From Flavobacteriia bacterium (lineage in GTDB: Bacteria > Bacteroidota > Bacteroidia > Flavobacteriales_D > Crocinitomicaceae), in the NCBI GenBank assembly GCA_026391005.1, contig JAPLEV010000005.1, positions 1-64,000 on the forward strand: 64,000 bases of DNA, written 5' to 3'. The notes under the pieces are model-generated. The model ran no database searches and was not told the DNA's origin. It worked only from the letters and a program-made list of their open reading frames with translations. Position 1 is the first letter of the stretch. Every line of letters starts with the position of its first letter. Made by a program: the position numbers and the translations under genes. This document shows positions 1 to 64,000 of the stretch, piece by piece.

Positions 1-83
1 TGAATAGTTTCCTTCTCCTTAATGGCTTCTAATGCAACTTTAGTTTTGAATTGCGCACTAAATTTTCTTCTTTCTTTTTTCAT
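1..83 (-). CDS. IS3-family transposase OrfA, N-terminal fragment (window edge)
   Basis: The minus strand reads MKKERRKFSAQFKTKVALEA and then runs off the left edge of the window, 27 codons in all. This lysine/arginine-rich opening followed by F-K-x-K-V-A-L-E-A is the usual start of the helix-turn-helix OrfA protein of IS3-type insertion sequences, which binds the element's ends and is normally joined to the DDE OrfB by frameshifting. The ATG at 83 is the only sensible start. Too little is visible to say whether the element is intact or to place it in an IS3 subgroup. It points away from the adjacent gene cluster. Confidence 0.7.
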   Translation of the reverse strand, partial: MKKERRKFSAQFKTKVALEAIKEKETI

Positions 84-145
84 ATACAACTGTTAAAATT
101 ACACTTTAACTAGCTGTCTTAAAAATGGGGGGAATTATATGATTC
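84..145. mobile_element. Probable terminal region of the IS3-like element
   Basis: Upstream of orfA on the minus strand is a short non-coding stretch with a run of six C residues followed by ATTTTTAAGACAG. C-rich ends of this kind are common just inside the termini of Bacteroidota IS3 elements, from my memory of such elements. The exact end, the matching inverted repeat and the target duplication cannot be fixed because the other end is outside the window. The boundary given is approximate. Confidence 0.35.
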
Positions 146-161
146 ACTCTTTTTTTAAGGG

Positions 162-197
162 ATTAATGGCCCATTTTGTTTGAATTAGGGCATTAAT
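162..197. repeat. Imperfect inverted repeat upstream of the accessory operon
   Basis: ATTAATGGCCC at 162-172 pairs with GGGCATTAAT at 188-197, leaving one unpaired base and a 15-base loop. It lies between the IS end and the putative promoter at 221-250. It could be a terminator for transcription leaving the IS, or an operator. The sequence does not decide which. Confidence 0.4.
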
Positions 198-220
198 ACA
201 GACAAAAAAGCAGTTTTATT

Positions 221-250
221 TTTGTTAAATCAAAATAAATATTAAATTCG
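221..250 (+). promoter_or_regulatory. Putative Bacteroidota-type promoter of the accessory operon
   Basis: TTTG at 221-224 and TAAATTCG at 243-250 match the Bacteroidota -33 (TTTG) and -7 (TAnnTTTG) consensus, with one mismatch in the -7 box and an 18-base spacer. The first gene begins 25 bases downstream, a normal leader length in this window. Confidence 0.45.
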
Positions 251-275
251 TTAAAATTTTTAATAATCTATTTCC

Positions 276-683
276 ATGTACAAAATATTTATTACATCAT
301 TTTTAGTTCTTTTTATTCTTTTTGGATGCAAGGACGAGAGGGTTGAAATACGCCGTTCAATTATTACAAAAGCAACAACGGAAATGGAGCTAATAATTGA
401 TAAGGCAATTAACTTACAAACCGCAGGTTTGGGGAGTTTGTTTATTGATAACATCATTTCACCAGAGAAAAAGAAAGAAATGATTGAAGAAAATTTATTG
501 CCTCGCTTCAAAGATTTTGTTTCACAAACCGAAAGCATCGATTCGTTAAAAGACATGGACAACGACGAGATGTTTCGCTATAAAATGATTCTTAAAAGTA
601 CAGTAGGGAATTCTTCGGAAGACGCTCTTAAAGCTTTGTATGAAAAAATTATAAGTGGTGATTTTAAAATGAACATTAAATAG
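276..683 (+). CDS. Small lipoprotein, first gene of the tubulin/Hsp70-like cluster
   Basis: The 135-residue product opens with a short charged segment, a hydrophobic core and a lipobox L15-F-G-C18, so it should be cleaved by signal peptidase II and lipidated at Cys18. The rest is charged and predicted helical, with no domain I recognise. The stop lies four bases before the next ATG, so it is very likely co-transcribed with the cluster and may be its envelope anchor or assembly factor; that role is inferred only from position. The ATG at 276 fits the promoter at 221-250. An ORF on the opposite strand over the same bases is a shadow. Confidence 0.75.
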   Translation: MYKIFITSFLVLFILFGCKDERVEIRRSIITKATTEMELIIDKAINLQTAGLGSLFIDNIISPEKKKEMIEENLLPRFKDFVSQTESIDSLKDMDNDEMFRYKMILKSTVGNSSEDALKALYEKIISGDFKMNIK

Positions 684-687
684 GATT

Positions 688-2148
688 ATGAAAAAGTGGA
701 TATTTTTCGCAATAATTGTTATTGTTGCTCTGATTTTTATTTTTCGGGGTTGTAAAAAGCCGGTAGATAAATGTATATCTGGCAGACAAGGGTGTGTTAA
801 ATGCACGGATGCATCATTTTTTTCAGGTCCCGACTCAAAAATATATGGCGATGAATTTTTAAAAACGGACATTTCCAAAACGTTTCCTAATAACGTTTAT
901 CCATATGTTAAAAATAATATAGATGAATTGAAAAAAGGCAACATTTATTTCGATGTATCATTAGGATTAGCGCCAGCTACTGTTGCTTTTAGCTCTTTAA
1001 TCACCTCATTTAAAAGCTGCATTAGTAGTAGTAATTTAAATCTTTGGGAGGTTAGTTACACAAAAAATGATGGTAAAGTTTCAGATGTTCCAAGGAAATT
1101 ACTTGGTTCACTAAGTGACAATTTTCCTTATTTGAAAAATTCAGATAATTATGTTTCGCGTACTTCATTTCTAGAAGGGGCCTTAAGTCAAATAGTTAAA
1201 GACACAACAAGTATTTCGATGTTTGTTACTGACTTTTTACTAGATAGAGGATCATTTGATGAACGCGGAAGAGAATTAGTTAGAAATACCGGGCGAGCTT
1301 GTTATACTTGTGCTGGTGGAGAGACCTGGGCAACTGATTATTTTAAAGATTGGTTTAATAAAGGTGGTAAATTGTTAGTTGCAAGCACTCCTTTTATAAA
1401 TAAGTTATATAAATTTGAGACTAAGGCATACGCACTTTTTTTCATACCGAAAGGCCACAAATATACCGAACTATTGACGGCGCTAAAATCAAAAACAAAT
1501 AATACAGTCCAAATAACAATTATTGATCCATCTGCCTTGTCTGTAGACATAGATGAATTAGATAAATATTGTAAAGACCCAAATAAAGGAAAGGGAATTA
1601 TGTCAATACTTAGTTACAGTGATCGATACTTAGTATTAGGAGTTGACAATAAAAAATTATCTTATTCGATTAAGAGTGGTATTAGCGACATTGAACTCCC
1701 ATTGATTAACGAAACAAACCTGATCGACAATCCAAAACTTAAAATCGACCCTCCTATAGATTTTTCAGGTGATATCGCTCAAATACTTGAAGAAAAAGAT
1801 GTGCCAACTGTTTTATTGGGTAGAAATCAAAAATTAAAAAATGAAAATCCAATTTCCGTTTTGTCCAATGACAAAGGAATTTCCTTAAAGTTAAGTTCTG
1901 TTCAGAACCTAGGCAAAAACGACATTTTAATGAAAAAATCAGTGGTAAGATTGGATGATAACACCACGATAAACCTCAACAAATCAAATCTAGTCGCACC
2001 TGTTAAAGGAGATGACAAAATCAAGGTTATAAATAATTGTCTTTTCTCGAATATAAGCGAGGCATTAAACGAATTTAACGATAGTAATTATAAAAAGGTT
2101 CCTGTTTTTGTAATTTACTCTATTATAAATGTTAAAACTCAAAATTAA
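688..2148 (+). CDS. Membrane-anchored protein with a putative von Willebrand A-like domain
   Basis: The protein has 486 residues. Residues 4-19 form one hydrophobic helix; the Cys22 after it is preceded by Arg-Gly, a poor lipobox, so a transmembrane anchor is more likely than lipidation. Cys22, 29, 35 and 38 form a Cys-rich stretch behind the anchor. A vWA-like metal site can be traced: a beta strand ending in D89-x-S91-x-G93, T159 in an S-R-T-S-F-L-E-G-A-L helix, and D182 after a hydrophobic strand (MFVTD). vWA domains bind Mg2+ or Mn2+ and partner proteins. The assignment is by motif order only, and the last 200 residues are unrecognised. The next gene follows after 21 bases. Confidence 0.65.
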   Translation: MKKWIFFAIIVIVALIFIFRGCKKPVDKCISGRQGCVKCTDASFFSGPDSKIYGDEFLKTDISKTFPNNVYPYVKNNIDELKKGNIYFDVSLGLAPATVAFSSLITSFKSCISSSNLNLWEVSYTKNDGKVSDVPRKLLGSLSDNFPYLKNSDNYVSRTSFLEGALSQIVKDTTSISMFVTDFLLDRGSFDERGRELVRNTGRACYTCAGGETWATDYFKDWFNKGGKLLVASTPFINKLYKFETKAYALFFIPKGHKYTELLTALKSKTNNTVQITIIDPSALSVDIDELDKYCKDPNKGKGIMSILSYSDRYLVLGVDNKKLSYSIKSGISDIELPLINETNLIDNPKLKIDPPIDFSGDIAQILEEKDVPTVLLGRNQKLKNENPISVLSNDKGISLKLSSVQNLGKNDILMKKSVVRLDDNTTINLNKSNLVAPVKGDDKIKVINNCLFSNISEALNEFNDSNYKKVPVFVIYSIINVKTQN

Positions 2149-2169
2149 ATTATATAAAATCTTAATCAC

Positions 2170-2580
2170 ATGGACTTAATAGCATCGTTATTTGACAACA
2201 TCGCCGTTTTAATTTGGCATATTATAATAGGTTTGTTTTTTGCAGGTATAATTTTAGCTGTGAATCATTACGTTCCTTATAGTTTTTCGAACAAGCCGAA
2301 AGATGTCATGTACAGAAAATTTTTCTTCTACGTAACGCTTTTTATCGTTTTTGCTTTTTCTTGGTTTTTTGATTTATTTTATTTGAATGATTCAATATCT
2401 GATAACTCCGGAAAGGATGCCAGTTACCTCACAGAGCTTATCGATGATTTAGCGGCTTTAATTCCTTTGAGTGCAATAATATCAACAATAGCATATGCGG
2501 GTATTTATTATGCAATCGCTTTATACATGAAAAACAAATTAAAATTGCACAAGTGTTTTTCGGTATTCAAATTCAAATAA
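2170..2580 (+). CDS. Three-helix integral membrane protein, unknown function
   Basis: The 136-residue protein has three clear hydrophobic segments, at about residues 10-31, 50-70 and 94-116, separated by short polar loops and followed by a lysine-rich tail (KNKLKLHK). I recognise no family. It sits between the vWA-like protein and the tubulin-like protein with gaps of 21 and 22 bases, so it is probably an inner-membrane component of the same system, perhaps the docking point for the cytoplasmic tubulin-like and Hsp70-like subunits. That role is inference from context. Confidence 0.7.
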   Translation: MDLIASLFDNIAVLIWHIIIGLFFAGIILAVNHYVPYSFSNKPKDVMYRKFFFYVTLFIVFAFSWFFDLFYLNDSISDNSGKDASYLTELIDDLAALIPLSAIISTIAYAGIYYAIALYMKNKLKLHKCFSVFKFK

Positions 2581-2602
2581 TTTAAACTTTTAACTTAATA
2601 GA

Positions 2603-4345
2603 ATGTCACAGTATTTCTTAGTAGCTGCCGGTGGAACCGGAATGCGATGCTTACAAAGCTTTATTCAGCTTTGTGCTCTAGGTATGTTCCCTAAAAAGAA
2701 TATCACCGTTTTATTATTGGAAACCGATGCCGAAAACAAGGACAAGGCCAATGCTGAGCAACTTGCGACTTGGCATAACTATCTCCAAGGGAAAGCGAAA
2801 GCAGAGGAGTCCAAAGATAAAACGAATGATGGAACCGAAAATAAAGGTGCAGAGTCCTCTATGGTTGGAGATTATTTTAGTGCAAACATTGAAATGTGCG
2901 TGTTTGTGCCAGATTATTCCCGTGATGACTCCAGAAACTTCAAGGTTATAAGTCAGGTTGAGCGAGGAAACTCAGAGGTGAATCACAAACTTGCGAATAT
3001 ATTTTATGAGGAGGGTGTTCAAGAATTTAATTTGGGACATGGTTACCGTGCTCAAACCCACCTCGGCTCTTATTTAATGTATCACGCAATTATACAAGAA
3101 ATTAGAACGGCTATTTCCGACGATATTTACATGAGAAAAAGTGAGCTTTATCGTTTTATTAGCAAGGTTCAAGCGGCTTCTGCGGGTGATGGCGCTCGTG
3201 TTTTTGCGCTTGGATCCACTTTTGGGGGTACCGGTGCGTCTGCTATTCCAATCATTACGCGCGCCATTACAGATTCTTGCAAAATTTTAACGGGTGACAA
3301 AATTTCAATGGATAATATTTATTATGGCGCGGTTGTTTTAAGTTCGTATTTTAAATTTCCGCCGCCAAGCGATAGCCATTTAAAAGAGGATAAAATCATC
3401 GCTAATCCCAATTTTCTTGAACATAATTCTGCTTCTGCATTAATGTATTATGTAAATGATGGTACAATTAAAAAGACGTACAAAAGAATGTATATTCTTG
3501 GTTGGGGAGGAAAGGGCTTTGCTCCCAATAATACAGACGATTATAAAATTGAGTTTTTAGGAAAACCTAAAAATGCAACAGATAAAACAGCAACAGGCGG
3601 TAAGGCGCAGGAAAACCCATGTCACGTGCTTGAATTATTAGCTGCGTTTTCAGCGAAGCATTTCTTTGAAGAGCAAACAACACCTAGTTCGGCTCTGCCG
3701 GACATTATGGAAACGCAGTTTCGTTACAAGTCATTTGAATTGGACGGGATTGGCGACAGTTTAATGCCGAAAATTGAATGGGACGATTTGTTTAGCGTTC
3801 AAAAACCAGCGAAACAAGATTCAACCGATGCGGTAAAAATACATGACCAAATGAAAGATAATTTCGTGGGCATGGTGATCTTTGCTGCAATTATTAACTC
3901 CGCTTTTGAAGGAAAGGTGTCGAATTTCCTTTCTTGTTTACAAGCGCACGGGAAAACATACGAGTTAACCGAAAAGGAAACAGAAAGTATTGATGCCTAC
4001 TTACAATATTTTTATTCTTCTAAAAGCCAACAAAATGATGGGGTCGTTCCTGGTTGGTTTAAACAAATTTATTTAACATTTCACTCCATAAAAAGTGAAC
4101 CAGGAAAAATGTTTTTGGGTATTCCATCAGGCGTTTTATCAGCCAGTGAGCGTGGCGCAAAATGGTATTTGGCCTTGGATCGAAATGGCTTGGATGCTAA
4201 AAAAGCACAAAACCTTTTTATATCAGAATTCTTAAAAACAGCAGGTTCTGGCAATTTTAATGCTCTAATGGCCGGTATCAGATCAACAGTAACCACCATT
4301 GGAATTAAAAATGAATTAGCCGAAACCTTAATAGAAAAAAAATAA
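2603..4345 (+). CDS. Tubulin/FtsZ-superfamily protein (Tubulin_2-like)
   Basis: This 580-residue protein carries the nucleotide-binding signatures of the tubulin/FtsZ fold in the right order: a first strand with glycine loop (VAAGGTG, residues 7-13), a second strand ending in E-T-D (residues 40-42, like the NTD of FtsZ), and a T4-type loop G-S-T-F-G-G-T-G-A-S (residues 204-213, like GGGTGTG of FtsZ). Residues 62-88 are a charged, low-complexity insertion. I could not find a convincing T7 catalytic loop, so GTP hydrolysis by polymerisation is unproven. It is longer than FtsZ (about 350-400 residues). It probably belongs to the large tubulin-like families found beside vWA proteins in bacteria. 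The next gene starts six bases after its stop. Confidence 0.75.
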   Translation: MSQYFLVAAGGTGMRCLQSFIQLCALGMFPKKNITVLLLETDAENKDKANAEQLATWHNYLQGKAKAEESKDKTNDGTENKGAESSMVGDYFSANIEMCVFVPDYSRDDSRNFKVISQVERGNSEVNHKLANIFYEEGVQEFNLGHGYRAQTHLGSYLMYHAIIQEIRTAISDDIYMRKSELYRFISKVQAASAGDGARVFALGSTFGGTGASAIPIITRAITDSCKILTGDKISMDNIYYGAVVLSSYFKFPPPSDSHLKEDKIIANPNFLEHNSASALMYYVNDGTIKKTYKRMYILGWGGKGFAPNNTDDYKIEFLGKPKNATDKTATGGKAQENPCHVLELLAAFSAKHFFEEQTTPSSALPDIMETQFRYKSFELDGIGDSLMPKIEWDDLFSVQKPAKQDSTDAVKIHDQMKDNFVGMVIFAAIINSAFEGKVSNFLSCLQAHGKTYELTEKETESIDAYLQYFYSSKSQQNDGVVPGWFKQIYLTFHSIKSEPGKMFLGIPSGVLSASERGAKWYLALDRNGLDAKKAQNLFISEFLKTAGSGNFNALMAGIRSTVTTIGIKNELAETLIEKK

Positions 4346-4351
4346 AGCATT

Positions 4352-7300
4352 ATGGCAAAAGATAGAGTTCCCGTATTAGCGGCCAACAAAACCCTTTCTA
4401 CAGGGTTACCAAAAACAGAGGATGGATGGCATTTATTCACCCAGGTAAATAATTTTATTCAAGGGCTAACGCTTGAGGCTTTGAACACCGATAAAGGTGA
4501 CGCATACGAAGTCTTAACAGCCATTCCTTCTCCATGGGTGAGGGCCTATATGATGACCAATTCTATGCGTTGGCCGTATGTAACCCGCCACGCTAAACAA
4601 GAGGCACAAACGGGTAAGAAATTAGAGGGAATGGAGGGCTTGTATGGCGCCATGCAGGATGAATATAAAGGATTGTTGGCTTGTCTAGCCCTTTATAGTA
4701 GTCGTGTAACCATTGAAAAGGTAATACTTGACTTTAAGGACGAGAAAGTTAACAAGGAGCTCGATTCTCAAATCGACATTCTAAAAAAGGTTTACAACAT
4801 ATATGATGTTGCAGGTGCTTTTGGAAACTTGTTGTTTGAAGATGCGCCATTGTGGTCAGATAGCCGCAAAAGTAAGGAAGAATATAATCCACCATATGTT
4901 CAATTGTTGCACATTGATGGCGTTGTTGTTGGGGCTACAGGCCCGGGTTGTTTGATTTATCCTGCAGCGAGTTATGATTTATCACGCAATGGGATTGGTT
5001 TCTTTAAGAAAGGGCGATTCCGTGACCCGATAGATTTCTTTGATGCCAAGCAGCTAGAAAAACTTTATCATTATTGCGGCAGGTTGCGTGAACAAATTAA
5101 TGACTATGAAAACACCCTTACCAACCCGCTTTCTATTTTATTGTCTGTGCGCACCTTCTTAGGTGAGTTCATGCAAGAAATTAAAGAACACATTACCACC
5201 AACTATAAAGGACATGAAATAAAGCCGACAGGAGTCCTAGATTATTTCCAGAAATTTTCTTTCCCATTTGACTTGGTTTTCAATATGGATATGAAGATCT
5301 ATAAAACGAAAGACGGGCGATACCTTAACAATAACGAAACGGGAAATTTAGAAGAATTTAATCCCGACTTGTTGTTGCTTAATTCAGAAACATCTAACGT
5401 AATTATGTTAGACCCTGAGGTTGGTTTCAATCCGGAGCTATCAACCGTACTTAAAGCAATAGATGGCAATAAAAAAGCATATTATTTTGCTTTACCTTTG
5501 AGTGTTCAGGGTTTAAATGAATTTTATAATGAAATTTCTGATTTGTTAACCGAAGGAAAAGGAGACAAATCACTTACTGCAACATATGACCCAGAAGAAA
5601 ACAGTTTAGACGTATGTTTGGAGCTTGAGATTTCCAACTCAATGACCCCTTTCTTTAAACGATACAAAATAGCAAATCAGAATGAGCCGTTTGCTACTAG
5701 TGTAATTCTATGGCCAAATTTCGTTTCTCCTAAATGGAACGAATATTATATGTACTCTGAAGCGCCTCACAATCGAAAGGGCTTTAAATCGCTACCATTA
5801 TATGCCAATAAAGATTCCGTAACAGGTGTTCGCCAAAATGAAAATGGTGATATTTACCATGTAACCGAGGATACTAGAAAAACATACGAAAGAGACTTTA
5901 AAACAGAACTAATCGTTCGTTACGACGAGCAGTTATTGAAAGAGCGCTCGATGAATTATGAAATCTATAAATCTGAGATTCCATTTACAGGTATAGAGAT
6001 AAGAACAAGTACCGACGCGTTAACCGATAGTTGCTGTGGTTTTGTGTTAATGAGAAATAATACACAAGACAAAAATCAAAGCGTAATTAATTTCACATCG
6101 AATCGGGATGAATTAGATCCAGTATATGTAGGAATTGACTTCGGAAGCACAAACACAACAATAACCCAAAGTAATCTAAAAGGAGGACATAATAATATTA
6201 TTATTACAAATCGTCGACGATTTATTCTTGGTAAGGAAAATACAGATAATAATGTATATGCATTGCCAAACGAGTTATTCTTTTTTCAAAATGATCGAAT
6301 CTTACGCAGCGTAAAATCAGCGATGGTTTATCATGATTTATTACGAATCGTGAATCCAGAGCTAGGAGTTGCACACCCAATTTCTGGTGGTGTTCCGGTA
6401 TTTGAGCGGAACATTAACCTGTTGAACGGAAAAGACAACATTATGCTCTTTAATGCTATTCCAAACGAAGAAACAGAACTTCTTTATGATTTAAAGTGGA
6501 AGCGCGAAGATCGTTATTTGGTCAATAAGAAAGCATATATAAAAGCGATTTGGTTATACCTTAACGCCGAGTTATTTGCAGAAAAGAAACGTCCAAGCAC
6601 ACTTCTTTGGAGTTACCCTACCTCAATGCCAAGAGATTTGAGAAAAACGTATGAAGGGATATACCAGGAGGTTATTGATACCATTAATCCAATTCAATTT
6701 GATGGTAAAACAACAATTTCACCGCTATCAGATGACCAAAGAATTACAATGCGCGCACTCAGCGAAAGTGAAGCGGTATGTAATTATGCATTATCTGGGG
6801 GTGGCGTTGGACTTGGGGCAACTTCAGTAATGGTTGGTATTGATATTGGTGGGGTTACTTCCGACATATTAGTATTAACGACGGATCCAGGAAACAAACG
6901 CGCTAAATTAATGAAGCAATCTTCCGTTAAAATCGCGGCGAATAAACTTGCCAATGCTATTGGTAGCTCCGAGAATTTACAGAAGTGTATCAAGCATTTC
7001 GTTAGAATGAATAAGTTGGAATTGCCATCTTTAGAAAACATAAACGACACTACGGCAAATTATTTAACCAACCTCTTATTTGAGGAAATGGAAGATAATG
7101 AAAAATTAGAGCGATCATTCTATCGTGAGCTTTGGAGCCCTGAAAACGAACAGTTAAGCCGAAACGAAACCAGAGGTCTAATTGCAATCGCTTCGTACAT
7201 CTGCGGATTACTTTTATTCCATTCTGGTCAAGTTATTAAAAGTATGCTTGATGATCCGGAAAATGCAACTAACCCAAGTGTATCTGAGTTAAAGAACGGC

Positions 7301-7981
7301 TTCCACCTAAAGATTAGTCCTTTTGGTAAAGGAGGAAAACTATTTGATTGGCTTAACGCTGCATTAAATGAATTCTCAGCGGAAGAGTTTTATAAAAAGT
7401 GTTTCTCACTTGGATTCAATGTTGGTGTTGAGGATGCTGTTGCAACGGAACCATTCAAATCATTCTCAATAATTGTTCAACGCGATAATTTAAAGATGGA
7501 GGTTGGTTACGGACTTACCTCTCCTCGAGATGTCTTAGACGTTGACCCTAGAGCAAGAGTTGAGATCGTTGGCGAAAGCGGTTATGTTTTCAAAGATGCT
7601 GAAGGAAACAAAAAAGTGCTCAATTGGAATGACCCAATTAATCCATCGCAAATCTTTGAGTTTGGGGAAGATTTAATTATTCCTGAACCAGCAAATAACA
7701 ATAGTGGTTTAGCCCACTTTGAAAAATACAAGACCGCCTACCTAGATCTTGTTAAGAATTGGGATATATTTGATTATTCAGTAATTGCATCCTCTAGTCA
7801 AAACTTTGCTCAGGTAAGTTTAGAGAACTATGTTAAAAAGGATGAGGATTGGATTGCTGGTGCTAATATGAAGAATAAGACGGGTGACGAAGAGGATTTT
7901 ATGTTTTCTTGTTCCCCATTCTTATACCAAGGGATGTGTTACCTTGATGAGGTAATCATGAAAACAATTTATAAAAAATAA
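4352..7981 (+). CDS. Large protein with C-terminal Hsp70/actin-type ATPase domain
   Basis: The 1209-residue product has two halves. Residues 1 to about 585 match nothing I recognise. The C-terminal half carries Hsp70/actin-fold motifs in Hsp70 order: phosphate-1 G594-I-D-F-G-S-T-N-T602, a WSYPTSMPRDLR segment near residue 753 (like the TVPAYF region), S-E-S-E-A-V near 805 (like EPTAAA), phosphate-2 G829-I-D-I-G-G-V-T-S-D838, and G992-K-G-G as a possible adenosine loop. ATP binding is therefore likely. The domain order is unlike Hsp70, whose ATPase is N-terminal; SrfB-type virulence proteins are one family worth comparing. No signal peptide is present. It follows the tubulin-like gene by six bases, so the two are surely coupled. 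Confidence 0.8.
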   Translation: MAKDRVPVLAANKTLSTGLPKTEDGWHLFTQVNNFIQGLTLEALNTDKGDAYEVLTAIPSPWVRAYMMTNSMRWPYVTRHAKQEAQTGKKLEGMEGLYGAMQDEYKGLLACLALYSSRVTIEKVILDFKDEKVNKELDSQIDILKKVYNIYDVAGAFGNLLFEDAPLWSDSRKSKEEYNPPYVQLLHIDGVVVGATGPGCLIYPAASYDLSRNGIGFFKKGRFRDPIDFFDAKQLEKLYHYCGRLREQINDYENTLTNPLSILLSVRTFLGEFMQEIKEHITTNYKGHEIKPTGVLDYFQKFSFPFDLVFNMDMKIYKTKDGRYLNNNETGNLEEFNPDLLLLNSETSNVIMLDPEVGFNPELSTVLKAIDGNKKAYYFALPLSVQGLNEFYNEISDLLTEGKGDKSLTATYDPEENSLDVCLELEISNSMTPFFKRYKIANQNEPFATSVILWPNFVSPKWNEYYMYSEAPHNRKGFKSLPLYANKDSVTGVRQNENGDIYHVTEDTRKTYERDFKTELIVRYDEQLLKERSMNYEIYKSEIPFTGIEIRTSTDALTDSCCGFVLMRNNTQDKNQSVINFTSNRDELDPVYVGIDFGSTNTTITQSNLKGGHNNIIITNRRRFILGKENTDNNVYALPNELFFFQNDRILRSVKSAMVYHDLLRIVNPELGVAHPISGGVPVFERNINLLNGKDNIMLFNAIPNEETELLYDLKWKREDRYLVNKKAYIKAIWLYLNAELFAEKKRPSTLLWSYPTSMPRDLRKTYEGIYQEVIDTINPIQFDGKTTISPLSDDQRITMRALSESEAVCNYALSGGGVGLGATSVMVGIDIGGVTSDILVLTTDPGNKRAKLMKQSSVKIAANKLANAIGSSENLQKCIKHFVRMNKLELPSLENINDTTANYLTNLLFEEMEDNEKLERSFYRELWSPENEQLSRNETRGLIAIASYICGLLLFHSGQVIKSMLDDPENATNPSVSELKNGFHLKISPFGKGGKLFDWLNAALNEFSAEEFYKKCFSLGFNVGVEDAVATEPFKSFSIIVQRDNLKMEVGYGLTSPRDVLDVDPRARVEIVGESGYVFKDAEGNKKVLNWNDPINPSQIFEFGEDLIIPEPANNNSGLAHFEKYKTAYLDLVKNWDIFDYSVIASSSQNFAQVSLENYVKKDEDWIAGANMKNKTGDEEDFMFSCSPFLYQGMCYLDEVIMKTIYKK

Positions 7982-7995
7982 GTTTTTGTATAAAC

Positions 7996-8020
7996 AATGA
8001 TGGGGCCTTGCCCCATTATT
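7996..8020 (+). terminator. Hairpin between the Hsp70-like gene and the PLD gene
   Basis: AATGATGGGGC and GCCCCATTATT form an 11-base-pair stem with one G-U pair and a three-base loop. It starts 15 bases after the stop codon. There is no T-run after it, so it may be a partial terminator, an mRNA-stabilising 3' end or an attenuator lowering expression of the downstream PLD gene. Confidence 0.6.
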
Positions 8021-8036
8021 GTAAATCTGATTTAAA

Positions 8037-8483
8037 ATGGAAATAAAAACAGGATTTAGTCCAGGTGACCAATGTAAGAAAATTATAATGGACGCTATAC
8101 GTTCAGCTCAGGACCAAATTGACATATGTGTATTTACCATAAGTGATAACCAAATCTCTTCATTAATTAAAGATGCTTTTAATCAAGGCCTTGGCGTTCG
8201 AATTATAAGCGATAATGATAAAATGTTAGACCTTGGCTCAGATATTAAGGATTTAGCTGATGCGGGAATAGAAGCGAAAATAGACAAGACACAATATCAC
8301 ATGCACCATAAATTTATGATTGTTGATCATAAAACGGTTTTAACAGGATCTTACAATTGGACAAGAAGTGCCGAAGAGTATAACGAGGAGAATGTTGTAT
8401 TAATACACCATGAGCCAACGGCAAAACAATTTGAAGTTGAATTTGATCGTCTGTGGGAGCAATGTGAATACGTTGTTGATTAA
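8037..8483 (+). CDS. Single-HKD phospholipase D-family nuclease-like protein
   Basis: The 148-residue protein is one PLD half-domain: H90-x-K92-x4-D97 followed by the G-S-x-N motif at residues 104-107. Proteins with a single HKD motif, such as bacterial Nuc and mitochondrial PLD6/Zucchini, work as homodimers and cleave phosphodiester bonds in nucleic acid or cardiolipin. No signal peptide is seen, so it should act in the cytoplasm, unlike secreted Nuc. It lies 55 bases after the Hsp70-like gene, across a hairpin, on the same strand. It may be the effector of the cluster or an independent passenger; position favours the former weakly. The ATG at 8037 gives the full domain. Confidence 0.85.
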   Translation: MEIKTGFSPGDQCKKIIMDAIRSAQDQIDICVFTISDNQISSLIKDAFNQGLGVRIISDNDKMLDLGSDIKDLADAGIEAKIDKTQYHMHHKFMIVDHKTVLTGSYNWTRSAEEYNEENVVLIHHEPTAKQFEVEFDRLWEQCEYVVD

Positions 8484-8626
8484 TCAATAAAAAAAGACCT
8501 TGGAATAAGTCAACTTACAATTGATTATTTAGTTTAGGCGTACTATTTTCACTGCCCTTAGCACAATCCACATTCAATAGTTAATTACTACTCAATACCA
8601 AGTCGTGACGTTATTTTTATTTTATT

Positions 8627-8634
8627 TAGTTTTG
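8627..8634 (+). promoter_or_regulatory. -7 box (TAGTTTTG) of ftsX
   Basis: A perfect TAnnTTTG box ends four bases before the ftsX ATG, which places transcription initiation at or next to the start codon. No clear -33 TTTG is seen. The 155 bases between the PLD gene and ftsX hold no other feature I can support. Confidence 0.5.
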
Positions 8635-8638
8635 AACT

Positions 8639-9523
8639 ATGTCTACTGCGATAGAAAAATATAATAAAAGAGGAATAAAGACAAGTTATATTTCCACAAT
8701 AATAGGAATATCGCTTGTTTTATTTATGATCGGAATCGTATTAAGTGGAATGTTTGGCCTAAGTAATATCCAAAATCAAGCAAAAGAAAACCTTCAAGGG
8801 GATATCTTTTTCGATCCGAAATTAAATGACGCGGACATTAAACAAATAGAATTAAGAATCAAGTCTTGGGCCGAGTTTAAAAAAGTATGGTTTGTTTCCT
8901 CCGAGAGAGCAATTAAAGAATTTGGCGGTAAAGATCAAGCTGAAATAACAGAATTATTAGAGGGAGAAAATCCTTTGCCTCCGTCCTTGTGTTTTTCTCC
9001 CAACGCTGAATTTGCCAATAAAAGTGGCATGAAACAAATTAAAACGAAGTTGTTAAAGCAATTTTCAAAAGAAATAGATGAAGTAAATTACGATGAATCG
9101 AGTGTTGAGAAGGTAAATTTGGGGTTTCAACAGTTCGTCATGTTGTTTTTATCGATGGCCGCCCTTTTAATTATTATTGCTGTAGCGATGATAAATAATA
9201 CAATTAGGATGTCCCTTTTTTCAAAACGATATAACATTAAAACAATGACGCTTGTCGGCGCCACAGGACGCCATATACGGCTACCATACCTTAAAATGGC
9301 TGTTTTTCAAGGGTTGATATCCGCGATTGTTGCTTTATCGCTATTAACAACCGTTTTTTTTGCATTAAATAATGTTTTAGAAACAATTGAAGTGTCTTTT
9401 TCTTGGCAGGTCTTACTTTTACTTGTTGGATCTTTAATTCTTATTGGCATTTTTATTACTGTTATATCTACTTGGTTTGCATTAAACAAGTATCTTCGCA
9501 TGAAATTAGATGATTTATATTAA
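8639..9523 (+). CDS. ftsX: Cell division protein FtsX, ABC-transporter-like permease
   Basis: The 294-residue protein has the FtsX plan: one N-terminal transmembrane helix (about 18-40), an extracytoplasmic domain of roughly 120 residues, then three helices near 165-187, 218-240 and 255-277. The V-G-A-T-G-R-H-I-R-x-P-Y stretch before the third helix is the family's cytoplasmic loop that contacts FtsE. FtsEX links cytoplasmic ATP hydrolysis to activation of periplasmic peptidoglycan hydrolases at the septum. FtsE is not in the window. Next come DUF3098, uppP and truB, an order I know from other Bacteroidota. The start is supported by the -7 box four bases upstream. Confidence 0.9.
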   Translation: MSTAIEKYNKRGIKTSYISTIIGISLVLFMIGIVLSGMFGLSNIQNQAKENLQGDIFFDPKLNDADIKQIELRIKSWAEFKKVWFVSSERAIKEFGGKDQAEITELLEGENPLPPSLCFSPNAEFANKSGMKQIKTKLLKQFSKEIDEVNYDESSVEKVNLGFQQFVMLFLSMAALLIIIAVAMINNTIRMSLFSKRYNIKTMTLVGATGRHIRLPYLKMAVFQGLISAIVALSLLTTVFFALNNVLETIEVSFSWQVLLLLVGSLILIGIFITVISTWFALNKYLRMKLDDLY

Positions 9524-9529
9524 AAGGCT

Positions 9530-9832
9530 ATGAGTAATCAGATTAAGCATTTTGGCTTTCGCCCAGAAAACTATAAAATTCTTTTCGTCGGATTAGCAAT
9601 AAATATAGTAGGTTTTTTACTAATGATTGGGGGAGGGTCAGACGATCCTAACAAATTCGATGGCGAGGCCCTATTTAGTACCGTTCGAATAACCATAGCA
9701 CCAATTCTGATCTTGGCGGGCTACGGTGTTATTCTCTACAGTATCATGAAGAAAACAAAAGATCAAGATGCCACACACATAGATTCGCTCCAAAAGGAGA
9801 AGGACTCTATTTCGAATCGGTCAAAAAAGTAA
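9530..9832 (+). CDS. DUF3098-family small membrane protein
   Basis: This 100-residue protein has two transmembrane helices (about 17-36 and 54-72) and the F-G-F-x-P-E-N-Y motif at its start, followed by an M-I-G-G-G loop, which are hallmarks of DUF3098 proteins of Bacteroidota. Its function is not known. It starts six bases after ftsX and ends nine bases before uppP, so all three are one transcript. This position suggests a role in envelope growth or division, but only by association. The C-terminus is charged and cytoplasmic. Confidence 0.85.
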   Translation: MSNQIKHFGFRPENYKILFVGLAINIVGFLLMIGGGSDDPNKFDGEALFSTVRITIAPILILAGYGVILYSIMKKTKDQDATHIDSLQKEKDSISNRSKK

Positions 9833-9841
9833 TCTAAACGG

Positions 9842-10669
9842 ATGACTTTTTTACAAGCAATTGTATTAGCAATTATTGAGGGTTTAACTGAGTTTCTTCC
9901 GGTTTCATCAACGGCCCACATGATTTTCACAAGCTCTATTTTCGGTGTTGAGAAGGATGTTTTCGTTAAAATGTTTCAGGTATCTATACAATTCGGCGCT
10001 ATTCTAGCGGTTGTAGTATTGTATTGGAAAAAATTCTTTGATTTTACATCGTATAAGTTTTATTTAAAAATAACATTGGCCGTAATTCCAGCATTGATAC
10101 TTGGAAAACTTTTTGATGATAAAATTGAGTCCGTTCTTGAAAAACCAATTCCAATTGCTATTACATTAATCATAGGTGGTATTGTTCTTCTGTTTATCCA
10201 TAAATTATTTAATAATACCCACATAGATAAAGAACAAGAGGTTAGTAATAAAAGCGCCATTACTATAGGTTTTTGGCAATGTTTGGCAATGATGCCGGGG
10301 ACAAGTCGGTCGGCAGCGTCAATAATTGGAGGGATGCAACAAGGTCTTACCATGCGAATGGCGGCCGAATTTAGTTTCTTCCTAGCCGTGCCAACCATGC
10401 TTGCTGTTACTGGCTATTCAATTTTTTTAAAAGATTGGTCTGTCCCGATGAGCGGAGGGGATTTTGTTGCCATGAAAGGATACGAAATGTTACTTCAGGG
10501 AAACCACCTATTATTGTTCATTATTGGTAATGTTATTGCTTTCATTGTAGCGTTATTGGCGATCAAATTTTTCATAGGTATTCTTAAAAAATACGGATTT
10601 AAAATGTGGGGATGGTACAGAATTTTGTTAGGTATATCTTTCATAATTTATTATTGTCTTCTTGCTTAG
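9842..10669 (+). CDS. uppP: Undecaprenyl-diphosphatase UppP (BacA)
   Basis: UppP removes a phosphate from undecaprenyl diphosphate so that the lipid carrier can be reused for peptidoglycan and O-antigen synthesis. The 275-residue polytopic protein has both family motifs: E-G-L-T-E-F-L-P-V-S-S-T (residues 13-24) and P-G-T-S-R-S (152-157), which form the active site facing the periplasm. Its length is typical. It lies nine bases after the DUF3098 gene and nine before truB in what looks like one operon starting at ftsX. Confidence 0.97.
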   Translation: MTFLQAIVLAIIEGLTEFLPVSSTAHMIFTSSIFGVEKDVFVKMFQVSIQFGAILAVVVLYWKKFFDFTSYKFYLKITLAVIPALILGKLFDDKIESVLEKPIPIAITLIIGGIVLLFIHKLFNNTHIDKEQEVSNKSAITIGFWQCLAMMPGTSRSAASIIGGMQQGLTMRMAAEFSFFLAVPTMLAVTGYSIFLKDWSVPMSGGDFVAMKGYEMLLQGNHLLLFIIGNVIAFIVALLAIKFFIGILKKYGFKMWGWYRILLGISFIIYYCLLA

Positions 10670-10678
10670 TTTCTCCAT

Positions 10679-11362
10679 ATGTTAGATTATCAAGCCGGCG
10701 AAACATTATTGATAGACAAGCCATTGGGTTGGACATCATTTGATGTTGTAAACAAGATTCGTTGGAACATTAAACAAAAATTAGCGGTTAAAAAAATTAA
10801 GGTGGGACACGCAGGAACGCTTGACCCATTAGCATCTGGGCTGTTGATTATTTGCACCGGCAAAAACACCAAGCTTATCGAGGGAATGATAGGCCAAGAT
10901 AAAGAATATACAGGCACTATTTTATTGGGAAAAACAACACCCTCGTATGATTTAGAAACGGAATTTGATCAGGAGTTTGACGTTCCCCCAGCATCAATGG
11001 ATGAATTGGAATCTATTCGTCTTTCTTTCTTAGGCGAACAAGAACAGGTTCCACCGATATATTCTGCTAAGCAAGTGAATGGAAAACGCGCATACGAATA
11101 CGCTCGTGAAGGCATAGAATTAACATTAAAGCCCAATTTCATTAAGATAAGTTCGTTCGATATTGACGCAACAAATTACCCGGAAATCACCTTCATCATT
11201 AAGTGCTCAAAAGGAACTTATATTAGATCCTTAGCCCATGATTTTGGAAAAAAGATGGGTGTTGGTGGAACCTTAATTTCCCTACGCAGAACAAAATCGG
11301 GATCATTTTCGATAGAAGAAGCAAAATCCATGGAAAATTGGTTGGAAGAAATGAGTGTTTAA
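10679..11362 (+). CDS. truB: tRNA pseudouridine(55) synthase TruB
   Basis: TruB converts uridine 55 of the tRNA T-loop to pseudouridine. The catalytic aspartate is D49 in G-H-A-G-T-L-D-P-L-A-S-G, and the K-G-T-Y-I-R-S-L motif is also present in the second half. At 227 residues it is shorter than the E. coli enzyme (about 314) because the C-terminal PUA-like extension is absent, which is usual in Bacteroidota. It is the last gene of the ftsX operon; a new transcript starts after a 40-base gap. Confidence 0.96.
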   Translation: MLDYQAGETLLIDKPLGWTSFDVVNKIRWNIKQKLAVKKIKVGHAGTLDPLASGLLIICTGKNTKLIEGMIGQDKEYTGTILLGKTTPSYDLETEFDQEFDVPPASMDELESIRLSFLGEQEQVPPIYSAKQVNGKRAYEYAREGIELTLKPNFIKISSFDIDATNYPEITFIIKCSKGTYIRSLAHDFGKKMGVGGTLISLRRTKSGSFSIEEAKSMENWLEEMSV

Positions 11363-11378
11363 GTCCTATTTATTTTCT

Positions 11379-11386
11379 TACCTTTA
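11379..11386 (+). promoter_or_regulatory. Near-consensus -7 box (TACCTTTA) of the glycine-rich T9SS gene
   Basis: TACCTTTA differs from TAnnTTTG only at the last base and lies 16 bases before the ATG at 11403, suggesting a separate promoter for this cargo gene. Confidence 0.3.
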
Positions 11387-11402
11387 ACTAAAATTTTACT
11401 GT

Positions 11403-13721
11403 ATGAAAATAGCCGCTCTCACATTTTTGGCCCTACTATTTATCCAAACGAACGTAATTTCCCAATGTCAATTTGTATATGTAAGCACAAGCGGCACACC
11501 CTTAGGATTGGGCACACAAGCCTCCCCGATGGACATTCAAACCGCATTACTTACAGCGGGTAACGGCGCATATATACGCTTAGCAACCGGACAATATCCT
11601 ATTGATAACAACCTTTCACTTAATGGCAACAACATAACGATTGAAGGTGGATTTATCGATACATTGGCTTGGACAAAGACAAGTTTGGCAGGGGCAAGTA
11701 CCATTTACAGAACCAACCTTAATCCTCAGGGGCCTAACACATCGTTACGAATTAGCGCTTTTGAAATTTCAAATAAAAGTTTTTTCCGTTTTCAAGACCT
11801 AACAATACAAGTAGCAAATGCGCCAGCGTCTTCATTGGCAGCACCATTTGGAACATCTGTTTATGGTGTTTATTTGGATAGTTGCTCGGATTATAAATTC
11901 GTTCGTTGTCAATTTATTGCTGGTCATGCAAGTTCGGGGTTTTCAGGTACTAGCGGGGCCGCTGGGGCCAATGGAAACAATGGTTCATTAGGAAATTCTG
12001 GTTCCTGTAATGGTAGTGATTGTACTTTTTCAAACGGCAGCGCCGGGGCAAGTGGCGGTGCTGGCGGTGCTGGTGCCAGTGGAGTGGGAGGAGGTTCAGG
12101 TGGGCCAAATCAAAATAACGCGCAAAATCCGGGAGCAGTAGGAACGGCAGGAACGGCTAGGAATGGCGGCGGCGGCGGCGGCGGCGGTGCCGGTGGAGAC
12201 GAATGTTATTCAAATAACGCGGGAAATGGTGCCCTTGGCGGCGCATCTGCTTGTAATAATGGTGGCACTTCAGGTGCTAGGGGAAATGAGGGTGATCCGG
12301 GAGGAAATGGCGCCAGTGGTGGCAATGGTTCCGCCGGTTTAGTCGGCGCCCAAGGTGCCAACGGTCCGCAAGGCCAACATTCTAACGGATTTTGGACCCC
12401 GGGCACTCAAGGCGCAAATGGTTTGGATGGTTGCGGGGGCTCAGGTGGTGGCGGTGGTGGCGGTGGTGGTCGACAGAATTGTACTTTCTGCGATAACGGC
12501 CCAGGAAATGGTGGAAGTGGTGGCGGTGGCGGAGGCCAGGGCGGAACTAGTGGAACCGGTGGTTATGGAGGAGGCTCTTCTTTTGGAATTTATATCAATG
12601 TTAGCGGCATCAACGGAAGCATAGTTGATTGCTTTGTTCAAGCAGGAAATTTAGGCCCTGGAGGATTAGGTGGCAATGGTGGTTCGGGCGGAAATGGAGG
12701 TAGTGGAGCAGGGATTCAAGCGGCATGCAGTAGTGAAATTGGCGATGGTGGTGCGGGCGGAATAGGTGGCGCAGGTGGCGCAGGTGGAAAGGGCGGAGAT
12801 GGTGCCAATGGTATTAGTTTCCCTGTTTACGTGGTAAGTGGAGACACGTTATTATCCCAAATTAGTACATTTGATTTAGCTAGTCAACCAGAAATTCAGG
12901 TTTCATACGCAACTTGTACGAATCAAGCGATGTCAGTGAGTGATGTATTGGCTGGACCAGGCCCTAGCGCTTGGACCTTTACCTATCCATCTTCTGTTGC
13001 GGTTTCTAACGTCAATCCAACAACAATAGCCTCACCCCTTGTTGGACATACAAGTATACAACTCTTAACTTCTAATTACTTGGACTTTATAAATATAACA
13101 TGTCAAAGTGATGAAGTTACGCTTGATGTCTCGATTTGTCAAGGTGATAGTTATCAGTTTAATGGTATGTCTTATACACAAGCGGGAACCTACACTTCCA
13201 ATCAAACAAATATACAAGGGTGTGATAGTTTAGTTACTTTAAATCTATCCTTGGAGCAGATTAACAATACGATTTCTGCGAATGGTTTAGTGATAAATTC
13301 TAGCTTACCGGGCCTTCAATACCAATGGATAAATTGTACTACTTTAGGAGCTATTCCCGCTGCAACAAGCGCAAATTACACGGCAACTCAAAATGGGACC
13401 TATGCTGTTGTTACGACCAATTCTAATGGTTGCACCGACACCTCTAACTGTATTTCAATTACAAATGTAGGCATGAACGAACTATCCTCAGCATCATTTA
13501 CGGTATATCCAAATCCTGTAGTGAATCAATTAACGATTAGTTTCGAAAGTGTTTTTATGGGCGAAATAACGATTACAGATATGAGCGGTAAGTTGATATA
13601 TGAGATGTCAAGCAACAATAAAAAAGAAATTAATATAAATATTAACTCCCCCAAGGGAATTTACTTTGTTAATGCTTCTGATCAAAATGGTATAAAAACG
13701 GTTAGGATTATTAAATTATAA
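11403..13721 (+). CDS. Secreted glycine-rich T9SS type A cargo protein
   Basis: The 772-residue protein starts with a Sec signal peptide (about residues 1-20, ending V-I-S-Q). Residues 20-175 look like a right-handed beta-helix start (G-A-Y-I-R-L-A-x-G-x-Y, then I-x-G-G-F). From about 176 to 475 it is dominated by glycine in G-G-N, G-A-x and G-x-G repeats, reminiscent of mycobacterial PE_PGRS or collagen-like regions. It ends in a T9SS type A sorting domain with the Y-P-N-P motif near 700 and K-G-I-Y-F-V. T9SS exports such proteins across the outer membrane and attaches or releases them. It is likely a surface or matrix protein. (GGC)7 at 12165-12185 is a slippage-prone, frame-preserving repeat. 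Confidence 0.85.
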   Translation: MKIAALTFLALLFIQTNVISQCQFVYVSTSGTPLGLGTQASPMDIQTALLTAGNGAYIRLATGQYPIDNNLSLNGNNITIEGGFIDTLAWTKTSLAGASTIYRTNLNPQGPNTSLRISAFEISNKSFFRFQDLTIQVANAPASSLAAPFGTSVYGVYLDSCSDYKFVRCQFIAGHASSGFSGTSGAAGANGNNGSLGNSGSCNGSDCTFSNGSAGASGGAGGAGASGVGGGSGGPNQNNAQNPGAVGTAGTARNGGGGGGGGAGGDECYSNNAGNGALGGASACNNGGTSGARGNEGDPGGNGASGGNGSAGLVGAQGANGPQGQHSNGFWTPGTQGANGLDGCGGSGGGGGGGGGRQNCTFCDNGPGNGGSGGGGGGQGGTSGTGGYGGGSSFGIYINVSGINGSIVDCFVQAGNLGPGGLGGNGGSGGNGGSGAGIQAACSSEIGDGGAGGIGGAGGAGGKGGDGANGISFPVYVVSGDTLLSQISTFDLASQPEIQVSYATCTNQAMSVSDVLAGPGPSAWTFTYPSSVAVSNVNPTTIASPLVGHTSIQLLTSNYLDFINITCQSDEVTLDVSICQGDSYQFNGMSYTQAGTYTSNQTNIQGCDSLVTLNLSLEQINNTISANGLVINSSLPGLQYQWINCTTLGAIPAATSANYTATQNGTYAVVTTNSNGCTDTSNCISITNVGMNELSSASFTVYPNPVVNQLTISFESVFMGEITITDMSGKLIYEMSSNNKKEINININSPKGIYFVNASDQNGIKTVRIIKL
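12165..12185 (+). repeat. (GGC)7 trinucleotide run inside the glycine-rich gene
   Basis: Seven consecutive GGC codons followed by GGT encode polyglycine. The surrounding 900 bases are GC-rich compared with the rest of the window because of glycine codons. Changes in repeat number would keep the frame. Confidence 0.9.
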
Positions 13722-13761
13722 CAAGCACTGAACCGATGCATCATTCTTACTTAAGTGTGCC

Positions 13762-16587
13762 ATGAAAAAACTGTTATTCTCTCTTCTGCTTTTTGTAAAT
13801 GCCGTAGTGTCTTTTGGTCAAACAGATACGCTTTTTTGGTTTGTTGCCCCTGAGGTTGCTCAAAACCATGGCGACAGACCAATTGTTTTAAGGTTCGCGA
13901 CCTTAAATACGGCCGCAACAATTACCATCTCTCAGCCCGCCAATCCTGCTTTTCCAGTACAAATAATTAATCTTGGAATTAATGCAGCACAAACACTCGA
14001 TTTAACAGCTTGGGTAGATATAACAGAAAATAAACCACCAAACATGATTTTGCCATTCGGGTTTAAAATTGTTTCCACCACCCCTATCATGGCTTATTAT
14101 GAAGTAACACCAACCTGCAATTGTAACCCGGATATATTTACGCTTAAAGGAAAGAATTCCTTAGGAACACAATTTATCGTGCCTTTCCAAAACTTTCTTA
14201 ATAACGCCGCCTATGCACGTTCTGGTTTCGACATTGTGGCCACTCAAAATAATACAACAGTCACTATCAATCCAAAAAACGATATTGTTGGTCATCCTGC
14301 CAACGTTCCTTTTGTAATAATCCTTCAAAAAGGCGAAACTTACAGTGCCCAAGCGGTAAGTACCTCTGCTGGATTGCATTTATCTGGATCCACAGTTGTC
14401 GCTGATAAACCAATTGCAATTACTATAGTTGATGATTCTATGTCTGGCGCGCCTTACGGCGGCTGTGCCGATTTAATGGGGGATCAAATCATACCGATTT
14501 CGGTTACAGGAAAAGAACACATTACCATCAAAGGATATTTAAATGGTCCTGATAAAGTTTATATTGTTGCTACCCAAAATAATACGCAAGTAACAATAGA
14601 CGGCGTTAATGTCGCCATATTAAACATAACAGATATGTATGTTCATACTCAAACGAACGCTACGGCATATACACAAACAGACAAACCGGTTTATGTTTTG
14701 CACACCTCTGGGTTCGGTTGTGAGGTTGGTGGTGCAATTGTCCCGCCGATTGTTTGTACCGGCTCAAACACGGTTGCTTTCGTTCGGTCTACCAACGAGT
14801 TTTTTGCGATTAATATTTTAGTGCCGACAGGGGGAGAAAACACATTCACACTAAATGGCTCCCCAGCAAATATCGGCCCGGGTATATTCCAGCCCGTGCC
14901 TGGAACAGCGGGCGCATGGAAATATGCACAAATTGATGGATCTCCATTTATCGGTGTACAGCAAGCAAGTAGAGTAGAAAATCCCAACTCTAAATTTCAC
15001 CTCGGAGTAATTCATGGTGGCGCAAGTTCGGGTTGTAGATATGGGTATTTTAGTGATTTCGCCGCATATAAATATGAAATAGAGGCTAATGCATCCATTC
15101 TTTGTAGTGGCGATACCTTAGCATTAACGACGGATTCTTTGCCTGGGGCAACGTATAATTGGACGGGGCCTTTGGGGGTTAATTCCAATGGTATTAACCT
15201 ACAGTTACTTAATGTTGTTCCTGCGCAATCGGGGAATTATATTATAAGCGGATTTACTGCGGGATCATGCGAATTAATACCCGATACAGTAGCTATAATT
15301 ATAATTGCTACGCCGCCTCTTCCCGGAATAATAACGAATTCACCCTTGTGTTTTGGCGATACTCTTTTTGTTTCAGCAAATGCAAATCCCTTTTTCTCTT
15401 ATGATTGGATTTTTAACGATACCTTAAATTTACAAGGGACCAACTTTAATTTAAGCGCACTATCTCCAGGTAATTACACGGTTTCATTAGTATCATCTTT
15501 AGGAAATTGTATTTCTCCTGTAAACCAAGATACTATTGTTGTTTATAATCAAAGTATGATACAGTTTACAGGTCCGATAGACACCTGTGGAAACACCACC
15601 GGATTCCAAAGTGCTTTTCAAACGGACCCTTCTGATCCAATGGCTAGCATTACTTGGTACGATGCAAACAATATTATGGGATCAGGACAAACACTAAACA
15701 ATGTAACTGCCACGAATGGGGCATATTCCACCCAGACCTATTGGGTAGAATTAACAACACAAAACAATTGCATTGCGGCAGACACTTTTTCAATAACCTT
15801 TAATCCTTATCCGGCGATTAGCCTCAGTTTAAACCCCTTATGTGACGGAGAAACGGCCACTTACACTACCGCATTATCCTGGTCTACAATAACCCCTCCT
15901 AACATAAACTGTACTTATTTTATTAACTATGGTGATGGACAAACAGGAACGAACGCCAATGGCACTCACATATATGACTCCATAGGTAATTATACTGTTA
16001 TATTAAGCGCAAGCAGTTCTGAGGACTGTCCAATGATTGACACCGCTTACGTAATGATTACATCAATACCACAATTAATTCCACAGGTCACGCCACAATG
16101 TGGACAGGTTGCCCAATTTAGCGCACTACTTAATCTCGGCAATTATGTTTATAATCAGTTGTATTGGACCATAACAGGAATAGGTGATTTCAATACACAA
16201 GAATTTACAACAACCTTCACAAGTCCAGGTAATTATATTGGGACATTATTTATAGAGGGAGACAATGGTTGCAATTACAATGCTCAGCTGCCATTCACAA
16301 TTATTCCTTCTGTCACGATAGAAAACTTAGAAATTCCAAATGTAATTACCCCTAATGACGATCAAAAAAATGATGTATTAACCATCAATTCTTTATTTGT
16401 TGATTGTACTCAATTTACCCTTTATATTTTAAACAGATGGGGAAATATCGTCTATGAAATGAATAACCAATCGCTTGTATTTAAAGGAGAAGACCAAAAC
16501 GGAAATAAATTAGAACAAGGGGTATATTTTTATCGATTAATTACCAATGATGGTCGTGAGGCAGTTGGCCACATTACTATTTTATAA
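13762..16587 (+). CDS. T9SS type B cargo protein with IgGFc-binding-like N-terminal region
   Basis: The 941-residue protein has a signal peptide (residues 1-20, ending S-F-G-Q). Residues roughly 130-430 resemble the IgGFc-binding N-terminal domain seen in many Bacteroidota surface proteins (two near-copies of V-A-T-Q-N-N-T plus V-T-I, then a cysteine-bearing segment). Ig/PKD-like modules follow (Y-x-W-T-G-P; Y-G-D-G-Q-T-G). It ends in the gliding-motility-associated (type B) sorting domain: I-P-N-V-I-T-P-N, N-R-W-G-N, G-V-Y-F-Y-R. It is probably a large surface adhesin; binding to immunoglobulin is only a family name, not a prediction. It lies 40 bases after the previous T9SS gene. Its last six bases overlap the convergent hydrolase gene. 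Confidence 0.88.
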   Translation: MKKLLFSLLLFVNAVVSFGQTDTLFWFVAPEVAQNHGDRPIVLRFATLNTAATITISQPANPAFPVQIINLGINAAQTLDLTAWVDITENKPPNMILPFGFKIVSTTPIMAYYEVTPTCNCNPDIFTLKGKNSLGTQFIVPFQNFLNNAAYARSGFDIVATQNNTTVTINPKNDIVGHPANVPFVIILQKGETYSAQAVSTSAGLHLSGSTVVADKPIAITIVDDSMSGAPYGGCADLMGDQIIPISVTGKEHITIKGYLNGPDKVYIVATQNNTQVTIDGVNVAILNITDMYVHTQTNATAYTQTDKPVYVLHTSGFGCEVGGAIVPPIVCTGSNTVAFVRSTNEFFAINILVPTGGENTFTLNGSPANIGPGIFQPVPGTAGAWKYAQIDGSPFIGVQQASRVENPNSKFHLGVIHGGASSGCRYGYFSDFAAYKYEIEANASILCSGDTLALTTDSLPGATYNWTGPLGVNSNGINLQLLNVVPAQSGNYIISGFTAGSCELIPDTVAIIIIATPPLPGIITNSPLCFGDTLFVSANANPFFSYDWIFNDTLNLQGTNFNLSALSPGNYTVSLVSSLGNCISPVNQDTIVVYNQSMIQFTGPIDTCGNTTGFQSAFQTDPSDPMASITWYDANNIMGSGQTLNNVTATNGAYSTQTYWVELTTQNNCIAADTFSITFNPYPAISLSLNPLCDGETATYTTALSWSTITPPNINCTYFINYGDGQTGTNANGTHIYDSIGNYTVILSASSSEDCPMIDTAYVMITSIPQLIPQVTPQCGQVAQFSALLNLGNYVYNQLYWTITGIGDFNTQEFTTTFTSPGNYIGTLFIEGDNGCNYNAQLPFTIIPSVTIENLEIPNVITPNDDQKNDVLTINSLFVDCTQFTLYILNRWGNIVYEMNNQSLVFKGEDQNGNKLEQGVYFYRLITNDGREAVGHITIL

Positions 16588-17325
16588 TGCGGACTTAATA
16601 CCCTTCATTACCTTCGAAGGATTTTCCCAGTGCGACATATGACCAGCCCCATCGACTAGGTAGAGCTGTTCTGGAAACGCGGCTGTTTTTAGATGATATT
16701 CTTCCACCTCGATAAGCCTGTCCAATACCCCATGAATAAAAAGATAATCACGTGGATTTTCTCGAATATGAGCGCTAAAATCCGACCTATTTCTCATCGC
16801 CAACGACGAAAATGCGATTGAGCTCGCCTCCATATTTTTTGCTTCCCCAACTAAAGATAAAATGGTTTTTTCGTGTTTTATGGTATCATGAAATAAATGA
16901 GGAATAGCCTCTTGAATAAAAAGATTCTTTGCCTTCATAACGAGCGCTGCAACCCTCACCCGGTCTATTTTTTTTTGTTCTCCATCGTCCCAAAAATTAG
17001 AATTAAGCAAAACGACTTTTTCGCACTCTGGCGCCCTACGTTTAATTTCTAGCGCAACATAGCCCCCCATCGAATGTCCAACGACAGAAAATGAATTTAT
17101 CCCCAACTGGTCGAGAGTCGAGATGACTTGATCCGCCAACCAAGCAACAGAGGGATTATCAGGCATGTTTTCTAAAGGGGAATTCCCATGGCCCGGCAGG
17201 TCAATAAAGATACATTGGTGCTTAAGTGTTCCGAGAGGTAAAGCCTCCCACATGGTGGAGGACTCTAAAAAACCATGAAGAAAAACGATAGCCGGACCTG
17301 AACCAAAAACACTTGAATAGAGCAT
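16582..17325 (-). CDS. Alpha/beta-fold hydrolase
   Basis: The 247-residue protein shows the full catalytic triad of the alpha/beta hydrolase fold: nucleophile S85 in G-H-S-M-G-G, D202 in H-G-V-L-D, and H229 in G-A-G-H. The oxyanion region is L-H-G-F-L (16-20). The cap region at 120-180 is helical. Close family members include esterases and lactonases, and the substrate cannot be read from sequence. Its start lies one base after the end of the upstream aminopeptidase gene, so it is the last gene of the cysS-led minus-strand operon. Its stop overlaps the end of the opposite T9SS gene by six bases. Confidence 0.9.
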   Translation of the reverse strand: MLYSSVFGSGPAIVFLHGFLESSTMWEALPLGTLKHQCIFIDLPGHGNSPLENMPDNPSVAWLADQVISTLDQLGINSFSVVGHSMGGYVALEIKRRAPECEKVVLLNSNFWDDGEQKKIDRVRVAALVMKAKNLFIQEAIPHLFHDTIKHEKTILSLVGEAKNMEASSIAFSSLAMRNRSDFSAHIRENPRDYLFIHGVLDRLIEVEEYHLKTAAFPEQLYLVDGAGHMSHWENPSKVMKGIKSAL

Positions 17326-17326
17326 T

Positions 17327-18619
17327 TTAACCGTTCATGATCTCTTCAATAGCATCTGCTTCTAGCGGAATTTCCCGCATTAGGTTAAAAGGCTCGCCCG
17401 TTTCCCGCACAACCAAATCGTCTTCTAATCTAATGCCCAGGCCCTCTTCCGGAATATAAATTCCAGGCTCACAGGTAAACACCATTCCAGCTTTGATTGG
17501 TTCGTGCCATAATCCCACATCGTGAGTATCTAAGCCAATAAAGTGAGACGTTCCGTGCATGAAATATTTTTTATAAGCAGGCCATTCAGGTTTTTGGTTT
17601 TTAATATCGTCGATTGAAATTAAATTAAGACCAACAAGTTGCTCCTCCATTAATAACCCTACATTTTTATGATAATCCGCCATTATTACGCCAGGTAATA
17701 AAAGCTTTTCGGCTTCATTTTTTACATGAAGCACAGCATTGTAGACCGCCTTTTGACGGTTTGTAAATCGACCAGATACCGGAATACACCTTGTTAAGTC
17801 AGATGAATAATTAGCATATTCTGCTGCAACATCTAACAAAATAACTTCGCCATCTTGACATTGTTGGTTGTTTGCAATATAGTGAAGTACACAAGCATTT
17901 TTACCCGAAGCAATAATTGGCGTATAAGCAAAGCCCTTAGAGCGATTTCGAAGAAACTCATGTGATAACTCTGCTTCAATTTCATATTCCCAAACGCCGG
18001 GCTTTACAAAACCAAGTAAACGTCTAAAACCAGCTTCAGTAATATTACACGCTGTTTGCATTAAAGCGATTTCAAGAGGGTGTTTAATTGAACGTAAGCG
18101 ATGTAAAATTGGTGCCGACTTAAGCATATTGTGCGCAGGGTAATCAGTTTTGGTTTGTTTAATAAACCGGTCTTCTCTCGTTTCTACAATAGTTGAGGCC
18201 CTTAAGTGCTCGTTCGTATTGAAATATATTGAATTAGATTCAGCCATTAATTGTTTAAAAATGACAGGAAATTGTTGCAACCAATAAACCGTTTTAATCC
18301 CAGAGACTTCGAAAGCAGTTGATTTTGTTAGTTTTTCCCCTTCCCAAATTGCGATTAATTCACTAGTTTCTTTTAGAAAAAGAATTTCACGGTTGTCGGG
18401 ATTACTAGCATCTGGAAACAACAGTAATATTGATTCTGCTTGATCCACACCGCTGAGGAAAAAGATATCGCGATGTTGCTGGAAAGGCATTGTGCTATCC
18501 GCACTGATTGGAAATAAATCATTGGAGTTAAAAACAGCCAAGGCACCATTTTCCATTTGTTTTACAAATTCGGAGCGGTTAAAGACGAATAATGCGGAAT
18601 CGATAGGGGAATATTTCAT
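17327..18619 (-). CDS. pepP: Xaa-Pro aminopeptidase (M24B metallopeptidase)
   Basis: This enzyme removes N-terminal residues that precede proline. The 430-residue length is that of the PepP group, with an N-terminal creatinase-like domain (about 1-170) and the pita-bread catalytic domain behind it. The five metal ligands are visible: D263, D274, H359 in H-G-T-S-H-F-I-G-L-D, E384 in C-E-P-G-I-Y, and E399 in R-L-E-D-D. It has no signal peptide and should be cytoplasmic. It lies between a lipoprotein gene (14-base gap) and the hydrolase gene (one base), suggesting one transcript. Confidence 0.95.
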   Translation of the reverse strand: MKYSPIDSALFVFNRSEFVKQMENGALAVFNSNDLFPISADSTMPFQQHRDIFFLSGVDQAESILLLFPDASNPDNREILFLKETSELIAIWEGEKLTKSTAFEVSGIKTVYWLQQFPVIFKQLMAESNSIYFNTNEHLRASTIVETREDRFIKQTKTDYPAHNMLKSAPILHRLRSIKHPLEIALMQTACNITEAGFRRLLGFVKPGVWEYEIEAELSHEFLRNRSKGFAYTPIIASGKNACVLHYIANNQQCQDGEVILLDVAAEYANYSSDLTRCIPVSGRFTNRQKAVYNAVLHVKNEAEKLLLPGVIMADYHKNVGLLMEEQLVGLNLISIDDIKNQKPEWPAYKKYFMHGTSHFIGLDTHDVGLWHEPIKAGMVFTCEPGIYIPEEGLGIRLEDDLVVRETGEPFNLMREIPLEADAIEEIMNG

Positions 18620-18633
18620 TGGTATTTAATTTT

Positions 18634-19074
18634 TTATTGTTTTATCAATCGAAAATCGTGTTTCCCAAGACCATCATCATAGCTGTACCAGAGCTCGAAA
18701 CGAGTTAACCGTTCAATTGTATAACTTGAGGGCGCTGTTGCTGTCGATGTTCCGGGCGTAAGAATAAAATCTCCTGCGCCTGAAATTCTTAGCAGGGCAC
18801 GTTCTCCTTCAAAATCCCAACCTCCAGTGGTGTTAATGACCTGATCAAACGTATCGATAAGCTGTCTTGAATAAGTCCCCTCTTCATTATAGGTTTCTTT
18901 GTAGCTATTAATCAATAATTCCGAAGTAAAATCAATATTATTCAAAAAGTAACTGTCTAATTTCCATGTGCCCCTTAGGTGGCCAGCGGCTAATGTTTTT
19001 ATTCCTCCGTCAGGATACTTTTTACAAGAGAAGAAACTAAGCGCAACAAGCGCAATTAAGAAGAATGTTTTCAT
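18634..19074 (-). CDS. Lipocalin-like lipoprotein
   Basis: The 146-residue protein has a lipoprotein signal (F-F-S-C-K-K, Cys17). After it come G-x-W-K-L-D and a series of predicted beta strands, as in the small lipocalin-like lipoproteins common in Bacteroidota. No function is known for these. It sits between the carbonic-anhydrase-like gene and pepP on the same strand with gaps of 47 and 14 bases. The G-T-W-K-L-D motif is the main basis for the family call. Confidence 0.75.
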   Translation of the reverse strand: MKTFFLIALVALSFFSCKKYPDGGIKTLAAGHLRGTWKLDSYFLNNIDFTSELLINSYKETYNEEGTYSRQLIDTFDQVINTTGGWDFEGERALLRISGAGDFILTPGTSTATAPSSYTIERLTRFELWYSYDDGLGKHDFRLIKQ

Positions 19075-19121
19075 AAGACTATATTTTACACAAAATAACT
19101 AAAAAAAAAGCAAAGCTTCAA

Positions 19122-19634
19122 TTATTTAAACCAGCCGGCATAAAACACATAATTATCTGCAATGCGCATTACTTCTTCTTTAAAGAGATCGGGAGAGAGA
19201 TCTTTAACTTTTTTTGCCGGGACCCCTGCAAAGACACTCCAAGACTCAACCCGCGTTCCTTCTAATAAAACCGCTCCCGCTGCGATAATACAGTTTGACG
19301 CTATATAGCAATTATCCATTACGATTGCTCCCATTCCAATAAGTACATTGTCCTCTATTGTACACCCATGTACGAGTGCATTATGTCCAATAGAAACATT
19401 ATTTCCGATATGAACACTAGTTTTTTGATAGGTGCAATGCAATACGGCTCCATCTTGGACATTGACCTTGTTCCCTATTCGAATAGAATTAACATCCCCT
19501 CTAATAACTGCATTGAACCAAACGGAGCATTGTTGTCCCATGACCACATCGCCTATAATTGTTGCGTTTTCGGCCAAATAACAATCTTCTCCGAATTGAG
19601 GAGAAATATCTTTGCAGGATTTAATTAAAGCCAT
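19122..19634 (-). CDS. Gamma-carbonic-anhydrase-like hexapeptide-repeat protein
   Basis: The 170-residue protein is a left-handed beta-helix of isoleucine/valine-led hexapeptide repeats (I-G-N-x-V-x, I-G-H-N-A). The zinc-binding histidines of the gamma-class carbonic anhydrase family are present, one in V-L-H-C and two in G-H-N-A-L-V-H-G. Members act as trimers with zinc at subunit interfaces; YrdA-type proteins often have little carbonic anhydrase activity, so activity is uncertain. It begins 21 bases after cysS and is probably co-transcribed with it. Confidence 0.9.
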   Translation of the reverse strand: MALIKSCKDISPQFGEDCYLAENATIIGDVVMGQQCSVWFNAVIRGDVNSIRIGNKVNVQDGAVLHCTYQKTSVHIGNNVSIGHNALVHGCTIEDNVLIGMGAIVMDNCYIASNCIIAAGAVLLEGTRVESWSVFAGVPAKKVKDLSPDLFKEEVMRIADNYVFYAGWFK

Positions 19635-19655
19635 TTTCTTATATCGTATATATTG

Positions 19656-21119
19656 TTATTTCCAACTTGCGCCATTTTTTTCATCCTTAACATGAATGCC
19701 GGCATTCAGGAGTCCATCTCTAATTTTATCCGATGTGCTCCAATCTTTATTCTCGCGCGCACTTGTCCTCAAGTCCATAATTAGGTCCATGACGCCGACT
19801 AAACGATTATCTGCTGATTTTTCTAAAATAGGTTTCAGTCCCAAGACCTCGAAAACAAAACCACACATTTCATCTTTTAGAAGAGCTAAATCTTCTTTTT
19901 TTAGCGATTCTTTGCCCTCAAGAATCGCATTGATTTGTTTAACAGCCTCAAATAAATTAGCCACCAAGGCAGGTGCGTTGAAATCATCATCCATTGCATC
20001 ATAAAAACTATCAACAAGGGAAGAGACTTCTATGGTGGATTGGTCAGACGGAACAATTACAGCTAGATTTTCTAATGACAACATGAGTTTCTTAAATCCT
20101 TTTTCTGCAGCGCTCAGCGCGTCACTAGTAAAGTCTAGGGTGCTACGATAATGTGCCTGCATCATAAAAAACCTTACAACCATGGGGTCAAAACCTTTAT
20201 TTAGCAAGTTGTTTTCTCCAGAAAAAAGCTCGTTTGGCAACAACGAATTTCCCGCTGACTTACTCATTTTTTTTCCGTTAAGCGTGAGCATATTTGCATG
20301 CATCCAATAATTTACCGGTTTTTGACCAGTGGCTGCACAACCCTGCGCAATTTCACATTCGTGATGCGGAAATTTAAGATCCATTCCACCTCCGTGAATA
20401 TCAAAGGTTTCTCCTAAATATTTACCGCTCATGGCGGAGCATTCTAGGTGCCATCCTGGAAATCCAATTCCCCATGGCGATGGCCATTTCATAATATGTT
20501 CTGCCGAAGCATTTTTCCAAAGGGCAAAATCAAGGGGAGCCCGTTTTTCATTTTGTCCGTCAAGTGCCCTTGAGTTAGCAATTAAATCTTCTATTTTTCT
20601 TCCAGACAATTCTCCATATGGAAAAGCCTTGTTGTATTTTTCTACATCAAAATAAACAGAGCCATTTGATTCATAGGCAAAACCATTTTTTAGGATTGAC
20701 TGAATAAATTCAATTTGTTCGATAAGATGTCCCGTTGCAGTGGGCTCAATATTTGGCGGTAGTGCATTGAAGGCATTCATTACTTGATGAAAATCGATGG
20801 TATATTGCTGCACGATTTCCATTGGCTCCAATTTTTCGAGCCGCGCTTTAATCGAAATTTTATCCTCCCCTTCATCAGCGTCGCTTTCTAAATGACCAAC
20901 ATCCGTGATGTTTCTTACATAACGAACTTGGTATCCAAGGTGCAGTAAATAGCGGTAAGCTAAGTCGAAAGAAATGAAAGTTCGACAATTCCCTAGGTGA
21001 ACATAATTGTATACGGTTGGTCCACAAACATACATTCCCACAAAATCTTTGTTTATTGAACAAAACAATTCCTTGTTACCACTTAGGGTATTATAAATAG
21101 TTAACCTGCCTTTTCGCAT
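19656..21119 (-). CDS. cysS: Cysteinyl-tRNA synthetase
   Basis: CysS attaches cysteine to tRNA-Cys. This class I synthetase has the H-I-G-H equivalent H-L-G-N preceded by C-G-P-T-V-Y-N-Y-V near residue 35 (the cysteine is a zinc ligand), the zinc site residues H-x-E-C in [13 protein letters not shown], and K-M-S-K-S at about 285. The length, 487 residues, is normal. Two ATGs are in frame, at 21125 and 21119. I give the second (MRKG); either is possible. A -7 box lies at 21142-21149. It heads a likely minus-strand operon of five genes. Confidence 0.95.
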
Positions 21120-21141
21120 TGTCATGGGACATTATTTTATA

Positions 21142-21149
21142 CAAAGGTA
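21142..21149 (-). promoter_or_regulatory. -7 box (TACCTTTG) of cysS
   Basis: On the minus strand this is a perfect TAnnTTTG match, 16-22 bases before the two candidate cysS start codons. It is divergent from the ispD box 48 bases away. Confidence 0.5.
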
Positions 21150-21174
21150 GAAAAACAAGGGGAAACATGTAAAA

Positions 21175-21205
21175 ATTGTAGATACCAGACTTATACTTAT
21201 TTTTG
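21175..21205 (+). promoter_or_regulatory. Promoter of ispD, -33-like ATTG and -7 box TATTTTTG
   Basis: ATTG at 21175-21178 and a perfect TATTTTTG at 21198-21205 have a 19-base spacer. The box ends three bases before the ATG at 21209, predicting a leaderless ispD mRNA and excluding an in-frame TTG at 21203 as the start. Confidence 0.55.
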
Positions 21206-21208
21206 AGC

Positions 21209-21877
21209 ATGATAAAACGATCGGTTATTATTACCGCTGGAGGAATAGGAAGACGCACAGGAAATGTTATTCCCAAGCAATTTCTACTCATTGGAAACTT
21301 ACCCATTTTAGCTCATACAATTAATGCATTCCATTTATTTGACCAGCACTTAGAGATCGTCGTCACCTTACCACGCGATTGGGTTGATTATTGGAAGTCG
21401 CTAATAACCTCCATCGGCTTTACTGTTCCACATGGCATTGTGGTCGGCGGTGCTGAGCGCTTCCACTCAATAAAAAACGCACTTACCACTGTCCATGGAG
21501 AGCACATAGCAATCCACGATGGCGTAAGGCCGTTCGTGTCAGCGGCAACTATTGAACGTTGTTTTTCCTCGCTAAATAAGTTTGAAGCTGTTGTTCCAGT
21601 AGTTGAATTAAAGGATACGATAAGATGCTTAGAAGGCGGTGATAATTTTGCGGTTGACAGAAAAAACTTCCGAATTATTCATACCCCTCAATGCTTTCAC
21701 GCAGAAACAATTAAGAAGGCATATTGTCAGGAATTCACCGAAAACATAACAGACGACGCTTCCTTAGTAGAACAATTGGGAGGAAAGATTCATTTTGTTA
21801 ACAGCAATGCAGAAAACATTAAAATTACGGATCAATTCGACCTCAAAATCGCCCAATTATTAATAGTTAAACCATGA
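21209..21877 (+). CDS. ispD: 2-C-methyl-D-erythritol 4-phosphate cytidylyltransferase
   Basis: IspD couples CTP to methylerythritol phosphate, step three of the MEP isoprenoid pathway. The N-terminal nucleotide-binding loop is A-G-G-I-G-R-R-T-G (about residues 8-16), followed by I-P-K-Q-F-L, and the family H-D-G-V-R-P-F signature is present near residue 105. The length of 222 residues is typical. A TTG two codons upstream is in frame but lies inside the -7 box, so the ATG is chosen. The stop overlaps the start of ldcA in an ATGA junction. MEP pathway products feed uppP and the carotenoid genes in this window. Confidence 0.95.
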   Translation: MIKRSVIITAGGIGRRTGNVIPKQFLLIGNLPILAHTINAFHLFDQHLEIVVTLPRDWVDYWKSLITSIGFTVPHGIVVGGAERFHSIKNALTTVHGEHIAIHDGVRPFVSAATIERCFSSLNKFEAVVPVVELKDTIRCLEGGDNFAVDRKNFRIIHTPQCFHAETIKKAYCQEFTENITDDASLVEQLGGKIHFVNSNAENIKITDQFDLKIAQLLIVKP

Positions 21878-22773
21878 TTCAACCACCCAAATTAAACCCA
21901 GGCGATCTAATTTATATTACGGCACCAGCGAAGATAACAGACCCCAAAACCGTCTTTTTTGCAAAAGAATATTTAGAAAAAAAAGGATTTAAGGTACTGG
22001 TGAGCGCTCATTGTTTTGGAAGTCATAATTATTTTTCTGGCACAGACGAAGAAAGAATGTTGGATCTCCAATTTGGAATAGACCACCCCGATGTAAGAGC
22101 GATACTTTGTGCAAGAGGCGGCTATGGAAGCATCCGTTTAGTAGACCGGATAAACTGGGCGAATATGTTACGTGAGCCAAAATGGTTGATAGGCTTTAGT
22201 GATATAACAGTGTTTCATCACCGCCTCAATAGTTTAGGCGTTCAAAGTATTCATGGTTCTATGCCAATTAATTTTGAGAAAAATACAGATGAAGCCCTTA
22301 AAACACTTTTGGGAACTATAACGGGAAATTTTACTCCTCTTGTTGAAGCACCACATAAGTCGAATAAAGCAGGAATAGCGATAGGGAATTTAATTGGCGG
22401 CAACCTCAGTATTGTTTACAGCATGTTGGGCACCACTGATCAATATGACTTTGAAGATGCAATTCTTTTTTTAGAGGATGTAGGCGAACATTATTATCAA
22501 GTCGAGCGGATGATTTTTGCTCTAGGTAAAGCGGGAGTGTTTGAAAAAATAAAAGGATTAATCATAGGCGGCATGACAGAACTTGAAGATACCGATCCAC
22601 CATTAGGTCGCTCTATTGAAGAAATTATACTTGAACAACTGCGGTTTTCTAATATGCCGGTTATATTTAATTTTCCTGCTGGGCACATTGAAGATAATAG
22701 AGCCATAGTTTTTGGAAAAAAAGTACAGCTAACGGTTGGTGAGGCCGAGGTAAAAATCAACTATTTAAATTAA
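21874..22773 (+). CDS. ldcA: LD-carboxypeptidase (muramoyltetrapeptide carboxypeptidase)
   Basis: LdcA releases the terminal D-alanine from tetrapeptides of recycled peptidoglycan. The 299-residue protein has the S66 family features: nucleophile S109 in I-G-F-S-D-I-T, a glutamate in L-E-D-V-G-E, and a histidine in P-A-G-H-I-E-D-N near the C-terminus. The arginine-glycine turn C-A-R-G-G-Y-G-S is also characteristic. No signal peptide is seen, which agrees with cytoplasmic recycling. It overlaps ispD by four bases, so translation is probably coupled. Confidence 0.93.
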   Translation: MIQPPKLNPGDLIYITAPAKITDPKTVFFAKEYLEKKGFKVLVSAHCFGSHNYFSGTDEERMLDLQFGIDHPDVRAILCARGGYGSIRLVDRINWANMLREPKWLIGFSDITVFHHRLNSLGVQSIHGSMPINFEKNTDEALKTLLGTITGNFTPLVEAPHKSNKAGIAIGNLIGGNLSIVYSMLGTTDQYDFEDAILFLEDVGEHYYQVERMIFALGKAGVFEKIKGLIIGGMTELEDTDPPLGRSIEEIILEQLRFSNMPVIFNFPAGHIEDNRAIVFGKKVQLTVGEAEVKINYLN

Positions 22774-22789
22774 TTCTAAATAAGCATTA

Positions 22790-22824
22790 ATTGCCCCTTT
22801 TAATTTTTCAAAGGACTAAATTTG
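22790..22824 (+). promoter_or_regulatory. Promoter of the sdhCAB operon
   Basis: A perfect -7 box TAAATTTG at 22817-22824 lies 25 bases before the sdhC ATG. A -33-like ATTG is at 22790-22793, with a 23-base spacer. Confidence 0.5.
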
Positions 22825-22849
22825 CAGTGATTATTTTAGTATTTAAATT

Positions 22850-23515
22850 ATGACCAATTCAACCATTTTAAAGTCATCAATTGCCAAGAAAGTCGCTATG
22901 GCACTTTCCGGTTTGTTTTTGATTACTTTTTTGTCGATCCATTTCTTTGTTAATTTGACGTCTGTTTTTAGCGAAGAGCTATTTAATATGATGGCTCATT
23001 TTATGGGTAATAACCCAATAATTCAATTTGTAATGCAGCCGATACTCATTATTGGGGTATTATTTCATTTCATAATGGGTTTTGTTTTAGATTTTAAAAA
23101 TAGGTCCTCTCGGCCAATAGCTTATGCTAAATACAACGGCGCGTCTAATGCCTCTTGGTCTTCAAGAAACATGATTATTTCAGGAATCGTGGTTTTATCT
23201 TTTTTAGGTCTTCACTTTTATGATTTTTGGGTTCCAGAAATGGCATATAAATATGTAGAGGCAAATCCCTTGAACGCTCAACGTTATTATCATGAGCTCG
23301 GAGAAAAGTTTGAAAGCCCAATAAGAACTGCGATTTATTCTTTTTCTTTTTTCTTTTTATTCCTGCATTTATGGCATGGTTTCAATTCGTCTTTTCAATC
23401 CATAGGCGTCAATAACAAATATTCAAAAGCGATCCACAAGTTTGGATATGCCTTTGCTATTATTGTCCCTTTTGGGTTCATTTTTATAGCACTTTTTCAT
23501 CACTTTAATCATTAA
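22850..23515 (+). CDS. sdhC: Succinate dehydrogenase cytochrome b subunit
   Basis: The 221-residue membrane subunit has five hydrophobic helices and conserved histidines (S-I-H-F-F-V near residue 27, L-F-H-F near 74, G-L-H-F-Y-D near 120, L-H-L-W-H-G near 175) that bind two b-type hemes in the single-subunit anchor used by Bacteroidota and Wolinella-type enzymes. This fits the absence of a separate sdhD. It passes electrons between the iron-sulfur subunit and menaquinone. It is the first gene of the sdhCAB operon, with sdhA six bases downstream. Confidence 0.95.
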   Translation: MTNSTILKSSIAKKVAMALSGLFLITFLSIHFFVNLTSVFSEELFNMMAHFMGNNPIIQFVMQPILIIGVLFHFIMGFVLDFKNRSSRPIAYAKYNGASNASWSSRNMIISGIVVLSFLGLHFYDFWVPEMAYKYVEANPLNAQRYYHELGEKFESPIRTAIYSFSFFFLFLHLWHGFNSSFQSIGVNNKYSKAIHKFGYAFAIIVPFGFIFIALFHHFNH

Positions 23516-23521
23516 TTAAGA

Positions 23522-25522
23522 ATGGCTTTAGACTCAAAAACTCCAACAGGCCCTATAGCTGAAAAATGGACACATTACAAAGACCACATCAATTTGGTGA
23601 ATCCTGCAAATAAGCGGAATCTTGATATTATTATTGTGGGAACAGGATTGGCTGGAGGATCTGCCGCAGCAACTCTTGCCGAATTAGGCTACAACGTAAA
23701 AGCGTTTTGTTTTCAAGACTCACCGCGTCGTGCGCACTCGATTGCTGCACAAGGAGGAATTAATGCTGCAAAAAATTATCAAGGCGATGGAGATTCTACC
23801 TTTCGTTTATTTTACGATACCGTTAAAGGGGGAGATTACCGTGCTCGAGAAGCAAATGTGCATCGTTTAGCTGAGGTTTCAACAAACATAATTGACCAAT
23901 GTGTAGCGCAAGGAGTGCCTTTTGCCCGTGAGTATGGCGGATTATTAGACAATCGTTCTTTTGGAGGAACACTTGTATCAAGAACTTTTTATGCAAAGGG
24001 TCAGACGGGACAACAATTATTATTGGGTGCTTATTCCGCAATGAACCGACAAATAGGCCGCGGAAAAATAAAAATGCACAATCGACATGAAATGCTCGAT
24101 TTGGTAATTGTTGACGGTAAAGCGAGGGGGATTATTGCTAGAGACATGGTTTCAGGAAAAATTGAGCGCCACTCAGCACACGCCGTGGTTATCGCTTCCG
24201 GAGGCTACGGAAATGTTTTCTTTCTTTCAACCAACGCCATGGGAAGTAACGTAACGGCAGCTTGGAAAATACATAAAAGAGGTGCTTTTTTCGCCAATCC
24301 TTGTTATACGCAGATCCATCCAACTTGTATCCCTGTTTCTGGTGATCATCAAGCTAAATTAACATTGATGTCTGAATCACTACGAAATGATGGTCGTATT
24401 TGGGTTCCGGCCAAATTGGAAGACGCAAAAATGATTCGAGAGGGGAAATTAAAACCCACTCAATTAGCCGAAGAAGATCGCGATTATTATCTAGAGCGTC
24501 GCTACCCAGCATTTGGCAACCTGGTGCCTAGGGATATTGCTTCGCGAGCAGCAAAAGAACGATGTGACGCTGGTTTTGGTGTTAATAAAACAGGTGAAGC
24601 TGTTTATTTAGATTTCGCTGCGGCCATTGAGCGTTACGGAATAGATCAAGCCCGACTGAAGCATTTAGACGAAAACGATAAGCAATTAGTTATCAAATTG
24701 GGGACGGAAATTGTGGCCAATAAATATGGAAATCTTTTTCAGATGTATGAGAAAATAGTGGATGAAGATCCCTATTCAACACCGATGATGATTTACCCTG
24801 CCGTTCATTATACGATGGGAGGAACATGGGTTGACTACAACCTCCAAACAACAATTCCTGGTTGCTTTTCAATTGGGGAATCTAATTTCTCTGATCATGG
24901 CGCCAACCGTTTAGGGGCATCAGCTTTGATGCAAGGTTTAGCCGATGGTTATTTTGTATTACCGTATACAATTGGAGACTACTTGGCACCAGACATTAAA
25001 ATGGGAAAAATACCAACAGATTCAACAGAATTTGAGGCGGCAGAGAAAAACGTGGTGGATCAGATCAATCGTTTGATGAACAACGGAGGCAGTAAGCCAG
25101 CGGATTATTTTCACAAGAAATTAGGAAAAATAATGTGGGATAAAGTTGGGATGTCAAGAAACGAAAAGGGTTTAAAAGATGCGCAGCAGGAAATAGCTCA
25201 AATCAGAGAAGACTTTTATAAGGAAGTAAAAATACCCGGCACATCCGATAGCTTTAACCCAGAATTAGCAAAAGCAATGCGCGTTGCTGATTTTCTAGAA
25301 TTAGGGGAGCTTTTCGCTAAAGATGCGTTGCATAGAAACGAATCTTGTGGTGGTCATTTCCGAGAGGAGTATCAAACAACTGATGGTGAGGCGCAAAGAG
25401 ACGATGAAAACTTCGCTTATGTCGCTGCATGGGAATACAAAGGAAATCCGAGCGATGCTGTTCTTCACAAAGAGCCTTTGTCGTTTGAAAATGTAAAATT
25501 AGTTCAAAGAAGTTATAAATAA
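23522..25522 (+). CDS. sdhA: Succinate dehydrogenase/fumarate reductase flavoprotein subunit
   Basis: The catalytic subunit binds FAD covalently and interconverts succinate and fumarate. The 666-residue protein has a dinucleotide fold (V-G-T-G-L-A-G-G), the FAD-linking region [11 protein letters not shown] near residue 75, and the catalytic arginine/histidine region (P-A-V-H-Y-T-M-G-G). The H-G-A-N-R-L-G motif is present near residue 460. Its length fits Bacteroidota enzymes, which are longer than E. coli SdhA (588). It sits between sdhC (6-base gap) and sdhB (27-base gap). Confidence 0.97.
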
Positions 25523-25549
25523 TAGTGACGCTTACTAAGCAATAATATC

Positions 25550-26293
25550 ATGAAATTAGCACTCAAAATTTGGCGCCAAAATGACGCAAGCTCAAAAGGA
25601 AAGATGGTGGATTACACCGTGGAAAAAATAGAACCAGACATGTCTTTTCTTGAAATGTTGGACATATTAAACGATGAGTTAATTGTTAAAGGAGAAGACA
25701 CCGTTGCTTTCGACCATGATTGTCGAGAAGGAATTTGTGGTATGTGCTCTTTATTTATTAACGGTGAGGCACACGGACCGGACAGACTTGTGACCACTTG
25801 TCAGCTACATATGCGCAAATTTAAAGACGGAGACACTATTTATATTGAGCCATTTAGAGCCAAGGGTTTCCCTGTAATAAAAGACCTTGTCGTAGATAGA
25901 AGTGCCTTCGATAGAATTCAACAATCTGGCGGATTTATTTCCGTGAACACTTCTGGAAACACGATTGATGCTAATACCATTCCTATTCCAAAGCATGATG
26001 CGGATAAAGCATTTGATGCGGCCACTTGTATAGGATGTGGCGCTTGCGTTGCCACTTGCAAAAATTCTTCTGCGATGTTGTTTGTCTCTGCAAAAGTTTC
26101 ACAATTCTCCTTGCTTCCTCAGGGAAAAGTAGAGGCAAAAGAACGCGTTTTAAACATGGTCAATCAAATGGATGCTGAGGGTTTTGGTAATTGTACAAAC
26201 ACGGGGGCCTGTGAAGTAGAATGTCCTAAAGGAATTTCTTTAGAAAATATAGCAAGAATGAATAGGGAATACTTGAAATCTTCTATAATTTAA
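25550..26293 (+). CDS. sdhB: Succinate dehydrogenase iron-sulfur subunit
   Basis: The 247-residue subunit carries the three cluster sites of complex II: a plant-type [2Fe-2S] motif C-R-E-G-I-C-G-M-C near residue 64, then [11 protein letters not shown] near 162 and [11 protein letters not shown] near 217 for the [4Fe-4S] and [3Fe-4S] clusters. It moves electrons from SdhA's FAD to the hemes of SdhC. It completes the sdhCAB operon. The next gene is on the other strand. Confidence 0.97.
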
Positions 26294-26319
26294 AGACAAT
26301 AAATAGAAAGAAGCCGAGA

Positions 26320-26550
26320 TTATTTAATCTGTTTACCCGCTCCGTCTTTATACCAGCCGGTATTTTCGCTTGATTCAACCGGGACATTTGATTTTGCATT
26401 AAATTTTCGTTGGATGTTCATCCAGTAGCCAAATCCAACAAAACCTAATATCAATAATAGGTTATTGAAATGGTTTTGAACAAACTCAAAAAAACCAAAA
26501 GACCACTTAAATAAATCTCCAATCGAATAAATAATGTCTGTCCAAGTCAT
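26320..26550 (-). CDS. Small single-helix membrane protein
   Basis: The 76-residue protein has one long hydrophobic helix (about residues 28-46) between an aromatic, amphipathic N-terminus (D-L-F-K-W-S-F-G-F-F) and a polar tail with G-W-Y-K-D. Similar proteins of 70-80 residues occur in flavobacteria, without a known function, as far as I recall. It lies 53 bases after rnc on the same strand and could be co-transcribed with it. I judge it real because it has no overlap with other genes and a coding-like composition. Confidence 0.6.
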   Translation of the reverse strand: MTWTDIIYSIGDLFKWSFGFFEFVQNHFNNLLLILGFVGFGYWMNIQRKFNAKSNVPVESSENTGWYKDGAGKQIK

Positions 26551-26603
26551 ATAATATATTTTTACACTGCAAAGAAAAGTATTTTTTTTTAATTACAATA
26601 GTA

Positions 26604-27329
26604 TTAATCCACTTCTCCTATTAAATTGAACGTTTCCTTTGCCGCATTTTGTTCTGCTTCTTTCTTATTTCCGCCTGTCCCGGCTCCATAAGTAGCTTGG
26701 TTGATTCTGACTTCAATATCATATTTATTAATTCCTTGTTGTTTTGTCTCATTAACAAGAAAAAATTCAAGGGCGAGGTGTTTTTTTTGGCACCAAATAA
26801 TTAAACGAGACTTAAAATCAACTTCTTCTTCTAATAATTTATTTATATCGACAAATTTCCTTAATACGCAATTACGGACACTCTCTTTAACTTGTTTATA
26901 GCCCCCATCTAAATAAAGCGCACCCATTAGGGCTTCAAAAGCATTTCCTTCGATTGATGAAAGGTTGATTGATCGAGCGGTGCTATAGTTAAGATAATGG
27001 CGAATCCCCATTTTCTCCCCAATTTCAGATAAGTTTTTGCGGTTAACAATTTTCGATTTCAAGGTTGTTAGGTAGCCCTCGTCGTTACCAGGGTACTTTT
27101 CATATAAGTATTCTGCTATCACGGCATCTAGAATAGCATCACCCAAGAATTCTAGTCGCTCATTTGACTCTTCTACTTCATTATTGCCAGTAATAGACTT
27201 ATGTGATAGCGCTTTTATGAATAGAGCAAGATTTTTTGGACGGTAACCGAAAGATTGAATAATGAAACGAGTCAATTTAATCTCTTGAGTAGATTTTTTC
27301 TCTGCAAATAAGGCTCTAATAAATCCCAA
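26604..27329 (-). CDS. rnc: Ribonuclease III
   Basis: RNase III cuts double-stranded RNA, including rRNA precursors. The 241-residue protein has the nine-residue signature E-R-L-E-F-L-G-D-A with acidic metal ligands near residue 60, a second acidic cluster E-A-L-M-G-A-L-Y-L-D near 130, and a C-terminal double-stranded RNA-binding domain ending in K-K-E-A-E-Q-N-A-A. It follows fabF by three bases on the same strand; acpP-fabF-rnc is a widely conserved bacterial order. Confidence 0.96.
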   Translation of the reverse strand: MGFIRALFAEKKSTQEIKLTRFIIQSFGYRPKNLALFIKALSHKSITGNNEVEESNERLEFLGDAILDAVIAEYLYEKYPGNDEGYLTTLKSKIVNRKNLSEIGEKMGIRHYLNYSTARSINLSSIEGNAFEALMGALYLDGGYKQVKESVRNCVLRKFVDINKLLEEEVDFKSRLIIWCQKKHLALEFFLVNETKQQGINKYDIEVRINQATYGAGTGGNKKEAEQNAAKETFNLIGEVD

Positions 27330-27332
27330 TGA

Positions 27333-28583
27333 CTAAAGGAATTTTTTAACAATTACGCTGGTATTATGTCCACCAAATCCAAATGTATTTGACATGGCAA
27401 CATTTACGGTTCTTTCTTGTGCTTTGTTAAAAGTGAAATTAAGTTTCGGGTTTAATTCTGGGTCGTCTGTAAAGTGGTTAATGGTAGGGGGCACAATGTT
27501 ATTTTTGACACTTAGAACGCAAGCAATAGCCTCTATTGCACCGGCAGCCCCAAGCAAATGTCCCGTCATGGATTTCGTTGAGCTGATGTTTAAATTATAG
27601 GCATGTTCTCCAAAGACAGCTTCAATAGCTTTTACTTCAGCAATATCTCCTAATGGGGTAGACGTGCCATGTACATTGACATAATCAACGGAAGATGGGT
27701 TCATCTCTGCATCTTCTAGAGCGGCAATCATTGTATTTCTTGCGCCAATTCCTTCAGGATGTGGCGCTGTCATGTGATAAGCGTCACCAGACATTCCTCC
27801 CCCCGCTACCTCAGCATATATTTTCGCACCTCGTTTTAGTGCATGCTCAAGTTCTTCCAAAATCAAGGCGCCAGCACCTTCTCCCAATACAAATCCATCA
27901 CGATCCAAATCAAATGGTCGTGATGCGGTTTCTGGGGAATCATTTCGCGTAGAAAGCGCCTTTAAGGCATTAAATCCACCCATTCCCATTTGATTAACAG
28001 CCGCCTCTGATCCGCCAGTAACAATAGCATCGGCTTTACCTAGGCGAATTAAGTTAAATGCATCTATGATGGCATTGGTTGCGGACGCACAAGCAGAAAC
28101 AGTAACGTAGTTAGGACCACGAAGACCATATTTTATCGAAATATGTCCCGAGGCAATATCAGCAATCATTTTAGGAATAAAAAACGGGTTAAATCTTGGC
28201 GTTCCATCCCCCCCAAAGAAGTTTTGTGCTTCGTCTTGAAATGTTTTAAGTCCACCAACTCCAGATCCCCAAACGACACCAATACGGTCGCAGTTTGGGT
28301 TGCTTTCCATAAGTTTAGCGTCTTCCAAAGCTTGTGTTGCAGAAACCAGCGCATATTGAGAAAACTGATCTAGTTTTCTCGCTTCTTTTCGATCTAAGTG
28401 GTCTTCAATATTAAATCCCTTAAGTTCACACGCAAAGTGTGTTTTAAACAATGAAGCATCAAACTGCTTTATAATAGCTGCACCACTTTTTCCTGCCAGA
28501 AGGCTTGTCCAAAAAGAATTTATATCGTTGCCAATGGGCGTTAAAGCACCAAGACCTGTTATTACTACACGTTTAAGTTGCAT
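27333..28583 (-). CDS. fabF: Beta-ketoacyl-ACP synthase II
   Basis: FabF condenses malonyl-ACP with acyl-ACP in fatty acid elongation. The 416-residue protein shows the Cys-His-His triad of the thiolase fold: C in V-S-A-C-A-S-A near residue 166, H in V-H-G-T-S-T-P-L-G-D near 306, and H in M-T-G-H-L-L-G-A-A-G near 343. Its length matches the family (about 412). It lies between acpP (25-base gap) and rnc (3-base gap), forming a fatty-acid operon. Confidence 0.97.
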   Translation of the reverse strand: MQLKRVVITGLGALTPIGNDINSFWTSLLAGKSGAAIIKQFDASLFKTHFACELKGFNIEDHLDRKEARKLDQFSQYALVSATQALEDAKLMESNPNCDRIGVVWGSGVGGLKTFQDEAQNFFGGDGTPRFNPFFIPKMIADIASGHISIKYGLRGPNYVTVSACASATNAIIDAFNLIRLGKADAIVTGGSEAAVNQMGMGGFNALKALSTRNDSPETASRPFDLDRDGFVLGEGAGALILEELEHALKRGAKIYAEVAGGGMSGDAYHMTAPHPEGIGARNTMIAALEDAEMNPSSVDYVNVHGTSTPLGDIAEVKAIEAVFGEHAYNLNISSTKSMTGHLLGAAGAIEAIACVLSVKNNIVPPTINHFTDDPELNPKLNFTFNKAQERTVNVAMSNTFGFGGHNTSVIVKKFL

Positions 28584-28608
28584 ATTACGTTAAATAAAGA
28601 TGAAATCC

Positions 28609-28845
28609 TTATTTATGATTTTTTTCAATATAGGCGATTGCATCACCAACAGTCTGAATTCCCTCTGCTTGATCATCTGGAATAGAGATGTTAAAAGATT
28701 TTTCAAATTCCATGATTAATTCAACGGTATCAAGAGAATCCGCTCCTAAATCATTTGTAAAACTAGCCTCATTGGTAACTTCTGCTTGATCTACATTCAG
28801 TTTATCAACAATAATTGCAATAACTTGATCTTTAATTTCAGACAT
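28609..28845 (-). CDS. acpP: Acyl carrier protein
   Basis: ACP carries growing fatty acyl chains on phosphopantetheine attached to S37 in the D-L-G-A-D-S-L-D motif. I set the start at the ATG at 28845, giving 78 residues beginning M-S-E-I-K-D-Q-V, the normal ACP size. An upstream in-frame start would add a 20-residue basic extension that no ACP has. The protein is strongly acidic, as expected. A TTTCTTTG sequence (28876-28883, minus) is a possible -7 box. Confidence 0.97.
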
Positions 28846-28970
28846 CTTTTTCGCTTTTAGTTTAATTTTAAGATGCAAAGAAAAAAATAAACGAGCAAAT
28901 AACAAAATAAATCCTCCTTTTTTTATTTTTAATTAAGTTTCGGCCTGAAGTTTATCCAAGATCTTATCCT

Positions 28971-28978
28971 TAAATTTG
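28971..28978 (+). promoter_or_regulatory. -7 box (TAAATTTG) of purN
   Basis: A perfect TAnnTTTG match ends four bases before the GTG start of purN, predicting a leaderless transcript that starts at or next to the start codon. Only a weak -33 candidate (TTTA at 28951) is visible. Confidence 0.5.
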
Positions 28979-28982
28979 CAAG

Positions 28983-29567
28983 GTGAACAGAATTAAAAAT
29001 ATAGCCGTTTTTATTTCCGGAAAGGGAACAAATGCAAAAAACATTATTTCTTACTACCATAACTCAACTAAGATAAAGGTCAAATTTGTTTTTTCAACGA
29101 AGGAAAATGATGATGTTGCAGATTTTTGTGGGCAACATGGGGTAGCATTTTTTATTGAAAAAGAACAATCAAAACAAAGCGAGAAACAGCAAAAACTATG
29201 TTTTGATCAGGAAGTTGATTGGGTAATTTTAGCGGGATATTTAAAACAAATAGGCCCAGAACTAATTTCCTGCCTAGCTGAGAGAATAATTAATTTACAC
29301 CCCGCCCTTTTACCAAAATTTGGTGGCAAAGGAATGTATGGAAAAAACGTTCACAATGCTGTAATAGCAGCTAAAGAGACGAAATCGGGCATAACAATAC
29401 ATCGTGTTAATGAAGTTTTCGATGAGGGGAAGATTTTACTGCAATTCGAATGTTTGGTTGATCGAAATGATACGGCGGAATCGTTAGAAGAAAAGATACA
29501 AGTATTAGAAAGAAATCATTTTCCAGAAGCAATTTCGCGCATCATCCAGGGCGAAAGTGGCTATTGA
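28983..29567 (+). CDS. purN: Phosphoribosylglycinamide formyltransferase
   Basis: PurN transfers a formyl group from 10-formyl-tetrahydrofolate to GAR in purine synthesis. The 194-residue protein has the family's opening I-A-V-F-I-S-G-x-G-T-N, the H-P-A-L-L-P motif with the catalytic asparagine (I-N-L-H-P) near residue 110, and the D-E-G motif after H-R-V-N-E-V-F. A GTG start is used; there is no in-frame ATG before the glycine-rich loop. The last seven bases overlap the convergent kynU gene. Confidence 0.93.
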   Translation: MNRIKNIAVFISGKGTNAKNIISYYHNSTKIKVKFVFSTKENDDVADFCGQHGVAFFIEKEQSKQSEKQQKLCFDQEVDWVILAGYLKQIGPELISCLAERIINLHPALLPKFGGKGMYGKNVHNAVIAAKETKSGITIHRVNEVFDEGKILLQFECLVDRNDTAESLEEKIQVLERNHFPEAISRIIQGESGY

Positions 29568-30835
29568 ATCGCCTCCTCTAAATATTTACCAAACCAATAG
29601 CAATCTTCAAAACGATTGTACAAGGGAGCCGGAGCAACTCGAATAACGTTGGGTTCTCGCCAATCAGTAATCACACCCCTATTTGTTAGTTCATCATGTA
29701 CTTCTTTTCCTTTTCCATGCAACAGAAGAGATAATTGAGACCCTCTTCTTTTAGGGTCGCTTGGAGTTATGATTTCAATTGAACAAAGGGCTTGGTTTTT
29801 TTTAGATACATTTAAAATGACATTTTCTAAATAACCGGTCAGTAGTGTTCTTTTTTGTGAAATTCGATCCATTCCAGCGCGCTCAAAAATCTCAAGTGAA
29901 GCAAGTTGAGCAGCCATCCCTAATACAGGAGCATTACTCAATTGCCATCCTTCAGCACCGGGGATTGGATGAAAACCAGGTGTCATTTGAAAACGACTTT
30001 CTTTGTCGTGTCCCCACCACCCTGCAAACCGAGGCAATGTTTTATCATTAGCATGTCTTTCGTGAACAAAAAATCCAGAAACACCTCCTGGTGATGAGTT
30101 AAGGTATTTATAACCACACCATGCGGCAAAATCAAGACCCCAATCATGAAGTGAAAGCATAACATTGCCTGCAGCGTGCGCTAAATCAAATCCAACTTTT
30201 GCACCAACTGAATGTCCAGCCGCAGTAATAGATTTCATGTCAAATAATTGCCCGGTATAATAGTTTACCCCCCCAATCATTACAAGTGCTAATTGATCTC
30301 CTAATTCAATTATTTTACTAATAATATCCTCCTCTCGGATGATGTTTTCTCCTTCTCTTGGGCTAATTTCAACTAAATCTTCAGCATTTAGGCCATGAAA
30401 GTTAATTTGAGAAGCAAGCGCATATTGATCACTTGGAAAGGCCTTAGCTTCACATAAAATTTTAGACCTTCTTCCTTTTGGTTGAAAAAAAGAGACCAAT
30501 AGCAAGTGTAGGTTTGTTGTTAGTGAATGTGTTACCACTACTTCAATTGGTTTTGCCCCAACAATTTTTGCCATCATTTTCGTTAGGTTTTCATGGTAAG
30601 AGTACCAAGGTCTTCGCGATAAAAAATGGCCTTCTACACCGTATTTCCCCCAGTCGTCTAGTTCCTCAAGAATATATTTTTTTGCGTTTTTTGGTTGTAA
30701 CCCAAGCGAATTCCCCGTAAAGTAGCGGACTTCTTTTTCGTGAAACGTTGGAAAAATAAATTCTTCTCGAAAAGAATTTAAAGGATCTTGTTGATCAAGG
30801 GATTTTGCAAACTCAAGCGATGAATCAAAAAACAT
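29561..30835 (-). CDS. kynU: Kynureninase
   Basis: KynU cleaves kynurenine or 3-hydroxykynurenine to anthranilate or 3-hydroxyanthranilate plus alanine. The 424-residue PLP enzyme has a Y-F-T-G-N-S-L-G-L-Q opening, D-L-A-H-A-A-G-N and the PLP-lysine motif W-C-G-Y-K-Y-L-N-S-S-P-G-G. An in-frame opening continues upstream to 31099 but would run through hemL on the other strand and adds nothing like a kynureninase, so the ATG at 30835 is chosen. A perfect -7 box at 30868-30875 agrees. No other gene of the kynurenine route is in the window. Confidence 0.93.
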   Translation of the reverse strand: MFFDSSLEFAKSLDQQDPLNSFREEFIFPTFHEKEVRYFTGNSLGLQPKNAKKYILEELDDWGKYGVEGHFLSRRPWYSYHENLTKMMAKIVGAKPIEVVVTHSLTTNLHLLLVSFFQPKGRRSKILCEAKAFPSDQYALASQINFHGLNAEDLVEISPREGENIIREEDIISKIIELGDQLALVMIGGVNYYTGQLFDMKSITAAGHSVGAKVGFDLAHAAGNVMLSLHDWGLDFAAWCGYKYLNSSPGGVSGFFVHERHANDKTLPRFAGWWGHDKESRFQMTPGFHPIPGAEGWQLSNAPVLGMAAQLASLEIFERAGMDRISQKRTLLTGYLENVILNVSKKNQALCSIEIITPSDPKRRGSQLSLLLHGKGKEVHDELTNRGVITDWREPNVIRVAPAPLYNRFEDCYWFGKYLEEAIQ

Positions 30836-30852
30836 ATGCAGTTGAAATTTGT

Positions 30853-30860
30853 TATTTTTG
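30853..30860 (+). promoter_or_regulatory. -7 box (TATTTTTG) of hemL
   Basis: This perfect TAnnTTTG match lies 24 bases before the hemL ATG, inside the 49-base divergent gap between kynU and hemL. No -33 TTTG is at a normal distance. Confidence 0.45.
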
Positions 30861-30867
30861 TAAACGT

Positions 30868-30875
30868 CAAAGATA
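30868..30875 (-). promoter_or_regulatory. -7 box (TATCTTTG) of kynU
   Basis: A perfect match on the minus strand, 32 bases before the kynU ATG. It lies only seven bases from the hemL box, so RNA polymerase can occupy just one of the two promoters at a time. Confidence 0.45.
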
Positions 30876-30884
30876 AACAAGAAA

Positions 30885-32186
30885 ATGAGTGAAATTAATA
30901 GGTCGGCATCGAAAGAATTATACAACACTGCAAAAACATATTTTCCGGGTGGGGTAAATTCTCCCGTGCGCGCATTTAAATCGGTAGGGGGAACGCCCCT
31001 TTTTATTAAAAAAGGCAATGGGCCATATCTTTGGGATGAGGACGATAATAAATACATAGATTTTTGTTGCAGTTGGGGCCCATTGATTTTGGGACACAAT
31101 CATCCAGATATTTTTAATGAAACAGTAGCGGCTCTTGCAAATGGGGCAACTTTTGGCGCACCAACAAAAAAAGAAAATGAATTGGCTGCCATTATTTTAA
31201 AGAATATTCCTTTTATTGATAAACTTCGTTTTGTTTCATCGGGAACAGAAGCGGTGATGTCTGCGATACGACTAGCAAGAGGAGCGAGCGGTAAAAGTAA
31301 GTTAGTTAAATTTGAAGGTTGTTACCATGGACACGTAGACTCTTTAATGGTTAAGGCGGGAAGTGGTTTGATCACATTAGGAACATCTTCTAGCGCTGGC
31401 GTACCAGAAGCATTGGCGAATGAAACAATTGTGCTACCACTTAACGATTTAACAATATTAAGCGATACCCTCCATGCTCATTTTGCCGAAATAGCTGCGG
31501 TTATTATTGAACCAATACCCGCGAATAATGGCCTACTTTTACAAGACAAAACTTTTTTACTTTCATTACGCGCTCTTTGTACGAAGTTAGGTATCCTTTT
31601 AATCTTTGATGAGGTTATATCGGGTTTTAGAGTTGCTTTTGGTGGAGCTGCGGCTTTTTATGGTATTACCCCGGATATTGTGACTTATGGTAAAATTATG
31701 GGGGGTGGGCTACCGGTAGGTGCTTATGGTGCTAGCAACGAGCTTATGGCTAACATTTCTCCCGAAGGGCCCGTATATCAGGCAGGCACGCTTTCTGGAA
31801 ACCCCGTTGCGATGGCCGCGGGAATTGCGCAATTAACCAATTGCTTAAAACCAAATTTTTATGAGTTATTAGCGTCAAAAACATTAAAATTTGTTTCTGT
31901 GATTAATAATCACGCGCGTAATAAAGGATATGCCTTCGAAATTTTTTCGATAGGTTCGATTTTCTGGTTGTCTTTTAGTGATAACAAAAGAATTGCCGCT
32001 GCAGACCAAATAAATCCAGATATGCAAAACTTTAATATGCTCCACAAATCACTTCTAGAACACGGAATTTATATTGGTCCAAGCGGTTATGAAGTGGGAT
32101 TTGTTTCGGAGGCACACAGTGAAGAAGTTTTAAATGTTGCATCAGAGAGATTTTGTGCATCTTTGGATGTAATTTTTTCTAAATAA
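30885..32186 (+). CDS. hemL: Glutamate-1-semialdehyde 2,1-aminomutase
   Basis: HemL makes 5-aminolevulinate, the first committed precursor of heme, in the C5 pathway. The 433-residue class III PLP enzyme has P-G-G-V-N-S-P-V-R-A near residue 21, S-S-G-T-E-A at 118-123, the cofactor D-E-V at 242-244, and the PLP lysine K270 in Y-G-K-I-M-G-G-G-L-P-V-G-A. The length is normal. Its stop overlaps the next ATG (TAATG), so the epimerase gene is probably translationally coupled. Confidence 0.96.
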   Translation: MSEINRSASKELYNTAKTYFPGGVNSPVRAFKSVGGTPLFIKKGNGPYLWDEDDNKYIDFCCSWGPLILGHNHPDIFNETVAALANGATFGAPTKKENELAAIILKNIPFIDKLRFVSSGTEAVMSAIRLARGASGKSKLVKFEGCYHGHVDSLMVKAGSGLITLGTSSSAGVPEALANETIVLPLNDLTILSDTLHAHFAEIAAVIIEPIPANNGLLLQDKTFLLSLRALCTKLGILLIFDEVISGFRVAFGGAAAFYGITPDIVTYGKIMGGGLPVGAYGASNELMANISPEGPVYQAGTLSGNPVAMAAGIAQLTNCLKPNFYELLASKTLKFVSVINNHARNKGYAFEIFSIGSIFWLSFSDNKRIAAADQINPDMQNFNMLHKSLLEHGIYIGPSGYEVGFVSEAHSEEVLNVASERFCASLDVIFSK

Positions 32187-33184
32187 TGATTTTAGTAACG
32201 GGCGGAACAGGTCTTGTGGGTAGTCACTTGTTGTGTGAATTAACACAGCAAAATCAATTTATTCGTGCTAGCTATCGCACTGAGATTAAAAAAGAGGAAA
32301 CGAGAAAGTTATTTGAATTTTATTTTCAAGAAAAAGCGCAAGAATTTTTTAGTAAAATAGAATGGGTAAAAGCAGACATTCTCTCGATTCCCTCGTTAAA
32401 CGATTTATTTGTAGGCGTTTCATATGTTTATCATTGTGCCGCATTGGTATCTTTCCATAAAATAGACTTCTACACCTGCTTGAAAGTAAATCGCCAGGGA
32501 ACGGCAAATATTGTTAATATGTGCCTTAGTTACAATGTTAAAAAGCTTTGTTATGTTAGTTCAACGGCCGCCTTGGGTTATAACACCAATGGATTAACCG
32601 ACGAAACAACGATGTGGAAGCCCGGCAAAGAGGTTTCTGGTTATTCAATTTCAAAATACAGTGCTGAAAAAGAAGTGTGGCGAGGAATAGAAGAGGGATT
32701 GTCAGCCGTTATGATTAATCCATGTGTCATTTTGGGTCCTGGAAATTGGAATGATGGTTCCCTCTCGATTTTTAAAACATCCTCAAAAGGAATCTCATTT
32801 TATCCCACAGGATCAAATGCCATTGTCGATGTGCGAGATGTGGTTTCTTGTTTGCTATTCTTTATGAATTCTCCGATCGAAAACCAACGATTTCTTTGTA
32901 CGGGTCAAAATATTAGTTTTAAAAATCTGCAAACAGAATTAGCGATTTGCTTTAATAAAAAACCCCCAAACATAAAATCACCGCGTACAATAACACTCAT
33001 ATTTGCGTCATTTTCCGAGGTAATTAATTTATTTTTGCGAAAAAGAAGCGGATTAACCATTGAATCGGCTTACTCAGCTTATAAAAACATAAGTTACGAC
33101 AACAGTCGAATTATAGCAACAACGGGTCACACATTTACACCAATAAGCGAAACATTAACTCACGCAATTAAAGGAAGGATTTAA
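32186..33184 (+). CDS. NAD-dependent epimerase/dehydratase (extended SDR)
   Basis: The 332-residue protein starts with the extended-SDR cofactor loop T-G-G-T-G-L-V-G-S-H (residues 5-14), has a serine in V-S-S-T-A-A-L-G near 125 and the catalytic Y-S-I-S-K-Y-S-A-E-K near 155 (Y-x-x-x-K). It resembles dihydroflavonol-reductase-like and HpnA-like members; the substrate is not readable. It overlaps hemL by one base and is followed after 10 bases by the carotenoid genes, so a role in pigment or terpenoid metabolism is possible but only from context. Confidence 0.88.
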   Translation: MILVTGGTGLVGSHLLCELTQQNQFIRASYRTEIKKEETRKLFEFYFQEKAQEFFSKIEWVKADILSIPSLNDLFVGVSYVYHCAALVSFHKIDFYTCLKVNRQGTANIVNMCLSYNVKKLCYVSSTAALGYNTNGLTDETTMWKPGKEVSGYSISKYSAEKEVWRGIEEGLSAVMINPCVILGPGNWNDGSLSIFKTSSKGISFYPTGSNAIVDVRDVVSCLLFFMNSPIENQRFLCTGQNISFKNLQTELAICFNKKPPNIKSPRTITLIFASFSEVINLFLRKRSGLTIESAYSAYKNISYDNSRIIATTGHTFTPISETLTHAIKGRI

Positions 33185-33194
33185 TAACCAAAGC

Positions 33195-33833
33195 ATGCAA
33201 ATAGAAGCGTCAAAGAAAGAGAGATTAGTTATTATTATTTTGTCGATTCTTTACGTTGTAGGTTTTTTCGGAAGCATTATACCAGGATATAAAGCCACAT
33301 TTCTTTCCCTGTCGCCAATTACATTGTGTCTTTCCTTTATCGCGATTGTGCTTTGTACAAAGCCCCCAAAAACACCAACGTTCTTATTTCTTGCTTTTGC
33401 TGGCGTAGTTGGATTCATCGCGGAGTTTATCGGTGTGAACACTGGTCTTTTGTTTGGTAGTTATCGCTACCTAACTAATTTAGGCGTAAAAATAGCAGGC
33501 GTACCCCTTATCATCTCAGTTAATTGGGCTATTTTAACGATCGGAGCCGCACACTACGCAATGATTATAAGCCAAAATAAACGAATGCGAATAGCACTTG
33601 CGGCTACTTTTATGTTAATATTTGACATAATTATGGAGCCAGTAGCGATAAAAAGTCAATTTTGGGTTTGGGAGGGAGGGGATATTCCTATCTATAACTA
33701 TGTTTGTTGGTTCATAATTGGATTTATACTACAGTTCATTTATTTTAGTAAGATAAAAGACACCCCGAACAAAGTCTTTATCGCCTTGTTTACAATGATG
33801 TTATTATTTTTCATTTTATTAAATTTGTTCTAA
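33195..33833 (+). CDS. CruF-like carotenoid biosynthesis protein (DUF422)
   Basis: The 212-residue polytopic protein has about seven helices and the family motifs G-x-N-T-G-L-L-F-G-x-Y-x-Y (near residue 80) and M-E-P-V-A-I-K-x-x-F-W-x-W (near 155). CruF adds water across the terminal double bond of a psi end group, giving a 1-hydroxy carotenoid. It is followed with a one-base overlap by crtZ, which strongly supports the pigment role. Exact substrate and product are inferred. Start ATG at 33195 gives a full-length protein. Confidence 0.85.
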   Translation: MQIEASKKERLVIIILSILYVVGFFGSIIPGYKATFLSLSPITLCLSFIAIVLCTKPPKTPTFLFLAFAGVVGFIAEFIGVNTGLLFGSYRYLTNLGVKIAGVPLIISVNWAILTIGAAHYAMIISQNKRMRIALAATFMLIFDIIMEPVAIKSQFWVWEGGDIPIYNYVCWFIIGFILQFIYFSKIKDTPNKVFIALFTMMLLFFILLNLF

Positions 33834-34312
33834 TGTATTGGTGGGGCCCTTTTCTTTTAATCTTAACTTTTTTTATCATGGAGTTCATGGCTTGGTGCAC
33901 CCATAAGTTTTTGATGCATGGAAGCATGTGGTTTTTTCATAGGGATCACCACCAAGTTGAGCCAGGTTTTATGGAGAAAAACGACATTTTTTTTCTTATT
34001 TATGCCATTCCTTCTTGGCTCTGTATCATGTTAGGCATGATGTTCAACTATTATATTCCTGTATGGATAGGTTATGGAATAGCCGCCTATGGTTTGGCCT
34101 ATTTTTTAATTCACGACGTTTATATTCATCAGCGTTTACGATGGTTAAGAAATATTGATCATCCGTATTTTTATGCCATTCGAAAAGCGCACAAAATTCA
34201 TCATAAAAATACAGGAAAGGAAGAAGGGCAGTGTTTTGGAATGCTATTGGTTCCCCCAAAATTTTATAAAGAGGCTAGAAAAGCTTACCGCAGAAATCAG
34301 CAACCAAAATGA
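33833..34312 (+). CDS. crtZ: Beta-carotene hydroxylase (CrtZ type)
   Basis: CrtZ hydroxylates carbon 3 of beta-ionone rings. The 159-residue membrane protein shows the di-iron histidine clusters of the fatty-acid-hydroxylase superfamily: T-H-K-F-L-M-H-G, H-R-D-H-H, H-D-V-Y-I-H-Q-R and H-K-I-H-H-K-N-T-G-K-E-E-G. These are the canonical CrtZ motifs. It overlaps cruF by one base (TAATG) and the lycopene cyclase by four (ATGA), so the three are translated as a coupled unit. Confidence 0.95.
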   Translation: MYWWGPFLLILTFFIMEFMAWCTHKFLMHGSMWFFHRDHHQVEPGFMEKNDIFFLIYAIPSWLCIMLGMMFNYYIPVWIGYGIAAYGLAYFLIHDVYIHQRLRWLRNIDHPYFYAIRKAHKIHHKNTGKEEGQCFGMLLVPPKFYKEARKAYRRNQQPK

Positions 34313-34992
34313 GTTTGTATGCTTATGTAATTCTATTCTCATTTTTAGGGCCTTTCGCCTTAAGTTTCGATAAGAAGATTGCTTTTTACAAAGAATTCCG
34401 GCATTTGTTTTTCGGTTTAATTATCACCGCCTTTGCTTTTATACTTTGGGACGAATATTTTACTGTCAATAAAATTTGGGGGTTTAACCCCACTTATTTA
34501 CTAAGAATTTATGTTGGTCATTTGCCATTGGAAGAGATTTTATTTTTCCTCATCGTTCCATATAATTGTGTTTTTATTCACCAAGTTTTAAAGGGGTATT
34601 TTCCACAAGTTAAAATGACAATACTTGGCAAATGGTTCTTTATTCTTTTTGGAGCAAGTGGTCTTTTTTTCGCCGTGTATTATTTTAAAAATTGGTACAC
34701 GATGTCTGCTTGTCTAATATCCTTTCTTTTCGCCGTTTGGACGCTACTAAACAAACCGAGTTGGATGGGTAACTTTACCTTTACTTATATAGTTTGCTTA
34801 TTACCCTTTCTTATTGTTAATGGGATCTTGACAGGCGCAATTACCACGGCTCCGATAGTTTGGTATTCCGAGAACCACATTATCGGGTGGAGAATAATCA
34901 CGATTCCCTTTGAGGATTTATATTATAACTTTAGCTTATTATTTCCAATTATTGCTCTTTTCGAAAGAAGTAAAGCAAGGTCATTTCGCTAA
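34309..34992 (+). CDS. Lycopene cyclase, fused CrtYc-CrtYd type
   Basis: The 227-residue protein has seven hydrophobic segments and two copies of the lycopene-cyclase-domain motif: P-L-E-E-I-L-F-F in the first half and P-F-E-D-L-Y-Y in the second. Actinobacteria encode the halves as separate crtYc and crtYd; Bacteroidota and archaea use the fused form, as here. It forms beta-ionone rings on lycopene or a lycopene derivative. Its final 12 bases overlap the convergent nucleotidyltransferase gene. crtB and crtI are not in the window. Confidence 0.9.
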   Translation: MSLYAYVILFSFLGPFALSFDKKIAFYKEFRHLFFGLIITAFAFILWDEYFTVNKIWGFNPTYLLRIYVGHLPLEEILFFLIVPYNCVFIHQVLKGYFPQVKMTILGKWFFILFGASGLFFAVYYFKNWYTMSACLISFLFAVWTLLNKPSWMGNFTFTYIVCLLPFLIVNGILTGAITTAPIVWYSENHIIGWRIITIPFEDLYYNFSLLFPIIALFERSKARSFR

Positions 34993-35490
34993 AATTCCTG
35001 TTGTTGAGTGCCCTATAACAAGATCAATTGTTTCTACGCATCCACCGTTTTTTAATACAATATCGGATCCTACAATATATTTTATAGATGATTTATCACT
35101 TTCTTTCGCATCGTAGTCTGCTCCCTTAACAAGAACGTCTGGCAAGATTGCTTCGATCGCAGACAAAGGTGTTGTGTCTTGAAAAAGAAGAACCGCGTCT
35201 ACAAATCCTAAGCCCGCGACAACACATTGCCTTGCATTTTCGTCATGAATGGGTCGATTTGGCGCTTTATTAAGCAGCCGAACAGAATCATCAGAATTTA
35301 AAGCAACAATCAAATGATTGCCTAGTGAAGCGGCTTTTGCCAAGTAGGTTACGTGTCCTAAATGAAGAATGTCAAAGCATCCGTTTGTAAAAACAATTTT
35401 TTCGTCATTTTGCTTCCATACTTTTACAAGCGCCATCACCATTTCTAGCGACACAATTTTTGATTTGGTAATTGACCAATGGTCTTGCAT
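34981..35490 (-). CDS. RfaE2/HldE-type nucleotidyltransferase
   Basis: The 169-residue protein is a cytidylyltransferase-fold enzyme with the T-N-G-C-F-D-I-L-H-L-G-H signature near residue 36 and the V-G-x-N-S-D-x-S-V-R equivalent A-L-N-S-D-D-S-V-R. It matches the adenylyltransferase half of HldE (RfaE domain II), which makes ADP-glycero-manno-heptose for lipopolysaccharide; the kinase half is absent, as in separate rfaE2 genes. It is preceded by panD on the same strand with a two-base gap. Its 3' end overlaps the lycopene cyclase gene by 12 bases. Confidence 0.9.
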   Translation of the reverse strand: MQDHWSITKSKIVSLEMVMALVKVWKQNDEKIVFTNGCFDILHLGHVTYLAKAASLGNHLIVALNSDDSVRLLNKAPNRPIHDENARQCVVAGLGFVDAVLLFQDTTPLSAIEAILPDVLVKGADYDAKESDKSSIKYIVGSDIVLKNGGCVETIDLVIGHSTTGILAK

Positions 35491-35492
35491 AG

Positions 35493-35846
35493 TTAGTGGT
35501 CTAATAAATTGGTCTTTTCATTTGGGAAAACAAGCGCAGGTTTAAACGTCTTCGCCTCTTCAAAATCCATTGTCCCATAACCAATAATAATAATAATGTC
35601 ATTTATTGCGACACGTCTAGCGGCAGGGCCATTTAAACAAATATTACCACTATTTACCAATCCTTTGATGACGTAGGTTTCAAGACGTTCTCCGTTGTTA
35701 AGATTAACAATTTGTACACGCTCTCCTTCAATTAAATTAGCAGCATTCATTAGTGCCTCATCAATTGTGATACTTCCTATATAGTCTAATTCGGCCTGCG
35801 TTACTCTTACTCGATGTATTTTAGATTTTAAAACTTGTATTTGCAT
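35493..35846 (-). CDS. panD: Aspartate 1-decarboxylase
   Basis: PanD converts aspartate to beta-alanine for pantothenate. The 117-residue proenzyme has the self-cleavage site Y22-I-G24-S25, where Ser25 becomes the pyruvoyl cofactor, plus K9 and H11 near the active site and the conserved N-G-E-R-L-E-T-Y segment. Length is typical. It lies between panC and the rfaE2-like gene on the minus strand; a perfect -7 box at 35865-35872 gives it its own promoter. Confidence 0.96.
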
Positions 35847-35864
35847 GTGTATATTTTATGAGCC

Positions 35865-35872
35865 CAAAATTA
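35865..35872 (-). promoter_or_regulatory. -7 box (TAATTTTG) of panD
   Basis: A perfect TAnnTTTG match on the minus strand lies 18 bases before the panD ATG, in the 37-base gap after panC, so panD can be transcribed apart from panC. Confidence 0.4.
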
Positions 35873-35883
35873 AGGCAAAACAA

Positions 35884-36729
35884 TTAATTGAGCATTAAAT
35901 TATCAATCAAACGAACCTTACCGCAATAAGCGGCAATGCAACAGATGCTTTTTTGTTCCCAATTATTAATTGGCACAAGTTCATCCGCCGAAACGATTTC
36001 AAGGTATTCTAGTTTCAAGGGGCCATTTTCAAAAAGCGAACTGGCCTCTGCTTTTAGTTCAGCAGGGGAAAGAGAATTGATTTTTTCTTTACATAGCTTG
36101 AGCGCTTCATAAATTAACGCTGCCTCGCGCCCTTCTTGTTCTGACAATAATGCATTTCTGCTGCTCATTGCCAAACCATTTTTACTTCTGTGTGTGGGGC
36201 AAGCAATTATTTTTACATCTTGTCCTAGAATTTGAACCATTTTTTTGACAATCAATACTTGTTGATAATCTTTATTTCCAAAATAAGCTTTGTTTGGTTT
36301 GATTAGGTTAAATAGTGCATTTACTACTTTTATTACACCAGTAAAATGCCCCGGCCGATAATGTCCCTCTAATAAATTGGCAATTTCCCCAACATTTAGG
36401 GTGTATTGTTCTTCGCCGTTTGGAAAAACGTCGTCAAAAGAAGGGCAGAAAACGATGATATTACCATGATTGGATAACAAGGAAAAGTCATTGGCTAAAG
36501 AACGAGGATAATTTTTTAAATCATTAGGGTTATTGAACTGTAATGGATTAACATAAATACTTACAACAACAATATCACATTCTTTTTTTGCTTGTTCGAC
36601 GAGGGATAGGTGTCCCTGATGCAGCGCCCCCATAGTTGGAACAAAACCGATTGTTTTTCCCACCTTTTTTTCAGCATTTAACTGCTCGATTAATAGCGAT
36701 CTCTTTTGAAAATGATTAATAGAAGGCAT
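35884..36729 (-). CDS. panC: Pantothenate synthetase
   Basis: PanC joins pantoate and beta-alanine using ATP. The 281-residue protein has the H-I-G-H-like motif in P-T-M-G-A-L-H-Q-G-H near residue 30, the G-Y-x-D-Q-Q-like stretch Y-F-G-N-K-D-Y-Q-Q near 148, and the K-M-S-K-S-like loop A-M-S-S-R-N near 187. The product of panD is its substrate, so the two genes supply one pathway. A -7 box lies at 36752-36759. Confidence 0.96.
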   Translation of the reverse strand: MPSINHFQKRSLLIEQLNAEKKVGKTIGFVPTMGALHQGHLSLVEQAKKECDIVVVSIYVNPLQFNNPNDLKNYPRSLANDFSLLSNHGNIIVFCPSFDDVFPNGEEQYTLNVGEIANLLEGHYRPGHFTGVIKVVNALFNLIKPNKAYFGNKDYQQVLIVKKMVQILGQDVKIIACPTHRSKNGLAMSSRNALLSEQEGREAALIYEALKLCKEKINSLSPAELKAEASSLFENGPLKLEYLEIVSADELVPINNWEQKSICCIAAYCGKVRLIDNLMLN

Positions 36730-36751
36730 TTTCTTAATGTGTTTTGAACCG

Positions 36752-36759
36752 CAAAGCTA
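36752..36759 (-). promoter_or_regulatory. -7 box (TAGCTTTG) of panC
   Basis: A perfect TAnnTTTG match on the minus strand, 22 bases before the panC ATG. Confidence 0.45.
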
Positions 36760-36790
36760 TTGGTTTTTATGAAAATCACGTAATTTATCG

Positions 36791-36798
36791 TACATTTG
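36791..36798 (+). promoter_or_regulatory. -7 box (TACATTTG) of the GT5-like/DUF4270/glmS genes
   Basis: A perfect TAnnTTTG match lies 29 bases before the ATG at 36828 and is divergent from the panC promoter. Confidence 0.45.
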
Positions 36799-36827
36799 TG
36801 CCGAATCATTACGAAAGCAAGCGCTAA

Positions 36828-37649
36828 ATGGAAAAAAAGAAAGTGTTATTTATTTCTCAGGAAATATGTCCCTTTTTACCAAAATCAGAGGTTTCTTCTC
36901 ATGCTAGAAGGCTACCTCAAATTACGCAAGAAGAAGGAAAGGAAATACGAGTTTTTACTCCGCGATACGGTGTTATCAATGAACGCAGACATCAATTACA
37001 CGAGGTAATACGCTTATCTGGTTTAAACATGTCCATAGATGACCAAGACCATCCTTTAATTATAAAGGTAGCTTCGGTATCTGCAGCAAAAATGCAGGTT
37101 TACTTTATAGATAATGATGATTATTTTAAAAGAAAATCAACACTTAGTGATGAAAATAATGTCTATTATCCAGATAACGACGAGCGCGCAATGTTTTTTT
37201 GTAGGGGTGTTTTAGAAACCGTAAAAAAATTAGGATGGCAGCCGGATGTTATTCACTGTAATGGTTGGTTTACTGGAATAATGGCACTTTACATAAAGTA
37301 TATTTACAGCAAAGACCCGCATTTTAAATCAACTAAGGTTATTTATAATTTATTTAACGAAGGAATAGACCAGTCCTGGGACCCAAGGTTTCCCGAAAAG
37401 CTAAAAAAAGACGGCTTTCCAACAAAATTAACAGACAGTTTGAAAGACACAAGTTTTATTAATATTACAAAAACGATAATTGACCATTGTGATGGACTTA
37501 GTATAGCAGAAGAGTCACTAACGCCAGCGCTTCAAACAATTTACGATTTGTCTTCGGCGCACAAAATGGGTCATGTTACCGAAGATGCAATGCCAAAAGA
37601 GCTATCCTCTTTTATAGATAAAGTGGTGAACGAACCTGTTTTAATTTAA
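36828..37649 (+). CDS. GT5-like glycogen/starch synthase N-terminal domain, probable pseudoenzyme
   Basis: The 273-residue protein aligns with the N-terminal half of glycogen synthase GlgA: V-L-F-I-S-Q-E-I-C-P-F-L at the start, F-T-P-R-Y-G near residue 45, and V-I-H-C-N-G-W near 143 where GlgA has H-D-W. The ADP-glucose-binding K-T-G-G-L loop is replaced by P-K-S-E-V-S-S, and the C-terminal Rossmann domain is missing (GlgA is about 477 residues). It is therefore unlikely to make glycogen. Genes of this size beside panC and DUF4270 are common in Bacteroidota, so this is a conserved family rather than decay. The DUF4270 gene follows after 16 bases. Confidence 0.85.
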   Translation: MEKKKVLFISQEICPFLPKSEVSSHARRLPQITQEEGKEIRVFTPRYGVINERRHQLHEVIRLSGLNMSIDDQDHPLIIKVASVSAAKMQVYFIDNDDYFKRKSTLSDENNVYYPDNDERAMFFCRGVLETVKKLGWQPDVIHCNGWFTGIMALYIKYIYSKDPHFKSTKVIYNLFNEGIDQSWDPRFPEKLKKDGFPTKLTDSLKDTSFINITKTIIDHCDGLSIAEESLTPALQTIYDLSSAHKMGHVTEDAMPKELSSFIDKVVNEPVLI

Positions 37650-37665
37650 CCTTAGGTTGATTTTT

Positions 37666-38961
37666 ATGAAACCAATCTGTTTCTACAATCTGTTTTTTAT
37701 TATCCTATCAATATTCTTAACAACTTCGTGTAAGAAAAAGGAGAATTCATTAGGTAAGAACATATTAGATAATGGAGTATACCTTTATGGTACAACTACC
37801 GATACTTTTGACATAATAGCGTATTCAATTGCTGAGGATTCAATTAATACTGACAATGCTGCAAATGTCGTGTTGGGAAGCTACAACGACCCCGTATTTG
37901 GAGCATTTAATGCGTCTTTTTATACTCAAATACGCTTAGCGGGAATTGATCCGAATTTTGGGGATCCAGCAACAATTATAATCGATTCATTTGTTTTGTC
38001 ACTAAAGTATGCTGGATATTATGGCGACCTAAAGCCACAAACATTTGAAGTTTATGAGCTGAACGAGGACCTCAACATTGACTCTACTTATTACGCATTT
38101 ACTACGAAGGCCATAAAACCAACGAATCTCGTTGAGTCTGGATCGGGCACCATAACACCAGACCCGTTAAACAAAACCATTGTTGGTGGCGATAGTTTAA
38201 GCCCACAGCTAAGGATTCGTCTTGACACCAGCTTAGCCAAAACATTAATAAATGAAGCGACGAATGGCGGCACAACATTTTCAAGCAATGAAGCGTTTTT
38301 AAGTTATTTTAAAGGCTTGAAAATCCAAACAAATAATGGAAATCAAGCCTCAGGAAATGGTGGGGTATTTTATTTTAATTTAAGTGATCCAGCCACTAAA
38401 ATGACGGTTTATTTTCGTCAGGCCGGCTTAAAAAAAACCTATGATTTGCTAATTAACAGTTCTTGTGCTGATTTTACCCATATCGATAAAGATTATACAG
38501 GAACACCAATTGATCAAATTTTGCAAGACAGCACGATGGGTAATATGGCGTTCTATGCACAAGCGTTTAATTTGCGTGCCATTGTAAAAATACCGGGATT
38601 AAACACCCTTGTTAAAAAAAACAAATTAATTCATCGTGCGGATTTACATTTGCCGATTCAATTTCAGAATAATTATCGTTACAAGCCAGGGCTTAATATT
38701 TCTGTTGCTACTCGAATAAAAGAAACAGAAACCGCCTATACCAACCTTGGTGTCCTTGGTGTTTTAGATGATTTCAATAAAGAATTTAATATTGATATTA
38801 AACAATACGTTCAAGCGATTTCAAACGAGGACATTGAAAACACAGGAATAATTCTTTCCCCAAGGTATTTTATTAATTCAGCGGAACGTATTATTTTTAA
38901 CGGAAAAAACACAAACAATAAATTTGCGCCCCGCTTAGTAGTAACCTATACAACCTATTAG
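37666..38961 (+). CDS. DUF4270-family lipoprotein
   Basis: The 431-residue protein has a signal sequence ending in the lipobox-like T-T-S-C-K-K-K, and continues with the DUF4270 pattern (G-x-x-I-L-D, Y-x-D-P-x-F-G near residue 80, and F-A-P-R-L-V-V-T-Y at the C-terminus). Such proteins are surface lipoproteins of unknown function. I chose the ATG at 37666; an in-frame TTG nine bases earlier is less likely. It stands between the GT5-like gene and glmS, three bases before glmS, an order frequent in Bacteroidota. Confidence 0.9.
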   Translation: MKPICFYNLFFIILSIFLTTSCKKKENSLGKNILDNGVYLYGTTTDTFDIIAYSIAEDSINTDNAANVVLGSYNDPVFGAFNASFYTQIRLAGIDPNFGDPATIIIDSFVLSLKYAGYYGDLKPQTFEVYELNEDLNIDSTYYAFTTKAIKPTNLVESGSGTITPDPLNKTIVGGDSLSPQLRIRLDTSLAKTLINEATNGGTTFSSNEAFLSYFKGLKIQTNNGNQASGNGGVFYFNLSDPATKMTVYFRQAGLKKTYDLLINSSCADFTHIDKDYTGTPIDQILQDSTMGNMAFYAQAFNLRAIVKIPGLNTLVKKNKLIHRADLHLPIQFQNNYRYKPGLNISVATRIKETETAYTNLGVLGVLDDFNKEFNIDIKQYVQAISNEDIENTGIILSPRYFINSAERIIFNGKNTNNKFAPRLVVTYTTY

Positions 38962-38964
38962 ATT

Positions 38965-40809
38965 ATGTGTGGAATTGTGGCTTACATTGGAAAAAAAGAC
39001 GCATTTCCAATAATAATAAAAGGGCTAAAACGCCTTGAATATCGTGGGTATGACAGTGCTGGCGTTGCCCTAATTGATAATGGCCAATTGAACATCTATA
39101 AATGCGCTGGTAAGGTTGCCAACCTCGAGGCATTTATTTCAGAAAAAAACGCAGAAGGCACCATCGGAATTGGCCACACACGTTGGGCCACACACGGTCC
39201 ACCAACAGATGTTAATGCTCACCCGCACGTTTCCATGGACGGGTCTTTAGCACTAATTCACAATGGAATAATTGAGAACTACGATTCACTTAAACAAGAA
39301 TTAATAAAACAAGGGTATGTTTTCAAAAGTGAAACAGACACAGAAGTACTTGTTCATTTAGTAGATAACATTAGCAAAAAAGAAAAAGTGTGGTTTGGCG
39401 AAGCCTTACGTATGGCGCTCTCACATGTAGTTGGCGCTTACGCGATTGTGGCTATTTCAAAAGATTTCCCCAATCAAATGGTGGCAGCAAGAAAAAGCAG
39501 CCCACTTGTTGTAGGAATCGGTGAGGATGGAGACTTTTATTTAGCTTCTGATGCAACACCAATTGTGGAGTATACGAAGCAGGTTGTCTACTTGGAAGAT
39601 GAAGAAATTGCTGTAATTAAATTTGGAGAAGAGTTAAAGCTATTCAGCATTAATGACGAAGAAAAAAGACCTTACATACAGCAATTAGAAATGGAACTTG
39701 AGGCCTTGGAAAAAGGCGGGTATGAGCATTTCATGTTAAAAGAAATTCATGAACAGCCGAGGTCAATTCAAGATTGTTTGCGTGGTCGTTTAAATGCACA
39801 AGAAGGAAGGGTTACCCTGGGGGGAATTAAGGATTATGAACAAAAAATGATTCAAGCGAATCGCTTAATTCTTGTTGCTTGTGGAACCTCATGGCACGCA
39901 GCACTAGTGGGAGAATATTTAATCGAAGACCTGGCAAGAATTAATGTAGAAGTGGAGTATGCCAGTGAATTTAGATACCGAAATCCTATATTAAGTGAAA
40001 ATGATGTTGTTATTGCGATTTCACAATCAGGAGAAACCGCCGACACGATGGCAGCCTTAGAATTAGCAAAATCAAAAGGGGCAACCATATTGGGAATTTG
40101 TAACGTGGTAGGGTCTTCCATTTCGCGCATAACAGACGCAGGATCCTATACACACGCAGGTCCAGAGATAGGAGTCGCATCAACAAAAGCCTTTACCGCT
40201 CAAGTAACCCTTCTGACACTTGTGGCCTTGTCTTTGGCGCATAAAAAAGGATCCATTTCGGAAACCGACTTTAGAATTTTATTAACAGAATTGGAAGCAA
40301 TCCCCGAAAAAGTTAAAAAAGTACTCGAGACAAACGCGAAGATTGAGCAAATCGCCTTGGAATACAAAGATGCCACCAATGCCCTATATTTAGGGAGGGG
40401 GAGCTCTTTTCCAGTAGCATTAGAAGGCGCTTTAAAACTCAAAGAAATTTCCTACATACATGCGGAGGGGTATCCAGCAGCAGAAATGAAACACGGCCCA
40501 ATTGCCCTTATCGATGAAAACATGCCGGTGTTCGTTATTGCCACCAAGGGGAATTCCTACGAAAAAGTAGTTTCTAATATTCAAGAAGTAAAGGCCCGAA
40601 AAGGAAAAATAATAGCCATCGTAACAGAGGGCGATACTCAGGTAAGGGAAATGGCAGACCACGTCATAGAAATCCCAGAAACGAATGAAATATTAGTGCC
40701 TTTACTGGCGACTATTCCGTTCCAATTACTTTCTTATCACATTGCTGTTATGCGAAACTGTAACGTTGACCAACCGCGCAATTTAGCGAAGTCGGTTACG
40801 GTGGAGTAA
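38965..40809 (+). CDS. glmS: Glutamine-fructose-6-phosphate aminotransferase
   Basis: GlmS makes glucosamine-6-phosphate, the first step to UDP-GlcNAc for peptidoglycan and LPS. The 614-residue enzyme has the N-terminal glutaminase nucleophile Cys2 (M-C-G-I-V-A-Y-I-G), the R-G-Y-D-S-A-G motif, and two SIS isomerase domains with S-Q-S-G-E-T near residue 352 and the C-terminal K-S-V-T-V-E. Length matches E. coli GlmS (609). No glmS riboswitch is possible in the three-base gap upstream. Confidence 0.97.
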   Translation: MCGIVAYIGKKDAFPIIIKGLKRLEYRGYDSAGVALIDNGQLNIYKCAGKVANLEAFISEKNAEGTIGIGHTRWATHGPPTDVNAHPHVSMDGSLALIHNGIIENYDSLKQELIKQGYVFKSETDTEVLVHLVDNISKKEKVWFGEALRMALSHVVGAYAIVAISKDFPNQMVAARKSSPLVVGIGEDGDFYLASDATPIVEYTKQVVYLEDEEIAVIKFGEELKLFSINDEEKRPYIQQLEMELEALEKGGYEHFMLKEIHEQPRSIQDCLRGRLNAQEGRVTLGGIKDYEQKMIQANRLILVACGTSWHAALVGEYLIEDLARINVEVEYASEFRYRNPILSENDVVIAISQSGETADTMAALELAKSKGATILGICNVVGSSISRITDAGSYTHAGPEIGVASTKAFTAQVTLLTLVALSLAHKKGSISETDFRILLTELEAIPEKVKKVLETNAKIEQIALEYKDATNALYLGRGSSFPVALEGALKLKEISYIHAEGYPAAEMKHGPIALIDENMPVFVIATKGNSYEKVVSNIQEVKARKGKIIAIVTEGDTQVREMADHVIEIPETNEILVPLLATIPFQLLSYHIAVMRNCNVDQPRNLAKSVTVE

Positions 40810-40816
40810 TAATTAA

Positions 40817-41464
40817 TTATCCGGGATAAAACCAATTACAACAAAAGGTCGTAGTAAAAGCCAACAGCCATCCTGAGTATACCTCAATTGGAAGGTGCTT
40901 ATTTAAAAACAGCCTTGCAGAGATGGTTAATCCTGAAGCGAGAAAAGCAAGCGAGATGAGTAGTAATGGTGCGTTTGTATGAACAAGAAAAAATGCGATT
41001 AAATACCCGCACAAAATACCACCACCTCCGGCATGCATGGATATTTTTATCCAACGATTGATGAACATAAACAAAGCGGTAACTAAGGCCCCGGAAAGTG
41101 GCAGCGCATAAAAATATTTTGGTAAAAGGTTATTTGGTGCCTTGTAAAGAAATAAAAGAAAAAGGATAATACAATAGGCAAACATGATCAGTAACGGGAC
41201 GTTACGCTCCCGAGCATTCTCCATATCGATTGTGCTAATAATTTTTCGTTGGTGTAGCATTACAAAGGAAATGCCTGGTGCCGCACAACTAAAAACAAAG
41301 AACATCCAAAATAATTGTGATTTAATGGCACTTGGCAAATTAAACATCGTACTTGCTGAATACTTTATAGGCTCCGCCTCCCAATACAAACTTATTAACA
41401 AGCCATATACTGGCATTAATAGTGGTAAAAAAACCCATGATAGTATGTGTGAAGCAACCCTCAT
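40817..41464 (-). CDS. PAP2-like integral membrane protein
   Basis: The 215-residue protein has six predicted helices. Its second half resembles the PAP2 phosphatase core: K-I-S-M-H-A-G-G-G-G near residue 143 corresponds to the S-x-H motif, and a second region with E-V-Y-S-G-W near 193 corresponds to the third motif. The first PAP2 motif is not clear, so enzymatic activity is uncertain. It begins three bases after rpoN on the minus strand, so it is in the rpoN transcript. PAP2 proteins act on lipid phosphates. Confidence 0.65.
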   Translation of the reverse strand: MRVASHILSWVFLPLLMPVYGLLISLYWEAEPIKYSASTMFNLPSAIKSQLFWMFFVFSCAAPGISFVMLHQRKIISTIDMENARERNVPLLIMFAYCIILFLLFLYKAPNNLLPKYFYALPLSGALVTALFMFINRWIKISMHAGGGGILCGYLIAFFLVHTNAPLLLISLAFLASGLTISARLFLNKHLPIEVYSGWLLAFTTTFCCNWFYPG

Positions 41465-41467
41465 CTT

Positions 41468-42904
41468 TTAAAGTTTTTTGCGCATTCGTGCCACAGGAAG
41501 ATTTAATTGCTCTCTGTATTTTGCAACCGTCCGCCTTGCAATATTATAACCTTTGTCATTTAAAACAGCCATTAATTTTTCGTCCGGCAAAGGATTTCGT
41601 TTGTCTTCATTTTCTATGGCATTTAATAAAATTTGTTTTACTTCCCTCGTCGACACCTCTTCCCCAGAATCAGTAGAAAGCGACTCAGAAAAAAAATATT
41701 TTAATGGAAACACACCAAAGGTAGTCTGAATATACTTGCTATTAGCAACTCGAGAAATGGTTGATATATCAAGACTTATAATTTCAGCAATATCTTTTAA
41801 AATCATCGGTCTTAACTTTGTTTCATCCCCAGAAAGAAAAAACCGTTCTTGGTAACGCAAGATAGCGGTCATCGTTAGTAAAAGTGTTTGTTGCCGTTGC
41901 TTGATGGCGTCAATAAACCACATTGCGCTGTCAACTTTATGTTTTACAAATGTAACCGCTTGCTTATCAGATTTTGATGTTTTTGCACCCTCTGAATAAG
42001 CGCGGAGCATTGTTTCATACTCTTTGCTAATTTTCAATTCAGGTGCATTTCTACTATTGAGTGTAAGTTCGAGTTCCCCTTCGTTTTCTATTAGAAGAAA
42101 GTCTGGAATAATTTGTTGGTAATTTTTGGCTGAGTCTTTCATCGAGCCACCAGGCTTTGGATTTAGCTTTAAGATTTCATTTATTGCCCCCTTTAATTCC
42201 TCATCACTTATTGCTAATTTCTTTGCAATTTTATCGTAATGTTTTTTAGTGAAACCCTCGAAAAAATCTTCTAGTATGATTTTGGCTCTTGCTCGATTTA
42301 TTGAATTATCTTGCCGCCGATTAATTTGAATTAATAAACATTCACGTAAATTTCTTGCCCCAATTCCCGCGGGATCTAAAGATTGTATTGCAAATAATAC
42401 CGCCTCAATTTCCGTTTCGTTTGAATCAATATTTAAAGAAAAAGCAAGGTCATCCACAATCGCATTTATCTCTCGTCCGAGATAACCGGATTCATCAAGG
42501 TTGCCAATGAGAAGATCAGCAATGATAAATTGCTTATCATTGAGAATTAGCAAATGTAGCTGTTCATTGAGTTTTTCTTGGAAACTTTGCTCTCCGGAAA
42601 GAGGAATAACTCTTTCTTCATCATCTTTAGACTTATTATTTGCCTGTGTTTTGTAATCAGCAACATCCTCATCAAAATAATCCGAAAGATCAAATTCATC
42701 CTCGTTCTCCTCTTCAAACTCACTTTCTTCCTGAAAATCATCTTCTTCATCAGCCCCCTCCTCTAGGGCAGGGTTTTCTTCCAACTCTTGCTTAATTCGC
42801 TGGTCGAGTTCCAGTGTAGGCACTTGTAACAATTTCATTAATTGAATTTGTTGAGGCGATAGCCGCTGTTCGGTTTTTTGAGTAAGATATTGTTTCAGCG
42901 CCAT
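41468..42904 (-). CDS. rpoN: RNA polymerase sigma-54 factor
   Basis: RpoN directs RNA polymerase to -24/-12 promoters activated by bacterial enhancer-binding proteins. The 478-residue protein has the glutamine-rich region I start (L-T-Q-K-T-E-Q-R-L-S-P-Q-Q-I-Q), an acidic stretch (residues about 49-85, mostly D and E), the core-binding region and the RpoN box A-R-R-T-V-A-K-Y-R-E near the C-terminus. Length is normal. It lies 10 bases after asnS on the same strand. No enhancer-binding partner is visible in the window. Confidence 0.96.
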   Translation of the reverse strand: MALKQYLTQKTEQRLSPQQIQLMKLLQVPTLELDQRIKQELEENPALEEGADEEDDFQEESEFEEENEDEFDLSDYFDEDVADYKTQANNKSKDDEERVIPLSGEQSFQEKLNEQLHLLILNDKQFIIADLLIGNLDESGYLGREINAIVDDLAFSLNIDSNETEIEAVLFAIQSLDPAGIGARNLRECLLIQINRRQDNSINRARAKIILEDFFEGFTKKHYDKIAKKLAISDEELKGAINEILKLNPKPGGSMKDSAKNYQQIIPDFLLIENEGELELTLNSRNAPELKISKEYETMLRAYSEGAKTSKSDKQAVTFVKHKVDSAMWFIDAIKQRQQTLLLTMTAILRYQERFFLSGDETKLRPMILKDIAEIISLDISTISRVANSKYIQTTFGVFPLKYFFSESLSTDSGEEVSTREVKQILLNAIENEDKRNPLPDEKLMAVLNDKGYNIARRTVAKYREQLNLPVARMRKKL

Positions 42905-42914
42905 ATTGTTTTAA

Positions 42915-44363
42915 TTAGAAAGAGGCATTTAAAGGCGTTCTTGGAAAGGGGATAACATCTCTTATGTTGGTCATTCCTGTTACGAACATAATCATCCTTT
43001 CAAATCCCAAGCCAAAACCAGCATGTGGAACCGTTCCCAACTTTCTTGTTTGCAAATACCACCAAAGTTCCTCTTCGGGAATATTGAAGGCTTTACATTT
43101 TTCTAATAAAACATCGTATCGTTCTTCGCGTTGTGATCCACCAACAATTTCACCTATTCCAGGAAACAAAACATCCATGGCAGCCACGGTTTTGTTATCA
43201 TCGTTTTGTCGCATGTAAAAAGCTTTTATTTCAGCGGGATAATCGCTTAAAATAACAGGGCATTTAAATTCTTTTTCTACTAAATAACGCTCATGTTCAC
43301 TTTGTAAATCAATTCCCCATTGAATAGGGAATTTAAACTTTTTCTTTTTGTGGTGATTTGAGTTTAATAAAACAGTAATAGCTTCCGTATACGTCAATCG
43401 TTTAAATGGATTCTCTATCACAAAATTTAGCCGTTCAATTAATCCAATTTCATTGCGTTCACTTTCTGGTTTTTGACTTTGCTCTTGCTTTTCACGCTGA
43501 TCTAAAAACTGAAGATCTTCTTGACAATTTTCAATAACATAGGAACAGATGTACTTTAAAAAATCTTCTGTTAAATCCATATTGTCCTTCAAGTCATTAA
43601 AAGCAACCTCGGGCTCAATCATCCAAAATTCTGCAAGGTGCCTTGAAGTATTAGAGTTTTCTGCACGGAATGTTGGACCAAAGGTATACACTTGTCCGAG
43701 AGCCAATGCAGCTAATTCTGCTTCCAATTGTCCTGAAACGGTTAGGTTTACAGGCTTTCCAAAAAAATCTTGCTTGTAATCCACATTTCCATCGGAATCT
43801 AGCGGTGGCGACAAGGGGTCTAGGGTAGAAACATGAAACATTTCTCCAGCGCCTTCAGCGTCAGATCCTGTTATTATAGGTGTGTGTAAATAATAAAACC
43901 CTTTTTCATGGAAATAATGATGAATGGCATAGGCGACGTTGTGTCGAATTCTAAATACTGCACTGAATGTATTGGTTCTGAAGCGCAAGTGAGCCTGTTC
44001 CCTTAATAATTCAAGGCTATGTTTTTTGGGCTGCAAGACGGTCTTTTGAACTTCGTCTGGATGCGCAGCGCCTATAATTTCGATGGCATCTGCTTGTAAT
44101 TCTACGGACTGTCCCGTCCCAATCGAAGCAACCAATATTCCCGAAACGGAAACGGCAGCGGCGGTGGTGATTTGGTTAATTATTCCTTCATCATACTTTT
44201 CAAAGTCAATGACAGCTTGAATGTTTGATAAACACGAACCATCGTTAATTTGAATAAAACGATTACTTCTAAAAGCTCTTACCCACCCCTTGACAGTAAT
44301 TCGTTGTCCAATGAGCAATTGCCCTTCATTACTTAAAATGTATTTTATTTTTATGCGACTCAT
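42915..44363 (-). CDS. asnS: Asparaginyl-tRNA synthetase
   Basis: AsnS charges tRNA-Asn. It has the N-terminal OB-fold anticodon-binding domain (G-W-V-R-A-F-R, near 25), the class II motif 2 ([11 protein letters not shown] near 236) and motif 3 (G-L-G-F-E-R near the C-terminus). The 482-residue form starts M-S-R-I-K. An in-frame TTG at 44387 would add eight residues but lies upstream of a perfect -7 box, so the ATG at 44363 is chosen. It is the first gene of the asnS-rpoN-PAP2-like set. Confidence 0.96.
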
Positions 44364-44368
44364 AGATG

Positions 44369-44376
44369 CAAAAATA
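44369..44376 (-). promoter_or_regulatory. -7 box (TATTTTTG) of asnS
   Basis: A perfect TAnnTTTG match on the minus strand ends five bases before the ATG at 44363, predicting a leaderless asnS mRNA and ruling out the upstream TTG start. Confidence 0.5.
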
Positions 44377-44469
44377 ATGCATTTCAAAGAATAGCCCTAT
44401 CGAATTATCTCAAAAAGCAGATAATTAAAATGGAATTATTACATTAGTGCAAAAAATTGAAACAAACGA

Positions 44470-46863
44470 ATGAAATTACCTCAGGCGAATAGAAGCATTC
44501 TGTTAAGCATAATTTCCGTTTTTATAGGCCTAACTACTTTTGGGCAGTTAGCGGGTTTTAGCGCTCCTTTATTTTCAGACCATGAAACAAAAAAGTTAGC
44601 GGCACTAGATACTGGTCTTTGGAGTGAAGCCATCTCAATGCGTTCCATTTTCTCCACTTCTTTCACAAATTCAAAAGGTGATACGAAGAGTATTTTTAGT
44701 AAAAAACCAATAAATTATATCGGGAAAGACGGACTACTAGCTCCTATTAGTCCGGTATTAATAAAGGACAATGAGTCAGGAAACTGGGTCGCTGATCAGC
44801 AACCATATCCTACTAAATTATTTACCAATGGCTCCTATGCTATTTCCTCCAGCGATGGTCAAGAAATACATGTTGCCGATAAAGTTTGGATAAATGGAAT
44901 TTTATCCTCAGGAAATTTAACAGTAGCAAACAATAAGGCGCAGTTAATCTATAACGATCAACTAAGAAAAGAAGTAAGCTTTTTTGAAAATGCCATAAAA
45001 AGCAACTATATTCTTCAAAGCTCCCCTCAGGGATTAGGCGAGAATTTAATTATTGAAGAAAAAATCGAATTACCAAAAGGGTATACGCTTTCGATGCAAG
45101 AAGAATCGGTCGCTTTATCGGATGGTTATTTTCAAGGGGACATTCTTATTAATAATCAAAACGGTTTAGCAACAGGTAAAATTTTCATTCCATTTTATTA
45201 CGATGCCAATAAATCAAGCTTGTTGGGCTCGCACAAAATCATACAAAAAGAAGATGGAAGCACCGCAATTCAGCTGGCCATACCAAGTAGTTGGTTAAAC
45301 GACCCGGCCAGAAATTATCCTGTTGTAATTGATCCTTTAGTCGCTGGTCCAATGGCTAATTGGGGCGGAGGATATATGCCTTCTTGCTTCATGCCATCTT
45401 ATAATATGGATAGCGTTCTTGTTACAATACCTGCGGGCATCTCTGTTTCTGGTTTGTATGTTTCTGCTAGCTTTTATGCCGATCCATTTACGCCTGCCAC
45501 CATGAGTAATGGCGCTATGTATTTTAGTACCGTTTGTGGCAGCTCACAAACATTTACCGTTACGGGAGCGAATGCTAATTTTGCTGGAACGGCTTATTTA
45601 GACAGTTTTAATATGATGGCGCCCTTGTCTTGTTGCTATCCAGAATCTTGTTCTCCCACAAATATTTATGTGCGCATGCACCTTGGTAGAAACGCTTGGG
45701 GAGCAGGGTGTAACCAAAATTATATCCGATACGACCCATTTTCTACTCTTTGGCCTTTTCAAGTTATTGTGTACGGAAAAACACCGGAATCATACGGAAA
45801 TCAATGGTTTACGCCACAAACACCTTTCTGCACAAACAAGTGTACGGTTAATGCAACCGCTTATGCACGCTATGGAGTTGCGCCCTATACCTTTTCGCAT
45901 CCTTGGACCACTCAAGTAGTTACTTTGGGAACAAACAACGGCTGTAGCTCTGGGGCAACAAGTCATCAATTTGTACTTACCATACCCAATTGCCCTGATT
46001 ATTGCGATTCCAATAATACGGTGTTAACAATTCCACCTCCTGTTATTGTGGATGCTTGTGGAACAGTCGTTTCTGGTATTCCAGCTGAAACAGTTCCTCT
46101 AATTCCAGCTACGAATGTAGACTTGGTATATGACTCCATAATTTGTTCTGGCAATCCTTATACCGTTTCCTTGACCTCTTGTCTGCCAGGGGGAACTGTT
46201 TATTATTGGGGGAATAACCAATCGGGCCAAGGGTCCTTTTCTGACCAACAAACGACAACGACCACTCCTCTTATGTTCTCTTATTCGGCCTATGCCACCT
46301 TGGATAATTGTACGTCTGACACGACGAATTTCAATGTGTATATTCAACCGAATCCAATCGCCAACTATTCCATAGATCCGACATCAATAATTGTAGAAAT
46401 TCCAGTCATGTTCTTGGATGAATCAACCGCTCCTGCTTCCAACATTGTATCGTGGAATTGGTATTTAAATGACACCTTGGCCAGTGTTTCACAAGATTGG
46501 GGACAGACATTTAGCACGCCGGGCACTTTCCCTTTGTGTATTATTATCCAAGATAATTACGGTTGCGTAGATACACTTTGCTCAATAATTCAGGCGATTC
46601 CGGCGGAAGTAAAAATTCCGAATGTAATTACACCAAATGGGGATTTAGCAAATGAATTACTTGTTTTTGAATACTTAGATTTTTATCCGAACAATCAATT
46701 ACTCATTTTTAATCGGTGGGGAAATTTAATTTACGAAAAATCGAGCTATCAAAACGATTGGAATGGTGAAGGATACACGGACGGCACTTATTTTTTCTTG
46801 CTTAAAATAGTGGATAAAGAATTAAGTTATTCAGGCTTCTTTCAAATTATTCGCGGAGAATAA
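44470..46863 (+). CDS. T9SS type B cargo protein with PKD-like domain
   Basis: The 797-residue protein has a signal peptide (about residues 1-25, ending T-T-F-G-Q). The N-terminal part (to about 290, ending Y-P-V-V-I-D-P-L) resembles the N-terminal region common to repeat-rich secreted Bacteroidota proteins. A middle cysteine-rich region (about 300-560) with C-C-Y-P-E-S-C follows, then a PKD-like module (F-L-D-E-S-T-A-P... S-W-N-W-Y) and a gliding-motility-type (type B) sorting domain with I-P-N-V-I-T-P-N, N-R-W-G-N and G-T-Y-F-F. It is predicted to be surface-attached or secreted. The function is unknown. Confidence 0.88.
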   Translation: MKLPQANRSILLSIISVFIGLTTFGQLAGFSAPLFSDHETKKLAALDTGLWSEAISMRSIFSTSFTNSKGDTKSIFSKKPINYIGKDGLLAPISPVLIKDNESGNWVADQQPYPTKLFTNGSYAISSSDGQEIHVADKVWINGILSSGNLTVANNKAQLIYNDQLRKEVSFFENAIKSNYILQSSPQGLGENLIIEEKIELPKGYTLSMQEESVALSDGYFQGDILINNQNGLATGKIFIPFYYDANKSSLLGSHKIIQKEDGSTAIQLAIPSSWLNDPARNYPVVIDPLVAGPMANWGGGYMPSCFMPSYNMDSVLVTIPAGISVSGLYVSASFYADPFTPATMSNGAMYFSTVCGSSQTFTVTGANANFAGTAYLDSFNMMAPLSCCYPESCSPTNIYVRMHLGRNAWGAGCNQNYIRYDPFSTLWPFQVIVYGKTPESYGNQWFTPQTPFCTNKCTVNATAYARYGVAPYTFSHPWTTQVVTLGTNNGCSSGATSHQFVLTIPNCPDYCDSNNTVLTIPPPVIVDACGTVVSGIPAETVPLIPATNVDLVYDSIICSGNPYTVSLTSCLPGGTVYYWGNNQSGQGSFSDQQTTTTTPLMFSYSAYATLDNCTSDTTNFNVYIQPNPIANYSIDPTSIIVEIPVMFLDESTAPASNIVSWNWYLNDTLASVSQDWGQTFSTPGTFPLCIIIQDNYGCVDTLCSIIQAIPAEVKIPNVITPNGDLANELLVFEYLDFYPNNQLLIFNRWGNLIYEKSSYQNDWNGEGYTDGTYFFLLKIVDKELSYSGFFQIIRGE

Positions 46864-46870
46864 ACACGAG

Positions 46871-47434
46871 TTATTTACCATTCCAAGCAGTCATTGTTAA
46901 TTGAAGCCCTGCGGTGCAGAAACTCAAAACGAACGAATTTGCCGTGACAAGCCTTTCTGGTAAAGCAAGTTCTTCGTCCTTTTCCCACTTACCCAACACA
47001 TAATCCGATTGCCGTCCTTTCGAAAAATCACTCCCAACGCCAAAGCGCAAGCGTGAATAGGCATTGGTTCCAAGCGTCGCCTGAATATCTTTTAGACCAT
47101 TGTGCCCCCCGTCGCTCCCGCTTCCTTTCATTCTCAATTTACCAAAGGGCAGCGCTAAATCGTCCGTGATTACCAAAACATTTTCAATGGAAACCCCTTC
47201 TTTTTGCATCCAGTAATTGACTGCTTTTCCAGATAAGTTCATAAAAGTGATCGGTTTGATTAAAACCAAAGTTCGCCCCTTATATTTAGCGTATGAAACG
47301 AAAGCCGCTCGGTCAAGCTCAAAAGTAGCGGCTAATTCGCCTGCAACTTTATCAAGGACACGAAAACCAACATTATGGCGCGTGTTTTCGTATTCAATCC
47401 CAGGATTTCCTAAACCAACGATGAGGTATTTCAT
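46871..47434 (-). CDS. pth: Peptidyl-tRNA hydrolase
   Basis: Pth frees tRNA from peptidyl-tRNA that drops off ribosomes. The 187-residue protein has the active-site H20 in N-T-R-H-N-V-G-F, M-N-L-S-G near residue 67, the D-D-L in V-I-T-D-D-L-A-L near 92, and G-x-x-G-G-H-N-G-L-K near 112. A near-consensus -7 box (TAATTTTA, 47439-47446) lies four bases upstream, again suggesting a very short leader. The stop is eight bases from the end of the convergent T9SS gene. Confidence 0.96.
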   Translation of the reverse strand: MKYLIVGLGNPGIEYENTRHNVGFRVLDKVAGELAATFELDRAAFVSYAKYKGRTLVLIKPITFMNLSGKAVNYWMQKEGVSIENVLVITDDLALPFGKLRMKGSGSDGGHNGLKDIQATLGTNAYSRLRFGVGSDFSKGRQSDYVLGKWEKDEELALPERLVTANSFVLSFCTAGLQLTMTAWNGK

Positions 47435-47564
47435 AGTGTAAAATTACAATTACTTATAGAATTGGCTTCAGCAAGTTCAAAAAACCAGCATTTTCTAATT
47501 TATGGATGCGAATGAGTTTTAAAACAATTCCGACAATAGCCCTTTCTTAAAGGTAAAAAAGCAT

Positions 47565-47572
47565 TAACTTAG
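47565..47572 (+). promoter_or_regulatory. Possible -7 box (TAACTTAG) of the tRNA-Ser gene
   Basis: TAACTTAG differs from TAnnTTTG at one position and lies 17 bases before the tRNA. It is a weak candidate. Confidence 0.25.
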
Positions 47573-47589
47573 CGCTCTTAAAAATAAGA

Positions 47590-47674
47590 GGAGAGGTGGC
47601 AGAGTGGCTGAACGCGCACGCTTGGAAAGCGTGTTTACGGCAACGTAACGGGGGTTCGAATCCCCCTCTCTCCG
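47590..47674 (+). tRNA. tRNA-Ser (anticodon GGA)
   Basis: The sequence folds as a long-variable-arm tRNA: acceptor GGAGAGG pairs with TCTCTCC (one G-U), the anticodon loop TTGGAAA is closed by CACGC/GCGTG, a variable arm TACGGCAACGTA follows, and the T arm is GGGGG-TTCGAAT-CCCCC. Anticodon GGA reads UCC and UCU serine codons. The 3' CCA is not encoded (GCAA follows the acceptor stem), so it must be added by the CCA-adding enzyme. Confidence 0.97.
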
Positions 47675-47709
47675 CAATATAATTCGATGAATTAAGCTGA
47701 GCTAATAAT

Positions 47710-47744
47710 AATAAAGAATAAGCTCGCTTAATTCTTTATTATTT
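47710..47744 (+). terminator. Long hairpin after tRNA-Ser
   Basis: AATAATAAAGAATAAGC is followed at once by a near-complementary arm, GCTTAATTCTTTATTATT, with one bulged A and a loop of two bases (four if the last stem pair is open). It begins about 36 bases after the tRNA. It may terminate the tRNA transcript or protect it. The coordinates are accurate to within a few bases. Confidence 0.5.
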
Positions 47745-47760
47745 AAAGCGAAGCATTTAT

Positions 47761-47789
47761 TTACTTTTTTTTAGCTCAAAAAAAAGTAA
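47761..47789. repeat. Perfect 12-bp inverted repeat with A/T tracts
   Basis: TTACTTTTTTTT (47761-47772) and AAAAAAAAGTAA (47778-47789) are perfect reverse complements around a five-base centre, AGCTC. I recall similar TTACTTTTTT/AAAAAAGTAA palindromes as dispersed sequences in other Bacteroidota genomes; that is memory, not a search. Confidence 0.7.
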
Positions 47790-48122
47790 CAAAAAAAGGA
47801 GCTGACTTAGCAATGCGCTTTACTTCGAAGCCTCGTGATTTTTTCTCAACCATGAATAGGTTCGAAGTATTTTTAATCCCCACCAAATTTGGATGCTAGC
47901 GATTGATCTTTCAGATAATCTTAGCATACACCAAATTCAATGGGTATGAAAAACCACCTGTTGCAAGGTCTAAACTAGAAGCTTATTATTTACAAAAAAT
48001 AGATTTTCCCCTCAAGATGGGAGGAGGGGGGGAGGATTGCCCTTACTTTTTTAGACGCTTAGTCACAGCTTTAAGAGGCGAAGAGGAGTAAAACAAACCC
48101 TCTCTGCTGTAAATAACCCAAT

Positions 48123-49184
48123 TTAAAATTTCATTCCAATGCCTATATTAAATTGTAAATCCCAAGGATTCGATTTTAATATAGGTTCGGTGGCCATTAA
48201 AAACTTTGGCTCGAACCGAATTAAGATATTTTTATTTAGAGCATAATTTGTACAAACAGCATAAGCTCCAATAGTTGTTTCTTTTAATGCCCCAATTCGT
48301 GCGCAACGGTTATTAGGGTCATAATAAACCTCCAGGCGCTGTGTCGCTGACCAATGTGAATCAAAAGCATAGTTTGCAATGAGCTGAGTTGAACCCCAAA
48401 TAAAACCTGACTCAAGCCCTAAATCCAAGGTCGCCCACATTTCCCACTTGTTTTTTTTCCAAGCTACATTTGCATGCTGGTAAAATCGATTTATTGAGAG
48501 GCTGTCAGGATATATTGAACCATAAAACACACCATACATTAGTGAAGTATGGTCATTTAGATTGCGTTTGTAGTGTGCACCAAAGCTAGGACGATTTATC
48601 AAAGGGTCAAAGGCGATTCGTTGCCAACCATTTAAGACGTGAAAGCCGAGTTCGTTTTTTTTGTTTTCGCTTGTGTAAAGCAATCGTGTTCCACTAAGGT
48701 AATAGGGGGAGTTTTCAGCAACAATACTTCGTGTTAATGTAGGGCAATCAGACGATATTGATGATTCAATTCCAATAAACGAACTATATATCCCAGCATC
48801 CCACCACAGATTGTGTTTTTTAAGTAGCTTGACTCCCACATATGCTTCGTTCAATGGCTTGGCCCAATTAGGCTCGGCGGATAAATTAAATTGAGAATAA
48901 TCGCCAGTCATTAGTCCCAATGTGGCATGGAAACGAGGAGAAGTAAATTCTCCTTTTAAGAGCAATAAATTAGTGCGGATTTTATCATTTACTTTGTGAT
49001 TATAATAAAAACTTTCTTTTTTAGCATAGTTTCCAAAGTGTTTACCGTAATATAAATCACCAAAGCCAGAAAGGGTGAAATTATGGTTTTTATTCTTCGA
49101 TCCTTGCCAGGTTGTTTGGCCAAAAGCATGAAATTTCATTAAAACGATAATGGCGAGAATGATAAGGAATGGATGTTTTTTCAT
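48123..49184 (-). CDS. Outer-membrane beta-barrel protein (BBP2/OmpL-like porin)
   Basis: The 353-residue protein has a signal peptide (residues 1-22, ending A-F-G-Q), alternating beta-strand patterns rich in aromatic residues, and a C-terminal phenylalanine (G-M-K-F), all typical of outer-membrane barrels. The W-W-D-A-G-I-Y-S-S-F-I-G-I-E-S stretch near residue 135 is the signature of the beta-barrel porin-2 family. Substrate unknown. A near-consensus -7 box (TAACTTTA, 49189-49196) lies four bases before the ATG. Confidence 0.85.
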   Translation of the reverse strand: MKKHPFLIILAIIVLMKFHAFGQTTWQGSKNKNHNFTLSGFGDLYYGKHFGNYAKKESFYYNHKVNDKIRTNLLLLKGEFTSPRFHATLGLMTGDYSQFNLSAEPNWAKPLNEAYVGVKLLKKHNLWWDAGIYSSFIGIESSISSDCPTLTRSIVAENSPYYLSGTRLLYTSENKKNELGFHVLNGWQRIAFDPLINRPSFGAHYKRNLNDHTSLMYGVFYGSIYPDSLSINRFYQHANVAWKKNKWEMWATLDLGLESGFIWGSTQLIANYAFDSHWSATQRLEVYYDPNNRCARIGALKETTIGAYAVCTNYALNKNILIRFEPKFLMATEPILKSNPWDLQFNIGIGMKF

Positions 49185-49225
49185 ATTTTAAAGTTAGCAA
49201 TAGTAGATTTAATATATAATCGCGG

Positions 49226-50251
49226 TTATACTGTTAGTTCTCCAACCAAATTTAAATTTAATTTATTGATTCGCTCCTCTCTTGTAGAATAATTACCCAA
49301 CACAAACATCAACTTTGCAAGAGCTGCCTCGGTAGTCATGTCCTTTCCGCTGAGCACCCCAATTTTTTCAAAAAACGAGCTGGTTTGATATTGACCCTGT
49401 CGCACCGAACCGGAAGAACATTGAGTGACATTTAGAATAATTCCTCCGGCATCGATATAGTTGGTAATTAAGTCAATCATGTCTTGGTTATTGGGGGCAT
49501 TTCCTGCGCCAAATGTTTCTAATACAATTCCTTTAAATTGCTTGACATTAAAAAGGAATTCATAGTTTTTAAAAGGAATGCCAGGATATATTTTTAACAA
49601 ACCGATACGCGTTTCTAAATTTTTATAAACTTGAAGCACGTGTCTTTTTTTAATTAAATTTTGATCAAGTTTGTATTCAATCGTAACACCAGCAACCGCT
49701 AGTGGCGGATAATTTGGCGAGGAAAATGCCTCAAATTGATTGGCGGAGATTTTCGTGCAACGATTTCCTCGATAAAGGGAGTACTCAAAGTAGATAGCTA
49801 CTTCTTGCACGATAGCCGATCCGTCCGCGTTTTTTGCGGCAGCGATTTCAACCGCGGTTATCAAATTCTCTTTTCCGTCTGTTCGAATGGTTCCGATGGG
49901 TAATTGAGACCCTGTAAGGATAATTGGTTTTGTTAGGCCTTGCAACATGAAGCTTAATGCGGATGCGGTATATGCCATGGTATCTGAGCCATGAAGTACC
50001 ACAAACCCATCATACGTTTCATAATTATCATTGATAATATCTACCAATTGTTTCCAATGCGCATAGGTCATGTCTGAGGAATCTATCGCTTTTTCAAAAC
50101 TTATACTGCTTAAATCAACATGGAGCCTTTCCAATTCTGGAATGTGGTCAAATACATAATTAAAATCGAGACTTTTAAGCTCCCCGGTTCGAAGGTCTTT
50201 GATCATTCCGATCGTCCCCCCGGTGTAGATGAGTAATATCTTTGCTTTCAT
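49226..50251 (-). CDS. ansA: Type I L-asparaginase
   Basis: AnsA hydrolyses asparagine to aspartate and ammonia. The 341-residue protein has the first catalytic threonine T13 in Y-T-G-G-T-I-G-M and the second, T91, in L-H-G-S-D-T-M-A-Y-T-A-S (residues 87-97), with K in the C-terminal half of the site. No signal peptide is present, so it is the cytoplasmic type I form. It follows tatD by one base on the minus strand and is the third gene of the galE-tatD-ansA set. Confidence 0.95.
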   Translation of the reverse strand: MKAKILLIYTGGTIGMIKDLRTGELKSLDFNYVFDHIPELERLHVDLSSISFEKAIDSSDMTYAHWKQLVDIINDNYETYDGFVVLHGSDTMAYTASALSFMLQGLTKPIILTGSQLPIGTIRTDGKENLITAVEIAAAKNADGSAIVQEVAIYFEYSLYRGNRCTKISANQFEAFSSPNYPPLAVAGVTIEYKLDQNLIKKRHVLQVYKNLETRIGLLKIYPGIPFKNYEFLFNVKQFKGIVLETFGAGNAPNNQDMIDLITNYIDAGGIILNVTQCSSGSVRQGQYQTSSFFEKIGVLSGKDMTTEAALAKLMFVLGNYSTREERINKLNLNLVGELTV

Positions 50252-50252
50252 A

Positions 50253-51038
50253 TTAAAATCGTTTTAATTGAAAAAGTTCCTCTGCATTTTGCGAACTTAT
50301 TCTAGCTACTTCTTCTAAGGGAACCTGATACAAATCAACCAATTTATACGCCACCTCTAGCATATAAGCGGATTCATTTCTTTTTCCTCTGTAGGGTACT
50401 GGAGGTAAATATGGAGCGTCCGTTTCTAGTACTAGGTCTTCTAATGAAACAGCTTGCTTAAGGGTTTCTCCAAGTTCTGAGTTTTTGTACGTCAACACGC
50501 CGCCAATTCCTAATAAAAAGCCCCCATAATTTTTTATATGTTTAGCTTGTGCTGTATTCCCTGTAAAGCAATGAAATACTCCTTTGAGTTTGTCATCATT
50601 TTCTTTGTCTAATATCTCGAAGATTTCATTAAAGGCATCACGAGCGTGTATAGCAATAGGTAAACCAAGTTTTTTTGCCCATTGTATTTGTTGAATAAAG
50701 GCCGTTTTTTGTTCTTCAAGAAACGTTTTGTCCCAATAAAGATCCATTCCGATTTCTCCTATGGCACAAAATCTAAGCGGATCAGCAAATAAATAACCCT
50801 CAATTTTCTCTAATTGCTCTTCCCAATCAGCCTTAACATAAGCGGGATGAAGTCCCATCATAGGAATACACATAGGATACTTTTCTTGAATGGCAAGCAT
50901 GGGTTCAATACTTTCCACATCAATATTGGGCATTAAGACCTTGCTTATACCGGCCTCTTTTGCGCTAGATATCGTAGTGTCTAAATCACCCAGAAAGGCT
51001 TCATCATAGATGTGGGCATGTGTATCAATAAAATGCAT
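50253..51038 (-). CDS. tatD: TatD-family metal-dependent hydrolase (DNase)
   Basis: TatD proteins are Mg2+-dependent nucleases with 3'-5' exonuclease activity. The 261-residue TIM-barrel protein shows the metal ligands: D-T-H-A-H near residue 5, E in I-G-E-I-G-M-D near 95, H in I-A-I-H-A-R-D near 130, H in G-V-F-H-C-F near 155, and D in L-E-T-D-A-P near 205. It lies directly after galE with no gap. Confidence 0.94.
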   Translation of the reverse strand: MHFIDTHAHIYDEAFLGDLDTTISSAKEAGISKVLMPNIDVESIEPMLAIQEKYPMCIPMMGLHPAYVKADWEEQLEKIEGYLFADPLRFCAIGEIGMDLYWDKTFLEEQKTAFIQQIQWAKKLGLPIAIHARDAFNEIFEILDKENDDKLKGVFHCFTGNTAQAKHIKNYGGFLLGIGGVLTYKNSELGETLKQAVSLEDLVLETDAPYLPPVPYRGKRNESAYMLEVAYKLVDLYQVPLEEVARISSQNAEELFQLKRF

Positions 51039-52067
51039 TTAGTGTTCTTTCTGTTTGTTTGAGAGTTCCCAATTCCAGGCATCTTTTATGGCATCTTGAT
51101 AGGAAAATTGTGCTTGCCAGTTTAACATGGATTTAGCAAGGTCGACGTTAGCATAGATTTCTATAACATCTCCAGTTCTTCTTGGGGCAAATTCCCAGGA
51201 AAGTTTTGCTCCACTAATTTCTTCAAAAGCTTGAATCATTTGAAGGACACTGGTTCCTTTTCCGGTTCCTACATTAATATATTCACAGGATGCGATAGAA
51301 TTATTACCAAAGGCCTCGACGGCCTTTATGTGTGCGTCCGCTAAATCCATCACGTGTATATAATCTCTTATGCAAGTTCCATCTATCGTAGGGTAATCAT
51401 TCCCAAAAACCAATAATTTGCTATGTTTCCCAATAGCGGTTTGTGTAATAAAGGGCAATAAATTATTTGGTTTCCCGATAGGTAATTCGCCTATTAATCC
51501 ACTAGGATGGGCCCCAATAGGATTGAAGTACCGCAAACAAATAACTTTAAAGCGACTATGTGCGTTCGCATAATCGGCAATAATTTGTTCGGCCATCCAC
51601 TTAGTATAGCCATAGGGCGAGGTGGGGAGTTGTTTTGGGGTTTCTTCAGTTACCTCTTTGATTGAATCTGGTTCGCCATAAACGGTACAAGAGGAAGAAA
51701 AAACCAATTCATGCACATCAAATACTTCCATGCACTCTAAAACATTCAATAAGCCGATGAGGTTGTTTTGATAATATTTTAGCGGTTCTATCACCGATTC
51801 ACCTACCGCTTTAAAAGCGGCAAAATGAATAACGGAATTAATTTGTTCTGTTTTAAAAACATCTTTTAAGGCTGCTTTATCACAGATGTCGATTTTATAA
51901 AACAAGGGTTCGAACCCAATTAATTTACTTAAATCTTGTATAACGCGGGGATTACTATTACGGAAATCATCCACAATAATAGGTGTGTAGCCACTTTTTG
52001 CTAATGCATCAACGGTATGTGCGCCAATATATCCTGCTCCTCCAGTAATTAAAACCTTTTTAGACAT
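51039..52067 (-). CDS. galE: UDP-glucose 4-epimerase
   Basis: GalE interconverts UDP-glucose and UDP-galactose. The 342-residue protein has the NAD loop G-G-A-G-Y-I-G-A-H, S-S-C-T-V-Y-G near residue 124 and the catalytic Y-x-x-x-K in Y-G-Y-T-K-W-M-A near 150. Two adjacent ATGs exist at 52070 and 52067. I choose the second because the perfect -7 box at 52073-52080 then ends five bases upstream, matching the other leaderless genes in the window. tatD follows with no gap. Confidence 0.95.
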   Translation of the reverse strand: MSKKVLITGGAGYIGAHTVDALAKSGYTPIIVDDFRNSNPRVIQDLSKLIGFEPLFYKIDICDKAALKDVFKTEQINSVIHFAAFKAVGESVIEPLKYYQNNLIGLLNVLECMEVFDVHELVFSSSCTVYGEPDSIKEVTEETPKQLPTSPYGYTKWMAEQIIADYANAHSRFKVICLRYFNPIGAHPSGLIGELPIGKPNNLLPFITQTAIGKHSKLLVFGNDYPTIDGTCIRDYIHVMDLADAHIKAVEAFGNNSIASCEYINVGTGKGTSVLQMIQAFEEISGAKLSWEFAPRRTGDVIEIYANVDLAKSMLNWQAQFSYQDAIKDAWNWELSNKQKEH

Positions 52068-52072
52068 CATAT

Positions 52073-52080
52073 CAAAGGTA
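52073..52080 (-). promoter_or_regulatory. -7 box (TACCTTTG) of galE
   Basis: A perfect TAnnTTTG match on the minus strand, five bases before the second of two adjacent galE ATGs and two before the first. It faces the divergent box of the DUF2141 gene at 52094-52101. Confidence 0.5.
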
Positions 52081-52093
52081 GTAGAAAAACAAT

Positions 52094-52101
52094 TAATTTT
52101 G
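52094..52101 (+). promoter_or_regulatory. -7 box (TAATTTTG) of the DUF2141 gene
   Basis: A perfect TAnnTTTG match lies 31 bases before the ATG at 52133. Confidence 0.45.
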
Positions 52102-52132
52102 CATCAGCTTTTGTATAAAAAACAGTTGTTTT

Positions 52133-52546
52133 ATGAATGTCTTTCTTTCACTTCTTTCACTTATTATTTTAAATCAGTCTTCTACAAGCTATGATTTAAC
52201 GATTAATGTCAAAGGGTTTCCTTCAAGCAAGGGCGAAGCTTTTATTGCCATTTATCGAGCAACGGATGACTTTCCGGTTTTCGGAAAGCAATATAAAGGA
52301 AAGACCACCACAATATCCGGAAACGTAAGCCAAGTTGTTTTTAGCAAGATCCCTTCAGGGACCTATGCGGTTGCGGTTTATCATGATAAAAACAACAATA
52401 ACGTTTTAGATAAAAATTATTTAGGGATTCCTACTGAGGCTTATGGGTTTTCTAATAATGCGCGCCGAACATTTAGTGCACCCAGCTTCTCAGAGGCAGC
52501 TGTTGTTGTGAACAACAGCAAGGCAATTAATATTACCGTAAAATAG
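52133..52546 (+). CDS. DUF2141-family secreted protein
   Basis: The 137-residue protein has a signal peptide (about residues 1-19) and then the DUF2141 pattern: an opening V-K-G-F-x-S-x-K-G-E-A-F-I-A-I-Y, then G-T-Y-A-V-A-V-Y-H-D-K-N-N-N, D-x-N-Y-L-G-I-P-T-E-A-Y-G-F-S-N-N-A. The family has a beta-sandwich-like composition, is exported to the periplasm or beyond, and has no known function. It stands alone between galE and the long T9SS gene. Confidence 0.88.
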   Translation: MNVFLSLLSLIILNQSSTSYDLTINVKGFPSSKGEAFIAIYRATDDFPVFGKQYKGKTTTISGNVSQVVFSKIPSGTYAVAVYHDKNNNNVLDKNYLGIPTEAYGFSNNARRTFSAPSFSEAAVVVNNSKAINITVK

Positions 52547-52665
52547 TAATTTTTAGGTGATTGTTAATTAACAGTAAGGAAACACAAGCCCCCAAAAATA
52601 TAATCTTAAGGAAATAGACCGGTTGATTTAAACGAGGAATTTTGTAGTCTAAAAAACTAGCTAAA

Positions 52666-55600
52666 ATGAATTCAAAATTACTCATTACTTCTATAAGCGT
52701 CTTATTATCAACAATCGTTGCTCATTCGCAGATTGCCCTTTGGAATTATAACACAATTGTTGGTTCCCCAACGACTTACAATGCTGATTTAGGTGTGGGA
52801 ACATCTTCTATAGTAGGGACACTTACTGTTGCTGCAGCTGCAACGGGCATGGACCCGATAATAAACAATGGCTGTGGTGCTCAAAACGGTGTCAATCCGG
52901 GAGCGTGGGCTTTCACTGCTGTTCCAGGACTAACAAATGAATCCAATGGTGTTCAATATAATGTCTCGACCGTTGGTTATCAAAATATAAAGTTTACGTG
53001 GGATCAACGCTGGTCGGGTACATCAGTAAACACTGTGAGAGTTAAATATACAACTGATGGTCTTGCTTGGACAGACTTTGTGATGACGGACCAAAACACG
53101 ACGTATTGTAACGGAGTTCTTGATGGAGGTCGTTTTCAAAACAACGGTGTTGGCGATCAATACAGAAGAATTTCCGTCGATTTTGTTTCCATTCTAGCAG
53201 CGAATAACAATCCAAATTTTGCCGTTAGAGTTCTTGCGGCACACTATCAGGCTTCTGGAGAGTTTCGTCAAACATCCGTTGCAACCAATATTGCAACTGG
53301 AGGTACTTGGCGATTTGATAATGTAAAAGTAGATGGTGGGGCAAACACATCCATTGCGGCCGCTAATAATTTTATTCAAGTGGCTGAAAATGTTGGAACG
53401 GTTAACGTACCGATATTAATTGCAAACGCAAATGCCAGCCCAGTAACCTTAAACCTAGGTTTTTCTGTTTATTCAAACGCAACCGACAATGTTGATTTTA
53501 CATGGACAAACACATTAACGATACCAGCCAACACGAATGGCACCACCAATCATGTTATTACAATTGTTGACGACTTACTACCTGAAAAAGCAGAACGAAT
53601 TGTTGTGAAAATACTTTCAGGAACTAACACAAGAATATCAACAACAGAGAATTATCAAATCATTTTTATTAAAGACAATGATTACCAAGCCCCTTCACCA
53701 TCGAATGCATTAAACTTAACACTTTTAACGAGCTTTTCTAACGGTACTGCTGGAACGAATTCCGCTGAAATTGTAGCATTTGATGAAGACGTTGATCGTT
53801 TGTATATTGCAAATAGCATTGGAGCCAAACTAGACATCGTGAATTTCTCTAATCCAGCATCACCAGTTCTTATTTCTTCCATTTCAACAACCCCATACGG
53901 AAATATAAACTCCGTTGTTGCACACGATAGTATCGTTGCATTGGCTATAGAAAATAGCAACCCACAACTAAATGGTTCAGTGGTATTTTTGGATTACAAT
54001 GGAACTTTCTTGAGTCAAGTGACGGTTGGTGCAATGCCAGATATGATCACATTCAATAAAAATTACACTAAAATTCTCACAGCAAATGAAGGAGAGCCAA
54101 ATGCAACGTATACGGTTGACCCAGAAGGTTCAGTTTCCATTATAGACTTAACACCAGGAATTGCCAACCTTACCAACGCGAACGTGACCACAATAGGATT
54201 AACCGCTTATAATGGTCAACAAGTTGCTTTAGTTGCTCAGGGAATTCGTGTCTTCTCCACAAGTGCTTCTGTAGCTCAGGATTTAGAACCTGAATACATC
54301 ACAATTTCGGATGATAATACAAAGGCCTACGTGGGAATTCAAGAGGCGAATGCACTTTTGACGATTGACCTTACAAATAATACGGTAATAAGCCTAACGG
54401 CATTGGGTTATAGCTCATATGGCAATGCATCGAATAACGCATTAGATGCCTCTGACCAAAGTGGCGCGGTCTTAATTACAGGTGACCTACCAATCAAAGG
54501 AGCTTACATGCCGGATGCACTTAGCTTTGGAACAATTGGAGGCCAAGGATATATTTTCACCGCCAATGAAGGCGATTCACGCGAGTTTGGGACTGTAATA
54601 GATGCAAATAGAATCAATTCGGCCACCTTTACTAACTTAGATCCAGTGGCTTTTCCAGACGCAAGCATTCTTAAAAACAGCAAGTTTCTTGGTAGACTTA
54701 GTGCCTTAAAATATTCAGGAGACACTGATGGAGACGGCGATTATGATGAATTGCATGTTATGAGTGGAAGGTCTTTTAGTATTCGAAATGCTACCACTGG
54801 TGCACTTGTTTATGATTCGAAGGATTTAATTGAGCAGATAATAGCCAATCACCCAACTTTTGCCGCTATTTTTAATGCGTCAAATTCCAGCGGTGTTCCA
54901 TCTTTAAAAAATCGAAGCGATGATAAAGGTCCAGAGGTTGAAGGAATATATTTTCAGACATTAAATGGAAAACCGTATGTCTTTCTGGCATTAGAAAGAA
55001 TTGGTGGAGTTATGGTTTTTAATGTAGAGAACCCATTATCACCAGTTTATGTTGCCTATCGCAATAATAGATCAACAACGCTGAGCGGTCCAGATTTAGG
55101 TGCAGAGGGAATTGTCACCATCCCGGCAGCGATTTCACCGAATGGTAATGATATTGTGATTTTGGCAAACGAGGTCAGTTCAACTTTGTCTATCTATCAA
55201 GTAAATACTTGTGCCACAGCAGCAGGAGCCGTTGTTACCGCTGCTGCCAACGCTATTTGTGTTGGAGCGAGCACCACCCTTTCTATTCCAGGATCAATTG
55301 GTAGCTCCTATCAGTGGTTGCTAAATGGGCAGCCAATAGTTGGAGAAATAAGCACACAATTATCAGCAGCACAAGCTGGCTCATATTCGGTTACGGTTAA
55401 TAGTTTGCCACTTGCTTGTTCAGATACATCGTTGGTTAAAGTAATAACAATCCTTCCTTCACCAATTGTTACGGCAAACATAAATCAATCAGTATGTGCC
55501 GGTTCACCAACAACCCTAAATGGAGGTGGCGCTTTAACATATTCATGGAACAATGGAGTTACGAATGGAGTAGCCTTTATACCTGCCTCAACAGCAACTT

Positions 55601-56997
55601 ATACGGTAACAGGTACCAATCTACAAGGTTGTACAGGCACAGCAACGACCACCGTGACTGTAAATTCGCTTCCAATTGTTTCCGCAGGTCTTGATCAAAC
55701 GGTTTGTGGTGGTTCAAGTGTTACATTTGGCGCCACGGGTGCGACAAATTATGTATGGAATAACGGAGCGACGGGTGCTTCTTTAACCGTTCAAACAGGA
55801 ACCAGCCCATCAAGCACTACCTACTCCGTAAGCGGAACGAACATTGCTACAGGTTGTACAAGCAATGATCAGGTAGTTGTAAATGTATTAGGATTACCAG
55901 CGGTTTTAGCGGGAAATGATCAAACAGTTTGTTCAGGAGACACGGTAGTATTGATTGGGTCAGGAGCAACAAGTTATTCTTGGAACAATGGCGCTGTTAA
56001 TAATTCGGGATTTGTTGCACAAGCAACCCAGACCTATACGTTGACAGGAATTGATATAAATTTATGTCAGAATACAGATCAAATTACAATAAATGTTAAT
56101 CCTACCCCAACTGTATCGGCAGGTATTGACACATCGATTTGTGCCGGTTCATCATTTATCCTTACGGGAATCGGGGCTAGTTCATATTCTTGGAACAATG
56201 GAGTAATAAATGGAGTTTCCTTTATTCCTAACTCAACAGCCACTTATACCTTAACAGGAACCAATGCCTTTGGTTGTGACGACCAAGACCAAATCTCTAT
56301 TACGGTTAATAGTTTGCCAACCATCAATGTTGGTCCAAACGCAACTATTTGTGAAGGAGATTCAATAGTTCTTCAGGCTACTGGTGCCCTAAGCTATTCA
56401 TGGAATAATGGCCAAGCAAATGGTGCTGTAATTTATCCTACCCAGCCATCTTCTAGTTATTCGGTGATAGGTGTAGACGCTAATAATTGTCAAGATTCAG
56501 AAACGCTTCTTGTTTCAGTAAATCCTTTACCAGTTGTTAGTACAATTTCTGATACACTTGTTTGTGACTATAATGTACCAGTGCAATTAAATGTTCTTGG
56601 AAATGCTAGTTCATTTACTTGGAGTAATGGAACCGTTGGCTATTCGATTTCGATTTCGCAGGCAGGTACTTATACGGTAACAGGAGAATTAAATGGCTGT
56701 ACAGACTCAAGTAGTATCGTGGTAGTATTAGACGCTTGTTTGGGAATTTATGAAGAAGATTTATTTGCTCTTTCTTATTATCCAAATCCAACGCAAAAAG
56801 AGGTTTATGTATCTTTTAATAGACCTATTTCTGCCACCATCTCTATTTTGACCATGGACGGAAGGGTATTGTTTATCGATCAGTTAATCAACCAATCGGA
56901 AACTATTCTAGACTTCTCTTCAATAGCCACAGGGTCTTATTTAATAAAATTAGATCAGAATGGCGATACTAACTTAATAAAGGTAATTAAAGAGTAA
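52666..56997 (+). CDS. Large T9SS type A cargo protein with choice-of-anchor I domain and Ig-like repeats
   Basis: The 1443-residue protein has a signal peptide (residues 1-22, ending A-H-S-Q), an N-terminal beta-sandwich module (to about 230), a Calx-beta-like module (about 240-335), and a choice-of-anchor I/beta-propeller-like region (about 345-845) with L-T-A-N-E-G-E-P-N and F-T-A-N-E-G-D-S-R-E-F. Then six Ig-like repeats of about 70 residues follow, each with a (S)-Y-S-W-N-N-G-type core (about 955-1330). It ends in the type A sorting domain, Y-Y-P-N-P and T-G-S-Y-L-I-K. It should be exported by T9SS and bound at the surface. A near-consensus box (GAATTTTG, 52637-52644) lies upstream. Confidence 0.88.
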   Translation: MNSKLLITSISVLLSTIVAHSQIALWNYNTIVGSPTTYNADLGVGTSSIVGTLTVAAAATGMDPIINNGCGAQNGVNPGAWAFTAVPGLTNESNGVQYNVSTVGYQNIKFTWDQRWSGTSVNTVRVKYTTDGLAWTDFVMTDQNTTYCNGVLDGGRFQNNGVGDQYRRISVDFVSILAANNNPNFAVRVLAAHYQASGEFRQTSVATNIATGGTWRFDNVKVDGGANTSIAAANNFIQVAENVGTVNVPILIANANASPVTLNLGFSVYSNATDNVDFTWTNTLTIPANTNGTTNHVITIVDDLLPEKAERIVVKILSGTNTRISTTENYQIIFIKDNDYQAPSPSNALNLTLLTSFSNGTAGTNSAEIVAFDEDVDRLYIANSIGAKLDIVNFSNPASPVLISSISTTPYGNINSVVAHDSIVALAIENSNPQLNGSVVFLDYNGTFLSQVTVGAMPDMITFNKNYTKILTANEGEPNATYTVDPEGSVSIIDLTPGIANLTNANVTTIGLTAYNGQQVALVAQGIRVFSTSASVAQDLEPEYITISDDNTKAYVGIQEANALLTIDLTNNTVISLTALGYSSYGNASNNALDASDQSGAVLITGDLPIKGAYMPDALSFGTIGGQGYIFTANEGDSREFGTVIDANRINSATFTNLDPVAFPDASILKNSKFLGRLSALKYSGDTDGDGDYDELHVMSGRSFSIRNATTGALVYDSKDLIEQIIANHPTFAAIFNASNSSGVPSLKNRSDDKGPEVEGIYFQTLNGKPYVFLALERIGGVMVFNVENPLSPVYVAYRNNRSTTLSGPDLGAEGIVTIPAAISPNGNDIVILANEVSSTLSIYQVNTCATAAGAVVTAAANAICVGASTTLSIPGSIGSSYQWLLNGQPIVGEISTQLSAAQAGSYSVTVNSLPLACSDTSLVKVITILPSPIVTANINQSVCAGSPTTLNGGGALTYSWNNGVTNGVAFIPASTATYTVTGTNLQGCTGTATTTVTVNSLPIVSAGLDQTVCGGSSVTFGATGATNYVWNNGATGASLTVQTGTSPSSTTYSVSGTNIATGCTSNDQVVVNVLGLPAVLAGNDQTVCSGDTVVLIGSGATSYSWNNGAVNNSGFVAQATQTYTLTGIDINLCQNTDQITINVNPTPTVSAGIDTSICAGSSFILTGIGASSYSWNNGVINGVSFIPNSTATYTLTGTNAFGCDDQDQISITVNSLPTINVGPNATICEGDSIVLQATGALSYSWNNGQANGAVIYPTQPSSSYSVIGVDANNCQDSETLLVSVNPLPVVSTISDTLVCDYNVPVQLNVLGNASSFTWSNGTVGYSISISQAGTYTVTGELNGCTDSSSIVVVLDACLGIYEEDLFALSYYPNPTQKEVYVSFNRPISATISILTMDGRVLFIDQLINQSETILDFSSIATGSYLIKLDQNGDTNLIKVIKE

Positions 56998-57155
56998 ACC
57001 AAGAGCTTGTCAGGTTTATTTGCTGGTGGTTTTCCGTCTTGAGTAGATTACTCCTAACGGTTTTAAACAAAGCAGTATTCATATCTATTTGCGCCTTAAT
57101 CTTCGCTTAAAATTCAGGAAACATCAAAGGTTCATCTTTGTTGGAAATTAAGAAA

Positions 57156-57998
57156 ATGAGAAGAGAAGTAGATTTGGTTGTGATTTCCGATGTACATTTA
57201 GGAACCTATGGTTCCCGCGCGGAAGAATTGGTTAAATACTTGAGGAGTATTAAACCAAAGACCTTGGTGTTGAATGGCGACATTATAGATATATGGCAAT
57301 TTTCAAAGCGTTATTTTCCCGCTGCACACATGCAGGTCATTCGAGAAATAACATCTTTCTTAAGTCAGGGCACAATGGTTTATTATGTGACGGGAAATCA
57401 CGATGAAATGTTACGGAGATTTACGGGCTTTAAAATCGCGAATTTCGAAATAGTAAATAAAATTGTACTAAATCTACCAACCGGGCGTGCTTGGATTTTC
57501 CATGGAGATGTATTTGATACAACGATGAGACATTCAAAATGGTTAGCAAAGCTTGGGGGAAAGGGGTATGACATTCTTATAATGATAAATACCTTCATGA
57601 ATTGGGTCAGTGAAAAACTTGGCAGAGGAAGGATCTCCTTGTCAAAAAAAATAAAAAACAGTGTAAAGGGCGTTGTGAGTTATGTAAGTAATTTTGAAAT
57701 AACTGCTGCCGAGCTTGCTATTACTAATGGCTATGATTATGTCATTTGTGGTCACATCCATCAACCAGAAATAAAACAAATTCAAACGAAGAACGGTGAA
57801 AAGGTCATGTACCTTAATTCAGGAGATTGGGTTGAAAATTCTACAGCATTAGAATACCATGATGGTGCTTGGAAACTTTATTTTGAAGATCAGGCCCCAC
57901 AAAAAAGCATAAAAAGCGATTTGTTAAAGTCGCGGAGAGAAGAACTTTCGATAGAGGTTTTACTCGCTGAAATCACACAAAACATCATAAAAACATAG
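57156..57998 (+). CDS. Calcineurin-like metallophosphoesterase (LpxH-like)
   Basis: The 280-residue protein carries the five metallophosphoesterase blocks: D-V-H (I-S-D-V-H-L-G), G-D (L-N-G-D-I-I-D), G-N-H-D (V-T-G-N-H-D-E), H-G-D (F-H-G-D) and G-H-x-H (C-G-H-I-H). It belongs with UDP-2,3-diacylglucosamine diphosphatase-like enzymes, but the true substrate is uncertain. I choose the ATG at 57156; an in-frame TTG at 57138 adds six unneeded residues. The next gene starts three bases after its stop, a glycosyltransferase, suggesting linked roles in envelope glycolipids. Confidence 0.9.
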   Translation: MRREVDLVVISDVHLGTYGSRAEELVKYLRSIKPKTLVLNGDIIDIWQFSKRYFPAAHMQVIREITSFLSQGTMVYYVTGNHDEMLRRFTGFKIANFEIVNKIVLNLPTGRAWIFHGDVFDTTMRHSKWLAKLGGKGYDILIMINTFMNWVSEKLGRGRISLSKKIKNSVKGVVSYVSNFEITAAELAITNGYDYVICGHIHQPEIKQIQTKNGEKVMYLNSGDWVENSTALEYHDGAWKLYFEDQAPQKSIKSDLLKSRREELSIEVLLAEITQNIIKT

Positions 57999-58001
57999 CC
58001 T

Positions 58002-59036
58002 ATGAAAGTGTTATATGCGATACAAGGAACGGGTAATGGCCATTTAAGTAGGGCGGAGGATATTGTCCCATACTTACGAAAAAGATGCCAAGTGGATATA
58101 TTGGTGAGCGGCACACAATCCCAATTGACACCTTCTTTTTTAATTGATTATCAATTGAGAGGAATGAGCTTTATGTCATCTAAAAAAGGGAAGGTAGACC
58201 TCATCAAAACGGCTGTAAATACGAACATCTTCAAGTTTTTAAAAGAAATAAGCCAGTTTCCCGCGAAAAAATACGATCTAATAATTAGTGATTTTGAACC
58301 AATTTCTGCTTGGTCGGCAAAGTACCATGGCGTAAAGTCGGTAGAATTAAGCCATCAGGCAGCTGTTTTTCATCCGAATTCACCAAAACCGGCAGAAAAA
58401 AGTCGAATAGGGAATTTTATTTTAGGTAATTATTGTCCTAGCCATCATAAGTATGGATTCCATTTTGAATCATACGCGCCTTCCATTTTTACCCCAGTTA
58501 TCAGAGAAAATATAAGGCAATTGGAATCGGAAAACCGCGGGCATTATACGGTTTATTTACCAGCGTATCACGATGATTTCATCGTTCAAACGTTAATGCA
58601 CTTTAAAGCTGAGTGGCAGGTGTTTTCGAAATATGCAAGTTGTCGTTATCGTGTTAATAATGTTTGGGTAAATCCGATTGACGCTGAAAATTTTACAGAG
58701 AGTTTAAGGACATCTGAGGGGGTGCTTTGCGGCGCGGGGTTTGAGTTACCCGCAGAAGCATTGTTCCTAAATAAAAAACTAATGGTGATACCAATGATGG
58801 GCCAATATGAGCAACTTTGTAATGCCGAGAGCCTTAAAAAGATGGGAGTTATTATATTAGACAAGCTGTGTTTGTTACACCGCAGATCGATTAGCTCATG
58901 GCTTATTAGTTCAAATCATATAGTGGTGAATTATCCCAACAGAACGGAGCAAATAATTGACACTATTTTTAATGATTTAATGCCATTGGAAAATGAGGTC
59001 CAGAATCCTCAATTAATCGATTTAGTCGGTATTTGA
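58002..59036 (+). CDS. MurG-like glycosyltransferase
   Basis: The 344-residue protein opens with Y-A-I-Q-G-T-G-N-G-H-L-S-R-A, the acceptor-side glycine loop of MurG/UGT-fold glycosyltransferases, and its second half holds a nucleotide-sugar-binding-like segment (G-A-G-F-E-L-P-A-E-A-L near 245, then Q-Y-E-Q-L-C-N-A near 268). Donor and acceptor are unknown. It begins three bases after the metallophosphoesterase and its last 28 bases overlap the convergent ppk gene. Confidence 0.85.
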   Translation: MKVLYAIQGTGNGHLSRAEDIVPYLRKRCQVDILVSGTQSQLTPSFLIDYQLRGMSFMSSKKGKVDLIKTAVNTNIFKFLKEISQFPAKKYDLIISDFEPISAWSAKYHGVKSVELSHQAAVFHPNSPKPAEKSRIGNFILGNYCPSHHKYGFHFESYAPSIFTPVIRENIRQLESENRGHYTVYLPAYHDDFIVQTLMHFKAEWQVFSKYASCRYRVNNVWVNPIDAENFTESLRTSEGVLCGAGFELPAEALFLNKKLMVIPMMGQYEQLCNAESLKKMGVIILDKLCLLHRRSISSWLISSNHIVVNYPNRTEQIIDTIFNDLMPLENEVQNPQLIDLVGI

Positions 59037-61066
59037 TTCAAGGCTAAATCTAAATAATACTTATAGGTTTCTACTTGTGCGTGAAATGGCGAAAGGTTTG
59101 TTTTTCGATAAACATTTTTAAGGTCGCCGGTGATTAAACGCGACTTAACGCTGCCTTTCCATTGAAAATCAAAGACACGCGACAGGTCTTCTTGGATCGT
59201 TTTGCAGTATATAGGAACACCAACCTCAATGCGATAATCTATGTTTCGCTCCATGAAATCGGCACTTAAAATATAAAATAAAGGATTTCCTTCATTTTCA
59301 AAAATTAGCATTCGGGCATGTTCTAAATAGCGGTCTACAATACTAATTACGGTTATGTTTTCGCTAAGGCCTTTAATATTTGTTTTTAAGCAACAGATAC
59401 CACGGATAATCATTTCAATTTTCACACCCGCTGCACTTGCCTCATATAGTTTTTCGATTAAAGGAAGATCAGTGAGGTTATTTAGTTTAATTTTTATTCC
59501 TGCGGCCTTCCCCATTTTTGCATTGCCAATTTCCGTGTCAATTAATTTATAAATCTTTCTTCGTGTATTAATTGGAGAAACAATCAAATGCCTAAAAACC
59601 ATTCGGTCTAAGTTGTTCTCCAACAAACCGAATACTTTTTTTATTTCGTTAGAAATTGCTTTATCACTTGTTAGCAGGGCAAAGTCCGTATATGTTTTTG
59701 CACTCTTTTCGTTAAAGTTCCCTGTCCCTACGTAACTAAACAAGTGCTCTTTTTTATCTTTATACCTAGAAATTTGAATCATTTTCGAGTGTACCTTAAG
59801 ATTGGCCGCACCATGAATTACTTTTGCGCCATTATCACGTAGTCTATTCGACCAGTAAAGATTATTTTCTTCATCAAAACGTGCCTGCAGCTCCATAATA
59901 ACGGTAACATCTTTTCCATTAAAAACAGCGGCTAATAAGGCATTCATGATTTGGGAGTTTTTCGCGACCCGATAAATATTAATTTTAATGTGCTTAACAT
60001 CTGGATCAATTGCGGCTTCTCTCAAAAGATCGACGATATAGTCGAACTTTTGATAAGGAAAATAAAGAAAGAGATCTTGCTTTGCAATTAAATCAAGTAA
60101 ACTATGCGCATTTTCCATTAAAGGATGATCGCAGGGCGCTTGTTTCGGATACTGTAAGTCGGGCAAATCAAAAGCAGGATAGTTGATAAAATCTTTAAAG
60201 TTATGGTAGCGGCCACCTGGAATTGTATTGATTCCTCGCGATAATCCCAATGCTCTTAGGAGGTACTCCAAAAAATCTTTGGGCATCGTTTCATCGTAGA
60301 CAAAGCGAACAGGCACGCCCTTTTTTCGCTGCTTAATGCCCTTTTCAACTTTTTCAAAAAATGAAAGGGAGAGATCGTCATCAAGGTCTAATTCAGCATC
60401 TCTAGTAAACTTAAAGGTATATGCTTCAATAGATGTGAAGTTATAGATAGCGAAAATTTCATGCAAGTGTAGTCGAATAATATCATCTTGAATAAGCACG
60501 TATTGGCAGTTATCCTCCTTAATGGTAAAAAAACGAGGCAGCACCGAAGGGACTTGAATTAGGGAATAACGTGAAGCGGATCCTTTTAAGTTGATTTTTA
60601 CGGCTAGGTAAATGGCATAATCACGCAATCGAGGAAAGGCATCTTTTTTATTAAGCATTATAGGGAATATTGCGTGCTTAAGTTCTTTGTGAAAATAGCT
60701 TGCTAGTTCCTTTTTTTGAACTTCTGTGACGGTTTTTTCATTTAGTTGCACTATTCCAACTAGTTTTAATCCCGCCAAAATTTCTTGGTAGGCAAACTCA
60801 AACTTTTCTTGCTGTTTTAAAACAACGCGACGTATTTCTTTATAAAGTTCTTCTGCACTCCCCTTGAACCCGGCCACTTTTGACTTTCGAAAATTGATCA
60901 CTCGTCTAATATTCGCAACACGAACACGGTAAAACTCATCCATATTGTTTGAATAAATCCCTAGGAATCGAATGCGTTCAATTAAGGGAACCCTTTCGTC
61001 CATCGCCTCTTGTAAAACGCGTTCGTTAAACGATAACCAGCTTAATTCTCGGTTTACTGTCTTCAT
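59009..61066 (-). CDS. ppk1: Polyphosphate kinase 1
   Basis: PPK1 polymerises inorganic polyphosphate from ATP. The 685-residue length matches the family. The opening N-R-E-L-S-W-L-S-F-N-E-R-V-L is the PPK1 N-terminal signature, and the two phospholipase-D-like halves supply histidines in V-H-S-K-M (the phosphorylated histidine region) and L-E-H-A-R-M, with G-T-G-N-F-N between. A near-consensus -7 box (TAACTTTA, minus, 61089-61096) lies 22 bases upstream. The 3' end overlaps the glycosyltransferase gene by 28 bases. Confidence 0.96.
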   Translation of the reverse strand: MKTVNRELSWLSFNERVLQEAMDERVPLIERIRFLGIYSNNMDEFYRVRVANIRRVINFRKSKVAGFKGSAEELYKEIRRVVLKQQEKFEFAYQEILAGLKLVGIVQLNEKTVTEVQKKELASYFHKELKHAIFPIMLNKKDAFPRLRDYAIYLAVKINLKGSASRYSLIQVPSVLPRFFTIKEDNCQYVLIQDDIIRLHLHEIFAIYNFTSIEAYTFKFTRDAELDLDDDLSLSFFEKVEKGIKQRKKGVPVRFVYDETMPKDFLEYLLRALGLSRGINTIPGGRYHNFKDFINYPAFDLPDLQYPKQAPCDHPLMENAHSLLDLIAKQDLFLYFPYQKFDYIVDLLREAAIDPDVKHIKINIYRVAKNSQIMNALLAAVFNGKDVTVIMELQARFDEENNLYWSNRLRDNGAKVIHGAANLKVHSKMIQISRYKDKKEHLFSYVGTGNFNEKSAKTYTDFALLTSDKAISNEIKKVFGLLENNLDRMVFRHLIVSPINTRRKIYKLIDTEIGNAKMGKAAGIKIKLNNLTDLPLIEKLYEASAAGVKIEMIIRGICCLKTNIKGLSENITVISIVDRYLEHARMLIFENEGNPLFYILSADFMERNIDYRIEVGVPIYCKTIQEDLSRVFDFQWKGSVKSRLITGDLKNVYRKTNLSPFHAQVETYKYYLDLALNQIPTKSIN

Positions 61067-61130
61067 AATTTATTTTATACTTGGGGTTTAAAGTTATGGC
61101 TTTAATGTTAAGAGAACATTAAATAAAAAG

Positions 61131-61598
61131 CTATTCAAACTCAATGAGGACAGTCCCTTTTTCCACAATAGAACCTTCGTCAATAAATACCTGCTTGACA
61201 ATTCCTTGCCCCTCAGCCTTTAATGTGTTTTCCATTTTCATTGCTTCTAGAGAAAGTAAAGCATCCCCGACCTTTACCTCTTGTCCTGCTTTAACTTGAA
61301 TTGCAATTACACGGCCAGGCATAGGGGCTTTAAATTCTTTTATTTTTTTTATTTTTGGCGTATCGAGCCCCAACGCGGAAATTAAATCATCTAACTCATG
61401 CTTTTTCCGAACATGAAAAACCCGGTGGTTTATTTTTATAACGAGCTTTCGTTCTTCAGATTTTTCCTCTTGAATTTCTCCATGAAAGACTTTTCCTTGA
61501 AAAACTAAGTCAAAAAACTTGTGGTTATGCCATTCAATAAACGCGCCATCTGCATGCTGAATAGCTTCGTTGTCAAAATACCAAGTATTATTTTTCAT
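61131..61598 (-). CDS. Biotin carboxyl carrier protein (biotinyl-domain protein)
   Basis: The 155-residue protein ends in a biotinyl domain with the biotin lysine in E-A-M-K-M-E-N near residue 120 and a P-M-P-G motif near 92. The N-terminal 80 residues have no domain I recognise, as in the carrier subunits of acyl-CoA (propionyl/acetyl) carboxylases of Bacteroidota. It carries carboxybiotin between biotin carboxylase and carboxyltransferase partners, which are not in the window. It starts 10 bases after ileS on the same strand. Confidence 0.93.
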   Translation of the reverse strand: MKNNTWYFDNEAIQHADGAFIEWHNHKFFDLVFQGKVFHGEIQEEKSEERKLVIKINHRVFHVRKKHELDDLISALGLDTPKIKKIKEFKAPMPGRVIAIQVKAGQEVKVGDALLSLEAMKMENTLKAEGQGIVKQVFIDEGSIVEKGTVLIEFE

Positions 61599-61608
61599 AA
61601 ATCCATTT

Positions 61609-64000
61609 TTATTTTGAAATTAACTGCAGATAAATTTCTGTGTCTCCCTCATTTTCAACATCTATTTTAGTGGACTCCGGGATTGTTTTTAAAGGCAATA
61701 GAACATCCGCAAGCACCTCAGCACAAATATATACCCTGTTATTTTCAAGTGCGGCTTCGATGAAATCATTCGAAGAATATTGAACGACAATTCTATCGGT
61801 TACATCAAAATCCTTTTCTTTTCTTAACGTTTGAATTCGGTTGACAAATTCTCGTGCTATTCCCTCTGCGCGAAGCTCTTCTGTGATGGTAATATCTAAG
61901 GCAACGGTTAACTCGCCATCGCTAGCAACTAAAAGTCCAGGAATGTCCTTGGCGCTTATTTCAAAATCTTCTAATTCTAAACGAACAAGGATCCCGTCGA
62001 TTTCTTTTTCCCACAGCTTTTCATTTTCAATTTGCCGAATTTTATCTTGATTAAAGGCGCTAACCTCTGAAGAAATGCCCTTCATTTGCGCTCCAAATTT
62101 CTTCCCGATGGATTTAAAATTAGGACGGATGTTTTTAATAAGCATGGTCCCATCATCCTTTATTAAGGTGAGTGATTTTACGTTTACTTCAGACAGAATC
62201 AAATCTTGAATGTCTTTAACGCTTTGTGAAAATCCATCACTTAATACAGGCACCAATATACGAGACAAGGGCTGTCGCACTCTTATTTTCTCTTTTTTTC
62301 GCAGCCCAAGAACCAAGGAAGATAGGCGCTGAGCAATCAACATTCTATCTTCAAGTGAAGCATCTATTTCCTTTTTGTTACTTATTGGAAAATCACTCAA
62401 ATGGACTGAAATCAGTTTCTTTTTATGGGTAATGCTAGTTAAATCCATAAATAATCGATCCATAAAAAAGGGGGCAATTGGAGAGGCAAGGATGGAAATT
62501 TGTTCTAAGCAAGTGTAGAGTGTTTGATAAGCAGATAGTTTGTCTATTGCGTTGTCACTTTTCCAAAAACGTCTGCGGCATAGCCTTACATACCAATTGG
62601 ATAATTGATCAGAAACAAATTCTTGGATCATTCTACCCGCTTTTGTTGGCTCATAAGCAGCATAAGCGGCATCTACGTCGCTAATCAATGAATTAAGTTT
62701 TGAAATAATCCAGCGATCTATTTCGGGCCGATTTCCTAATTCAATTTCATTTTCTTCGTATCGAAAACCGTCAATATTGGCATATAAAGCAAAGAAAGAA
62801 TAGGTATTATAAAGTGTTCCAAAAAACTTGCGTTGTACTTCAACAATTCCGTCGACATCAAATTTTAGATTATCCCAAGGTTGAGCGTTAGTTATCATAT
62901 ACCAACGAGTAGCATCTGGACCATATTTTTCTAATGTTTCAAATGGATCAATGCCATTTCCAAGTCGCTTAGACATCTTAAGGCCGTTTTTATCCAAAAC
63001 GAGTCCATTAGACAATACATTTTTGTAGGCAACGCTCCCAAACACGAGTGTTGAGATGGCATGTAGGGTATAAAACCATCCCCGCGTTTGGTCAACTCCT
63101 TCAGCAATAAAATCCGCAGGAAAGGCTTCATTATTATCAATAAGCTCCCTGTTCTCAAATGGATAATGCCATTGAGCATAAGGCATTGCTCCTGAATCAA
63201 ACCAAACATCAATAAGATCCAGCTCTCGCCTCATGAGCGCCCCGTCCTTAGCAACCAAAATTATTTTATCGACGTGATGCTTGTGGATGTCTATTTGCGA
63301 ATAATTTTCCTTGGACATATCATTTTCATTGAAAGATACCAATGGATTACTTTTCATTGCGCCAGCTTCAACGGCATCTTGACAAGCCATTTTTAATTCT
63401 GAAAGTGAAGAGATGCACCGCCTTTCTTTACCGTCTTCGGTAGCCCAAATCGGAATAGGAATTCCCCAATATCTAGACCGTGAAAGGTTCCAATCATTCG
63501 CATTTTCTAACCATTTTCCGAAGCGACCTTGTCCCGTACTTGTTGGGTTCCAGTTGATGGTATTGTTTAATGCCACCATTTTTTCTTTTTGCCCACTAAC
63601 ACGTATAAACCAAGAATCTAAAGGATAATATAATATAGGTTTATCTGTCCGCCAACAATGCGGATAGCTGTGCTCATACTTTTCAACTTTAAATGCTTTA
63701 TTTTCTTCTTTTAACTTAATAGCTATTTGAACATCAACAGAGCGATCTGGCATTTCCGTTTCTTCGTAAAACTCATTTTTAACGTACATGCCAACAAAGT
63801 CAATTACTTCAGGTCGAAATCGCCCTTGCAAATCAACTAGGGGTACCAGGTTGTTAAGTTCATCTCGAACGAGCATTGCGGGTATTTTTGCGGCTGCAGC
63901 CACTCGCGCATCGTCGGCGCCAAAAGTTGGTGCTAAATGAACAATACCTGTTCCGTCTTCCGTTGTAACAAAATCACCTCCGATTACCTGAAAAGCATTT
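61609..64000 (-). CDS. ileS: Isoleucyl-tRNA synthetase, C-terminal part (5' end outside window)
   Basis: The frame runs to the window edge: the first codons seen on the minus strand read N-A-F-Q-V-I-G-G-D-F-V, so the gene continues beyond 64000 and only about 796 residues are visible. It carries the editing-domain motif G-T-G-I-V-H-L-A-P near the edge, the W-F-D-S-G-A motif, and K-M-S-K-R-L-G-N-G of class I synthetases, followed by the anticodon-binding region. IleS charges tRNA-Ile and edits valine. An internal ATG at 63903 is not the real start. The biotin carrier gene follows. Confidence 0.96.
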   Translation of the reverse strand, partial: NAFQVIGGDFVTTEDGTGIVHLAPTFGADDARVAAAAKIPAMLVRDELNNLVPLVDLQGRFRPEVIDFVGMYVKNEFYEETEMPDRSVDVQIAIKLKEENKAFKVEKYEHSYPHCWRTDKPILYYPLDSWFIRVSGQKEKMVALNNTINWNPTSTGQGRFGKWLENANDWNLSRSRYWGIPIPIWATEDGKERRCISSLSELKMACQDAVEAGAMKSNPLVSFNENDMSKENYSQIDIHKHHVDKIILVAKDGALMRRELDLIDVWFDSGAMPYAQWHYPFENRELIDNNEAFPADFIAEGVDQTRGWFYTLHAISTLVFGSVAYKNVLSNGLVLDKNGLKMSKRLGNGIDPFETLEKYGPDATRWYMITNAQPWDNLKFDVDGIVEVQRKFFGTLYNTYSFFALYANIDGFRYEENEIELGNRPEIDRWIISKLNSLISDVDAAYAAYEPTKAGRMIQEFVSDQLSNWYVRLCRRRFWKSDNAIDKLSAYQTLYTCLEQISILASPIAPFFMDRLFMDLTSITHKKKLISVHLSDFPISNKKEIDASLEDRMLIAQRLSSLVLGLRKKEKIRVRQPLSRILVPVLSDGFSQSVKDIQDLILSEVNVKSLTLIKDDGTMLIKNIRPNFKSIGKKFGAQMKGISSEVSAFNQDKIRQIENEKLWEKEIDGILVRLELEDFEISAKDIPGLLVASDGELTVALDITITEELRAEGIAREFVNRIQTLRKEKDFDVTDRIVVQYSSNDFIEAALENNRVYICAEVLADVLLPLKTIPESTKIDVENEGDTEIYLQLISK

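Follow-up and report, generated by a model that had tools for sequence, protein, structure and literature searches.

A divergent tubulin-like protein and a predicted actin/Hsp70-fold ATPase encoded side by side and, in three genomes, as a single protein

A gene for a very divergent tubulin-like protein is inherited together with an adjacent gene for a predicted ATPase of the actin/Hsp70 fold, and in three genomes the two regions are joined in one open reading frame. The pair was studied starting from a stretch of 64,000 nucleotides of a Flavobacteriia bacterium, positions 1 to 64,000 of its contig (referred to here as the window). We consider it highly probable that the two proteins act together, because the loci L034, L035 and L036 proved to encode fusions of them.

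The cytoskeleton goes back to two protein folds, those of tubulin and actin, and both are used in plasmid partition. In full-text searches, with subscription papers, preprints and supplements excluded, no prior description was found of a mobile operon that encodes both folds or of one protein that joins them. With the natural fusion, joint assembly can be tested directly on one protein. Should the pair form one assembly, the cassette would be a compact system for tubulin/actin co-assembly, and it could show the role of a tubulin relative in which the usual catalytic acid has not been recognized and whether bacteria use such assemblies in immunity; were an immune reading true, it would be a mobile system holding both cytoskeletal folds in one complex.

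The gene run and its tubulin-like protein

The tubulin-like gene is the fourth in a same-strand run of six (276 to 8483), whose members are separated by gaps of 4, 21, 22, 6 and 55 bases. The run lies between a truncated insertion sequence at the contig end and a stretch, housekeeping by eye, that opens with ftsX at 8639:

1 to 140, minus strand: terminal part of an IS3-like insertion sequence that runs off the contig, with the start of OrfA (1 to 83) and a terminal inverted repeat (about 114 to 140)
276 to 683, plus strand: first ORF of the run, encoding 135 aa that open with a lipobox-like stretch (FGC)
688 to 2148, plus strand: 486-aa lipoprotein with VWA-like motifs (DVSLG and, later, TDF), from residues invariant in 13 sequences
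2170 to 2580, plus strand: 136-aa protein with three hydrophobic segments, from hydropathy
2603 to 4345, plus strand: 580-aa protein assigned to the tubulin/FtsZ superfamily, an ORF from ATG to stop
2630 to 2641, plus strand: T1 glycine loop GGTG, residues 10 to 13
2786 to 2866, plus strand: charged insertion, residues 62 to 88
3221 to 3241, plus strand: T4 tubulin signature FGGTGAS, residues 207 to 213, which aligns with FtsZ T4
3608 to 3634, plus strand: QxNxxHxxE, residues 336 to 344, possible start of helix H7
4352 to 7981, plus strand: 1,209-aa protein whose C-terminal part is a predicted actin/Hsp70-fold ATPase, from motifs, an AF2 model and profiles
8037 to 8483, plus strand: 148-aa single-domain PLD-superfamily protein, NucT/DrmC-like (PLDc_2 at 2.1e-32)

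The OrfA translation (minus strand, 1 to 83) opens MKKERRKFSAQFKTKVALEAIKEKETI, and the insertion sequence is one that we take to be IS3. Comparison of the 135-aa protein with the ORFs of 40 loci by BLAST and phmmer returned only the protein itself. The 486-aa lipoprotein is called VWA-like on a reading of its motifs alone: the lipobox cysteine Cys22, Ser91, Asp182 and Gly318 are invariant in 13 sequences, Pfam gave no match, and a profile search of the PDB gave no VWA chain, only one weak unrelated one. The PLD protein matched the DrmC model at 2.9e-14 and NucT at 1.9e-16, the latter below the NucT cut-off. Its gene is possibly a member of the cassette, which remains unproven, and in 14 other loci of the same genus the flank fetched 5' of ftsX contained no PLD gene. 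Only this protein was clearly recognized by PADLOC, which assigned no family to the 135-aa lipoprotein or to the VWA-like, transmembrane and tubulin-like proteins. Pfam at E <= 1 found neither a GTPase family nor a kinase in the six window proteins (genes beyond the left contig end are outside the data), and no match to ZorA or ZorB was obtained for them with Pfam or PADLOC; the window operon is without MotA and MotB.

A first-pass annotation had described the product of 2603 to 4345 as a 580-residue protein in which a glycine loop, an E-T-D stretch and a T4-like loop follow one another as in FtsZ and tubulin. The frame, on the plus strand with an ATG start, and the order of the motifs (GGTG at residues 10 to 13, ETD at 40 to 42, FGGTGAS at 207 to 213) were both found exactly so, and the motifs are not due to chance, because they are invariant or acidic across 33 aligned tubulin-like relatives, with the window protein counted in. 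Identical in 33/33 sequences are G10, G11, G13, G27, G147, G155, S205, F207, G208, G209, T210, G211, P216, A279, Y297, Q336 and E344, while position 40 of the alignment, within ETD, is acidic in all. Q336 and E344 bound the QxNxxHxxE motif, whose assignment to the start of helix H7 is an inference and no more than possible. The charged insertion described for residues 62 to 88 is also present; it is long in the window protein and L003 (55% identical) only, the other members being gapped or shorter and dissimilar at this place.

The protein almost certainly belongs to the tubulin/FtsZ superfamily as a very divergent member, a membership that is supported because Pfam searches with the family, the family profile against the PDB and VIA-align of an AF2 model agree. 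The window protein on its own reached Tubulin_2 (PF13809) at E 0.063 and 12.9 bits, below the cut-off of 27. At E <= 0.1, 16 of 18 family members matched Tubulin_2 (best 2.2e-10) and 12 of 18 matched Tubulin, PF00091 (best 4.8e-6). The family profile retrieved 28 PDB sequences at E <= 1 (best E 0.0083), 27 of them FtsZ-type (26 named FtsZ and one 'tubulin/FtsZ GTPase') and the other an unrelated tRNA isopentenyltransferase, with the T1/T2 and T4 stretches collinear with an FtsZ chain. The AF2 model, made from six sequences, had a mean pLDDT of 54.9, with 156 residues between 70 and 90 and none higher. In its realignment by VIA-align FtsZ was best (Z 14.6, rmsd 3.8 over 209 residues), and the best 50 of 869 realigned candidates were all FtsZ or tubulin (Z 14.6 to 12.6); the comparison of an AlphaFold model with tubulin that had been suggested as a check came out in favour of the tubulin reading, within the limits of a low-confidence model.

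None of the Foldseek matches of the same model had E <= 0.001, and oxidoreductases stood among the tubulins. A dehydrogenase Rossmann fold, which had been named as the outcome that would refute the assignment, did appear at Foldseek rank 1 in the form of an oxidoreductase, but weakly (E 0.011, TM 0.16/0.30) and among tubulins, and none was present among the best 50 of 869 VIA-align rows; the fold is not formally excluded. Single-sequence phmmer of the tubulin-like protein against the PDB returned three chance matches only, and hhalign against 10 FtsZ sequences aligned T4 alone, at 2.8% probability. An EF-hand_15 match (E 0.017) was rejected, as it was found in just 1/18 members. The AF2 model places helices at residues 408 to 579 of 580, but it is too poor a model to show the extended coiled coil and helical C-terminal domain of the FtsZl1 type.

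That no T7 catalytic aspartate could be found was upheld by the alignment: the 33 relatives show no fully conserved T7-type acid, and E344 is the sole fully invariant acid downstream of T4. Column 353 contains Asp in 82% of the relatives and His in the window protein, and no T7 region could be placed in the AF2 model, where residues 375 to 420 have pLDDT <50. The stretch IEWDDLF (residues 391 to 397) was considered as T7 and rejected, the aligned acid varying between D, N, H, Q and T among 18 members. Binding of GTP is likely, in the absence of binding data, and hydrolysis is doubtful, in the absence of activity data.

The ATPase partner and the natural fusions

Both its motifs and the fold of a low-confidence model identify the C-terminal part of the 4352 to 7981 product as a predicted actin/Hsp70-fold ATPase. 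The motif residues are D596-G598-T602, E805, D831-G833-G834-T836-D838 and G992/G994; among them D596, G598, E805, D831, G833, G834, D838, G992 and G994 are invariant in 16 relatives and make up the phosphate-1, phosphate-2 and adenosine motifs typical of actin/Hsp70-fold proteins. The AF2 model covers only the last 643 of the 1,209 residues (1 to 566 are outside it) and has a mean pLDDT of 52.2. With this model, Foldseek found 26 matches at E <= 0.001, the best being the NBD of Hsp110 (1.7e-4), and the best 50 rows consisted of Hsp70/Hsp110-type chains, one ParM and two ciliary central-pair chains; in VIA, FtsA was top (Z 11.7), followed by PilM, MreB, actin and some sugar kinases, down to 10.1. 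The family profile matched MreB at 1.6e-6, Pfam at E <= 0.1 assigned FtsA to 7/16 and MreB to 3/16 relatives, and PADLOC gave a weak DrmB match for the window ATPase (E 0.0078).

In a first round of 22 loci, which excluded L034 to L036 and of which part had been used to build the models, 21 have the ATPase gene beside the tubulin gene, and the remaining one, L023, has a tubulin gene interrupted by a stop and no ATPase. L055 and L057 to L060 are repeats of L054 or L056. Because many of the first-round loci had built the models, 15 further loci were fetched, two of them near training loci (L103 to L025 and L116 to L005). In this later set the ATPase gene lies 3' of the tubulin gene in 14/15 loci and a short transmembrane gene, related to that of the window, 5' of it in 13/15; the VWA-like model matched in 9/15, with four more containing a lipoprotein of similar motif by eye, and MotA-like, MotB-like and TerD genes were found in 7, 6 and 2 loci, respectively. 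Tubulin and ATPase distances are correlated across 33 loci (r = 0.96), and 0/2,000 permutations reached this value (maximum 0.27); the coefficient is not corrected for host relatedness, which contributes to it. This set of 33 comprises loci with a tubulin-like protein of 440 to 700 aa and an ATPase of 1,000 to 1,400 aa, and leaves out L004 (a fragment), L022 (ATPase truncated where the contig stops), L023, L110 (no ATPase) and L034 to L036.

The three fusions are found in genomes G312, G367 and G489, which belong to two genera of one family, each as a single open frame with both regions (1,615, 1,681 and 1,686 residues). Every one has GGTG at 9 to 13 and VGGTG(A/S)S near 190 in the tubulin part, and DFGTSH and DLGGGTLD motifs in the ATPase part. 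The proteins of L034, L035 and L036 matched the tubulin model over residues 118 to 306 with domain E-values of 9.1e-12, 1.9e-11 and 8.6e-8, and the ATPase model at about 1008 to 1361 with whole-sequence E-values of 4.5e-9, 9e-13 and 6.1e-11, the ATPase match of L034 consisting of two pieces (E 0.0015 and 0.00014). As a control, the tubulin-like and ATPase proteins of the window match their own models only. The fusion is not an artefact of one assembly, because the three proteins are 35% identical to L034 over their length. Counted against the fusion reading, Pfam matched Tubulin in the fusions at no better than 0.0014 to 0.027 and gave no match for the ATPase part, and single-sequence searches of the PDB with the halves of L035 found neither FtsZ nor actin. 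Used as a query, the L035 fusion protein matched 2/390 genomes (G489 is outside that sample) and none of the plasmid records.

Variable partners, distribution and mobility

In the relatives, a VWA-like lipoprotein gene and a small membrane-protein gene usually lie 5' of the tubulin gene, and the remaining partners define two forms. One has MotA- and MotB-like genes 3' of the ATPase gene; the other has OmpA (L003, L024, L027) and TerD (L024 at 1.4e-70, L111, L115), and it is to this form that the window copy belongs by its transmembrane gene. Sets of eight MotA-like sequences (L034 and L036 added by eye) and eight MotB-like sequences (L033 and L034 by eye) were compared with known models. The commonest ZorA model matched 5/8 MotA-like sequences, and another reached 1.6e-9; the sequences also matched the coiled-coil proteins JetC and LmuB, the ZorA match of L005 sits in the tail (E 0.0052), and the ZorA matches may be partly due to coiled coil. 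Pfam MotA_ExbB matched 3/8, and among those shown singly L028 alone passed the cut-off, and only just; Pfam gave no MotA match in L005, L054, L034 and L036 and no MotB match in L034. The MotA-like profile retrieved only coiled-coil or designed helical chains from the PDB. OmpA was matched by 6/8 and MotB_plug by 3/8 of the MotB-like sequences, in which W10, D15 and M17 are invariant.

Of 40 loci compared, 8 have a retropepsin-like gene and 6 an SNase-like one, the SNase matches of L026 and L111 being on the other strand and that of L111 at the far edge; for L005, Pfam confirms both retropepsin-like and SNase-like genes. When ten accessory proteins of relatives were compared with defence models, L003 gave ZorB-type OmpA matches, L005 matched LmuB weakly and L054 matched the candidate family PDC-S14 (1.6e-24), and the remaining seven had no defence-model match. 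The PLD, SNase and protease genes are variable and could be bystanders.

The distribution says that the cassette is accessory and mobile. Searched with the protein, 100 genomes gave 2 that matched, the own genome and another from the same order, and the tubulin gene of the cassette was found in 0/60 other genomes of the genus. With the profile, and the own genome counted, 16/395 genomes of the phylum, inferred to be Bacteroidota, matched at E <= 0.001 (three being fusions), and at E <= 1e-10 22/395 of the class and 5/299 of the order. A scan of genome contigs added a Verrucomicrobia MAG (L003, 55%) and a Bacteroidetes MAG fragment (L004, 82%), and plasmid records contained five cyanobacterial matches, to which the L005 protein as query adds a Prevotella record. 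The tubulin-like protein had no match in phage records, and matches in viral contigs were few. There was no systematic sampling outside the phylum, which was covered only by plasmids, one genome-contig scan and viral contigs. L056, with a relaxase (5.7e-30) and an integrase as neighbours, resembles a mobilizable element.

The genes ftsX, DUF3098, uppP and truB are found together in 14/14 other loci of the same genus, none of which has the cassette upstream of ftsX within the fetched 0.7 to 1.5 kb; in the closest one, G006, similarity to the window starts at 8615. Upstream of ftsX, 4/14 of these loci have a gene that we recognized as, and presume to be, ispG. In the genome of the window an ispG-like gene ends 208 bases short of the end of contig C14, and that end contains a 27-bp inverted match (89%, E 1e-5) to window positions 114 to 140. 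Because of this gene and this match, we infer the order ispG-IS-cassette-ftsX, with the assembly broken within the insertion sequence.

Possible functions and relation to known systems

We propose, tentatively and at slightly less than even chances for the mechanism as a whole, a mobile envelope-anchored machine with two NTPases, the likeliest purpose of which is defence. An envelope setting is probable, because of the lipobox cysteine, the transmembrane protein, OmpA and the stator-like genes. That the machine acts in defence at the envelope, against phages or other DNA coming in, is an inference that we regard as possible and short of probable, drawn because stator-like genes, nucleases and mobility point there. 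In the proposed mechanism, the exported VWA-like lipoprotein would sense or dock at the cell envelope, and its signal would pass through the three-TM protein. The tubulin-like protein would bind GTP and assemble at the inner face of the membrane; alone it would be a poor GTPase, as inferred because no conserved T7 acid was recognized, and the actin/Hsp70-type ATPase would co-assemble with it or remodel it using ATP. Some relatives may couple this core to an ion motor of the MotA/MotB kind that carries an OmpA domain, frequently accompanied by lipoprotein protease or nuclease genes, and others to OmpA and TerD; the window copy is followed by a PLD nuclease gene. Counted against the proposal are the flank of the window, which is housekeeping with no defence island, the lack of MotA/MotB in the window operon and the blank PADLOC result for the tubulin-like, VWA-like and transmembrane proteins. 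A more specific version, in which tubulin-fold and actin-fold proteins, sometimes as a single chain, at the inner membrane, with an exported VWA-like gate and in many relatives a MotA/MotB motor, form an immune machine of a new class that directs nucleases and proteases against entering DNA, is unlikely in this exact form.

The same components could serve envelope maintenance or remodelling under stress and not defence, with the tubulin/actin pair, OmpA or MotAB anchors and a VWA-like sensor, a possibility that we consider somewhat unlikely. The housekeeping surroundings in the window agree with it, as does the presence of TerD, which is stress-linked, in L024, L111 and L115; TerD and OmpA fit envelope stress too. 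According to the available part of PMC2875224, association with VWA and OmpA is common to operons of FtsZl1 (Tubulin_2), which also list the unnamed families A1-A2 and B1-B9, and for which Makarova and Koonin proposed a maintenance or remodelling role. The patchy spread and the mobile context of the cassette would, however, be unneeded for upkeep, and several loci contain nuclease genes. It is quite unlikely, in our estimate, that the protein is simply an FtsZl1 protein in its known operon type, merely divergent in sequence, with an actin-fold partner that may correspond to one of the unnamed 2010 families. The Tubulin_2 matches of 16/18 members at E <= 0.1, the agreement of the VWA/OmpA partners with the published operons and the existence of unnamed families there all speak for it, whereas the window protein, at 12.9 bits, stays under the cut-off of 27, Pfam assigns none of the six window proteins to a GTPase or kinase family, and an actin-fold partner is not named in the part of PMC2875224 available to us. 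Segregation of the carrier element by a TubZ- or ParM-like DNA partition system is very improbable: the cyanobacterial copies are on plasmids and both folds serve plasmid partition, as the abstract of PMC9178275 also has it, but inspection by eye shows no small gene for a DNA-binding adaptor, lipoproteins and membrane proteins are what recur as partners, and several copies are on contigs of 5 to 7.5 million bases.

As for its relation to known systems, we read the cassette proposed here as an envelope machine as a new variant of the FtsZl1-type systems. FtsZl1 and the window protein are alike in superfamily, in T1-T4 inserts and in having no recognizable T7 region, and their operons share a VWA partner, VWA-like by motif alone in the cassette, and, in some loci, OmpA; the window protein, by contrast, is shorter and below the Pfam Tubulin_2 cut-off, and the cassette has the adjacent predicted actin/Hsp70-fold ATPase and no GTPase or kinase gene that we could find. 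From what is available of the respective papers, FtsZl1 is not reliably alignable beyond H5 (PMC2875224), and Tubulin_2 proteins are a divergent, sparse group in FtsZ/tubulin evolution (PMC9871819). The GTPase-centric GAP1-N2 conflict systems of Kaur et al. 2020, as far as the available portion of PMC7159879 describes them, also include tubulins, VWA proteins, HSP70 and a predicted membrane-proximal conflict role; there, tubulin and HSP70 are non-overlapping themes, found chiefly in firmicutes and actinobacteria and accompanied by a GTPase and GAP1, whereas the cassette has both folds adjacent or fused, and the window operon yielded no GTPase.

Zorya resembles some relatives in their MotA-like protein, which has a long helical tail matching ZorA, and in their MotB/OmpA-like protein, whereas the window operon has neither and no Zorya model matches its core proteins (ZorC, ZorD and ZorE were not among the names looked for). 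In the accessible part of a paper on MotAB diversity (PMC12505986), the word 'tubulin' occurs 0 times. FtsZ and FtsA likewise bring a tubulin-fold and an actin-fold protein together at the membrane; unlike that pair, the cassette is accessory and its two proteins are very divergent, and the own genome keeps a separate FtsZ, a normal one encoded on contig C39 (G000:C39).

Genes behind the MotA/MotB-bearing cassettes

In three loci of relatives, a gene for an SNase-type nuclease with a lipoprotein-like start lies behind a MotA/MotB-bearing cassette and adjoins a retropepsin-like lipoprotein gene:

L005:16266-16787, SNase-type nuclease
L116:11061-11591, SNase-type nuclease
L105:1951-2490, SNase-type nuclease

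Nucleases in this position that are exported, as read from their lipoprotein-like starts, are surprising. In a viral-contig record, the gene behind such a cassette (L054:16908-18407) matches the PADLOC candidate defence family PDC-S14 (1.6e-24) and also Pfam DUF4357.

Neighbours of the window cassette and of the fusions

Immediately 3' of the window cassette, the gene at 8037-8483 encodes a protein with one PLD domain, similar to NucT and DISARM DrmC at scores below the NCBIfam cut-offs. The genes behind the fused tubulin-ATPase proteins of two relatives (L034:5786-10378 and L036:17187-18935) include long helical membrane proteins, MotA-like by eye, to which no Pfam MotA model matched, and, in L034, a weak VWA-like match.

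A decaying cassette and a secreted protein

The cassette of another relative, L023, is in decay: a stop codon breaks the tubulin-like gene (7250-8488), the ATPase gene is absent, and the MotA-like and MotB-like genes are truncated. Elsewhere in the window, a secreted protein of 772 aa (11403-13721) has an extremely glycine-rich central part and a C-terminal tail resembling, by eye, a type IX secretion signal.
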